DNA of 40,750 nucleotides from Chloroflexota bacterium (GTDB lineage Bacteria; Chloroflexota; Dormibacteria; CF-121). The DNA is taken from the NCBI GenBank assembly GCA_005880395.1, contig VBHQ01000039.1:1-40750 (forward strand), read 5' to 3'. Positions 1-40,750 of the stretch are shown here, one piece after another; position 1 is the stretch's first letter; the number at the start of each line of letters is the position of its first letter. The position numbers and the translations under genes are program-made. The notes beneath the pieces were generated by a model. That model saw nothing but the letters and a program-made list of their open reading frames with translations, was not told where the DNA came from and made no database searches.

Positions 1-25
1 CGCAGGAGTTTCGAAATAGCGCCGT

Positions 26-31
26 TATAAT
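26..31 (+). promoter_or_regulatory. -10 box TATAAT
   Basis: A perfect TATAAT overlaps the first in-frame ATG (30) of the SHOCT-tailed gene. If it is the -10 element, transcription starts near 38 and that ATG cannot be the initiator. No good -35 is visible, although only 25 bases upstream are available. Confidence 0.45.
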
Positions 32-83
32 GCCGCTGACGTTCCGTTCCAATACGGCCATTCATCACTGCGAGGGCCATAAA

Positions 84-665
84 TTGAGCAGTTCCCAGGC
101 CGGAAAACCTACCACTGTCACCGTCCGATTTCTTGATGACGAGATCATGGAGGGGCGTGTGAGCCAGGTCAGCCTGGAGCAGCCAAACCTGGAGCTCGAT
201 TTGCGCGATGACACCGGAAACAACGAGAGCGCGCTCGTGCCACTGCCCTCGATCAAGCGGATCACCCTCGCGGCCGGGCCTCCCACACCGGCAGAACGGG
301 GGCACGAGGGCCGCAAGGTCGCGATCCGGTTCGTCGATGGTGAGGTGCTGAAGGGATACCTCGACGGCGACCTGCGGCACGCGACCTACGGCATCACCAT
401 GCGGCTGATGGCCGTCGAGAAGGACCGCATCGAAACGCTCGCCATCCCCTATACCGGGCTGAAAGCGCTCTTTTACCTCAAGAGCTGGGACACGCGGCCG
501 CCGGAGTACGACGGCCTCGCGGACCGGCATCTTGGGACGCGACTTTCGTCGCCTCTCGTGGACCTGATCTCGGATATGGGTCAGCTCGACAAGCTTCGCC
601 AGCGCGGGGCGATCACCGAGAGCGAATTCCAGCGAAAGCGCCGGAAGATCCTCGATAACATCTAA
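84..665 (+). CDS. Two-repeat beta-domain protein with C-terminal SHOCT motif
   Basis: This is a small soluble protein of unknown function. It holds two copies of a beta-rich unit, the first beginning with VTVRFLDDEIMEGRV and the second with VAIRFVDGEVLKGYL. Each starts with a V-RF-DGE-x-x-G strand pair and ends in a conserved hydrophobic strand, as in the DUF6982-type units found in other bacteria. The last 30 residues (MGQLDKLRQRGAITESEFQ and the basic tail) are a SHOCT motif, a short helical hairpin usually found at protein termini and thought to aid oligomerisation or binding. An ATG at 30 gives 211 aa, but it overlaps a TATAAT box. TTG 84 is preceded by GAGGG at good spacing and begins just before the first repeat, so I prefer it (193 aa). 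There is no signal peptide or membrane segment. The end overlaps the probable start of the next gene. Confidence 0.65.
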   Translation: MSSSQAGKPTTVTVRFLDDEIMEGRVSQVSLEQPNLELDLRDDTGNNESALVPLPSIKRITLAAGPPTPAERGHEGRKVAIRFVDGEVLKGYLDGDLRHATYGITMRLMAVEKDRIETLAIPYTGLKALFYLKSWDTRPPEYDGLADRHLGTRLSSPLVDLISDMGQLDKLRQRGAITESEFQRKRRKILDNI

Positions 666-2394
666 AATCGGCCGCCTGGCCCTGCTGCTCTTCCCTGTTT
701 TGGCAGGCTGCAGTTCGCTGCCCGCGGTGCATGGATTCTCGCTGAGCAGTGCGACGCCGCTCGCGTCTCACTATCGGCCAGAGCCCGCGGGCCACGAGGG
801 TGGGTCGATCGTCGTGGGCGATTGGGAGAGCCCAACCAACTTCTCGCCCCTGTTCAACCAGGAGGTTCCGGCCGCACAGATCGATGCCATGCTCTACGAC
901 GGGCTCGTCCGGCGCGACGCCAACCTGGATCCGGTCGCGGACCTGGTTGCGCGGGTGCCGACCCTGGACAATGGCGACGTCACCTGGAACCATGCCGCGG
1001 CCACCATGGACGTCACCTATTCGCTGCTGCCGGGGCTCCGCTGGTCGGATGGTCAACCACTGACCTCGGCGGACGTCGCCTTCACCTGGCGTCTGATCGT
1101 CAATCCGCAGGTCCAGGGCGTGCTCTCGGTCGACGGGTATTCCGCGATTTCCCGAATCGACATCCATGACGCGCGACGCTTCACGCTCCACTTCGATCAC
1201 ATCTACCCGAAATACCTGGATCTGTTCCCCGCGGTGTTGCCCCAGCATCGGCTGGCTGGCATCTCCCCGGCGGGGCTCGGCGACGACCCGTTCTGGAGCC
1301 TCCCGGACGTGGTCAGCGGTCCCTTCAAGATCTCGGACCTGATCCCCGACGACCATGTCACGCTGGTCCGCAACGACGCCTGGTCACAGGGACGCTCCGG
1401 GCGGCGGCCGCACCTGGACCGGATCCTCTATAAGGTCTATCCCGATGCCGGCCAATTGATCTCGGCGGCGAAGGCCGGTCAGGTGGCGCTCGCCCTTGAA
1501 ATTCCCGATGAGCAGCTCGCCGGCCTGGGCAAGGTGGGCGAGCTGACGGTCGAGCATCAATCGCAGCTTGCGTACGAGCAGGTGACCTTCAACCAGGCGG
1601 ATCCCAATCCCATGACCGGTCATCCAGCGCCGTGGAAAAGTGACCCGATGCTGCTCCAGGCGCTCCGGATGGCGGTCGATCGCCCCGCCATGCTCAAAAA
1701 GTTCTTCAACAACCAGGCCGTGGTCCCGGAGTCGCCGATCCCCAGCGTGCTGACAGCCTTCCATGACCCGGACGTCTCCCTGGCGTACGACCTGGCAGGT
1801 GCCACGCGCCTGCTTGATGCCGACGGCTGGAAAGCCGGCGCCGACGGCATTCGCGTCAAGAACGGCCGGCGGCTCAGCTTTCAGCTTGTCACCGAGCTCG
1901 GCAGTCCGGTCCGTGACGCCGTCCGGGACGGGCTGGTCGCGCAATGGCGAAAGCTGGGAGCCGAGGTCAGCGCCGGCGACGTCCATCCCAGCGAGCTCTT
2001 CAGCGGATATGCCCAGGGCGGCGTGCTGGAACGTGGTCAGTTTGAGGCGGGGCTCTGGACCTGGAGCATCGGCCCGGACCCGGATGGGATCTATCCGATC
2101 GAGGACTCGACGCAGATCCCCTCCGACCAAAACCAGGGGCAGGGATCGAACTTCGGGCGATTCAGCAATGCCGAGATCGATCGAGACCTCGATCGTGGAC
2201 GCAACTCGCTCAACCTCGGAGACCGCGCTCGAGCCTATGCCGCCTTCGAGCGAGCGTATGCGCGCCTCGGCTACGAGCTGCCGCTCTTCGAACGGGTGCT
2301 GGTGGTGGTGGCGACGCCACATCTACACAACCTGGCGCCCAACCCGGCGCCGGACACCAGCTTCTGGAATGCGGCCGATTGGTGGCTCGAGTGA
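655..2394 (+). CDS. ABC transporter substrate-binding lipoprotein, family 5 (peptide type)
   Basis: This is the extracytoplasmic solute-binding protein of an oligopeptide/dipeptide-type ABC importer (SBP_bac_5). Family hallmarks are the LRWSDGQPLTSADVAFTW segment, a PFKISDLIPDDHVTLVRN stretch, and a late region with GPDPDGIYPI and FGRFSNAEID. The open frame runs back past TTG 700 with no ATG, GTG or TTG. Starting at TTG 700 would begin inside the lipobox. Read from ATA 655 the N-terminus is MTSKIGRLALLLFPVLAGC, a textbook lipoprotein signal with LAGC lipobox. GGAAGA lies 6 nt before the ATA, and the start overlaps the previous stop by 11 nt. So either a rare ATA (or ATC 667) start is used or one base is wrong. 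No permease or ATPase gene is nearby, so the substrate is unknown. Confidence 0.85.
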   Translation: MTSKIGRLALLLFPVLAGCSSLPAVHGFSLSSATPLASHYRPEPAGHEGGSIVVGDWESPTNFSPLFNQEVPAAQIDAMLYDGLVRRDANLDPVADLVARVPTLDNGDVTWNHAAATMDVTYSLLPGLRWSDGQPLTSADVAFTWRLIVNPQVQGVLSVDGYSAISRIDIHDARRFTLHFDHIYPKYLDLFPAVLPQHRLAGISPAGLGDDPFWSLPDVVSGPFKISDLIPDDHVTLVRNDAWSQGRSGRRPHLDRILYKVYPDAGQLISAAKAGQVALALEIPDEQLAGLGKVGELTVEHQSQLAYEQVTFNQADPNPMTGHPAPWKSDPMLLQALRMAVDRPAMLKKFFNNQAVVPESPIPSVLTAFHDPDVSLAYDLAGATRLLDADGWKAGADGIRVKNGRRLSFQLVTELGSPVRDAVRDGLVAQWRKLGAEVSAGDVHPSELFSGYAQGGVLERGQFEAGLWTWSIGPDPDGIYPIEDSTQIPSDQNQGQGSNFGRFSNAEIDRDLDRGRNSLNLGDRARAYAAFERAYARLGYELPLFERVLVVVATPHLHNLAPNPAPDTSFWNAADWWLE

Positions 2395-2433
2395 TGCGCC
2401 GTGTTAGCCAAGGTTAGAAAACGCCAGCTTTCT

Positions 2434-2463
2434 TTGACCCGATGGGCCGGTCCTTCGTAGAAT
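2434..2463 (+). promoter_or_regulatory. Sigma-70-type promoter TTGACC-18-TAGAAT
   Basis: TTGACC (2434-2439) and TAGAAT (2458-2463) are separated by 18 bp in the short gap between the two substrate-binding-protein genes. The -10 overlaps ATG 2462, so the mRNA would start about 7 nt inside the ORF as drawn. Either the true start lies a little downstream or another promoter serves this gene. Confidence 0.45.
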
Positions 2464-4145
2464 GCAGCCCGCTATCAGCGCCATTCCAGGCGGCCTTCGC
2501 TCCCGGAGGGTGCTTGCAGCGGCTTTAAGCAGCGCGTTGCTGCTGGAGGCCTGCTCCCCTGGCACCTCGTCGACGAACAGCTCCCCAAGGCCGGGTGGCA
2601 GCGTCACGGTCGCCTCCTGGCAGGAGCAAGACAGCCTGCTTTCCTGCAACATCACGGCGGCCTCGCCCCACACCTGTGCGTATGTCAACCCCGCGATGGA
2701 AGGCCTGCTGACGGTGAAGGCCAACCAGGATATCCCCAACAATCCCAAGCTGGCCGATTACTGGGCGCCGGAACTGGCCACCGAAGTCCCCACGCTGGAG
2801 AAAGAATCCGACGCCACTGGTCTCGACCAGTGGCTGGGACCAGGTGGACAGCATCGATACGCCCGATGCCTACACCGTCGTGGTCCATTTCCATATCGTC
2901 TACGCGGCCTATCTCACGTTGGGCACGGGACCCTACGGCATTCTTCCCGACCACCTCCTGGAGCAGGTGTGGGCGCAGACCGGGGACCTGACTCATGACA
3001 AGGTCACGATCAATATTCCCGGCGGCTATAGAGGCGCGGACACGCTGGACAAGGTGATGGTCGGCACCGGCCCCTTCATGTTCAAGGAATGGGTCCCCGG
3101 CGACCACCTGACCCTGGTTCGCAACCCCCACTGGTGGGGCGGCGGCGGCCGGCCCTTCCTCACCCAGATTCGCGTCAAGTTTGACGGCGACCCCAATCAG
3201 GAGCTCACCGAGTTGCAGGGCAACACGATCGACATGGGCCTTGACATGCGGCCCTCCTTGCTCCCGCCGCTCTCCCGGCTGAGCGACGTCACGACGGTCA
3301 CGATCCTCGACAGTGCCGCCGAGCATCTCGACATCAACCTGCACAACACGTTTCTCATGGATGTGACATTGCGACGAGCGATCCTGATGGCGATCGATCG
3401 GCAGAAGATGGTTGACACCTTGCTCCTGGGAAAGACGGTCGTGCCGCCGGATGCCTGGATGTGCATCCAGACCGGGTCCTGGTGCCTCGATCCCAACGCC
3501 AAGCACACGCAATACGATCCGAAAGGGGCCAACAAAATCCTCAACGACGCCGGATACCAGATGCAGACCGCGGGTCCATGCAAGGGCTACCGGACCGACC
3601 CGCAGGGCCGCTGTGTCAGCCTCCATCTCATTTCGACCACGCTGCCGCTCCGCGAAGAGCAAGAGATTCTGGTCGAATCCGACCTCGCGGCGATCGGCAT
3701 CCAGGTCATTCGTCCCTTCGCCAACGTGCCGGCCAGCCGCATGTTCGGTTCCTGCACCAGCGGCGGCGTGATCTACAGCCACAACTTCGACCTCGCCATG
3801 TACACCAACAACTACAGTTACCCGGCGGAGCCCGACTCGCTCGCCTACACCGCGTACCACAGCTCGCAGATTCCAACCGACGGCAACGGGTGTGTGGGAC
3901 AAAACACCACGTTCACCAGCGATCCGCAGCTCGACCAGGCGCTGGATCAAGCCCGGCTGTCGGTCAAGCTCTCCGACCGAAAGGACAAGTACGTCGTCGC
4001 CCAGCGCCGGCTTGCCGACCTCCTTCCCGAGATCCCGCTCTACCAGGCGGTGGACGTCGAGGCCTACAACAAGCGCCTGGCCGGCTACAAGGGGAATGAA
4101 TTCTGGTGGATGAACCAAACCGCCGACTGGTTCATTAATCAATAA
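2462..4145 (+). pseudogene. Second family-5 substrate-binding lipoprotein, broken by internal deletion
   Basis: The frame from 2462 encodes a signal peptide with RSRR, a hydrophobic run and lipobox LEAC, then a normal SBP N-lobe start up to VPTLE. From about 2800 the family sequence continues in another frame as KNPTPLVSTSGWDQVDSID and runs to 4145. Aligned with the paralogue just upstream, about 43 residues are missing (some 130 bp, not a multiple of three), including the conserved WSDG-x-PLTS-x-DV-x-FT segment. The rest is well conserved (PYGILPDHLL, GTGPFMFKEW, and an end of NQTADWFINQ), with no other stops. The lesion is therefore either very recent or an assembly error. An intact gene would encode roughly 600 aa and bind a peptide-like or nickel-like solute; no transporter partner is in the window. 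Confidence 0.8.
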
Positions 4146-4202
4146 CCCGCAGGGTCTCAGCCGTAGGGGCGTTCACGTCGCTGCGCTAACCGCGCCAATC
4201 GT

Positions 4203-4208
4203 TACGCT
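4203..4208 (+). promoter_or_regulatory. -10 box TACGCT for leaderless tldD
   Basis: TACGCT lies 6 nt before ATG 4215, so the transcript would begin at or next to the start codon. No Shine-Dalgarno sequence is present. Confidence 0.4.
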
Positions 4209-4214
4209 CTGTCC

Positions 4215-5657
4215 ATGAAGGACATCGCGGAAGCCGCGCTCAATGCGGCCCAGGTGAAGGGAGCCGGCTACGCCGACGTTCGCGTCGACGAGCGGGTTCA
4301 ACAGGATCTGGTGGTCAAGAACGGCCAACTGGCGGCCGTATCGGATGATGCCAGCCAGGGGTTCGGCGTCCGGGTCCTGGTCGACGGCGCCTGGGGCTTT
4401 GCCGGGAGCGACCGGCTCGAGAAGGCGGAGGTGGAAGAGGTCGTGGCGCGCGCCGTGAGGATCGCGCGTGCCAGTGCGCGGGTTCGGTCGAAGCCCGTCG
4501 ATCTCGGGCCGCCGGTGACCTCCCGAGGGACGTATCGAACACCGGTCGAGCGGGATCCATTCACGGTTTCGCTGAGTGAGAAAGTCGACGTGCTGATGCG
4601 CGCCGACCAGGCGATGGGGTCGGTCAAGGACGTTCGAACCCGCGAGGGGTCGATGGAGTTCATCCGGCAGAGGAAGCTGTTTGCCTCAACGGAGGGGGCC
4701 TGGACGGAGCAGGACCTGTATGAAAGCGGTGCGGGCATCGAGGCGACCGCCACCTCTCCGGATGACGTGCAGAGCCGCTCGTACCCGAACTCCTTCGGAC
4801 GGCACCAGGGGTCCGGCGGCTTCGAGTTCATCACCGCCCTGGAGCTCGACAAGCACGGCGAGCGCATCGGCGAGGAGGCCGTGGCCCTGCTCACGGCGGT
4901 CCAGTGTCCGAGTGGGATCAAGACGCTGATCCTGGACGCGAGCCAGGTTGGGCTGCAGATCCACGAATCGTGCGGCCATCCGACCGAGCTCGACCGCGTC
5001 TTCGGCATGGAGGCCGCCTACGCCGGCACCAGTTTCATGACGCCGGAAAAGCTCAATCATCTGCGCTACGGGTCACCGAAGGTCACGATCACCGCCGATG
5101 CGCTCACGCCGACCGGCCTGGGCACCTTCGGTTGGGACGATGAAGGCATCCCGGCGCAGCGGTCCCATCTGGTGAAGGAAGGGCTGTTCGTCGGCTACCT
5201 GACTTCTCGAGAGACTGCCAGCGTTCTCGGCCAGCAAAGCAATGGCACCATGCGCGCCGATGGGTGGAACCGTATTCCGTTGATCCGGATGACCAACGTC
5301 AGCCTCGAGCCGGGCGACACCTCGCTCGAGCAGATGATCGCCGACACCAAGGACGGCGTCTATATGGAGACGAATCGCAGCTGGAGCATCGACGACCGCC
5401 GCCTCAATTTTCAGTTCGGGACGCAGCTTGCTTATGAGATCGTCGCCGGCAAGCGCGGCCGGATGCTCAAGAACGCCACCTACGCGGGGATCACGCCGGA
5501 GTTCTGGAATTCCTGCGACGCGGTCGCCGGCAGGGCGGAGTGGAAGGTCTGGGGGCTGGCCAACTGCGGCAAGGGGCAACCGCCCCAGGTCGCGCACGTG
5601 GCGCATGGCGCGGCCCCAGCGCGCTTTCAGAACGTCAAGGTGGGGATTCTGAAATGA
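4215..5657 (+). CDS. tldD: Metalloprotease TldD (peptidase U62 family)
   Basis: This is the catalytic subunit of the TldD/TldE heterodimer, a cytoplasmic zinc protease that trims unfolded peptides and, in enterobacteria, matures microcin B17 and degrades CcdA. The zinc motif HESCGH is at residues 250-255 (HExxxH), and C451 in NCGKGQP near the C-terminus matches the third ligand position. An early segment VVKNGQLAAVSDDASQGFGV and the TMRADGWNRIPLIRMTNV region are also family-typical. At 480 aa the length is normal. The 3' end overlaps tldE by 4 bp (ATGA), which fits obligate complex formation. The gene heads a three-gene operon with tldE and a class I amidotransferase-like peptidase, and it follows two peptide-type binding proteins. 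No RiPP precursor is visible next to it. Confidence 0.93.
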   Translation: MKDIAEAALNAAQVKGAGYADVRVDERVQQDLVVKNGQLAAVSDDASQGFGVRVLVDGAWGFAGSDRLEKAEVEEVVARAVRIARASARVRSKPVDLGPPVTSRGTYRTPVERDPFTVSLSEKVDVLMRADQAMGSVKDVRTREGSMEFIRQRKLFASTEGAWTEQDLYESGAGIEATATSPDDVQSRSYPNSFGRHQGSGGFEFITALELDKHGERIGEEAVALLTAVQCPSGIKTLILDASQVGLQIHESCGHPTELDRVFGMEAAYAGTSFMTPEKLNHLRYGSPKVTITADALTPTGLGTFGWDDEGIPAQRSHLVKEGLFVGYLTSRETASVLGQQSNGTMRADGWNRIPLIRMTNVSLEPGDTSLEQMIADTKDGVYMETNRSWSIDDRRLNFQFGTQLAYEIVAGKRGRMLKNATYAGITPEFWNSCDAVAGRAEWKVWGLANCGKGQPPQVAHVAHGAAPARFQNVKVGILK

Positions 5658-6997
5658 AAAGCATGGAAGCCGCGCGTCTAACCGAGGGCGCCGAGCTCAA
5701 GCGGTTCATGGACGGTCTCCTGCAGCGCTCGACGGCGGAGCAAACCGAGGTGATGGTGACCGAGTGGGACAGCGCGCTTACCCGATTCGCGAACAACGGC
5801 ATTCACCAGAACGTGGCGGAACGAAATGCGCAGGTCCGGGTGCGGGTCGTGAAAGACGGGAGAACTGGCGTCGCCTCCGTGAACCAGATGGATGAGCGGG
5901 CGGCTAACGACGTGTTACGGCGTGCGATCGAGATCGCCGCGCTGCAACCGAAGGCTGAGGTGGTGCCGATGCCGGGACCGGCCCCAAGCCGGGAGGCGGA
6001 TGCCTGGTCGTCGGCGACCGCCGATGCCACGCCCGAGGAGCGCGCGGAGTTTGTCGCAACCATCTGTAACCGCGCCGAGAAGGCGGGCCTGAAGGCATTC
6101 GGCGCCTTCAGCACCAGCGCCGGCCAGCTGGCGATCGGGAACTCGCTCGGCGTCTTTCATCAGCATCGAGGCACACAGGCCACCGTCAACTCCGTCGTGA
6201 TGGGCGACGCAGGTTCGGGGTACGCGGACCGCGGCGCGATCGATGTGGCCCAGCTCAACAAGGATGAGCTTGCTGAGGAAGTCATCGAGAAGGCAAAGCG
6301 CAACCAGAACGCGCAGCCGATCGAGCCGGGCGTCTACGAGGTCGTGCTCGAAGAGTACGCGGTGGCCGAGATGCTCGAGTTCATGAGCTACATCGGGTTC
6401 AGCGCGCTGGCGGCGCAGGAAGAGCGCAGCTTCATGCGCCACGGTGAGCGGATCACCGGTGATGCCGTCTCGATCTGGGACGATGGGCTCGACCCGTCCG
6501 GTCTGCCGGCGCCGTTTGACTTCGAAGGCGTGCCGAAGCAGCGGGTGGATCTCATCAAGAACGGCGTCGCCAGCGGGCTCGTCTATGACATGCAAACCGC
6601 GACCCGGGAAGGGCGCGCCTCAACTGGCCATGGGCTCCCGGCGCCCAACACCGACGGCCCCTTCGCCGTCAATCTCTTCATGCAACCCGGCGCCACGCCC
6701 AAAGCTGAGCTTGCCTCCGAGATCAAGCGGGGCATCTGGGTGACGCGCTTCTGGTACGTGCGGATCGTCCAGCCGAAAGCATCGATCATCACCGGCATGA
6801 CCCGGGAGGGCACCTTTCTGATCGAGGACGGTCGGATTACCCGACCGGTCAAGGACCTGCGCTTCACGCAGAGCATGCTCGAGGCGCTGGAGGGCACCCT
6901 GGCCATCAGTCGCGGGACCAAGCTCCAGATCGGCGAGTTCATCGGCGCCTCGCGGGTGCCCGCATTGCGCCTCAAGGCCTTTACGTTCACCAGTTGA
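5654..6997 (+). CDS. tldE: TldE/PmbA, partner subunit of TldD
   Basis: This is the second subunit of the TldD/E protease. The ATG at 5654 overlaps the tldD stop (ATGA) and gives MKSMEAARLTEG and 447 aa. The frame is open further upstream but only as an out-of-frame reading of tldD. Hallmarks are ALTRFANNGIHQNVAERN near the N-terminus, GFSALAAQEERSFM, GLPAPNTDGPFAVNLFM-type glycine/proline turns, and the C-terminal IGEFIGASRVPALRLKAF. The HExxxH motif of TldD is absent, as expected for TldE, which holds no zinc and helps form the closed proteolytic chamber. Its stop overlaps the next start by 4 bp (TTGA). Confidence 0.92.
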   Translation: MKSMEAARLTEGAELKRFMDGLLQRSTAEQTEVMVTEWDSALTRFANNGIHQNVAERNAQVRVRVVKDGRTGVASVNQMDERAANDVLRRAIEIAALQPKAEVVPMPGPAPSREADAWSSATADATPEERAEFVATICNRAEKAGLKAFGAFSTSAGQLAIGNSLGVFHQHRGTQATVNSVVMGDAGSGYADRGAIDVAQLNKDELAEEVIEKAKRNQNAQPIEPGVYEVVLEEYAVAEMLEFMSYIGFSALAAQEERSFMRHGERITGDAVSIWDDGLDPSGLPAPFDFEGVPKQRVDLIKNGVASGLVYDMQTATREGRASTGHGLPAPNTDGPFAVNLFMQPGATPKAELASEIKRGIWVTRFWYVRIVQPKASIITGMTREGTFLIEDGRITRPVKDLRFTQSMLEALEGTLAISRGTKLQIGEFIGASRVPALRLKAFTFTS

Positions 6998-7722
6998 CGC
7001 GCTACCCGCTCGTCGGCCTGCCGACGCTGGCGATCCCGCCAGGGCCGAAGCCGGCGCGCTTCGGCATCAACCAGAGTTACGTCCGGGCGCTGGCCGCCTC
7101 CGGCTGTGCCCCGGTGTTGATCCCGCTGCTCTCGGACGACGAGCGGCTGCGGTCGATCTATGAGCGGCTCGATGGCATGGTCTTCCCGGGCGGCGACGAC
7201 ATCGCGCCCGATCGATATGGCGAAAATCCGATCGACAACCTCAACGTCGTCGAGCCGGAGCGTGACAGCGTCGAGCTCAAGCTCGCCCGCTGGGCGTTCG
7301 ATGACGATTTGCCCACGCTGGGAATTTGCCGTGGTCAGCAGTTGCTGAATGTGGCGCTTGGCGGCACCCTGTATCAGGACCTGCGCCACCAGGGAAGGAC
7401 GTCAGTCGACCATTCGGGTGCCGACGGCCGGCCGAGAGACAAGCTGGTCCATCGGGTCCGCCTCGACCCGGAATCGCGACTGGCGCAGATGATCGACGAG
7501 ACCAGCGTCGAGGTCAACAGCCTCCATCACCAGGCCATCAAAGACGTGGCCCCAGCGCTCCGCGTGACGGGGACGGCCGACGACGGCGTCATCGAGGCTG
7601 TCGAGTCGCCCGATCGCCGCTTCTGGATCGCGGTGCAATGGCACCCCGAAGAGATCGACGACCTTCCCTGGGTGCGACGGCTGTTCGATGGCTTGGCCAG
7701 GGCGGTCCACCGTCCGAGTTAG
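6994..7722 (+). CDS. Class I amidotransferase-like hydrolase, peptidase C26 (PuuD-like)
   Basis: This cytoplasmic thiol hydrolase belongs to the gamma-glutamyl hydrolase group, whose members cleave gamma-glutamyl bonds as in gamma-glutamyl-GABA. The nucleophile is C112 in LGICRGQQLLNVALGG, and the partner residues are H217 and E219 in AVQWHPEE. FPGGDDIAPDRYGE is the oxyanion-side loop, and NSLHHQAI is a further family motif. The TTG start overlaps the tldE stop (TTGA), so translation is coupled. In this operon it would plausibly act on glutamyl peptides produced or handled by TldD/E. The exact substrate cannot be read from sequence. It ends 10 bp before the convergent HNH gene. Confidence 0.85.
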   Translation: MTRYPLVGLPTLAIPPGPKPARFGINQSYVRALAASGCAPVLIPLLSDDERLRSIYERLDGMVFPGGDDIAPDRYGENPIDNLNVVEPERDSVELKLARWAFDDDLPTLGICRGQQLLNVALGGTLYQDLRHQGRTSVDHSGADGRPRDKLVHRVRLDPESRLAQMIDETSVEVNSLHHQAIKDVAPALRVTGTADDGVIEAVESPDRRFWIAVQWHPEEIDDLPWVRRLFDGLARAVHRPS

Positions 7723-7732
7723 CGCAGCCACC

Positions 7733-8977
7733 TCACTCGCGACGAATGGACTGGCGATCGGTGTGCGGCTGTGGTGGCGCGGCAAGCCACTCGTTGGGCC
7801 CGCGTCGAATGGACCAGCCCCCTTCATGAACCATCCGGTGATGTGGCCGGCAAAGGAGCGCGAGGTTGGCAAGCGAGCTGTCACCACCTCTCGTCCACCA
7901 TGCGAGGTGATGGCCGTCGCACCAGACCTGCGGGCGGCCACAACCCGGCCAAACGCAGTGGCGGTCGCGCGCTTCGAGGGAGCGACGAGTCGACGCCGAG
8001 AAAGTTCGGGTTGCGTGGTTGAGCTCGCCGTCGAGCTCGCCTCGACCCATCAAGCGCACCAGTGCCGAATCGCACGCGTGGCGTTGCACGGTTTCGGCGG
8101 GCACGGTTCCACCGCCTTCCAGTTCGCCCGCATTCGCGCCCGCGACACCGGCAAGGGTGTCGAGGTCGGCCCGAATGATGAGTTGCGGGCGTGGGCCCGC
8201 GCTGGTGGCGCGGCCATTCGGAGCCTGGCGGCATAACTCGACCAGCGCATCGGCGCAGCGCTGGCCGTGCGTCCGATGGTCGTCTTTTAACGGTTTCATC
8301 AGCCCGCCAAGCGCCGCTCGCAGGGTCGCGCCACCCTCGGTATCGAGCAACCCATCGACGCGGACCACGCCGCCCGCAGCCTCGCCAACATGGAGGTATC
8401 GGCGCTCATAAGCGCGATTGGCCTCTGCCAGGGCGCCTGCCGGATCGACCCGGTGTTCGAAGTTTTTCGCGACCGTCGTGAATCGGCCCGGGTCCATCGA
8501 TTGGGCGGCCTTCAAGAGGTTGCCCTCCTCGCTGCGAACGGCTGCTGCTCCGAGGCTCTCAGCAGTGCGGGCCATCACCGCGACGTGCTGATAGCCGAGC
8601 TGGCCCCTCGCAAACGCTTCTTCGGTTCTCGGAAGACGCTCCAGCTGCTTCCCGATCTCAATCCGCTCGGCGGCTGCGCCGCCCGAAAGCCGACATCGCC
8701 ACTTTAGCCAGCTCACGACGCTCAGCGCGCCCTCGGCCGCGTAGTCACCCGATTTGTCGAAGCGCCGGACACCCGTGGCGAATGCTGCTTCCAACGGATC
8801 GATTCCGGTCTCCCGGATCAAGATCAACAACTCGCCGAGTTCGGCGCCCTCCGCTTGCTGGGCGCAGCTCAGCACTACCTTGACGGCGGCCGCGAGCTGC
8901 TGTCCAGCGGCCTCGGCAGCGGGGTGTCTCGGCTCGACGAGCATGGCTGGTGTGGCCATGCTGCGAGGATGCACCAC
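7733..8977 (-). CDS. DUF222 / 13E12-type HNH endonuclease-domain protein
   Basis: The N-terminal two thirds match DUF222 (alpha-helical, with FARGQLGYQHVAVMARTAE and DGLLDTEGGATLRAALG). The C-terminus (about 341-387) is an HNH nuclease domain: CVWPGCGRP supplies one Cys pair, CDGHHLAWW holds the catalytic His, and LANLALLCRPHHRMVHEGG holds the Asn and last His. This family is very common in actinobacteria and relatives, often in many copies (the mycobacterial 13E12 repeat proteins). Its role is unproven and has been linked to mobile DNA. GTG 8977 or GTG 8974 is the start, the second having GGAG at 5 nt spacing; ATG 8959 is a further option. A 14-bp inverted repeat begins 7 nt upstream of the start. 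No phage or IS gene adjoins it. Confidence 0.88.
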   Translation of the reverse strand: MVHPRSMATPAMLVEPRHPAAEAAGQQLAAAVKVVLSCAQQAEGAELGELLILIRETGIDPLEAAFATGVRRFDKSGDYAAEGALSVVSWLKWRCRLSGGAAAERIEIGKQLERLPRTEEAFARGQLGYQHVAVMARTAESLGAAAVRSEEGNLLKAAQSMDPGRFTTVAKNFEHRVDPAGALAEANRAYERRYLHVGEAAGGVVRVDGLLDTEGGATLRAALGGLMKPLKDDHRTHGQRCADALVELCRQAPNGRATSAGPRPQLIIRADLDTLAGVAGANAGELEGGGTVPAETVQRHACDSALVRLMGRGELDGELNHATRTFSASTRRSLEARDRHCVWPGCGRPQVWCDGHHLAWWTRGGDSSLANLALLCRPHHRMVHEGGWSIRRGPNEWLAAPPQPHTDRQSIRRE

Positions 8978-8983
8978 GGCTCC

Positions 8984-9071
8984 GACAGCTGTCTGTCAAT
9001 CACGCAAAGAAATGCCCGCTTCGCGATTTGTCACCACGGCCGTGCGCTTTGAGATACGACAGACAGCTGTC
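8984..9071. repeat. 14-bp perfect inverted repeat pair in a divergent intergenic region
   Basis: GACAGCTGTCTGTC (8984-8997) recurs as its exact reverse complement at 9058-9071, the copies being 60 bp apart. Each contains the 10-bp palindrome GACAGCTGTC. One copy abuts the start of the HNH gene and the other covers the -35 region of the zinc-ribbon gene. This geometry suits a shared operator bound by a dimeric regulator, possibly with looping. An element-end role is also possible. Confidence 0.6.
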
Positions 9072-9083
9072 AAGCGTGCTAAT

Positions 9084-9089
9084 TACCGT
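9084..9089 (+). promoter_or_regulatory. -10 box TACCGT for leaderless zinc-ribbon gene
   Basis: TACCGT lies 6 nt before ATG 9096. The same hexamer sits 7 nt before the start of the metallo-hydrolase at 25225. The expected -35 position falls inside the upstream inverted repeat. Confidence 0.4.
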
Positions 9090-9095
9090 CGCCTC

Positions 9096-9323
9096 ATGGC
9101 TACCTGTCCAGATTGTCAACAGGAGATGCGGCTCGCCCCCAGCTGCAGCTCCTTGTTCGCCGTCGTCGGGGAACGCAGGCTCGATCGCGTTCGACACGAC
9201 GTCTCGGAAATCGCCCGCTGCGAGAGCTGTTACGTGATGCCCGGCGGCCTCCACCATTTCGGCTGCGACCTGGAGCGCTGCCCGAATTGCGGCGGACAGC
9301 TCATCGCCTGCACCGGCGACTAG
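9096..9323 (+). CDS. Small double zinc-ribbon protein
   Basis: A 75-aa protein with four Cys/His clusters: CPDC near the N-terminus, CESC mid-protein, then PGGLHHFGCDLERCPNCGG and a final Cys. The pattern (GxxHHxGCDxERCPxCGGQ) is seen in a family of small uncharacterised proteins of actinobacteria and relatives, so it should bind one or two zinc ions. ATG 9096 is the first sensible start because the upstream open frame has no coding character. It is a single gene with its own putative leaderless promoter. Function is unknown; a zinc-ribbon adaptor or nucleic-acid-binding role is only a guess. Confidence 0.75.
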   Translation: MATCPDCQQEMRLAPSCSSLFAVVGERRLDRVRHDVSEIARCESCYVMPGGLHHFGCDLERCPNCGGQLIACTGD

Positions 9324-9367
9324 CGATTCCGCCTGGACGCGTCAGGCCGGCTGCGGTTGCGGACTGA

Positions 9368-9757
9368 TCAAGTTTGGCTGCCCGCGTCCTTAAGCCATGG
9401 AAGCGCGACGCTCAGCGGGCTGACCAGCAGCGCATACCGACCTGGCTCCAGCCGCCTGCGTGACGCCAGGCCGACGGCGGCGTCGCCGACTGCCCACCAG
9501 GTCGGGCTGTTGACGGCATCGCCGGAGCGCTGCGTGGCCGAGTCGAAAATCTCTCGATAGGAACCCTCGCCGAGCGCCTGCTGCGCCGCGTGACGTGCAT
9601 CCTCGATCTCGGCGCGGCGCTGCAACCAGGCCTCTTGCTGCCGCCGCGCAATCAGGTTGCGCGCGGGATCCGAGAGACCCAACACGCCCTGGTAAAAACG
9701 ATCGACGACCGAGCCCGAGGCCCGGTCGTCGTCCTCTTTCGTAAACGCTCGGCTCAC
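9368..9757 (-). CDS. Uncharacterised 129-aa protein downstream of lon
   Basis: I do not recognise this protein. It begins MSRAFTKEDDD, which resembles the N-terminus of some GreA/GreB-like proteins, but the helical hairpin and C-terminal domain of Gre factors are not evident. The middle (about 30-70) is strongly helical and charged. The C-terminal half holds VNSPTWWAVGDAAVGL and RYALLVSPLSVALPWL. The GTG start lies 6 bp after the lon stop, so it is probably co-transcribed with lon. It has no signal peptide or transmembrane segment. Codon use matches the neighbours. Confidence 0.6.
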   Translation of the reverse strand: MSRAFTKEDDDRASGSVVDRFYQGVLGLSDPARNLIARRQQEAWLQRRAEIEDARHAAQQALGEGSYREIFDSATQRSGDAVNSPTWWAVGDAAVGLASRRRLEPGRYALLVSPLSVALPWLKDAGSQT

Positions 9758-9763
9758 GCCGGC

Positions 9764-12100
9764 TCAGGCGGCCAGTGGCACCGATGCCGCGACCGGCTCG
9801 AGCGCCCAGCCGAGAACCTGGCGAACGTCGCTCGCGAGGTGAATCGTCATCGCCGTCCGGACCGTCTCGGGCAGATCATCGAGATCCGCCTCGTTTCGGG
9901 CCGGCAGAATGACCTCGGTCAATCCCGCGCGGTGCGCGGCGAGCAGTTTCTGCTTCACCCCGCCGATCGGAAGGACCTTCCCTTGCAGGGTGACCTCGCC
10001 GGTCATCCCGACTGTGCCCTTGACCGGACGTGCCGTCAGCAGGCTCACCAGCGAGGTGACCATCGTCACACCGGCCGACGGCCCATCTTTGGGAATGGCG
10101 CCCGCCGGAACGTGCACGTGGATCGCCTTGCTCTCGAAGCCCGGCGCGATGCCCAGCTCGGCGGCATGTGACCGGACGTACGACAGCCCGATCTGCGCCG
10201 ACTCCTTCATCACGTCACCAAGCTGGCCGGTCAACGTCAGGCCTTTATCGCCGGGCATTGCCGTCGACTCGACGAACAGCACCTCTCCGCCGATGCCGGT
10301 AACGGCCAGACCGGTCGCCACCCCGGGCACCTCGGTTCGTTCCGCCACCTCGGCATGGAACTTGGCGCGGCCGAGATAGGTCTTGACGTCGTCGCCGCCG
10401 ACATGCACCGGAGCGACCGCCTTGCCGGCCTCGATCTGCGTCGCGACTTTCCGAAGCAGCCGTCCCAGCTCGCGCTCCAGGTTGCGGACGCCGGCCTCGC
10501 GCGTGTGGTCGACGATGATCCCGCGCAGCGCCTCGTCTTCGACCACAACATCATCCGCGGCCAGCCCGTTGCGGTCGAGCTGGCGCTTGAGGAGGTGATC
10601 CCTGGTGATGGCGAGCTTCTCTTCCTCGGTATAGCCGTCGAGCCGGATGATCTCCATCCGATCGAGCAGCGGCGCCGGGATGGTGTCCGCCACGTTCGCG
10701 GTCGGGATGAACAGGACTTCGGACAGATCCAGGTCCACCTCGAGGTAGTGGTCGCGGAACGAATGGTTCTGCGCCGGATCGAGCACCTCGAGCAGCGCCG
10801 ACGATGGATCGCCGCGCCAGTCGCTGCCGACCTTGTCGATCTCGTCCAGCATGATCACCGGGTTGCGTGTCCCAGCCTCTTTCAGAGCACGCGCGATGCG
10901 GCCGGGCAGCGCACCAACGTAGGTACGGCGGTGGCCACGGATCTCGGCCTCGTCGTGAATTCCACCCAGCGAGATGCGGGTGAACTTCCGACCGAGCGCG
11001 CGGGCGACCGACTCGCCCAGTGACGTCTTGCCGACGCCGGGCGGTCCGACCAGGGTGATGATCGCTCCAGAGCCGCGCCCGCCGATGACCGACAGGCCGC
11101 GCGCCTCACGGCGCTTGCGCACCGCGAGGAACTCGATGATGCGATCCTTCACGTCTTCGAGCCCGGTGTGGTCCTGGTCGAGGATGTGCCGCGCTTCGAC
11201 CACGTCGAACTGGTCGGTGGTGCGCTTGTTCCAGGGCATCTCCAGCATCCAGTCGAGGTAGTTTCGAATCCACCCGGCCTCCGGGTTCTGGTCGCTGGTC
11301 CGCTCGAGCCGGTCCAGCTCGCGCTCGACTTCCTTGCGGACCGCATCCGGCATGCCCGCATCCTCGATCTTCTTCCGATACTCGGCGGCGATGTCACCGT
11401 CGCCCTCGCCAAGCTCCTTCTTGATCGCCTCCATTTGCTGGCGCAGCAGGAATTCGCGCTGGCGCTTCTCCATCCCTTCCTGAACCTCGTTGCGGATCTT
11501 GTCCTTCAGCGAGGCCTCGGCGAGGATTTCCCGCGTCCAGGCGATCAGCTTCTGCAGCCGCGCCTCGACGTCGAGCGCTTCCAGGATCTCGACCTTTCGC
11601 TCGAGGGACAGATCGGGCGAGTATCCCGACAGGTCGGCGAGCTGGCTCGGCTTGTCGATGCCGCGCACCATCTGAATGACCTCGCTCGCGCCGCGCAGCT
11701 CGAGCAGGTTCTCGATCAGCGCCTTGTACTCGCGGGCAAGGACATGGGCTTTTTCGGTCAGCGGGTTGAGGTCGTCGGCCGGCTGCGCCAGCACCCGCAG
11801 GGCGGGCCCGGTGCCGGCAGCCGCGCTACCGACCGTCGCCCGATAGAGGCCCTGGAGGATTGCCACCTCGATGCCGTTGGGGAGCTTGCGGGAATCCTCG
11901 AGCCGGGCAGCCGTGCCGACCGTCGCATAGGTGCCTTCAACCCGCGGAACCAGCAGCACGACGCGGTCGCCCTCCCTGGCCGCGGCGACGGCAGCCTTCG
12001 CTTCGTCGCGCTCCAGCGGGATCGTGACCACCATTCCCGGGAGCACCACGCCATTGTTCAGGGGCAAAAGCGGAATCAATTCAGTTTTAACTTGGGACAT
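9764..12100 (-). CDS. lon: ATP-dependent protease Lon (LonA)
   Basis: This is a cytoplasmic AAA+ serine protease that degrades misfolded and regulatory proteins. The domain order is classical: N-terminal LON substrate domain (about 8-200), coiled helical region (about 200-300), AAA+ ATPase with Walker A GPPGVGKTS near residues 352-360 and LDEIDKVGSDWRGDPSSALLE, then the S16 protease domain. The catalytic dyad is S675 in PKDGPSAGVTM and K718 in GGVKQKLLAAHRAG, spaced by 43 residues as in E. coli Lon. At 778 aa it has normal length. A small glycine-rich insert (SVIGGRGSGA) lies just before Walker A. AAGGAG lies 12-13 nt before the ATG. Neighbours are adk upstream and a small unknown gene downstream. 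I see no heat-shock operator (HspR or CIRCE) in the short upstream region. Confidence 0.96.
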   Translation of the reverse strand: MSQVKTELIPLLPLNNGVVLPGMVVTIPLERDEAKAAVAAAREGDRVVLLVPRVEGTYATVGTAARLEDSRKLPNGIEVAILQGLYRATVGSAAAGTGPALRVLAQPADDLNPLTEKAHVLAREYKALIENLLELRGASEVIQMVRGIDKPSQLADLSGYSPDLSLERKVEILEALDVEARLQKLIAWTREILAEASLKDKIRNEVQEGMEKRQREFLLRQQMEAIKKELGEGDGDIAAEYRKKIEDAGMPDAVRKEVERELDRLERTSDQNPEAGWIRNYLDWMLEMPWNKRTTDQFDVVEARHILDQDHTGLEDVKDRIIEFLAVRKRREARGLSVIGGRGSGAIITLVGPPGVGKTSLGESVARALGRKFTRISLGGIHDEAEIRGHRRTYVGALPGRIARALKEAGTRNPVIMLDEIDKVGSDWRGDPSSALLEVLDPAQNHSFRDHYLEVDLDLSEVLFIPTANVADTIPAPLLDRMEIIRLDGYTEEEKLAITRDHLLKRQLDRNGLAADDVVVEDEALRGIIVDHTREAGVRNLERELGRLLRKVATQIEAGKAVAPVHVGGDDVKTYLGRAKFHAEVAERTEVPGVATGLAVTGIGGEVLFVESTAMPGDKGLTLTGQLGDVMKESAQIGLSYVRSHAAELGIAPGFESKAIHVHVPAGAIPKDGPSAGVTMVTSLVSLLTARPVKGTVGMTGEVTLQGKVLPIGGVKQKLLAAHRAGLTEVILPARNEADLDDLPETVRTAMTIHLASDVRQVLGWALEPVAASVPLAA

Positions 12101-12175
12101 CTTTCGTTGCTTCTCCTTTTCGTCTCTCCAGGGACAACCCGGCAGACCTTAGGTTTATGCCCAAGCGGGCCCGCC

Positions 12176-12763
12176 TCAAACGGCGTCCCGTGGCAGGGAG
12201 TCGATGACCTCCCGGATCGATGCCGCCACCGCGTCGGGCAGTCGAGTACCGTCGACGAGCCTGAGTTTGCTGTTCCGGCGGTAATAGTCGATCAACGGCG
12301 CCGTCTGCTCGAGGAAAACGTCGATTCGGTGAAGGATGACATCCGGCCGGTCATCGGAGCGCCCCTCGACCTCGGCGCGCTGCCCAAGCCGCTCGATCAA
12401 GGACTGGCGGTCCGCCTGCAGGTAGACCACCGCGTCGAGCGGACGGCCGAGCTCGACGAGCAGTCGGTCGAGGGCCTCGGCCTGCGGCACCGTGCGCGGA
12501 AAACCGTCGAGCACGAACCCATGCGTGGCATCGGCCTGGCCAAGCCGATGGCGAATGACGTCGATGACGAGGTCATCCGGGACCAACTCACCGCGTTCGA
12601 GGAAGGCCTTGACCCGCTGGCCGAGCGGTGTTCCGGCCTCGACCAGGGCCCGAAAGATGTCACCGGTGGCGATGTGCGGAATGCTAAGGGCGGCGCTCAA
12701 CCGTGCCGCCTGTGTGCCCTTGCCCGAACCAGGAGGGCCAAGCAGGACGAGGTCAACGCCCAT
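12176..12763 (-). CDS. adk: Adenylate kinase
   Basis: It catalyses ATP + AMP to 2 ADP in the cytosol. The P-loop LGPPGSGKGTQ is at residues 8-18, the AMP-binding segment is ATGDIFR, and GFVLDGFPRTVPQAEALD is the NMP/phosphate-binding signature. The LID is the short form (EGRSDDRPDVILHR) with no zinc Cys cluster, as in actinobacteria, cyanobacteria and Chloroflexota. ATG 12763 is chosen because it starts directly at the conserved beta-strand (MGVDLVLLG). The longer open frame upstream is a shadow of the transglycosylase gene. The start overlaps that gene's stop by one base (TAATG). The length is 195 aa. Confidence 0.94.
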   Translation of the reverse strand: MGVDLVLLGPPGSGKGTQAARLSAALSIPHIATGDIFRALVEAGTPLGQRVKAFLERGELVPDDLVIDVIRHRLGQADATHGFVLDGFPRTVPQAEALDRLLVELGRPLDAVVYLQADRQSLIERLGQRAEVEGRSDDRPDVILHRIDVFLEQTAPLIDYYRRNSKLRLVDGTRLPDAVAASIREVIDSLPRDAV

Positions 12764-13497
12764 TACTTGCAAGGAAAGCCGATCGGCTCGTTGTAGGCCC
12801 GGCCTGCCTGGTCCTGACTGATGTACCCGTCGTGCGCCATCTGCGCCAGCACGTTGAACTGCCGCGCCCGTGCCGGACAAGGATTCCGATAGGGATCGTA
12901 GAAGGAGGGTGATTGCGGCAGCCCGGCAAGCATCGACGCGCGCGCCAGGTCGAGCGCGATCGGCGGTCGGTGAAAATAGACCGCCGACGCGGCGCCAATC
13001 CCATACGCGCCGTGGCCGTAATAGACGGCATTGAAGTAGTTCTCCAGGATGGTGTGCTTGTCGAAGCGCGCCTCGACCTTGAGCGTCAGGAGCAGGTCCT
13101 CGATCTTGCGGGCTCCATTATCGTTGTCGTTCAAGTAGACGACTTTGACCAGCTGTTGGGTCAGCGTGCTCCCGCCCTGGAGGGCGCGGTGACGGTAGAG
13201 ATCGGTGAGGATGGCGCGGATCACGCCCTGGGTGTCGATGCCCCGATGCTGGTAAAAGCGCTCGTCCTCGATGGCGATCAGCGCCTCGCTCAGCTGATCG
13301 GGGACGCTGGCGAGCGGGACGCGCGTGGCCTCGTGGGCGCCCAGGATCGCATCGACCCGGGCGGGCAGGTCGTCGATCGGCCGGCTCAGCAGGAGTCCGA
13401 ATGCGGTCACGACCCCGAGCGCGGCCGGGACCCCGAGGACGATGGCGACCAGCGCGGCAACCAGCTGCTGCCGCCGCGTTTGCCGGGCGCCCCGCAT
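12763..13497 (-). CDS. Monofunctional peptidoglycan glycosyltransferase (GT51)
   Basis: It polymerises lipid II into glycan strands on the outer face of the membrane. An N-terminal anchor spans about residues 11-36. The GT51 motifs follow: IAIEDERFYQHRGID (catalytic E77), QGGSTLTQQLVKVVYL, RKIEDLLLTLKVEARF (likely second Glu at 133) and NYFNAVYYGHGAYGIGAAS. At 244 aa there is no transpeptidase domain, so it is a MtgA-like enzyme or a shortened class A PBP. ATG 13497 is preceded by TACAAT at 9 nt. The gene diverges from pdxS and leads adk. Confidence 0.88.
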   Translation of the reverse strand: MRGARQTRRQQLVAALVAIVLGVPAALGVVTAFGLLLSRPIDDLPARVDAILGAHEATRVPLASVPDQLSEALIAIEDERFYQHRGIDTQGVIRAILTDLYRHRALQGGSTLTQQLVKVVYLNDNDNGARKIEDLLLTLKVEARFDKHTILENYFNAVYYGHGAYGIGAASAVYFHRPPIALDLARASMLAGLPQSPSFYDPYRNPCPARARQFNVLAQMAHDGYISQDQAGRAYNEPIGFPCK

Positions 13498-13506
13498 TGC
13501 GGATGA

Positions 13507-13512
13507 ATTGTA
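13507..13512 (-). promoter_or_regulatory. -10 box TACAAT for the glycosyltransferase-adk unit
   Basis: TACAAT on the minus strand, 9 nt before ATG 13497, implies a leader of about 2 nt. It is back-to-back with the pdxS -10 at 13525-13530. No convincing -35 was found. Confidence 0.4.
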
Positions 13513-13524
13513 AGGATGGGAAGC

Positions 13525-13530
13525 TAAAAT
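13525..13530 (+). promoter_or_regulatory. -10 box TAAAAT for pdxS
   Basis: TAAAAT overlaps the first ATG (13529) and lies 7 nt before a second in-frame ATG (13538). This makes the second ATG the likely leaderless start of pdxS. Confidence 0.42.
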
Positions 13531-13537
13531 GACCTTG

Positions 13538-14355
13538 ATGGCGGAATTGACGCCGAACTCCGAGGATCGTCGGGGAACCTGGAAGGTCAAGGCGGGGCTC
13601 GCCGAGATGCTCAAGGGCGGCGTCATCATGGACGTCGTCACCGCGGAGCAGGCCAAAATTGCCGAGGATGCGGGGGCGGTTGCGGTCATGGCCCTGGAGC
13701 GCGTGCCGGCCGACATCCGCAAAGAAGGCGGCGTGGCGCGGATGAGTGACCCCGGATTGATCACCGCGATCATCGACGCGGTCACTATCCCCGTGATGGC
13801 GAAATGCCGGATCGGCCACTTCGTCGAAGCACAGGTTTGCCGTTCGTCTGCGGCTGCCGCGATCTCGGGGAGGCGCTGCGGCGCATCGCGGAAGGCGCGG
13901 CGATGATCCGCACCAAGGGCGAGGCTGGCACCGGCAACGTCGTCGAGGCGGTCCGTCACATGCGGGCCGTCACGGGGGCGACCCGCAAGCTGCAAGGCGC
14001 CGGCCCCGAGGAACTCGTGATGGAGGCGAAGCGAATCGGAGCGCCGCTCGACCTGCTGGAAGAAACCGCGCGCCTCGGCCGGCTTCCGGTCGTGAACTTT
14101 GCCGCCGGCGGCATTGCGACTCCGGCGGACGCCGCGCTGATGATGCAGCTTGGCTGCGACGGCATCTTCGTCGGCTCCGGCATCTTCAAGGCGGAGAATC
14201 CTTCCGCCCGCGCTAAGGCCATCGTGGCGGCGACCACGTATTACGACCGGCCGGACATTCTTGCCGATGCGTCCAAGAGCCTGGGCAAACCGATGCGGGG
14301 GTTGGAGATCGGGGTGATACCCCAGGAGGAACTGCTCGCCGGCAGAGGCTGGTGA
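13538..14355 (+). pseudogene. pdxS: Pyridoxal 5'-phosphate synthase subunit PdxS, broken by about 90-bp deletion
   Basis: PdxS condenses ribose 5-phosphate, glyceraldehyde 3-phosphate and ammonia (from PdxT) into PLP. The first frame carries [31 protein letters not shown] and [16 protein letters not shown]. At 13834-13837 the family sequence jumps to [17 protein letters not shown] in another frame and continues normally to the C-terminus ([38 protein letters not shown]). About 31 conserved residues (the block ending in the normal ESEVLTPADE region) are missing, an out-of-frame loss near 91 bp. Both lysines that form sugar intermediates (in PVMAK and RTKGE) remain. Given an intact pdxT and no other damage, assembly error is the likeliest cause. 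The start is placed at ATG 13538 because of the -10 position; ATG 13529 is the alternative. Confidence 0.88.
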
Positions 14356-14939
14356 CCCGGCCGCGCCGAGTCGGCGTCCTCGCCCTGCAGGGGGATTTTC
14401 GAGAGCATCTGGCGGCGCTGCGCGCCTGTGAGGTGGAGGGTGTCCCTATCCGGCTCGCGCGCGATCTCGATGCCGTCGATGCCCTGATCCTCCCCGGTGG
14501 TGAAAGCACCACCATGGAGCGGCTGATGGAGCCTTCCCTGCGGCAGGCGATCGGCCTGCGCACGCAGGCCGGCATGCCGGTGATGGGCACCTGCGCGGGC
14601 ATGATCCTGATGGCGAAAAGGGTGGAGGATGGTCGGGGTGACCAGCAACCGCTGGGACTGATGGACATCGATGTCCGACGAAACGCCTATGGCCGCCAGG
14701 TGGACAGCTTTGAGGCCGAGGTCGAATCGGACGCGATCGGCGGCAGCGGGCCCGCCGTCTTCATTCGGGCGCCACAGGTCACCGAGCACGGGCCGGAGGT
14801 CGTTCCGCTCGCCTCGCACGCCGGGCAGGAGGTTGCGATGGTGCAGGGCAAGCGCCTGGCGCTCGCCTTTCATCCCGAGCTGACGCCCGATCGACGCTGG
14901 CATCAATATTTCCTCTCGCTCGACGGCGAACGACGATGA
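14352..14939 (+). CDS. pdxT: Pyridoxal 5'-phosphate synthase glutaminase subunit PdxT
   Basis: This class I glutamine amidotransferase releases ammonia from glutamine and channels it to PdxS. It shows [11 protein letters not shown], the [14 protein letters not shown] loop, nucleophile C81 in [12 protein letters not shown], the signature [18 protein letters not shown], and the His-Glu pair H174/E176 in AFHPELT. Its 195 aa is the usual size. The GTG start overlaps the pdxS stop (GTGA), as expected for a 1:1 complex. The stop overlaps the GNAT gene (ATGA). Confidence 0.95.
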
Positions 14940-15943
14940 GCGTCCAGGTCCGTCCGGCGCAGCTCAAGGATCTGGGCGCGATCGAAGGGCTTTACCGGCA
15001 GCAGCTGCGCGAGGCGGAGCGGCCGGCCTTGAAGAAACAGTTCGCCTCCTCGCGGTTGTGGTTCCTCCTCAATCACGCCTTTGCCTCGATCCTGCCGATC
15101 GCCTCTCCCGCCGACCATGTTTACGTGATGCAGGATTCGCGGCGGAAATCGATCCAGGGCTTCGTGCAGGCGGAGACCGCGAGCCTCGGCCCGGGTGCGT
15201 GGCAGATCCTCAACCTCTGCTTGAGCCCCGACCTCGAGCGCTTTGGCGGAGGGACGGCCTTGCTCGACCACCTCTTCAACGAGGGATTGAAACGCGGCGT
15301 GACCAAATTCGTCGTCCGCGTTCCGGTCGACGATCCCATCGCCGACCTCTTCAAGGCGCGAGGCTTCACGGCTTACGCCACCGAGCACGCGCTGCTGGCG
15401 GAGAATGTCGCGAGCCGTGCCGCCGCACCGCTCGCGGGCTGGCGGGCGATGCGTCGCGAAGATGAGCTCGGTCTCTACCTTCTCTATTGCGCCAGCACGC
15501 CGAAGGCCGTCGCGGCGGTCGAGGCCGCCAACTTCAGTGAATGGCGCCGAACCTTTGGCCTCGGCGCGCGGGCGGGACGCCTGCCGCGACGCGCCGGTCA
15601 GCCGCGCTTCGTGGTTGAGCGGGTCCAGGTCGTCGGCTGGATGAGCCTGTCTCCGGGGGCTGGCGGCCGGCCGCACACGCTGGGATTGCTGGCGGCCGCC
15701 CAGCCGCCCGACCTCTGGCCGTCGCTGGTGCAACGGGCCCTCGCCTATGTCGCGCAGCACCAGCCCGGGCCGGTCTGGTGCAGCTTGCGCCATTACGACC
15801 CGGTCGGCATTCGCTTGTTACAGCGCGAGGGTTTCGAGGTGATCGCCTCCCAGACGCTGCTGGTGCGCGAGCTGCCGATGAAGGTTCCCGCGAAAATCCG
15901 GGTAAGAATCAAGGACAAGCGGCTGGTGCCGCAGTATGGCTGA
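14936..15943 (+). CDS. GNAT-fold acyltransferase-like protein (two GNAT-like halves)
   Basis: A 335-aa soluble protein. The N-terminal half (about 1-155) looks like a GNAT domain: VRPAQLKDLGAIEGLYRQQL is beta1-alpha1, and ERFGGGTALLDHLFNEGLKRG is a candidate acetyl-CoA pyrophosphate loop followed by its helix. The C-terminal half (about 235-325) repeats a degenerate GNAT pattern ending in RHYDPVGIRLLQREGFEVI. Acetyl or another acyl transfer is likely, but the acceptor is unknown and one half may be non-catalytic. It overlaps pdxT by 4 bp and the R3H-ATPase by 8 bp, so it is translationally coupled to both. The Ycf45/R3H ATPase next door is the most informative context. Confidence 0.7.
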   Translation: MSVQVRPAQLKDLGAIEGLYRQQLREAERPALKKQFASSRLWFLLNHAFASILPIASPADHVYVMQDSRRKSIQGFVQAETASLGPGAWQILNLCLSPDLERFGGGTALLDHLFNEGLKRGVTKFVVRVPVDDPIADLFKARGFTAYATEHALLAENVASRAAAPLAGWRAMRREDELGLYLLYCASTPKAVAAVEAANFSEWRRTFGLGARAGRLPRRAGQPRFVVERVQVVGWMSLSPGAGGRPHTLGLLAAAQPPDLWPSLVQRALAYVAQHQPGPVWCSLRHYDPVGIRLLQREGFEVIASQTLLVRELPMKVPAKIRVRIKDKRLVPQYG

Positions 15944-17504
15944 GCCAATCCACGAACTGAGGCGATCGCATAACGGGCTGGCGGCCGCCGATCCGGCAGA
16001 GCTGGACCTGCTCTTCCTGGCGCTCCCGCCGCACATCAACCGGGCGGTCAAGCGGCTCGATCACCAGGGCCTGCTGCTCGAGGTCGTGCTCGACCTCGGC
16101 CGGGAGCCGGAGGCTCGCTTCCCCGACAATGAGGTCATCCTCGACGAGACGCCGGTGACGTCTGAGGATCTCGAGTTTGTCGCGACCCGCGTCGGGTCGT
16201 TCGGCGATGACAACCGGGCGGGCATCGAGCGCACGCTGCACCGGATCTCCGCGATTCGCAATCGCTCGGGTCAGATCGTTGGCCTGACCTGCCGCGTCGG
16301 TCGCGCCATCACGGGGACGATCGACATCATCAAGGACATGGTCATCGGCGGAAAGAGCATCCTGCTGCTGGGTCGTCCCGGCATCGGCAAGACGACCATG
16401 CTGCGCGAATGCGCACGCGTGCTCGCCGACGAGATGAAAAAGCGCGTCGTCATCGTCGATACCTCGAACGAGATCGGCGGCGACGGCGACATCCCGCATC
16501 CCGGCATCGGCCGCTCGCGGCGCATGCAGGTCCGCACGCCGGCCCTGCAGCACGCGGTGATGATCGAGGCGGTCGAGAATCACATGCCCCAGGTGATCGT
16601 CATCGACGAGATCGGCACCGAGCTGGAGGCCGCCGCGGCGCGGACCATCGCCGAGCGTGGGGTGCAGCTGGTGGCGACCGCGCACGGCAACTCGCTCGAA
16701 AATCTCCTCGTCAACCCGACGCTCAACGACCTGCTGGGCGGCATCCAGACGGTGACCCTCTCCGATGAAGAGGCGCGCCGCCGGGGCACCCAGAAGTCGG
16801 TGCTCGAGCGGAAGTCGCCGCCGACATTTGATGTGCTGGTCGAGATCCATGACCGGGACCGCCTCGCGGTGCACCAGCCGCTGGCTGAGGTCGTCGACGC
16901 GGCGCTGCGCGGCGCACTGAAGCCGCCGCAGATGCGGATCCGTGGCGCCGACGGTGCCATCGTTGCCCGCATCGTGGAGGCGGCGCCGATGCGAACGGCC
17001 GCCGTCCGGGAACCGCTCGAGGCACCCCGCTCGCGCGGGATGCACGAGACCATCTCGGTGTTTCCCTACGGCGTCAGCCGGAACTACCTCGAGCAGGCGA
17101 TCAATGAGCTCCGCGTGCCGATCCGGGTCCAGAACCACATCGAGGAGGCGGACCTGATCCTGACGCTGAAGAACTACTACCGTCGCAAGGACTCGCCGCT
17201 CAAAGACGCCGAGGCCGATGGCATTCCGATCCAGGTGTTGAAGAGCAACACGATCACGCAGATCAAGAACGCGCTCGGCCGGATGTACCAGCTCGATACC
17301 CCCGATCCCACGGAGTCGGCGTTGCAGGAGACGCTGGAAGGAATCAGCCGCGCGAAGGCGACCCATTCCATGGTCGAGCTCTCCCCCCAGAATGCCTACG
17401 TGCGCCGCCTCCAGCACCAGCTGGTTGAGCGCCACGAGCTCACCGCGCGCAGCACCGGGAAGGAGCCGAATCGCCGGCTCCGCATCTACACCGCGGCGGA
17501 TTGA
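15936..17504 (+). CDS. AAA ATPase with C-terminal R3H domain (Ycf45/SpoIIIAA-like)
   Basis: A 522-aa P-loop ATPase related to chloroplast Ycf45 and sporulation protein SpoIIIAA. Walker A is GRPGIGKTT near residues 146-154 and Walker B is IVIDEIG near 221-227, with VDTSNEIGGDGDIPHPGIG between them and the sensor-like VATAHGNSLENLL after. The N-terminal about 110 residues match the family's helical lead-in (LPPHINRAVKR). The last 45 residues (SPQNAYVRRLQHQLVERHEL and KEPNRRLRIY) form an R3H single-stranded-nucleic-acid-binding domain. The family is conserved in cyanobacteria, plastids and Chloroflexota, and its role is unproven; an RNA- or DNA-linked motor is inference. The ATG overlaps the GNAT gene by 8 bp. 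Confidence 0.88.
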   Translation: MAEPIHELRRSHNGLAAADPAELDLLFLALPPHINRAVKRLDHQGLLLEVVLDLGREPEARFPDNEVILDETPVTSEDLEFVATRVGSFGDDNRAGIERTLHRISAIRNRSGQIVGLTCRVGRAITGTIDIIKDMVIGGKSILLLGRPGIGKTTMLRECARVLADEMKKRVVIVDTSNEIGGDGDIPHPGIGRSRRMQVRTPALQHAVMIEAVENHMPQVIVIDEIGTELEAAAARTIAERGVQLVATAHGNSLENLLVNPTLNDLLGGIQTVTLSDEEARRRGTQKSVLERKSPPTFDVLVEIHDRDRLAVHQPLAEVVDAALRGALKPPQMRIRGADGAIVARIVEAAPMRTAAVREPLEAPRSRGMHETISVFPYGVSRNYLEQAINELRVPIRVQNHIEEADLILTLKNYYRRKDSPLKDAEADGIPIQVLKSNTITQIKNALGRMYQLDTPDPTESALQETLEGISRAKATHSMVELSPQNAYVRRLQHQLVERHELTARSTGKEPNRRLRIYTAAD

Positions 17505-17528
17505 ACTCGGTATAGTTCACGCCAGCCG

Positions 17529-18200
17529 ATGGAAACCGCTGACAAACCGGGCGGCTTCTTCATCACCTTCGAGGGGCCTGAAGGCGGCGGCAAGTCGACC
17601 CAAATCCATCGTCTTGCGGCCGCGCTCGCCGATCACGGGTACCCTGTGTGGACGACACGGGAGCCTGGCGGCACGCGCGTCGGCGAGATGATCAGGCCGA
17701 TCCTGCTGGGCCGCCAGGGAGCGCCGATTACACCGTGGTCGGAAGCCCTCCTGTTTACCGCGGCTCGTGCGCAGCATGTCGAGGAGGTCCTCCGCCCGAG
17801 GCTGGAACGTGGGGAGCTGGTGCTGTGCGATCGCTATGCCGATTCCACCCTCGCCTACCAGGGTTATGGCCGTGGCCTCGACCTCGACACCCTGCGGCAA
17901 TTGCAGCGCCAGGCGACGGGAGGCCTGCAGCCTGACCTCACCATTCTGTTGAACCTCCCGGTGCAGGCTGGGCTGGCGCGGATTCCGCGTCCGAACCAGG
18001 ACCGGCTCGACCAGGAAACCGAAGCCTTCCATCAGCGAGTCCGGGCCGGATATCAGCAGCTCGCCGCCGCCGATCCAGGGCGCTGGCGCGAGGTCGACGC
18101 GTCCGCCGTCGAGGAGCGCGTTGCCGGCCGCATCCTCGAGCTGGCCACCGTCGCCCTCGGGCAAGCGGGTGTCCGGCCGGCCCAGCGGCGCTCGGCATGA
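17529..18200 (+). CDS. tmk: Thymidylate kinase
   Basis: It phosphorylates dTMP to dTDP for DNA synthesis. The P-loop EGPEGGGKSTQ is at residues 15-25, the TREPGGTRVGEMIR segment binds dTMP, and LCDRYADSTLAYQGYGRG is the DR(Y/H) motif region. The 223-aa length is normal. A TATAGT hexamer 12 nt upstream may be a -10, and no strong ribosome-binding site is seen. The stop overlaps the c-di-AMP receptor start by 4 bp; tmk-darA adjacency is also found in Firmicutes. Confidence 0.94.
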   Translation: METADKPGGFFITFEGPEGGGKSTQIHRLAAALADHGYPVWTTREPGGTRVGEMIRPILLGRQGAPITPWSEALLFTAARAQHVEEVLRPRLERGELVLCDRYADSTLAYQGYGRGLDLDTLRQLQRQATGGLQPDLTILLNLPVQAGLARIPRPNQDRLDQETEAFHQRVRAGYQQLAAADPGRWREVDASAVEERVAGRILELATVALGQAGVRPAQRRSA

Positions 18201-18526
18201 AGCTTCTGATTGCCGTCGTGCACAGCGAGGATGCGTCATCGACCATGGATGCGCTCAACGATCGCGGCATCTCCGTCACCCGCTTCGCCAGCTCCGGCGG
18301 ATTCCTGCAGCACAAGAACGTGACGCTGATGTCCGGAATCGACGATGACCGGATCGAAGAGGTGCTGGCCTTGATCAAGGAAAACTGCCGGACGCGCAGC
18401 GAGTTCATGAACCCGATGCCGCCCCTGGTCGAGCCAGGTGACTTCTTCGTTCCCTACCCGGTCGAGGTCCAGGTGGGTGGCGCCACCGTCTTCATCATGA
18501 ACGTCGACCGCTTCGAAAAGCTCTGA
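18197..18526 (+). CDS. darA: Cyclic-di-AMP receptor (DarA/PstA family, DUF970)
   Basis: A 109-aa PII-like trimeric receptor for cyclic di-AMP. Family features are the start MKLLIAVVHSEDASSTMDAL, then TRFASSGGFLQHKNVTLMSG, LALIKENCRTR, and the C-terminal FFVPYPVEVQVGGATVFIMN. These match Bacillus DarA along nearly the whole length. The GGFL loop and the VPYPVEVQVGGATVF strand pair shape the nucleotide site in that family. It overlaps tmk by 4 bp. Its presence implies the organism makes c-di-AMP, although no diadenylate cyclase or phosphodiesterase is in the window. The downstream target is unknown, as for the family generally. Confidence 0.92.
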   Translation: MKLLIAVVHSEDASSTMDALNDRGISVTRFASSGGFLQHKNVTLMSGIDDDRIEEVLALIKENCRTRSEFMNPMPPLVEPGDFFVPYPVEVQVGGATVFIMNVDRFEKL

Positions 18527-18532
18527 TCCTGC

Positions 18533-19240
18533 GTGATCCCGGGTGCGGGCACGGTCCTGAACACCGGCACGGTGATCGTCGGCACCACCATCGGCCTGAC
18601 ACTCGGCCGGGTGATCCCCGACAGCCTGCAGCGCAGCATCCGGGTCGCGATCGGGCTGTTCGTCATCGTCATCGGCCTCCAGATGGCGCTCAAAACCCGA
18701 AATCCACTCGTGCTGCTGATCAGCATTCTCGTCGGGGTCGTCATCGGTGAGCTGCTTCGTCTCGATGCCGGCGTCCAGGCGATCGGTGCCTGGGCCGAGC
18801 GCCGCGTGCATCGCGGCGGCCAGCCAGGACGGGTATCGCTCGCCTTCGTCACCACCAGCCTCATCTTTTGTGTTGGACCGCTCACGGTGCTCGGCTCCTT
18901 CCTGGACGGCTCGCGGGGCGACATCACCCTGCTCGCGATCAAGTCGACACTCGATGGCTTCACATCGCTGGTCTTTGCCGCCACGCTCGGCTGGGGCGTC
19001 TATCTATCGGCCGGCAGTGTCCTCCTCGTCCAGGGAGTGCTCACCTTGCTCGCTTTCCTGATCCACGCCCGGCTGTCCGACGTCGTGGTCGCCGAGCTGA
19101 CCGCCGCCGGCGGGATCGCGGTGCTTGCCATTGGCCTTGGTTTGCTCGAGCTGAAAAGCATCAAGGTCGCGAACTTCTTGCCGGCACTGCTGATCGCGCC
19201 ACTGCTGGCGGCCTTCCTGCACGGGATCGGGCTGTTGTGA
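18533..19240 (+). CDS. DUF554 integral membrane protein (YdfK/YqgA-like)
   Basis: A 235-aa membrane protein with about seven hydrophobic helices and the DUF554 signatures GTVLNTGTVIVGTTIGLTLG at the N-terminus, FVTTSLIFCVGPLTVLGSFL centrally, and LAIKSTLDGFTSLVFAATLG. GTG 18533 is 6 bp after the darA stop. The family is widespread and uncharacterised; a transport role is plausible but unproven. Its position directly after the c-di-AMP receptor is worth noting, because c-di-AMP commonly controls ion and osmolyte transporters. Confidence 0.87.
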   Translation: MIPGAGTVLNTGTVIVGTTIGLTLGRVIPDSLQRSIRVAIGLFVIVIGLQMALKTRNPLVLLISILVGVVIGELLRLDAGVQAIGAWAERRVHRGGQPGRVSLAFVTTSLIFCVGPLTVLGSFLDGSRGDITLLAIKSTLDGFTSLVFAATLGWGVYLSAGSVLLVQGVLTLLAFLIHARLSDVVVAELTAAGGIAVLAIGLGLLELKSIKVANFLPALLIAPLLAAFLHGIGLL

Positions 19241-19262
19241 TGCGTACACTTAGTCGGCGTCC

Positions 19263-19562
19263 ATGGCGAGGTCTCAGGCGGGCGGCGGGCGACGCGTCGA
19301 CTGGTTCGCCGCTGGTGTCGGCCTGGTGGTCGCGGTCGCCGTGCAACTGGTCGGCGGGACGCTCTTGTTCGGATCGAATCGACCGGCGCTTGTTTCCCAG
19401 GGGTTGCTGACTGGCGCGCTCGGACCACTGGGCCGCTTCGGGTCTGCGGGTCTCGATACGCTCGGACTGGTCGTCGATGATGTGCTGGTATTGAGCGGAG
19501 GAACCCTTGGCGGCCTGATCGCCGGAGCTGTTCGGAACCGGCGGCCTCCCGCAAACCGATGA
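19263..19562 (+). CDS. Small membrane protein of unknown function
   Basis: A 99-aa protein with a basic N-terminus (ARSQAGGGRR), one clear membrane helix at about 14-36 and a second, weaker hydrophobic stretch at about 68-88 (LVVDDVLVLSGGTLGGLIAG), ending in a basic tail (RNRRPPANR). TACACT 12 nt before the ATG could be its -10 box. I recognise no family. Codon use and position between DUF554 and moxR support it being a gene, but it could also be a spurious frame. Confidence 0.5.
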   Translation: MARSQAGGGRRVDWFAAGVGLVVAVAVQLVGGTLLFGSNRPALVSQGLLTGALGPLGRFGSAGLDTLGLVVDDVLVLSGGTLGGLIAGAVRNRRPPANR

Positions 19563-19620
19563 CGGCGATCGTCCGAGCGAACCTGACTGGAACGGATTCA
19601 CACAAAAGGAAGTAGTAAGG

Positions 19621-20607
19621 ATGCAGGTGGAGAGCGGCTCGGTCGAAACGCTTGGCGCGCGGATCGTTCAGAACGTCAGCCGGGTGCTGGTCGGGAAGGA
19701 GACCGAGGTGGAGCTCTGCGTGGTTGCGTTGCTCAGCCGCGGTCACATCTTGATCGAAGACGTGCCTGGCGTCGGCAAGACGATGCTGGCGAAATCCCTG
19801 GCCCGTTCGCTGGGCTGCACCTTCGAACGTCTGCAGTTCACGCCTGACCTGCTGCCGTCGGACGTCACCGGCGTCAATATCTACAGCCCCTCGACGCAGC
19901 AGTTCGAGTTCCGCCAGGGGCCGGTCTTCACGCAGGTCTTGCTTGCCGATGAGATCAACCGCGCCACACCCAAGACCCAATCGGCGCTGCTGGAAGCGAT
20001 GGAAGAGCGGCAGGTGACAGTTGATGGCACGACCTACCCGTTGCCGAAGCCGTTTGTCGTCATGGCAACACAGAACCCGGTGGAGTTCGCCGGGACGTTT
20101 CCGCTGCCGGAGGCGCAGGTCGACCGCTTCCTGATGCGGATCAACCTGGGCTATCTCGACGTCGCGCACGAAGTCCAGGTGCTCGATCGATTCCAGCGGA
20201 ACTCGCCCATCGAGCATCTGGAGCCGGTCGCGTCCGCGGACGAGGTGCTGGCCGCCCATCGCGCCGTCCAGGAGCTTTACGTCGACGACCAGCTCAAGGA
20301 GTACATCGCGCGCGTCACCCACCGGACTCGGTCACACGCCGACATCAGCTTGGGCGCATCCTCGCGTGGTTCGCTCGGCATCTTTCGCAGCGCGCAGGCG
20401 CGCGCCGCCCTGGAGGGCCGCGACTTCGTCACCCCGGATGACGTCAAGGCGCTGGTGCAGCCGGTACTCGCCCACCGCCTGGTGCTGAAGGCGAACGCTG
20501 AACTCCGCGGACTGACAGCCGAGAAGGTGCTCAACCAGATCCTGGAGACCGAGCCGGTGCCGCCGCCGAGCGTTGTCTCGCGCTTTGGTCGGCGGGTGGC
20601 AAGCTAG
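19621..20607 (+). CDS. MoxR-type AAA ATPase
   Basis: A 328-aa AAA+ ATPase of the MoxR group, thought to act as a chaperone that remodels or inserts cofactors into partner complexes, often with DUF58 proteins. Walker A is DVPGVGKTM at about 47-55, Walker B is VLLADEINRATPKTQ from 106, and the VMATQNPVEFAGTFPLPEAQ sensor-1 region and QVDRFLMR arginine region follow. AAGGAAG lies about 10 nt before the ATG. It leads the three-gene module with DUF58 and transglutaminase genes, a very common bacterial arrangement. Confidence 0.93.
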   Translation: MQVESGSVETLGARIVQNVSRVLVGKETEVELCVVALLSRGHILIEDVPGVGKTMLAKSLARSLGCTFERLQFTPDLLPSDVTGVNIYSPSTQQFEFRQGPVFTQVLLADEINRATPKTQSALLEAMEERQVTVDGTTYPLPKPFVVMATQNPVEFAGTFPLPEAQVDRFLMRINLGYLDVAHEVQVLDRFQRNSPIEHLEPVASADEVLAAHRAVQELYVDDQLKEYIARVTHRTRSHADISLGASSRGSLGIFRSAQARAALEGRDFVTPDDVKALVQPVLAHRLVLKANAELRGLTAEKVLNQILETEPVPPPSVVSRFGRRVAS

Positions 20608-20622
20608 CCGGGCGGGAGATCG

Positions 20623-22052
20623 ATGCGGCTGCCGCGCCTTCCGCTGATCACGGCGCTCGCGCTGCTCTTCTTCTTTGCCTACATCACGGGGATTCGCCTC
20701 GCCTACAGCCTCCTGTACGCGCTGATCCTGCTCTTCGCCGTCAGCTACCTCTGGAGCCGGCTGGCCGCCGACAACCTGGACGTCGAGCGGGTAAGCCCCG
20801 AAGGCCAGTTCGAAGTCGGTGATGAGTTCGTCGAGCAGTTCACGATCCACAACCGGTCATGGATCCCGGTGCCGTTGATCGAGCTGACGGACGACTCGAA
20901 TCTCCCGGGCTACACGGCGGGTCGTGTCTTTAGCCTGAAAGGGCGCCGAACCCGGCGCTGGACGTCGCGCGGTCGCTTCAAGCAACGCGGTCTCTTCACT
21001 TTCGGGCCGGTGGAGCTTCGCTATGGCGATCCCTTCGGCCTCTTTCCACGGACGCTGCGGATTGCCGGGACGCGCTCGGTCGTCGTCTATCCGGTGATCC
21101 GGCCGATTGGCGCGCTGCAGGCCCTCGCCCCGAGCACCGCCGGCGATGAGCAGCTGCGGGGGCGGGTGCTCGATATTCCGCCGAACGCGACCACCATCCG
21201 CGAGTATGTGCCCACCGACAGTGTCAAGCGCATCCATTGGGCGTCGTCCGCGCGGCTGGGGCGGCTGATGAGCCGCAGCTTCGAGACGCGGGAGGGTGGC
21301 GATGCCTGGATCGTTCTCGATCTCCAGGCCAGGGTCCACGCCGGGGAGGCGCCCGATTCAACGCTCGAGTACGCGATGAGCATGGCGGGGGGCGGGTGCT
21401 CGATATTCCGCCGAACGCGACCACCATCCGCGAGTATGTGCCCACCGACAGTGTCAAGCGCATCCATTGGGCGTCGTCCGCGCGGCTGGGGCGGCTGATG
21501 AGCCGCAGCTTCGAGACGCGGGAGGGTGGCGATGCCTGGATCGTTCTCGATCTCCAGGCCAGGGTCCACGCCGGGGAGGCGCCCGATTCAACGCTCGAGT
21601 ACGCGATGAGCATGGCGGCCTCCCTGACCGACGCCGCGCTGCGCCGGGGCAGTGCCATCGGGCTTGTCACCAACGATGGGCAGCTGAACGTGATCGAGGC
21701 GGCACGCGGCGACCAGCAACGGAACAAGCTCTTCGAATACTTCACGCTGGCTCAGGCGGATGGTACGGTCTCGCTGGCCAGTCTGCTCGCCTCCCAGAGA
21801 CAGGAATGGCAGCATCGAGGCGGGTTGATCGTCATCACCCCGTCCAGCGACGAGCACTGGGTCGGGGCCCTCCTCGACCTTGGCGTCCGCGGCCACCGCA
21901 GCCTGGTGGTCTATCTCGATCCGCGAGGGTTTGGCGGCACCCAGCCGTCGCTCGCGGCCGCCGGACGTTGGCGGCAGGCGTTGAACTGGTGGATGGTCGA
22001 GGGGCCCGACGGCATCGCCGGCGCCCGCGAGGTACAGCGTGCCGCAGGTTAA
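20623..22052 (+). pseudogene. DUF58 protein, interrupted by a 230-bp tandem duplication
   Basis: This is the usual partner of MoxR: two N-terminal membrane helices (about 7-45), a variable middle, and the DUF58 core with REYVPTDSVKRIHWASSAR and RLMSRSFETREGG. An exact 230-bp direct duplication (first copy begins 21158, second 21388) shifts the frame, so the 5' frame stops at 21498 and the rest continues in another frame to 22052. Removing one copy restores a single open frame of 399 aa ending in AREVQRAAG, overlapping the transglutaminase start by 14 bp. Because the copies are identical, the duplication is either very recent or an unmerged contig overlap. The protein should have a MIDAS-like fold and act at the cell surface with the transglutaminase. 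Confidence 0.88.
21158..21618. repeat. Perfect 230-bp tandem direct duplication inside the DUF58 gene
   Basis: Bases match their counterparts 230 positions downstream without a difference from 21158 to 21388. The flanks diverge at once (21157 versus 21387, and 21389 versus 21619). The junction carries a short G-rich overlap (GGCGGGGGGCGGG). Since 230 is not divisible by three, the duplication shifts the frame. Confidence 0.95.
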
Positions 22053-24552
22053 CCGGGGGACGGTACTCCTCCTGATCGCCGCGCTGCTTGGGGCGGCCTG
22101 GGCGGCCGGGCTCTTGCACGTCGAATACCGGGATGGCCGGCTGATGCTGGCCTTGCGGCGCGGCCCGCGATGGGCGACAGCCTTCGAGCTGCGCGACACC
22201 TGGCTGCTTCTGGGGTTCGGCCTGGTGATGGGCTGGGCGGTTGCGGCCGCGGTGGAGCGCTCCGCCTGGGTGCCGAATACGGATGGCCGGTTGGTTCCGG
22301 CGCTTGCCCTGGCCACCGCGCTGGGGTGGATCTTCGCCACCGTTCGCTTCTCCCGCCTTGCCTATCTGGCCGCCTCGGGGCCGGTCCTGATTCTGGGGCT
22401 TGCGCTGTTCACGCCGTCGCCGCTCACCAACGGGCCCACGATTGCGGCTCTGCAGAAGTGGATGACCGCACTCCCGGGCGACACCAACCTCCAGCTGTTG
22501 ATCGGGCTGCTGTTGATGTTGCTGGTCACCGGGCTCTGGACCGGCTGGTGGATCTTCGCCCGGAAAAACGGGTTGGTCGCCTTGCTCCCCACCGGGACCA
22601 TCCTCGCCGTCGAGATCATCAACGACACCAGCCTGGGGCTGATCTTCTACACGCTGGTCTGGCTCGCGGCCGCCGCGGCGGTGCTTCTGCGCATCAATTT
22701 CGTATCGCTAAAGCAGAGCTGGCGCCGTCGCCGGCTCCCGCACGCATCCGACACCGGATGGACCTTTGGCGAGATCGGCGTGGAAGCAACCGTGGCCATC
22801 CTCGCGGTGGCCTTCATCCTGCCTCCGCTGAGCAGCGCCGACATCAGCGGCATCCTGATTCCCGCTGTCGTCCGGCCCGACAGTTTCCACCCGTTCGGGA
22901 TCGGCGCTTCGGGATCGACCGGGGCGCCGGTGGGCACGATCGGCTACAGCGACATCGTCCGTCCTGGTAGCCAGTTGAAGGCCAGGTCGGAGGTCGTGAT
23001 GGTGGTCAGCGGCGACTCGCCGACCGTCTCTCCGTACTGGCGAGGCGTCGCCCTTGCCGGCTGGGACGGTATCCAGTGGTACAGCCTGCCGAGCACACCG
23101 GCGGTCCCGGTTCGACTTCAGCCGCTGCTGCGCTCTGGCACCAACATCCCGCGGGACGATCTCCCGGCCGATCCGCAACGGTCGCAAATCCTCCACGACA
23201 CGTTCCGGCTGGTGGTCACGGCCGACCGGACCAAGGGAGCGGTCTTCAGCGCTGGGGAGGCGCTGGCGATCAGGAATTTGGCCACCTCCTTGCAGGGCAT
23301 CATGACCGCCGAGACGGCCCCGACGGGCGGTGCCCCGCCGCTGGTCAATGTCCAGGGCGACAACAGCCAACCGGCCACCTTCGACACGATCGACCGGATC
23401 CAGCTCGCCAGGCCGGTTTCGCCGCCCTACACCTACGCGGTCACCGAGGCGGTGCCCAACGCCGATGTCGCCGACCTCCAGAAGGCAGGGAACGAGTATC
23501 CCGCGTGGCTTGCCCCCTATCAGTCGCTCTATTACGGCAACCGGCTCGCCGCCGGCTACTCGGTCGGTCGCGATAACGAGATCGGTGCGCTGGCGCAGTC
23601 GATCGTCAATGGCGCCCACGCGACCACCCCCTACGACCAGGCGAAGGCGATCGAGAACTGGTTCCGGGAGAAGGACCGCTTTACCTATACGTTGCTGCCG
23701 CCCAGGGCGCCGGTGGGCGTCCGCCCGCTGGACAACTTCCTGTTCAACTCGAAGAAGGGGTTCTGCCAGGACTTCTCGACAGCGATGAACGTGATGCTGC
23801 GGATGCTCGGGATCCCCAGCCGCCAGATGAGCGGCTTCGGGCTCGGCGCCTATGACGAGAAGACCCGCGAGTACACCGTCAATTCACTCGACGCCCACAG
23901 CTGGGTCGAGGTCTACTTCCCCGGCTACGGCTGGATTCCGTTCGAGCCCACGCCGGACAACAGCAATTTCCCGATCACCCTGCCCGCCGACCGCGCCCAG
24001 CTGAACGCCGGCGTGCAGGCGAGCGTCCCCGCCACCCAGACGCGACCGAACTTCAGAGAACCGGCCGGCGCCGGCTCCGGTGGCGCCTCAGCCGGCTCGC
24101 CGTTTCCCGATCTCCGGCGCCCGCTCCTGATCGCGGCCGGGGTGCTGGCCCTGCTTGGCCTGCTCGCCCTCTTGCTCGCGCTGCGCTGGCTGCTCGGCGT
24201 CAGCGACCTGTCTCGGATCTGGAAGCGCCTGGTCTTTCTCGGGGACCGGCTCAATGTGCCGCGCCGGCCGGGCGATACGCCCGAGGAGTTCGGCGGCCGT
24301 CTCTCGGCATCACTGCCAGCGTTGGATGCCGAACTGCGCCGCCTCGCCACGCTCTACACGCGAGCCAGCTTCCGGCAGGGCGGTCTTTCTACGGATGAGC
24401 TCGCTGAGGCGCGCCGCGCCTGGCTGCGCGTTCGGGCGAGCTACGCCCCGCTGGTGGCGCGCGCCTGGCGGGAGGCGGCGCGCCATGGCCGGGTGGTCAG
24501 CGCAGCGGCAGGGTCACGGTCTCGAAGTCGCGAGCCATCAGGGCCCCGCTGA
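22039..24552 (+). CDS. Membrane transglutaminase-like protein (TgpA type: DUF3488-transglutaminase-DUF4129)
   Basis: An 837-aa protein. About six N-terminal membrane helices (1-280, DUF3488) are followed by an extracytoplasmic part with the transglutaminase/protease core: C576 in KKGFCQDFSTAMN, H620 in SLDAHSWVEVYFPG, and the third position in FEPTPD, where E636 replaces the canonical Asp of (V/F)DPT. A further helix lies near 690-715, and a cytoplasmic DUF4129-like tail (TPEEFGGRLSASLPALDAEL, ARRAWLRVRASY) ends the protein. It is the third gene of the MoxR-DUF58 module, which probably acts on cell-envelope proteins. GTG 22039 lies inside the end of DUF58. The last 56 bp overlap the convergent metallo-hydrolase gene. 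Confidence 0.9.
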   Translation: MPQVNRGTVLLLIAALLGAAWAAGLLHVEYRDGRLMLALRRGPRWATAFELRDTWLLLGFGLVMGWAVAAAVERSAWVPNTDGRLVPALALATALGWIFATVRFSRLAYLAASGPVLILGLALFTPSPLTNGPTIAALQKWMTALPGDTNLQLLIGLLLMLLVTGLWTGWWIFARKNGLVALLPTGTILAVEIINDTSLGLIFYTLVWLAAAAAVLLRINFVSLKQSWRRRRLPHASDTGWTFGEIGVEATVAILAVAFILPPLSSADISGILIPAVVRPDSFHPFGIGASGSTGAPVGTIGYSDIVRPGSQLKARSEVVMVVSGDSPTVSPYWRGVALAGWDGIQWYSLPSTPAVPVRLQPLLRSGTNIPRDDLPADPQRSQILHDTFRLVVTADRTKGAVFSAGEALAIRNLATSLQGIMTAETAPTGGAPPLVNVQGDNSQPATFDTIDRIQLARPVSPPYTYAVTEAVPNADVADLQKAGNEYPAWLAPYQSLYYGNRLAAGYSVGRDNEIGALAQSIVNGAHATTPYDQAKAIENWFREKDRFTYTLLPPRAPVGVRPLDNFLFNSKKGFCQDFSTAMNVMLRMLGIPSRQMSGFGLGAYDEKTREYTVNSLDAHSWVEVYFPGYGWIPFEPTPDNSNFPITLPADRAQLNAGVQASVPATQTRPNFREPAGAGSGGASAGSPFPDLRRPLLIAAGVLALLGLLALLLALRWLLGVSDLSRIWKRLVFLGDRLNVPRRPGDTPEEFGGRLSASLPALDAELRRLATLYTRASFRQGGLSTDELAEARRAWLRVRASYAPLVARAWREAARHGRVVSAAAGSRSRSREPSGPR

Positions 24553-25225
24553 CCGCGCCATTGTCGCTGGCACGGTGGGTGATGATGAAGCGCGTATCCG
24601 GATGGCGCTGCATCAGCGACTGCACGTCGCGCCGGGCAAGGTGCATCGCTCCCGCCTCGGCGTCGTAAGTCATTTCCGTGATTAGGTGGTCGGCGGCGGA
24701 GACCAGGGCTTCCAGCTCCGGCGATAATTCCGCATCGCCCGTATAGCCGAGGCGCACCCCGTCACGCTCGATCACGAAGCCGAGGCAATTCAACCGGCTC
24801 GAATGCCGCATGCGAAAGGCGGTCGCCTGGCTGCCCTCGACCTCGAAGCGGTCGCTTCCCTGAAGCTCGGTGACGCCGAGCTCGAGGCGGTCCCAGGCCA
24901 GACGCCGCATGTCCTCTCCCCACGCGAGGTCGAGCAGTCGCTGGAGGTAGTCTGTCGTGCCGACGGGACCAAAGACCTTGAGCGACGGGGCGTTTTCGTT
25001 CGCCAACACGCGGCCCAGCATCAGCGCCGCCAGACCAAACGTGTGGTCGGCGTGGAAGTGACTCAGCAGGACGGAGCGCGGCGCATCCAGCGAGAGGCCC
25101 GCCTTGGGGAGATGGACCGCAAGCGGCGCCCCGGCATCGAGCAGAATGCTTCGATCGATCAGGATGCTGGCGTTGTAGGCGCTGGCTGAGAAGGCGGCTC
25201 CCGTCCCAAGGAACGTCAGCTCCAC
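24497..25225 (-). CDS. Metallo-beta-lactamase-fold hydrolase, RNase Z-like
   Basis: A 243-aa soluble metallo-hydrolase. It opens with MELTFLGTGAAFSASAYNAS, the strand and loop typical of RNase Z/ElaC-like members, and has the metal motif SHFHADH at 55-61. A later His lies in FRMRHSSRLNCLGF, Asp in LGYTGDAELSP, and a final His in FIITHRASDN. The flexible exosite arm of true RNase Z is not obvious, so the substrate could be tRNA, a phosphodiester or another small ester. GTG 25225 is chosen because the fold starts there and a TACCGT box lies 7 nt upstream; a longer frame reaches 25324 but would overlap selD. It diverges from selD with 37 bp between them. Confidence 0.83.
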   Translation of the reverse strand: MELTFLGTGAAFSASAYNASILIDRSILLDAGAPLAVHLPKAGLSLDAPRSVLLSHFHADHTFGLAALMLGRVLANENAPSLKVFGPVGTTDYLQRLLDLAWGEDMRRLAWDRLELGVTELQGSDRFEVEGSQATAFRMRHSSRLNCLGFVIERDGVRLGYTGDAELSPELEALVSAADHLITEMTYDAEAGAMHLARRDVQSLMQRHPDTRFIITHRASDNGAVSGALMARDFETVTLPLR

Positions 25226-25232
25226 AGCGATG

Positions 25233-25256
25233 ACGGTAGCAGAGACCGGGTAGAGT
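25233..25256. promoter_or_regulatory. Divergent leaderless promoters of the metallo-hydrolase and selD
   Basis: On the minus strand TACCGT (25238-25233) ends 7 nt before GTG 25225. On the plus strand TAGAGT (25251-25256) ends 6 nt before ATG 25263. Both transcripts would begin at their start codons. No ribosome-binding sites are visible and no strong -35 could be assigned. Confidence 0.42.
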
Positions 25257-25262
25257 GCAGCG

Positions 25263-26312
25263 ATGAGTACGGTCGAACAAGTGCGGCTGACGCAGTGGTC
25301 GCACGGAGCGGGTTGAGCCTGCAAGATCGGTCCTGATGACCTGGCTCAGGTCCTGAGCCACTTGCCCGCTCGAGTCGTGAATCCGCAGGTCCTGGTCGGC
25401 CTGGAAACCGGGGATGATGCCGCGGTCTACCAGCTGCGGCCCGATCTTGCGCTCGTCATCACGACGGATTTTTTCACGCCGGTGGTTGATGACGCGTATA
25501 CCTTCGGCGCGATCGCAGCCGCGAATGCGCTCAGTGATATCTATGCGATGGGTGCGCGCCCACTGCTGGCCGTCAATCTAGTTGCGTTTCCCATCAAAGA
25601 GCTGCCCGCCACCGTGCTGGCCGACATCCTTCGCGGCGGACTGGAGAAAGTCCGGGAAGCGGGCGCCGACATCCTGGGCGGGCACAGCATCGATGACCAC
25701 GAACCCAAATATGGCCTGGCGGTCACCGGCACGGTACACCCCGCGCGGGTCATCCGCAATCGCGGTGGCCAGGTCGGCGACCAGCTCGTCTTGACCAAAC
25801 CGCTCGGCACCGGCATCATCACCACCGCCATCAAACACGGGGTGGCTCCCGCTGAGGCGCAGCGCGCGGCGATCGACAGTATGCTGGAACTCAACGCGGC
25901 CGCCGCTGACGCGATGGCCGAGGTCGCGGTTCATGCGGCCACCGACATCACCGGCTTCGGGTTGCTCGGCCATCTCCATTACCTGGCGCATGCCTCGGGC
26001 GTCGCGGCTCGGGTGGCGGCTGATTCGGTGCCCATCTTTCCGCATGCCGAAGCGCTTGCCGACGCCGGCGAGGTGCCAGGCGGAACCCATAACAACGAAC
26101 GATTCCTCGCCAGCCGGGTTCGTTGGAGCGACGCGATTCCGCCGGGGCGACGCATCGTCTTGTGCGATGCCCAAACCTCCGGCGGCTTGCTGATTGCCGT
26201 GCCGCCCGAGCAAAGAGACCGGCTGATTACGGCGCTGGGCCGGCGCGGGGTCTCCGCCGCCCACATCGGCGAGTTGACCGCCGGCGAGCCCGGGCAGCTC
26301 GAGGTCCGCTGA
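25263..26312 (+). CDS. selD: Selenophosphate synthetase SelD containing selenocysteine (in-frame UGA at 25314)
   Basis: SelD makes selenophosphate from selenide and ATP, the selenium donor for tRNA-Sec. Reading from ATG 25263 gives MSTVEQVRLTQWSHGAG, then TGA at codon 18, then ACKIGPDDLAQVLSHLP and the rest of the enzyme in frame to 26312 (349 residues counting Sec). The segment GAG-U-ACKI aligns with GAGCGCKI of E. coli SelD, whose Cys17 and Lys20 are catalytic; here they are Sec18 and Lys21. ETGDDAAVY and TTDFFTPVVDDAYTFGAIAA bind ATP/Mg, and DILGGHSIDDHEPKYGLAVT, TDITGFGLLGHL and TSGGLL are family signatures. A plain ORF call would start at TTG 25362 and lose the whole active-site loop. 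A SECIS-like hairpin follows the UGA. Sec-containing SelDs are known in other bacteria. Confidence 0.93.
25342..25360 (+). promoter_or_regulatory. Bacterial SECIS element in selD
   Basis: TGGCTCAG-GTC-CTGAGCCA is a perfect 8-bp stem with a GUC apical loop. It starts 25 nt after the UGA and places the loop G about 34 nt downstream, within the roughly 16-37 nt range known for bacterial SECIS. The loop region (CAGGUCCUG) closely resembles the fdhF element of E. coli (GCAGGUCUGC). It would bind SelB to direct Sec insertion. Confidence 0.82.
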
Positions 26313-26460
26313 GGCGTCGTAACGATCTCGCGACAACTGTGTGACGTCGCCATCGCGGCGTATTGGCGCTCACATATGGAGAGCCCCGCTTCGCGCGTAT
26401 TAGAGGATGACCATGGGTTGGCCTATGCGCGCCGTCCGACTCGCCCGACGACATACGGCG

Positions 26461-26466
26461 GATAAT
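26461..26466 (+). promoter_or_regulatory. -10 box GATAAT before the ECF sigma gene
   Basis: GATAAT ends 8 nt before GTG 26475. The 160-bp gap after selD (26313-26474) otherwise shows only weak dyads (for example GCGAC/GTCGC around 26330-26350), no terminator with a T-run, no tRNA-like fold and no good ORF. Confidence 0.35.
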
Positions 26467-26474
26467 GTCAGCCA

Positions 26475-27041
26475 GTGCGCGCAGTGGCCCGGGCGGCGTC
26501 CGATGATGATCGCCTTCTCATCGAGCGCGTGCGTCAAGGCGATCAGGACGCGGCCCGCACCCTTTATGAGCGGTATTTCGATCGCATCTACAACTATGTC
26601 TACGCGCGGCTCGGGCGCGTCGAAGACGCGGAGGACCTGGCCATCGACACCATGACCCGCAGCCTGACTCGCCTTGATCTCTTCCATGACCAGGGGGTGG
26701 CCTTCTCCTCGTGGGTCTACCGGATTGCGCACAACGCGACCATCGACCATTACCGGCGCCAGGGCAGGGTGATCCTCGTCTCGCTCGAGCACGCGACCCT
26801 GCCGGAGTCCTCGGATCCATCCGAGCTTGCCTTGCAGCAGCTCTCCAACGAGGAGCTCCGCGAGGCGCTGCGCCAGCTCACCGACGAGCAGCAACAGGTC
26901 TTGATCCTGCGCTTCTTTCAGGACCTCACCGCGGTGCAGGTTGGCGAGATCATTGGGAAATCGGTGGGTGCCGTGCAGGCGCTGCAACACCGGGCCCTGG
27001 CTTCGCTCGAGCGGGCGCTCCAGGGAAAGGCCATGCAATGA
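26475..27041 (+). CDS. ECF-type sigma-70 family RNA polymerase sigma factor
   Basis: A 188-aa protein with sigma regions 2 and 4 only. Region 2 covers DQDAARTLYERYFDRIYNYV, EDAEDLAIDTMTRSL and SSWVYRIAHNATIDHYRR, which recognises the -10. Region 4 (LRQLTDEQQQVLILRFFQDL, then VGEIIGKSVGAVQALQHRAL) is the -35-binding helix-turn-helix. GTG 26475 gives a short lead before the domain. The stop overlaps the DUF5667 gene by 4 bp, a pairing in which the membrane protein may act as, or replace, an anti-sigma factor. The regulon and signal are unknown. Confidence 0.9.
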   Translation: MRAVARAASDDDRLLIERVRQGDQDAARTLYERYFDRIYNYVYARLGRVEDAEDLAIDTMTRSLTRLDLFHDQGVAFSSWVYRIAHNATIDHYRRQGRVILVSLEHATLPESSDPSELALQQLSNEELREALRQLTDEQQQVLILRFFQDLTAVQVGEIIGKSVGAVQALQHRALASLERALQGKAMQ

Positions 27042-27781
27042 GACCGGAAGGCCAGCGGCTCGAGGCGCTTGCCGAGCGCCTTCGTGGCGTCGACCCGGTG
27101 CTGCCGTCGCCGGCGGGGAAGATCCGCGGCTGGAACCTGGTGGCCGCCGCGGTCGAGCATTCGGCGGCCAGGCGGCCGCGCGGGCGCCCCGCCTGGCGAC
27201 TAACGCTGGCAGCAGCGGCGGCCGGCGTCCTGCTGGCGCTTGGCGCCGTCTCCGCTTCAGCGAACAGCCTGCCGGACTCGCCCTTTTACCCGATCAAGGG
27301 CGCGCTCGAGCAGGTTCGCGGTGACCTCGCCTTCAGCCCTTCCGATCGCCTTGGGTTTCACCTCGACCTGGCGCAGGCCCGGCTCACGGAGGCGGAGGCG
27401 ATGATCGCCCGCCATCGGATCGATCTTGCCGACCAGGCGCTGGTGTCGATGGACGAGCAGTTTCAGGAGGCCGCCGACGTGGTTGCCGCCGAGCGGCGCG
27501 CCGGCCCGGCGCTCGCCGCCGACCTGCAGCATCGGCTCCAACAGGCAATCGAGAGCCACGACCGGCAGCTGGCCGGCCTGCAGGGAGAGGTGAGCAACCC
27601 GACGGCGCAGCAAGCCATCGTTCGGGCGCGCGACCGGGCGGCGCAGGTCCTCGAGGGCGTCGCGAACAACGCCGGCAACGGCAACCCGGGTGGCAATGCC
27701 GCCGGCAAGAGCCAGGGGCAAGGCCAGGCCCAGGGATCGGGGAAGGGATCGCCGACCGCCCACCCGACGCCGAAGAAGTAG
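27038..27781 (+). CDS. DUF5667 membrane protein, putative sigma-factor partner
   Basis: A 247-aa protein. A cytoplasmic N-terminus of about 50 residues is followed by one membrane helix (about 53-75, LTLAAAAAGVLLALGAVSAS), the DUF5667 core (SLPDSPFYPIKGALEQVRGD, then FHLDLAQARLTEAEAMIARH), long helical segments, and a low-complexity tail rich in Gly, Asn, Gln and Lys ending PTAHPTPKK. The outward helical domain could sense envelope state, and the cytoplasmic part could touch the sigma factor encoded just upstream with a 4-bp overlap. No zinc-binding anti-sigma motif (HxxxCxxC) is present. The ATG at 27038 is supported by the ATGA overlap; the longer upstream frame is a shadow of the sigma gene. 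Confidence 0.82.
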   Translation: MRPEGQRLEALAERLRGVDPVLPSPAGKIRGWNLVAAAVEHSAARRPRGRPAWRLTLAAAAAGVLLALGAVSASANSLPDSPFYPIKGALEQVRGDLAFSPSDRLGFHLDLAQARLTEAEAMIARHRIDLADQALVSMDEQFQEAADVVAAERRAGPALAADLQHRLQQAIESHDRQLAGLQGEVSNPTAQQAIVRARDRAAQVLEGVANNAGNGNPGGNAAGKSQGQGQAQGSGKGSPTAHPTPKK

Positions 27782-27810
27782 CCTCCGCGCATCCGGCGCG
27801 TCGCCGTACC

Positions 27811-28278
27811 GTGATCCTTGCCGGGCTCGTCGGCGCGTTGGTCTTGGCCGTCGACCAGGGTACCAAGGCCTGGGCCCACGCCGGGCTGGCCGCGGGCCAA
27901 GAGACGAATGTGATCCACGGATGGCTCTGGTTTCGGCTGCTTCGGAATACCGGCGCGACGCTCGGCTTGCTCAGCGGCCACAGCCAGCTGGTCGGGACGC
28001 TCTCCCTCGTCATCGTGGCGTTCCTCGCCGTTCTGGTGTTGCAGGCGGCACCGGGAGGCACAGGCGGCGTCATCGGGCTGGGGATGGTGATCGGCGGGGC
28101 CTCGAGTAACCTGATCGATCGAGTCCGGTTGGGTGCGGTGACGGACTTCATCGAGGTTCATCTCTGGCCAACCAACTTCAACCTCGCCGACCTGGCGATC
28201 CGGGCGGGCGTCGTGGTCTTCCTGCTGAGCCTGCTGATCGAGGTCTTGGCAGGCAGCCGGCGAGGGCGGCGCCGCTAA
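27811..28278 (+). CDS. lspA: Lipoprotein signal peptidase (signal peptidase II)
   Basis: An aspartyl protease in the membrane that cleaves signal peptides of diacylglyceryl-modified prolipoproteins, such as the two binding proteins at the start of this window. It has four membrane helices. Conserved boxes are AVDQGTKAW, FRLLRNTGATLGLLSG, the catalytic D103 in GGASSNLIDRV, VTDFIEVH, and the catalytic D127 in TNFNLADLAI. At 155 aa it has normal length. GTG 27811 is the only usual start near the first helix; the frame upstream adds ARRRT, so a slightly earlier nonstandard start cannot be excluded. The stop overlaps that of the convergent gene. Confidence 0.93.
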   Translation: MILAGLVGALVLAVDQGTKAWAHAGLAAGQETNVIHGWLWFRLLRNTGATLGLLSGHSQLVGTLSLVIVAFLAVLVLQAAPGGTGGVIGLGMVIGGASSNLIDRVRLGAVTDFIEVHLWPTNFNLADLAIRAGVVVFLLSLLIEVLAGSRRGRRR

Positions 28279-29207
28279 CTCGAGGCGATCTTCATCTCCC
28301 GGTTGTAGTTGTCGATCAGGGGTTGAAAGAGGTCGTTTTCCGCCTTGTCGATCGTCTTCTGGTCACTCGCCGCGAGCGTCTTCCCATCGGCTTCGACCGC
28401 GGCCACGTACTTTTGGACGCCGGCGCTATCGTTGGCCTGAACCGCCGAGATCAGCGCCTGCAAATCGTTGGCTGCTTGCTGCATCGCCTTGAGCATGGGG
28501 AGGAACGCGGCAGGGATGTCGGGCGGCTGGGCAAGCGCGATCGCCTTTCTCACGCTGGCACCGGTGGTTGGCAGTTGCGAGGCGGTGCCGGCAACGTCGT
28601 TGGCCTGCATCGTCTTGCCAACCGCGTCGAAGCTGGCGGCGGCATCGAAGACCGCATTCAGGAAGTCGATCTGCTTCTTGCTGATATCGATACCGCGCTG
28701 CGCGCTTCGCAACGCCGCCAGGGCGGCCTCGACCCGCTGGCGGTCGTGGTTGATCGACCCCTGCTCGGGCAGGGTGAGGAAGGACGGTTGCAGCTGCGGT
28801 CGAACCGACTGCAGGGCCGCTCGATCCGAGCTCACCGAGGGCTCGACCCTGGCGAGCTTCTGCTTGTAGGCGGTCAACGCCGCCTTCGCCTTGGGAATGT
28901 CGCCCGTGCCGGTGCTCAAATCCACGCCCTTGAGCGGGTCTTCGTTGAGCACGTCGACGACCGAGTTTTCATGGTCGATGGTGCCGCGAAGCGCCTTGTC
29001 GGCCGATCCCACCGGGCCTCCCGCGGCGGCGGCCCCGCCAAGCACGTAGCCGATGATCAGCAGGAGGACGACGGCGATGGCGGCGATGATCGGCCACCTG
29101 CGCGCGGACCGGCGGTCACCGGCGCTTGGGCTCGCCGGGCCATCCGGCGTTGAGGCAGGCGCGCTTTCCGGGGCAATCGTCGGTTCCGCCGGCTCGTCCT
29201 GTTGCAT
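28275..29207 (-). CDS. Single-pass membrane protein with helical extracytoplasmic domain
   Basis: A 310-aa protein of unknown function. The N-terminal about 35 residues are rich in Pro, Ala, Glu and Ser. One membrane helix spans about 38-58 (WPIIAAIAVVLLLIIGYVLG). The remaining about 250 residues are predicted mostly helical, Ala/Gln-rich and without Cys, with recurring charged amphipathic stretches (KAKAALTAYKQKLARVEP; LRSAQRGIDISKKQIDFL). ATG 29207 is preceded by GAGGA at 4-5 nt; the longer upstream frame has no coding character. A TATGGT box at 29245-29240 may drive it. No enzymatic motif is visible. A sensor or envelope-scaffold role is only a guess. Confidence 0.72.
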   Translation of the reverse strand: MQQDEPAEPTIAPESAPASTPDGPASPSAGDRRSARRWPIIAAIAVVLLLIIGYVLGGAAAAGGPVGSADKALRGTIDHENSVVDVLNEDPLKGVDLSTGTGDIPKAKAALTAYKQKLARVEPSVSSDRAALQSVRPQLQPSFLTLPEQGSINHDRQRVEAALAALRSAQRGIDISKKQIDFLNAVFDAAASFDAVGKTMQANDVAGTASQLPTTGASVRKAIALAQPPDIPAAFLPMLKAMQQAANDLQALISAVQANDSAGVQKYVAAVEADGKTLAASDQKTIDKAENDLFQPLIDNYNREMKIASS

Positions 29208-29279
29208 CGGTCCTCGACCGTCCCGCGGCCGTGCTCCCCACCATACCGCGTTACCCTTAGTCCTGGAAGGGAGTCTGCG

Positions 29280-29622
29280 ATCAAACAAGCCCTCGAGACC
29301 AGGCACGTACGGGAGATGGCCGCGAACCTGCTCCTTGGCCGGGCGCTGCAGCTACTCGATGCCACCGGCGGAATGGTCGTGTTCGAGGACGCCGAGGGTC
29401 GCTGGCAAACCGATCACTTTACCCTTCGCGGGCGGCCGGAGCAGCTGGATGCGGTGCGGCCGGTGCTGGAGGCCATCCTCGAGTGGACGCTTTAGGGGTG
29501 CGATCGCTGTCTATCGCGCCGGCCCGGTCGACGGGGTCATGCCGCTTCTCGGCCAGCTTGCCGAGCTTGCCACTGAGCCGCTGAGCTCGCTCGGCGCCAC
29601 TCGCCCCGAAGGCGTGACCTAG
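29280..29622 (+). pseudogene. GAF-like domain gene in two frames, probable deletion near 29490
   Basis: The first frame (to 29495) reads REMAANLLLGRALQLLDATG, then GMVVFEDAEGRWQTDHFTL, resembling the start of a GAF domain. After its stop a second frame without a start codon reads GAIAVYRAGPVDGVMPLLGQ and LAELATEPLSSL, like the last strand and helix of a GAF domain, and its TAG directly abuts the next gene's ATG. Together they suggest one gene that lost its middle out of frame. There is no ATG start with a good ribosome-binding site: GGAAGGGAG lies 6 nt before ATC 29280, while ATG 29316 has GGGAG with no spacing. A ligand-binding or regulatory role would be usual for GAF. The family call is tentative. 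Confidence 0.45.
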
Positions 29623-30708
29623 ATGCGAGCTGAGGCCTCCGTGCGTCGGCTTGACGCCGTACGCCGGCGCCTATCGGACTTGCAGCTCGATGGGGTGATG
29701 GTCACGACTGCGGAGAACATCCGCTATCTATCTGGTTTCACCGGCTCGCTCGGCTACCTCTTGATCGGGCAAGAGACGGCGGAGATTGTTGGCGACAGCC
29801 GGTACTGGATCCAGATGGAGGAAGAAGCTGCCGCGTTCACCCTGGTGCGAGCCGGTGCCTCGCAGGGCTTGTTCGCCCTGCTTGTCGATCGACTGAAGGC
29901 ACTTCAGTGGCGGCGAACCGGCTTGGAAGCACAGAACCTGACGGTCGACCAGTACGAGCGGCTGGGTGGCGGTCTGGGGGACGGAGCGCTGCTCGTCCCC
30001 ACCCGTGGGATGGTCGAAGAGCTTCGCATCGTGAAGACCCGGGATGAAGTTGCTCTGCTCCGCACCGTCGCCGGCATTGCCGGGCGGGCCTTCGATCGGG
30101 TTCGCCAGGCGATTCGTCCCGGAATACGCGAGCGCGATGTGGCGTTCCTCCTGGAGCAGACCTTTCGCGAGCTCGGCGCCGATGGCCCATCTTTCGAAAC
30201 CATCGTCGCGGCCGGCGAGCGCGGCGCGCTCCCGCACGGCCGCGCCTCGGACCGCGTCATCGATTCGGGCGATCTGGTCGTCGTGGATTTCGGCGCACGG
30301 GCGGGTGGTTACAACAGTGACACGACCCGGACCATCGTGGTCGGTACGCCGACCCCCGAGCAGGAGCGGGTGATCGAGGCGGTCCGTCGTGCGCAGCAGG
30401 AGTCGATGGCGCTGATGCGACCGGGCGTCACGGCCGACGCGATCGACCGACGGGCCCGAGAGACCCTGGCCGGCGAGGTGCACGCCTTCGGCCACGGGCT
30501 GGGGCACGGCATTGGCTTGATGGTGCACGAGCGTCCCTTTCTGTCGGCGAGCGACCAGACAATCCTCCAGGCCGGCATGGTCATCACCAATGAGCCCGGC
30601 ATCTACATTCCCGGATGGGGCGGGGTCCGACTGGAGGAGATGGTGTTGATTACCGAGTCCGGGCCTGAGGTGATCACGCCGGCCAGCAGCGAGGTCGGGC
30701 TGGCATGA
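29623..30708 (+). CDS. M24 family metallopeptidase (Xaa-Pro aminopeptidase type)
   Basis: A cytoplasmic dinuclear-metal peptidase that removes N-terminal residues before proline. The N-terminal creatinase-like domain covers about 1-140 (TTAENIRYLSGFTGSLGYLL) and the pita-bread catalytic domain the rest. Metal ligands are D222 (VVVDFGA), D233 (NSDTTRT), H295 (GHGLGHGIG), E324 (ITNEPGIY) and E338 (VRLEEM). At 361 aa it has the size of bacterial PepQ/PepP-like enzymes. The ATG follows directly on the stop of the GAF-like frame, and the end overlaps the MBL gene by 4 bp, so the four genes 29.3-32.3 kb look like an operon. Confidence 0.92.
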   Translation: MRAEASVRRLDAVRRRLSDLQLDGVMVTTAENIRYLSGFTGSLGYLLIGQETAEIVGDSRYWIQMEEEAAAFTLVRAGASQGLFALLVDRLKALQWRRTGLEAQNLTVDQYERLGGGLGDGALLVPTRGMVEELRIVKTRDEVALLRTVAGIAGRAFDRVRQAIRPGIRERDVAFLLEQTFRELGADGPSFETIVAAGERGALPHGRASDRVIDSGDLVVVDFGARAGGYNSDTTRTIVVGTPTPEQERVIEAVRRAQQESMALMRPGVTADAIDRRARETLAGEVHAFGHGLGHGIGLMVHERPFLSASDQTILQAGMVITNEPGIYIPGWGGVRLEEMVLITESGPEVITPASSEVGLA

Positions 30709-31358
30709 CGCCTGCGGAGCTGCGCGAGACGCTGGAAGTCTCGGTGTTTCCCGACGACCTCTTTGCCGAAAACTGCTTCATCATCCGGCGTCGTGACACC
30801 AGCCACTGCCTGGTGGTTGACCCGGGACTGCAGGTGCGGCGGGTGCAGGATGTGCTCCATCGAGACGCGCTGCAGGTCGAGCGGATCCTGGTGACGCATG
30901 GACACATCGACCACGTTGCCGGCGTCCCGGCGCTGCGGCGGGAGCAGGGAACGGTGGTCGCGATGCACCCGGATGACCTCGCCATCCTCGACTGGGACCA
31001 GTTAGCCGGCCTGCCGTTTCTTCCGGAGGGTTTCGCGCCGTTCGACGTCGACGAGCCGCTGGCCCACGGGATGACGATCCGGTTCGAGGACCTCATCTTG
31101 AAAGTGCTGCACACCCCCGGTCACACCCAGGGGTCCGTGTGCTTTCTCTTCGGCCTTGACTGCTTTGCCGGCGATACGCTGTTTCAGCGGGGCATCGGCC
31201 GCACCGATCTGCCGGGCGGCGACATGGCGAAGATCGTCTTCTCGATTCGCAACGTGTTGTATCGCCTGCCGCCGAAGACGGTCGTGTACCCGGGGCACGG
31301 GCCGACGACCACCATCGAAGAGGAGCAGCTGCTCAACCCGTTCGTGCCGGCCTCCTAG
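30705..31358 (+). CDS. Metallo-beta-lactamase-fold hydrolase, glyoxalase II-like
   Basis: A 217-aa hydrolase. The dinuclear motif THGHIDH is at 64-70, later ligands are H in LHTPGHTQGS, D in CFAGDTLFQRGIGRTDLPG, and H in VVYPGHGPTTT. The FQRGIGRTDLPGG stretch marks the YcbL/GloB-like branch, which hydrolyses thioesters such as S-lactoylglutathione analogues. The exact thiol is unknown, and in lineages without glutathione another low-molecular-weight thiol would be used. The ATG overlaps the peptidase stop (ATGA). Confidence 0.88.
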   Translation: MTPAELRETLEVSVFPDDLFAENCFIIRRRDTSHCLVVDPGLQVRRVQDVLHRDALQVERILVTHGHIDHVAGVPALRREQGTVVAMHPDDLAILDWDQLAGLPFLPEGFAPFDVDEPLAHGMTIRFEDLILKVLHTPGHTQGSVCFLFGLDCFAGDTLFQRGIGRTDLPGGDMAKIVFSIRNVLYRLPPKTVVYPGHGPTTTIEEEQLLNPFVPAS

Positions 31359-31359
31359 G

Positions 31360-32283
31360 TTGGACGACGACCGGCTGAGCGTAACGACGCGCGAGCTGCG
31401 GATCGTCTCCTTGCTACCGAGCGCGACCGAAATCGTGTGCGCGCTCGGCCTCGAACAGCAGCTGGTCGGCGTCACGCATGAATGCGACTATCCGCATTCC
31501 GTCCGCGGCAAGCCCGTGCTCACCAGCAGCGTGCTCGACGGTAGGTTGACGAGCAAGGACGTCGACCGCCATATCCGGGCGCTGGTCCATCGCGGCAGCA
31601 GCATCTACCAGCTCGACGCCGGCCGCCTCGATGCACTGCGACCGGACCTCGTGCTTACGCAGGAACTCTGTCGGGTTTGCGCCGTCTCGTATTCGATCGT
31701 CGAGCAGGCCGTCCGCCGCATCGACGGCACGCCACAGCTGGTCTCACTAGAGCCGGAAAGTCTGGAAGACGCCTGGCGAACCATCGAAGCCGTCGGCCGG
31801 CTGACCGGTCAGCTCGATCGCGCCCAGGAGCTGATCGCCAGTCTTCGCCATCGGCTTGCCGCGGTCCGCGCCGCCGTCGCCGGCCGGCCGCTGCGTCGAG
31901 TGGTGTGTCTCGAATGGATCGACCCACCATTCAGCTGCGGTCACTGGACACCGGAGCTGGTCTCGCTCGCCGGCGGGCAGGAGCTGCTCGGCGCCGGCGG
32001 CCGGCCGGCAGCGCCGGTCAGCCTGGAGGCCGTCGCAGATATTCAGCCGGAGGTCGTGGTCATCATGGCCTGTGGCTTTGGCCTGAAGCGCAGCCTCGAG
32101 GAGCTGGGTCGACTGGACGATGCCTTCAACGAGCTAGCGCCTGAACTGTGGGTGGTCGACGGGAATGCCTACTTCAGCCGCCCCGGGCCGCGGCTGGTGG
32201 ACAGTGTCGAAATCCTGGCCGGCATTCTGCACCCAGAAGCCATCGCGGCGCCTCCGCCCGGGTCGGCATCGCGCCGGCGCTAG
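31360..32283 (+). CDS. Cobalamin/corrinoid-binding protein (BtuF/TroA-like) without signal peptide
   Basis: A 307-aa protein with the periplasmic-binding-protein fold of the vitamin B12 group. It shows LRIVSLLPSATEIVCALGLE, VGVTHECDYPHSV, LDALRPDLVLTQELCRVCAV, and EWIDPPFSCGHWTPELVSLA. The VTHECDYP motif defines a subgroup usually annotated as cobalamin-binding proteins. No signal peptide or lipobox is present and no permease is nearby, so a cytoplasmic binding or trafficking role fits better than uptake. TTG 31360, one base after the MBL stop, is the first usable start; the open frame further upstream is a shadow. Confidence 0.8.
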   Translation: MDDDRLSVTTRELRIVSLLPSATEIVCALGLEQQLVGVTHECDYPHSVRGKPVLTSSVLDGRLTSKDVDRHIRALVHRGSSIYQLDAGRLDALRPDLVLTQELCRVCAVSYSIVEQAVRRIDGTPQLVSLEPESLEDAWRTIEAVGRLTGQLDRAQELIASLRHRLAAVRAAVAGRPLRRVVCLEWIDPPFSCGHWTPELVSLAGGQELLGAGGRPAAPVSLEAVADIQPEVVVIMACGFGLKRSLEELGRLDDAFNELAPELWVVDGNAYFSRPGPRLVDSVEILAGILHPEAIAAPPPGSASRRR

Positions 32284-32289
32284 ATCGGG

Positions 32290-32490
32290 CTATTGCCCGT
32301 ACAGGAAGCCAAAGAAGATCGCCGCTATCACGAGCACGAGGACTCCGCCACCGAGGACCAGGACAATGGCAGCGATCGTGAAACCGAGTACACGTCCAAA
32401 CGCCATCCGCAGTTCCTCCTCTTCGGATGGCTCGTCGGGCGGCGGGTTCAGCGCCGGGATAATGCCGGCCCGCTGGCTTCTGTCGTCCAT
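32290..32490 (-). CDS. Small single-pass membrane protein
   Basis: A 66-aa protein: a charged N-terminus (DDRSQRAGIIPALNPPPDEP, then SEEEELRMAFGR) followed by one long hydrophobic helix (about 36-62). ATG 32490 lies inside the end of the upstream gene (43-bp overlap). It ends 6 bp from the convergent corrinoid-binding gene, where a small hairpin CGGGC-TATT-GCCCG (32286-32299) overlaps its stop codon. Function unknown. Confidence 0.5.
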   Translation of the reverse strand: MDDRSQRAGIIPALNPPPDEPSEEEELRMAFGRVLGFTIAAIVLVLGGGVLVLVIAAIFFGFLYGQ

Positions 32491-32894
32491 GCTGGAAAGG
32501 GTCCACGCGGCGACCCGAGCTCGTCGATGGTCCATCGGTCAACGGTGGCGAGTGCCTGGTCAAGCTGGGCGCGCAGCGTGGATGCCCCGGCTCGGCGGTC
32601 GTAGACCGCGACTTTCTGGGAACGCAGGCGCCGCGTGCGCTGCTCGCGATCGTCGATCCACCAGGTGGCGCTGATGTCGAGCACGTGGCCGGTTCGTTCC
32701 CGATAGCTGATCGTGATGACGGCCTCACCACCAAGCTGGCGTTCAAAGCGAAGTTCCCATGCGGCCTTTCCGTGCCGGTAGCGCTCGATCAGCAGTTCGT
32801 GCTCACGCGCGAATGCCTCGACGGCTGGAGCGATGGCTCGAAAGGCATCCACAATCTCCACGGGAATCGGAGCGAGCCGAGCAGAAGGCGCCAT
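32448..32894 (-). CDS. Uncharacterised 148-aa protein
   Basis: I recognise no family. The N-terminal half is helical (IVDAFRAIAPAVEAFAREHE). The middle has alternating strands: AAWELRFERQLGGEAVITIS, then HVLDISATWWIDDREQRTRR. The C-terminal part is helical (STLRAQLDQALATVDRWTI). Two tryptophans in ATWWIDD and a run of Arg are conspicuous. There is no signal peptide. TACAAT ends 6 nt before ATG 32894, indicating a leaderless transcript that diverges from the CoA-binding gene. Confidence 0.62.
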   Translation of the reverse strand: MAPSARLAPIPVEIVDAFRAIAPAVEAFAREHELLIERYRHGKAAWELRFERQLGGEAVITISYRERTGHVLDISATWWIDDREQRTRRLRSQKVAVYDRRAGASTLRAQLDQALATVDRWTIDELGSPRGPFPAWTTEASGPALSRR

Positions 32895-32900
32895 CGAAGC

Positions 32901-32910
32901 ATTGTAGATT
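32901..32910. promoter_or_regulatory. Overlapping divergent -10 boxes (ATTGTAGATT)
   Basis: The minus-strand box TACAAT (32906-32901) and the plus-strand box TAGATT (32905-32910) share two base pairs. Each lies 6 or 7 nt from a start codon (ATG 32894 on minus, GTG 32918 on plus). Only 23 bp separate the two coding regions, so polymerase cannot occupy both promoters at once. Confidence 0.5.
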
Positions 32911-32917
32911 TGACCTG

Positions 32918-33328
32918 GTGTGGCAGGCGTCTGACGTCATCGATCGGATCTTCGAGACCGCGCATACGATTGCCGTCGTTGGTTTGAGCCCTGATCCGCG
33001 ACGCCCGAGCCATGGGGTAGCGCGTTACCTTCAACGGGCCGGATATCGCATCATCCCGGTCAATCCCAATGTCGGCGAGGTGCTCGGGGAGGCGGCCTAC
33101 CCGGGCCTCCGTGATGTGCCTATGTCAATCGACGTCGTCGATGTCTTCCGGCGTTCAGAGTTTGTCGGGCCGATCGTCGACGACGCGATCGCGATCAAGG
33201 CGCGCGCGGTTTGGCTGCAAGACGGGGTCATCGACGAGCTTGCCGCGAACCGCGCTCGCGCCGCCGGGCTCGATGTGATCATGGACGACTGCATGATGCG
33301 GCGCCACGCGACCCGCGGCGGGGATTAG
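32918..33328 (+). CDS. CoA-binding-domain protein (YccU-like)
   Basis: A 136-aa Rossmann-fold protein related to the CoA-binding domain of succinyl-CoA synthetase. Features are ETAHTIAVVGLSPDPRRPSH, GVARYLQRAGYRIIPVNPN, then VDVFRRSEFVGPIVDDAI and VWLQDGVIDE, ending with DVIMDDCMMRRH. These match the small stand-alone CoA-binding proteins found across bacteria, whose role is not settled. GTG 32918 starts just before the conserved first strand and has TAGATT 7 nt upstream. Its stop overlaps the stop of the convergent dehydrogenase. Confidence 0.87.
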   Translation: MWQASDVIDRIFETAHTIAVVGLSPDPRRPSHGVARYLQRAGYRIIPVNPNVGEVLGEAAYPGLRDVPMSIDVVDVFRRSEFVGPIVDDAIAIKARAVWLQDGVIDELAANRARAAGLDVIMDDCMMRRHATRGGD

Positions 33329-34473
33329 CCGAGCCGCGCTCGCAGCCGACCCTCGGCGATCTCCTCGGCTGACTTACGGCTCGAGACCCGGTTGCGCCGG
33401 GACCGCTCCAGCAACTCGCGAGTGGTGCTCCGCAGCTGGCGGCTGGTTTCGCCGAAGATCGATTCCAGGGTAGGTTCGAGCCGCTTCTCCAGCAGTCCGC
33501 AGAAGAGAAAGGCGGCGGCGGCGTTGGCAACGAAGTCGGGCAACAGGGTGATGCCTCGCCGCTCCAGCGATTCCTCGGCCTCATCGGTCACCGGATTATT
33601 CGCTCCCTCGACCAGCAGGCGGCAGCGTAACTCGGCCTGGTTTTCGCGGTGGATGGCATTGCCGATCGCGGCGGGGATCACGATGTCGACCGGCTGCTGC
33701 AGCCAGGCCGGCTCTGCAGCGCAGCGGGCACCGGCCGGAAGACGCTGGCGATCGATGCGGCCGAAGCGGTCGCGAGCGGCGAGCAAGGCGGGAACATCAA
33801 GGCCGCGTGCATCGATGATCGCGCCTTCGATGTCGGCGACCGCCACCAGCTTGACACCAGCCCGATCGAGATATCGGGCGGCAGCTCCCCCAACGTTGCC
33901 GAAGCCCTGCAGCGCGAGCGTGGCGCCGCGCAGGGAGAGGCCGATCACATCGGCGGCTTCAGCTGTGCACTCAGCGACGCCATAACCAGCCATCAGCTCG
34001 GTGATCGGGATGCCTTCGCTGCGCAATCCGAGCGCCTGCTTGACTCGGGTGAGTCCGGCGCCGCCCTCGCTCTTGAAGCCGGCTTGCAAGGGATGGGTGA
34101 GACCGACCAGCTGGCAGGCGGCGATGATCTCGTCCTCATGGGTGCCCAGATCGGCGCCGGTGGCGTAGCGCTCGGCGATGAAAGGCCGGATCGCCTCGAT
34201 GAAGCCGCGCAGGACCGCCGGCGCCTGCGGCGACGCGGAATCGAAATCGATCCCCGACTTTGCGCCGCCATAGGGGATGTCGAGCACCGCCATCTTATGT
34301 GACATGGTTCGTGCCAGCGCGGTCACCTCATCCGGAGTGACGCCTGGCCGCATACGGATCCCGCCAGAACACATGCCGCCGACCAGCCGGTCGATGACAA
34401 ACCAACCACGGGCGCCAGTGGCCACGTCGTGCCACTCGGTGACGAGATACGGCGCCTCGACTTGCGCCGTCAG
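33325..34473 (-). CDS. Glu/Leu/Phe/Val dehydrogenase family protein, probable CTG start
   Basis: An NAD(P)-dependent amino-acid dehydrogenase. The N-terminal catalytic domain has GGIRMRPGVTPDEVTALART, MAVLDIPYGGAKSGIDFD (with the catalytic Lys) and GADLGTHEDE; the C-terminal Rossmann domain has LALQGFGNVGGAAARYL and VEGANNPVTDEAEE. A GTG start (34425) gives 366 aa but cuts conserved residues (VEAPYLVTEWHD). CTG 34473 restores them, overlaps the stop of the CsaA-like gene as CTGA, and has GGAGGT upstream, so a rare CTG start coupled to the preceding gene is likely (382 aa). The substrate (glutamate or a branched or aromatic amino acid) is not certain. A GDH-type active site with variable specificity is typical of the family. 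Confidence 0.87.
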   Translation of the reverse strand: MTAQVEAPYLVTEWHDVATGARGWFVIDRLVGGMCSGGIRMRPGVTPDEVTALARTMSHKMAVLDIPYGGAKSGIDFDSASPQAPAVLRGFIEAIRPFIAERYATGADLGTHEDEIIAACQLVGLTHPLQAGFKSEGGAGLTRVKQALGLRSEGIPITELMAGYGVAECTAEAADVIGLSLRGATLALQGFGNVGGAAARYLDRAGVKLVAVADIEGAIIDARGLDVPALLAARDRFGRIDRQRLPAGARCAAEPAWLQQPVDIVIPAAIGNAIHRENQAELRCRLLVEGANNPVTDEAEESLERRGITLLPDFVANAAAAFLFCGLLEKRLEPTLESIFGETSRQLRSTTRELLERSRRNRVSSRKSAEEIAEGRLRARLG

Positions 34474-34814
34474 TAGACTCGACCTCCGAGCGGGACATCG
34501 TTTGTCGGCTCGAGGAGGACGACCTCGCCGGTCGCATCGGGGACGCCGAGCACGAGCACCTCAGACCGGACCGGTCCAATCTGTCGGGGCGGGAAATTCG
34601 TAACCGCGACGATCAGTCTGCCAATCAGCTCGTTCGGCTGGTAGTGGGCGGTCAGCTGCGCGCTCGAACGGCGCACTCCGAGCGAGCCGAAATCGATGCG
34701 CAGCTTGTACGCAGGCTTACGGGCTTCGGGGAAGGGCTCTGCTTCGAGAATCCGACCAACGCGCATCTCGACTCGCTCGAAATCGGCGACGCCGATTGTG
34801 GCAACCTCGCCCAA
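34470..34814 (-). CDS. csaA: CsaA-like tRNA-binding-domain protein
   Basis: A 114-aa protein made of a single OB-fold tRNA-binding domain (as in CsaA and the C-terminus of methionyl-tRNA synthetase). It shows FERVEMRVGRILEAEPFPEA, RKPAYKLRIDFG, SSAQLTAHYQPNELIGRLI and VTNFPPRQIGPVRSEVLVLG, close to Bacillus CsaA over its length. CsaA has been described as a secretion-related chaperone and as a tRNA binder. TTG 34814 is the preferred start: TACACT ends 7 nt before it, and the bases between (AGGAGGG) are too close to act as a ribosome-binding site. The gene is coupled to the dehydrogenase downstream. Confidence 0.88.
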   Translation of the reverse strand: MGEVATIGVADFERVEMRVGRILEAEPFPEARKPAYKLRIDFGSLGVRRSSAQLTAHYQPNELIGRLIVAVTNFPPRQIGPVRSEVLVLGVPDATGEVVLLEPTNDVPLGGRVY

Positions 34815-34821
34815 CCCTCCT

Positions 34822-34827
34822 AGTGTA
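34822..34827 (-). promoter_or_regulatory. -10 box TACACT for csaA-dehydrogenase unit
   Basis: TACACT on the minus strand, 7 nt before TTG 34814, predicts a leaderless transcript starting at that codon. Confidence 0.4.
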
Positions 34828-34904
34828 GTGTGCGATACGAATGTCGCTGGCGCGTGAAACTCCAGCGGCCGATCGAACGTTGAACAAGCGTGGCCCTTCT
34901 GCCT

Positions 34905-35486
34905 ATGGTGAATCCGCCCCTGAACACCACGCCCGCCTCGCCGCCCCGCGCCAGGTTCTGGCAGCGTGTCCAGCGCGAGCTTGGCCGCGAGACCCAACCA
35001 GTCGACACCATCGTCCGGCTGATCATCCTGGAGCGCGCCATCCGCGGCAGTCTCGTCTTCATCCTGGGGCTGGCCTTGCTCACGCGAAGCCAGTCCATCG
35101 TCAACCTGGTGCGCGGCTGGGTTGCCCAACTTAACGTCAACCCCGAACGCCGTCTCATTCCACGCATGCTGGTGACGGTGCTACGCCCGGTTGGCCAATT
35201 CTCCACCCGGACCGTCCTGATCACCGGCGTCGGGGCATTGCTCTTCGGCGCGCTCGAACTGACCGAAGCGATTGGCCTGGCTCGACGCCGGCGCTGGGCC
35301 GAGTACCTAACCGTCATCGCCGGCTGCATCGGAGTTCCCTTCGAGATCGGCGAAGTCATGCGGCGGCAGACGCCGATCCGGGTCAGCATTCTCCTCATCA
35401 ACATCGCGATCGTCATCTACCTCGCCTGGCAGAAGCACCTTTTCGGCTTACGTGGCGGGGTCGCAACCGAAACCGAAAGCAGCTAG
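34905..35486 (+). CDS. DUF2127 family membrane protein
   Basis: A 193-aa membrane protein. After a polar start (NPPLNTTPASPPRARFWQRV) come about four hydrophobic helices, the first holding VDTIVRLIILERAIRGSLVF and a central pair holding TVLITGVGALLFGALELTEA and AEYLTVIAGCIGVPFEIGEV. The pattern of a charged cytosolic lead, EAIGLARRRRWAEYLT and a final WQKHLF segment fits DUF2127, a family of unknown function. ATG 34905 is used; GTG 34890 and GTG 34908 are alternatives. TTGAAC and TATGGT 18 bp apart overlap the start and may be a promoter for a slightly later start. Confidence 0.75.
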   Translation: MVNPPLNTTPASPPRARFWQRVQRELGRETQPVDTIVRLIILERAIRGSLVFILGLALLTRSQSIVNLVRGWVAQLNVNPERRLIPRMLVTVLRPVGQFSTRTVLITGVGALLFGALELTEAIGLARRRRWAEYLTVIAGCIGVPFEIGEVMRRQTPIRVSILLINIAIVIYLAWQKHLFGLRGGVATETESS

Positions 35487-35489
35487 CGT

Positions 35490-35855
35490 TCAGCCAAGCG
35501 GAATTCCGACGCCTGCAACGCCCAGTGGACCGGCATGACGGGTCAGCATTCCGACGAGAAAGCCGAGCACCCGGTCAGCCGATGGGCCATCCGAAATGGT
35601 GGCGAGCAAGGTGGGTTCCGGGTTGCGGAAGGCGCCCAGGGCGCCGGCACGGGCGGCCCGGCTGAAGCTGGGGGTCCCGGCCGGAACGAACGTCACGCGG
35701 ATCTTGGTATATCGATCGCCCGAATGCACGAGCGTGAGGGGAGCCTTCTTCTTGACCTCCCACGCGCGAATCTCCTCGTTCTTGAGCCGGCGTTGCAGCG
35801 TGCTGATCAGTTTCTTGCCGCCTGGATCGCGATCGGCGTAGATCGCCACCTGCAC
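35490..35855 (-). CDS. Uncharacterised 121-aa protein
   Basis: No family recognised. It starts MQVAIYADRDPGGKKLISTL, a beta-strand plus acidic loop reminiscent of Toprim-like or nucleotide-binding strands, though the DxD of Toprim is not present. Then comes RRLKNEEIRAWEVKKK, a strand pair (KIRVTFVPAG) and a glycine-rich C-terminus (FLVGMLTRHAGPLGVAGVG). There is no signal peptide. TATCAT ends 6 nt before GTG 35855. It is convergent with DUF2127 (3 bp apart) and lies just downstream of the inositol-lipid cluster on the same strand, 22 bp after the phosphotransferase gene begins its 3' end, but its own -10 box suggests separate transcription. Confidence 0.6.
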   Translation of the reverse strand: MQVAIYADRDPGGKKLISTLQRRLKNEEIRAWEVKKKAPLTLVHSGDRYTKIRVTFVPAGTPSFSRAARAGALGAFRNPEPTLLATISDGPSADRVLGFLVGMLTRHAGPLGVAGVGIPLG

Positions 35856-35861
35856 GCCGCC

Positions 35862-35867
35862 ATGATA
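35862..35867 (-). promoter_or_regulatory. -10 box TATCAT for the 121-aa protein
   Basis: TATCAT on the minus strand ends 6 nt before GTG 35855. It sits in the 22-bp gap after the phosphotransferase stop. Confidence 0.4.
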
Positions 35868-35877
35868 CCGAGTCCCG

Positions 35878-36612
35878 TTAAGTCTTGCCCAGGTCCTCGA
35901 AGAAGCGTCGCATCGCGGTGCGAACCGGCTGGGAAGGGGTCGGCTGGGAAGGGTTCGGATGGTTCAGCGGCGGTGACGCGGGAAGGCCTCGAAGCGCGCG
36001 CAGCTCCTCGCGATTCTGCTGCCAGACAACCCAGACTCTCTGGACCGCGGTGAAATTGGTGCCGATCGCGAGGATGACGAGCGCCACCGTCAAGGGCGTC
36101 GCTCCGCCGATCTTGAGGCCCATCGCCTCGAGCAGCAGGCCGGCGACGATGATGACGACGCGCTCCGGACGAGCCAGGATGCCAACATCGCAGGTGAAGC
36201 CGAGGCTTTGTGCCCGTGCCCGAACGTAGCTGACCAGAAACGATCCGGCGAGCGCGACCAGCACCACGATCGGCCGCCAGCCGTCGTGACGGTCGAGGAA
36301 ATAGATCAGGATGCCGAGGTAGACGACGCCCTCCGAGTAGCGGTCGACCGTCGAGTCGAGAAAGGCGCCGTAGCGATAGACCTTTCCCGCCGCCCGGGCC
36401 AGCGCGCCATCGAAGACGTCGAAGAAGCCGGCGAAGGCGAGCACGATGCCGCCCGGGAGCAGCAGGCCGACGGCGACCAGCAGCGCCCCCAGCCCTGTGA
36501 TGACCAGGCCGAAGAGCGTGAGCATGTTGGGCGTGAGCGGCGAATCGCGGAAGACCCCCACGAGACGCTCCGCCCAGCGCCGGACCCAGGCCTGGAATTT
36601 TTGCGTGAACAT
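35878..36612 (-). CDS. CDP-alcohol phosphotransferase, probable phosphatidylinositol-phosphate synthase
   Basis: A 244-aa integral membrane enzyme. The CDP-alcohol phosphotransferase signature is complete: D65-x2-D68-G-x2-A-R73-x8-G82-x3-D86-x3-D90 (DVFDGALAR to GAFLDSTVD). It transfers an alcohol phosphate onto CDP-diacylglycerol. The SPLTPNMLTLFG lead-in and GAFLDSTVDR match the actinobacterial/archaeal PIP synthase branch (PgsA1), which uses inositol 3-phosphate. An ino1 gene and PimA-like gene in the same cluster support this. Phosphatidylglycerophosphate synthase is the alternative. The start overlaps the glycosyltransferase stop by one base (TGATG). The C-terminal tail has a repeated Pro/Ser/Gln stretch from a 15-bp duplication. 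Confidence 0.88.
   Translation of the reverse strand: MFTQKFQAWVRRWAERLVGVFRDSPLTPNMLTLFGLVITGLGALLVAVGLLLPGGIVLAFAGFFDVFDGALARAAGKVYRYGAFLDSTVDRYSEGVVYLGILIYFLDRHDGWRPIVVLVALAGSFLVSYVRARAQSLGFTCDVGILARPERVVIIVAGLLLEAMGLKIGGATPLTVALVILAIGTNFTAVQRVWVVWQQNREELRALRGLPASPPLNHPNPSQPTPSQPVRTAMRRFFEDLGKT
35926..35955. repeat. Two 15-bp tandem repeats in the phosphotransferase tail
   Basis: CGGCTGGGAAGGGGT is followed at once by CGGCTGGGAAGGGTT. On the minus strand they encode NPSQP and TPSQP, a short Pro-rich repeat in the cytoplasmic tail of the CDP-alcohol phosphotransferase. Confidence 0.7.
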
Positions 36613-37769
36613 CAGCGGGGACTCAGGCTGGGCTCGAGCCGAACCGCAGCCGCCGGCTGAGCGGAATCAACCGCCTTCCGGTAGACGTCGGAGACCTGGT
36701 CGATGACCCGCTCCCAATCGAAGTTCCGCGCCTTCAGCTGGCCGGCCCGCCCGAGTTCGCGGCGCAAGTCGGCATTGCTGATGAGCGTCTGCAATGCGTA
36801 GGCGAGCTGGCGACGGCTTTTGCGTTCGACCAGCAGCCCCTCGCGGCCGTGGTCGACGACTTCGCGGAAGCCGTCGATACTGGTGGCGACGATCGCCTTG
36901 CTCGAGGCCATCGCCTCTAGCAGCACGATGCCGAAGCTCTCGTCGCCGGTGGCCGGTGAACAGAAGATGTCGCAGCTCGCGTAGTAGCGGGGCAGTTCCG
37001 CCGGGTCGACGTACCCGGCCATGACCACGTCCTCGAGCTGCTTGCGAGCGATGAAGTTGCCATACCAGCGGCGCAGCGGCCCGTCGCCCACGATGATCAG
37101 GCGAAGGTTGGGATACTGCGGCTTCAGCTGTTCGTAGGCGCGCAAGAGATAGCCGAGGCCCTTTCGATACTCGAGGCGGCCGACGAAGAGGAGGTTGCAC
37201 ATGCCATCCCGAAGATCGGGGAAGGGCTGCTGGTTCTGGAAGCGATGGAAGTCGATTCCGTTGGGAATCACCCGGTAGTCGCCCGGGAAGTAATGGCGGA
37301 CGAACTCACGGGCCGGATTGGAGACGGCAATTCGAGCATGCAGCCGCCTCACATAACGCTTGAGCAGCGGTTTGCCGTAGTAATAGCCGACGTTGGAGCG
37401 GGCGAAGGCGTGAAAGGTGCCGACGTTGATCGTGCGCGAGAAGCGAAGCGCCGTGATCGGTAACACCGGCATCAGCGGCTCGTGGTAGTGGATGACGTCG
37501 AAGCCGCCCTCGCGCACCATGTGCTTGATCCGGTTCGTCAGGTGCAGCCCGACCGTGATCCGGGCGACCGATCCGTGCATCGGAATCGGAAAAGGCCGGC
37601 CCACCCGAACGAAGTCGTGGTCCCGGTCGGACAGCTCCCGGTCGGAGCAGGGAGCGAGCACGGTGACGTCGTGACCGCGCCGGCGCAACCCCGCCGCCAG
37701 GTAGCGGACGTGCTCGGTAACGCCGCCTGGGTGCGCGAAGTCGTAGGCGGAGACGAGCGCGACCTTCAT
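36612..37769 (-). CDS. pimA: GT4 glycosyltransferase, PimA-like phosphatidylinositol mannosyltransferase
   Basis: A 385-aa GT-B glycosyltransferase. In PimA the enzyme adds mannose from GDP-mannose to the inositol of phosphatidylinositol on the inner face of the membrane. Here MKVALVSAYDFAHPGGVTEH opens the fold with the GGV acceptor loop (15-17), HYHEPLMP (94-101) corresponds to PimA HLHEP, VIPNGIDFHRF follows the linker, and GDESFGIVLLEAMA contains the EX7E pair E277/E285 that matches PimA. A basic amphipathic stretch near 80-90 (NRIKHMVREG) may aid membrane binding. The assignment rests on motifs plus neighbours (PIP synthase downstream, acyltransferases and ino1 upstream); a related hexosyltransferase cannot be excluded. 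Confidence 0.8.
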   Translation of the reverse strand: MKVALVSAYDFAHPGGVTEHVRYLAAGLRRRGHDVTVLAPCSDRELSDRDHDFVRVGRPFPIPMHGSVARITVGLHLTNRIKHMVREGGFDVIHYHEPLMPVLPITALRFSRTINVGTFHAFARSNVGYYYGKPLLKRYVRRLHARIAVSNPAREFVRHYFPGDYRVIPNGIDFHRFQNQQPFPDLRDGMCNLLFVGRLEYRKGLGYLLRAYEQLKPQYPNLRLIIVGDGPLRRWYGNFIARKQLEDVVMAGYVDPAELPRYYASCDIFCSPATGDESFGIVLLEAMASSKAIVATSIDGFREVVDHGREGLLVERKSRRQLAYALQTLISNADLRRELGRAGQLKARNFDWERVIDQVSDVYRKAVDSAQPAAAVRLEPSLSPR

Positions 37770-37778
37770 TTCAATCCC

Positions 37779-37825
37779 CTCCCCCTCGGGGGAGCGTCAG
37801 GGTGAGGACCGTGCTTCCCCTCACC
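37779..37825. repeat. Pair of palindromes (REP-like) between PHP and pimA genes
   Basis: CTCCCC-CTCG-GGGGAG (37779-37794) is a perfect 6-bp stem. GGTGAGG (37801-37807) pairs with CCTCACC (37819-37825) around an 11-nt loop. Together they resemble REP-type intergenic palindromes seen in many high-GC genomes. There is no T-run on either strand, so a rho-independent terminator is unlikely. Confidence 0.5.
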
Positions 37826-37827
37826 GA

Positions 37828-38553
37828 CTACCCGCCGCAGACAGCGCGCACTGCGGAGCGGCCGGCGCGCGCCCAGTTACGGCCGATCCGGCGGAACTTC
37901 AGTTGCGCAATGCGGCGATGCGTCAAGAAGTCCCAGTATTCCCCGTGCGCCTTGGTCTGGCCCGCCAGCACCGACGTCTTCAGGTCGTGTGCCGATTTGC
38001 CATCAAAGGTCGTGTAGCCGGTGCCAATCCCTTCCAGATGATGGCTGTCGGAACATCCCACCTCGGGCAGGTGAAAGCGGCTTCGGTTGAGGCGGTCGAT
38101 CTTGGCCGCGCAGGTGCGTCCCGCCACCGACGGATTGAAGGTCTCCACCGCATCGAAGTAGATCTCAGGCGAGGCATTCTTCATGATGCCGTCGAAGGAC
38201 CGGTAGCCGATGCTGCGGGTTAGCATGGAAAACGGGTGGACCGCGATCGCCAGGCCGCCCTGCTCGTGGATCTTGCCGATCGTCCAGTCGAGGGGACGCC
38301 ACATCGGGATCGGCTTGTCGAGGAAGAGCCCCAGCAGGTGCCCATGCAGCGTCGTGATTTCACAGCCCATGAAGACGTCGAACGGGTATTCATTCGCCAG
38401 CTCCATCGCCTCATAGCTGCCGGTCAGCCGGTCATGATCCGTGATCGCCACGGCGTCGAGGTCCGTCCGATCGCGCACGTAGTCGAGCACCTCTCGCACG
38501 GTGGCCGTGCCGTCGTTGAGCGAGGTGTGCATATGAAAGTCGGCTTTGCCCAC
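37828..38553 (-). CDS. PHP-domain metal-dependent phosphoesterase
   Basis: A 241-aa PHP-fold phosphoesterase. Metal ligands are visible as H7 and H9 (DFHMHT), D39-H40-D41 (ITDHD), E65 (GCEITTLHGH, with H70/H72), H in IAVHPF, and the late pair in CSDSHH. Members hydrolyse phosphate esters such as histidinol phosphate or nucleoside bisphosphates, and many are unassigned. The length and GTG start (GGAGG 5 nt upstream, overlapping the acyltransferase stop) are well supported. Its place inside an inositol-lipid gene cluster makes a sugar- or inositol-phosphate substrate attractive, but this is inference. In actinobacteria inositol phosphate is made into PIP directly, so an inositol phosphatase step is not strictly needed. 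Confidence 0.88.
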   Translation of the reverse strand: MGKADFHMHTSLNDGTATVREVLDYVRDRTDLDAVAITDHDRLTGSYEAMELANEYPFDVFMGCEITTLHGHLLGLFLDKPIPMWRPLDWTIGKIHEQGGLAIAVHPFSMLTRSIGYRSFDGIMKNASPEIYFDAVETFNPSVAGRTCAAKIDRLNRSRFHLPEVGCSDSHHLEGIGTGYTTFDGKSAHDLKTSVLAGQTKAHGEYWDFLTHRRIAQLKFRRIGRNWARAGRSAVRAVCGG

Positions 38554-38563
38554 GAGATCCTCC

Positions 38564-39481
38564 TTAATCGCCCACAGCGGCTTGCGCCGGCGGTGACGGG
38601 ATGGTGACGGCCGGGACGACGGGCTTCTCCGGCCAGATGGGCTCGAGCACGTGCCACTGGTCCGGATACCTCTTTATATACCGTTCAAACGTCGCCAGGA
38701 TCCGTTCCATGGCACCCCGGACGTCGGCCTCGTGATCTTCACTCGGGGTGAGGAAAAAAGGCGCCTCGCCGACGGCGACGTAGGCATCATGGCGGTCGCG
38801 GATGCAGAAAGCCGGCAGGATCGGCGCCCCGGTCTTGAGCGCGATCTCCACCGGGCCGGTCGGAAACTTGGCCGAGCGTCCGAAGAAGCGAAACCAGGCT
38901 CCGGTATTGAGGATGTCGCGGTCCATCGCCAGGACCACCATGCGGTGGTCTTTGAGGAGGCGCATGATGTCCCGAGCACCGGTGCGGCTGAGCGGAATCA
39001 CCCGGATGCCCAGTCGCGAGCGCAATCGATAGACATGATCGAAGAGTCGTCGGGGTTCGATCTGCTCGACCATGATGCCGATTTCACCGAAGGTTGCCGC
39101 CCAGCTGGCCGCCGCCAGCTCCCACGAGCCCATGTGGGGCGCGACCACGATCACGCCGCGTCCAGCCGCCATCGCGGTGTCGAGATGTTCCACGCCGATC
39201 GGGGTCAGCAGCGCGCTCAGCCGCCCTTTTTCCATCCGGGGAATCTTGAAGAAATCGATCCAGGCCTTGCAATAGTTGAGCCAGTTTCGCCAGGCCAGCT
39301 TGCGCAGCTCCGGAGCCGGCATGTCCGGCAAGACATGGTGCAGGTTCGATTCGAGCGCCTTTCGCTGCCTCGCCAACAGGGGAAAAGCCAGGGTGCTGAC
39401 GATCACGCCGATGGCGTAGGCAACCCGGCGCGGCAGCCGCGCGATCACCGCCTCAATAAGCCGGAATCCCAGGTAGGTCAT
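38564..39481 (-). CDS. Lipid A acyltransferase-family protein (HX4E), PatA-like
   Basis: A 305-aa acyltransferase of the HtrB/LpxL-PatA family (LPLAT). The active site is H116-MGSW-E121, the HX4E form. Other features are IARLPRRVAYAIGVIVSTLA at the N-terminus, RKALESNLHHVLPDMP, LAMDRDILNTGAWFRFFGRS, and [17 protein letters not shown]. In mycobacteria PatA acylates the mannose of phosphatidylinositol mannosides using acyl-CoA. Here it would do so on the product of the PimA-like enzyme. ATG 39481 is chosen for the 4-bp ATGA overlap with the preceding acyltransferase gene. No lipid A genes are present. Confidence 0.88.
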   Translation of the reverse strand: MTYLGFRLIEAVIARLPRRVAYAIGVIVSTLAFPLLARQRKALESNLHHVLPDMPAPELRKLAWRNWLNYCKAWIDFFKIPRMEKGRLSALLTPIGVEHLDTAMAAGRGVIVVAPHMGSWELAAASWAATFGEIGIMVEQIEPRRLFDHVYRLRSRLGIRVIPLSRTGARDIMRLLKDHRMVVLAMDRDILNTGAWFRFFGRSAKFPTGPVEIALKTGAPILPAFCIRDRHDAYVAVGEAPFFLTPSEDHEADVRGAMERILATFERYIKRYPDQWHVLEPIWPEKPVVPAVTIPSPPAQAAVGD

Positions 39482-40356
39482 GAGGGATCGAGCGCCGGCT
39501 GCATTGGTGATCCTGGCGTCCCCGCCACCTTCTGCGGACGCCAGACCGGCAAGAACACGAGCCACTGATCGGGCTCGCGGCGGATGATGCGCTCGAAGAA
39601 CTGCACGATCCGCTCCGTCGTCAGCTGCACGTCCCGCGCGGTGTCGCCGGTGCGGCTGACCTCGATCGGCTCCTCAACTTCGGCGACATAGAGATTGTCC
39701 GGTTGCCGGCGAATCCATACCGGAAGAATCGGTGCCCCGGTCTTCAAGGCGATCGCCGCCGGGCCGGAAGGGAAGGTTGCGGGGCGGTTGAAAAATGGCA
39801 CGCGCACGCCACGATCGCCACTGTACAGGTCACTCGCGAGCGCGACCACTTCGTTGCGCGCAAGCGCCTTGAGAATCTGGCGGAGACTTCCGGGGCCGAG
39901 CCCGATCATCTTCATCCCGATCCGCTCCCTGGAGGCGACCACCAGTTCGTTGAGCCCGCCGCTCGGTAGCTCGTTGGTCACCGCACTGATTGGATAGCCG
40001 TATACGGCGGAGGCCGCCGCCAGCATGTCCCAATTGGAGACATGAGCGGTGACGACGATCGCCCCCTTGCCCTGAGCGAGCACCCGATCGAGTCGCTCCC
40101 GTCCTTCCGGCCGCACCATGCGGCGGATCTCTTCCGGTTTGAGCGTGAACATCAGCATGAAGTCGGCGAACATCTTGAAGTAGTTGCCGAAGGCATGCCG
40201 TGCCGTCCGCTTGACCAGTCCGTCGCTCGGTGGCCGGCCCAGCACCTGACCAAAGTTCTCGAACGTGACCCGGCGCCGGCGCGGCATCAAATAGAAGGCA
40301 CAACGACCGGTGACCGCCGCCAGGGGATAACGAACCCCGGGCGGCAGTACCCGCAT
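39478..40356 (-). CDS. Second lipid A acyltransferase-family protein (HX4D)
   Basis: A paralogue of the following gene: 292 aa from ATG 40356, with the catalytic H105-VSNW-D110 (HX4D). Shared features are [38 protein letters not shown] and TGAPILPVW, ending VFLPVWRP. The N-terminus starts in the middle of the usual amphipathic lead ([18 protein letters not shown]). The reading frame upstream (GNWV) is cut by a stop at the junction with ino1, so about 10-30 residues are probably missing. PatA-like proteins often come as pairs of HX4D/E paralogues in this kind of cluster; the two may acylate different positions. Confidence in family is high and in the true start low. Confidence 0.86.
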
Positions 40357-40750
40357 GACCCAGTTCCCCCGTCAGTGTATTGAATTGGGGGTGACTTCAT
40401 GAAGTAGGCGGATGGCCCCTCCAGCGCCCCGCCCAGCTTGCGGTCAAGGCCGAGCTTGCAGCAGCGGATGGCATCGATCACCACCCCGGCTGAGTTCGGC
40501 GAATCCCAGACCTCGAGCTTGAGCTCAACGTTGAGGGGCACGTCGCCGAAGGAACGGCCCTCGAGCCGGATGTAGGCCCACTTGCGGTCGCCCAGCCAGG
40601 GCACGTAGTCGGAAGGACCGATGTGGATGTTTTCGGCGCCGATGTCCGCCTTCATCTGCGACTTGACGCTGTTGGTCTTCGAGATCTTCTTGGAGGTCAG
40701 CCGCTCGCGCTCCAGCATGTTGAGGAAGTCGGTGTTGCCACCGAAGTTCA
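40287..40750 (-). CDS. ino1: Myo-inositol-3-phosphate synthase, C-terminal part (runs off the window)
   Basis: This NAD-dependent enzyme converts glucose 6-phosphate to 1D-myo-inositol 3-phosphate, the precursor of phosphatidylinositol. The visible part reads [20 protein letters not shown], then [49 protein letters not shown] and ends [15 protein letters not shown], all typical of the actinobacterial/archaeal Ino1 branch (GGNTDFLNM, KTxSV, DSPNSAG). The 5' end lies beyond 40750. After QYTD (about 40378) the frame continues into GGTGSCGYC and beyond, which is not family sequence and overlaps the next gene by 70 bp. The natural C-terminus is probably lost at a junction error. Confidence 0.9.

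Follow-up and report, generated by a model that had tools for sequence, protein, structure and literature searches.

A PHP phosphoesterase encoded with phosphatidylinositol phosphate synthase in Chloroflexota is a candidate PIP phosphatase of inositol lipid synthesis

Work on PgsA1 of Mycobacterium tuberculosis assigned R155, R195 and R94 to the binding of inositol phosphate, and in actinobacteria the 3-phosphate of phosphatidylinositol phosphate (PIP) is then taken off by a phosphatase described in 2019 as 'yet-unidentified' (PMC6506517). In Bacteroides thetaiotaomicron, the PgpA-like protein BT_1525 was recognised as a PIP phosphatase by genetics, its deletion causing PIP to accumulate (PMC9246714). 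An earlier note on the DNA studied here had called this the step without a well-established gene, which agrees with the 2019 account of actinobacteria but does not extend to Bacteroides. The open literature that we searched contained no later identification of the actinobacterial enzyme, no PHP protein linked to inositol lipids and no description of inositol lipids in Chloroflexi. We know of no PHP enzyme that acts on a membrane lipid. Here, we describe a PHP phosphoesterase gene that is a strong candidate for this phosphate-removing step, for which related bacteria have no identified gene. It lies in a stretch of 40,750 nucleotides (the window) from a Chloroflexota metagenome-assembled genome (MAG) whose nearest named relatives are the 'Chloroflexi bacterium isolate CF_n' MAGs.

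The gene belongs to a cluster on the minus strand of the window whose first gene is INO1, for inositol-3-phosphate synthase, and whose last is that of a PIP synthase (PIPS). Only the C-terminal part of INO1 is present (40287-40748; PF01658, 1e-25; TIGR03450, 3e-58), since the right window edge truncates the gene, whose frame is open to 40287. Two overlapping genes for LpxL/PatA-like acyltransferases follow, AT1 (39478-40356; PF03279, 8e-42), with the PIM acyltransferase model PRK07920 as its top NCBIfam model at a score under the cut-off, and AT2 (38564-39490; PF03279, 4e-44), with PatA as its best solved matches (4e-35). The PHP gene (37828-38553) comes next and is separated by 58 bases from the gene of a PimA-like GT4 mannosyltransferase (36612-37769; PimA 2gej, 3.5e-57), and the last gene encodes a PgsA1-type CDP-alcohol phosphotransferase (35878-36612). 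The Shine-Dalgarno sequence AAGGAGG of the PHP gene (38554-38569, minus strand) runs through the TAA stop codon of AT2 and precedes a GTG start codon (GGCGATTAAGGAGGATCTC-GTG). The position between the acyltransferase genes and the PimA-like gene, and the ribosome-binding site inside the preceding stop region, are thus as the earlier note had described them. Since the mannosyltransferase and AT2 have PimA and PatA, respectively, as their best matches among solved structures, the cluster is predicted from its genes to encode a pathway of the phosphatidylinositol mannoside (PIM) type. The PHP gene sits within the gene set by which soil and other Chloroflexi are predicted to make PIM lipids. A small open reading frame of 121 amino acids downstream of pgsA (35490-35855, minus strand) has no match in Pfam; it is conserved at the same place in loci of the window's family, f1, and is perhaps a member of the operon. 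In many Chloroflexota families, an ArsR-type winged-helix regulator of ∼114 amino acids is encoded ahead of INO1 or PgsA (for example, L034:2597-2941), and such a gene is expected just past the right edge of the window.

The PHP protein has 241 residues and matches PF02811 (32.2 bits, cut-off 26.4) and the PHP_C family PF13263 (30.4 bits, cut-off 21.3); these are its only Pfam domains, and it has no PF04608, the family of BT_1525 and PgpA. All ligands of the PHP superfamily (HxH, D, H, E, H, H, DxH) are there, as H7, H9, D14, H40, E65, H72, H106, D169 and H171, which bears out the complete metal site that had been noticed before. Among 39 aligned homologues, H9, D14, H40, E65, H72, H106, E137, D169 and H171 did not vary. 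Some cluster PHPs of families f45 and f32 (L122, L131, L136, L160) have glutamine in place of H7, the first histidine of HxH (DLQIH/DLQLH). An AlphaFold2 model with a mean pLDDT of 96.1 has the distorted TIM barrel of the PHP fold, matching 2anu, 3e38 and 7ug9, and its closest solved fold is the PHP protein TM0559 (2anu; E 6.8e-11, TM 0.66-0.71). Compared with its congeners, the gene differs synonymously at 89-102 codons and non-synonymously at 27-34 (∼3:1), and it is coding and under purifying selection. The model ends in a long amphipathic basic helix of 31 residues (209-239, encoded at 37837-37929 on the minus strand; DSSP), with a hydrophobic moment of 0.61, equalled in none of 2000 shuffles, and a charge of +8 in the tail. 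The tails of other cluster PHPs are mostly positively charged, but many are less amphipathic, the basic amphipathic tail being strong in f1 and weak in several of these proteins, so that membrane contact through this helix is only a suggestion from the model. In f21 and other families, AT2 and PHP seemed to be fused within open frames of 550-860 residues, a reading that we rejected because the upstream part of these frames is an arginine-rich translation of the wrong frame; the true PHP start in such loci lies just before a GKAD motif.

To see how far the PHP gene is linked to the cluster, we surveyed Chloroflexota, with the 40 nearest relatives of the window's genome followed by a sample of 301 genomes across the phylum. 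Among the 40 relatives, every f1 contig that reaches the relevant place carries PHP in the cluster, which gave the impression of a linkage confined to this family. The phylum-wide sample overturned it. PHP matches at 1e-15 were present in 232 of the 301 genomes, and the matches of 40-50% identity from other classes occupy the same slot and are closer than the matches of the window's own class. At least 24 families of the phylum carry the gene in the cluster (f1, f6, f11, f14, f16, f18, f19, f20, f21, f22, f30, f32, f33, f35, f38, f42, f45, f56, f60, f63, f70, f77, f78 and f80), in two gene orders, with PgsA either last or ahead of INO1. Among the 135 PHP places listed, 68 lie no more than 4 kb from PimA or 9 kb from PgsA, compared with ∼1 expected at random by our own arithmetic. 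In f19, a mini-cluster consists of an ArsR-type regulator, PHP and PgsA with no INO1, acyltransferase or PimA gene adjoining (L119, L145, L146, L150 and L151; a further locus, L149, is cut before PHP and begins with it), suggesting that PHP is tied to PIP synthase and not to mannosylation or acylation.

In a maximum-likelihood tree of 84 PHPs, the cluster PHPs, those of f1 and f19 included, fall into one clade (support 92/95), in which the f1 proteins group with f16 and f22 and not with the f3 genes. The same clade holds stand-alone PHP genes of f3, f8 and f40, showing that the gene can sit elsewhere in the genome, and near relatives from f15, without the cluster, lie just outside it. A motif N140-x-S-x-A-G145 is common to cluster PHPs, with G145 in 96% of them and in 0% of the other PHPs compared; as a comparison of related sequences, it provides a lead for mutagenesis and not proof of a substrate. 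In f2, a more distant PHP paralogue adjoins a PAP2_3 membrane protein that is likely to be a lipid phosphate enzyme (L059:1062-2027, L060:6603-7619).

The cluster's PIP synthase indicates where a phosphatase would be needed. The best solved match of the window PgsA is M. tuberculosis PgsA1 (3e-27), to which it aligns over the catalytic region with residues R94, S132, Y133, R137, R152, R155 and R195 kept, while its score of 144 is below the cut-off of 170 of the equivalog model NF045883. Because the residues that bind inositol phosphate are kept, the enzyme should be of the PIPS type and its product should be PIP, in which case a PIP phosphatase would be needed before PimA. Apart from PHP, no gene of the cluster is phosphatase-like; the cluster also encodes the other early steps of the pathway, and PHP is encoded with PIP synthase and INO1 in the window and in other families. 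We infer from context and fold, with chances that we judge to be about even, that the window PHP is the PIP phosphatase of PIM synthesis. INO1 would form D-myo-inositol-3-phosphate (Ins-3-P), which PgsA would join with CDP-diacylglycerol to give PIP; the metal centre of PHP would hydrolyse the 3-phosphate of PIP, leaving phosphatidylinositol (PI), onto which the PimA-like enzyme would transfer mannose, and the two PatA-like enzymes would add acyl chains. The basic C-terminal helix may bring the soluble PHP enzyme to the membrane. This reading builds on what was observed, the order of the genes, their linkage across families, the complete metal site of PHP and the PIPS-type residues of PgsA, and supposes that PIP is the substrate and that the metal site is active.

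We considered whether known phosphatase families could fill this step. PgpA, as the family of BT_1525, was rejected as an alternative, since PF04608 was found in none of 58 Chloroflexota genomes by a search that was positive in the controls E. coli and B. subtilis; that family gives these genomes no phosphatidylglycerophosphate phosphatase either. Of 76 genomes with a PHP cluster, 17 lack inositol monophosphatase (PF00459), which is thus not the general answer there, and 11 of 62 PHP-less genomes lack it too (our own counts). There is hence no anticorrelation, and we dropped it as a complementary alternative. These gaps bear on a different reading, which we regard as somewhat unlikely, in which PHP acts on another ester of the pathway, either releasing free inositol from Ins-3-P, dephosphorylating phosphatidylglycerophosphate or turning over the head groups of PI or PIM at their phosphodiester. 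The genomes lacking PF00459 would benefit from a substitute, the absence of PgpA leaves phosphatidylglycerophosphatase without an assignment to that family, and activity on phosphate monoesters as well as on diesters is known among PHP enzymes (RNase AM, AMP phosphatase). Yet the loss of PF00459 follows no complementary pattern, free inositol is not a substrate of PgsA1-type enzymes, and of the two CDP-alcohol phosphotransferases in these genomes, it is the PIPS-type PgsA to which PHP is linked. Soluble Ins-3-P is less favoured than PIP, because its removal would compete with PgsA for the enzyme's own substrate. The earlier note had named the production of free inositol, the dephosphorylation of PIP and the degradation of the head group side by side; after the comparison, the PIP phosphatase is the best-supported of them, by linkage across the phylum, the pairing of PHP with PIPS alone in f19 and the conserved PIPS residues, and the other two are less favoured.

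The distribution of PHP is patchy. Although the earlier note's expectation that the gene would be retained beside pgsA1 and pimA held in the families listed above, it failed in the closest sisters of f1: among the 40 nearest relatives, the cluster of f2, f3 and f4, families of the window's class, runs INO1-AT(-AT)-PimA-PgsA and lacks PHP. By itself, this result would have refuted the note's reading, and it makes PHP a patchy and not an obligate part of the cluster. Nor does PHP occur wherever PIPS does in the phylum, since no neighbouring PHP was found in f2-f4, f9, f10, f13, f17, f28, f37, f43 and f55. Those lineages must use something else, but we found no candidate for a replacement phosphatase beside PgsA in the PHP-less clusters, where the neighbours are DUF1611, endonuclease IV, Lgt, aquaporin-like and other proteins. 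The PIPS families without PHP, the lone clade members, the f15 relatives outside the cluster and the uneven basic tail all count against a PIP phosphatase, as does the fact that no PHP enzyme known to us has a membrane lipid as its substrate. The absence from the nearest sisters and many other families would also suit a passenger or regulator with a general or unrelated function that had settled in the cluster and could be lost at no cost, as in f2-f4. We consider this improbable, as the same slot is kept in 24 families and two gene orders, the ligands are intact, the gene is under purifying selection, and the pairing with PgsA alone in f19 is not what one would expect of a passenger. Cleavage of a carboxyl ester, for example by a deacylase trimming acyl-PIM, is very improbable, because the CehA/McbA carbaryl hydrolase model NF038032, although the best NCBIfam model of the protein, is matched at 64.4 bits, under its cut-off of 80, and PHP, downstream of two acyltransferase genes in the window, lies beside PgsA without acyltransferases in f19.

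Distant PHP relatives on plasmids were found only in haloarchaea. In three of five haloarchaeal plasmid records, the PHP gene (L184:6001-6639, L185:5986-6666, L188:4986-5666) overlaps, or starts no more than ∼60 bases after, the gene of a UbiA-type decaprenyl-phosphate phosphoribosyltransferase (DPPR synthase), which scores above the cut-off of NF008977 in L185 and slightly below it in L184. A gene for a lysylphosphatidylglycerol-synthase-like membrane protein lies downstream. In mycobacteria, DPPR synthase makes polyprenyl-phosphoryl-5-phosphoribose, the phosphate of which is removed next, and the haloarchaeal PHP is a candidate for a DPPR phosphatase. It is conceivable, and we put it forward tentatively, that this PHP subfamily consists of phosphomonoesterases of lipid head groups, acting on PIP in Chloroflexota and, in the case of the distant haloarchaeal relatives, on polyprenyl-phosphoryl-5-phosphoribose beside its synthase. 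The haloarchaeal proteins are only 30-35% identical, which supports a common theme and not orthology.

As a soluble candidate with a confidently predicted fold and phylum-wide linkage to PIPS, PHP makes the conversion of PIP to PI directly testable. If our reading is true, it would extend to a membrane lipid the substrate range of a superfamily that is known mainly for acting on nucleotides, amino-acid precursors and phosphotyrosine, and would provide a further, unrelated solution for the PIP phosphatase, beside the PgpA-like BT_1525 of Bacteroides and whichever enzyme serves actinobacteria.

Comparison with known systems places the window PHP as follows. BT_1525, encoded in a cluster with MIPS and PIPS, has the same proposed step from PIP to PI (PMC9246714), but it belongs to the PgpA family, unrelated to PHP, and it has the support of a deletion, whereas PHP is a candidate from gene context and fold. 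RNase AM/TrpH and the 3',5'-nucleoside bisphosphate phosphatase (9etk, 7ug9, 2yb1) share the PHP fold and ligands, 9etk with a profile match of 2.5e-23. These proteins, however, have ∼280-290 residues and an insert of ∼80 residues between the metal motifs, which gives two matched stretches, whereas the window protein has no insert, and it missed the equivalog cut-offs for RNase AM and nucleoside bisphosphate phosphatase by far (38.4 bits against 400 and 32.2 against 375). TM0559, the closest fold, is similar in size, but it has only ∼20% identity to the window PHP, and its function is unknown; we know of no lipid genes linked to it. The mycobacterial PIM cluster (pgsA1, patA, pimA) has PIPS, PatA-like and PimA-like genes together, as in the window; it presumably also holds HIT and NUDIX genes, with INO1 located elsewhere, and to our knowledge it has no PHP gene. 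The haloarchaeal PHPs (L184, L185, L188) differ in context, being archaeal, linked in three of the five plasmid records and part of another lipid pathway, but they likewise come directly after an enzyme whose lipid product has a phosphomonoester in its head group.
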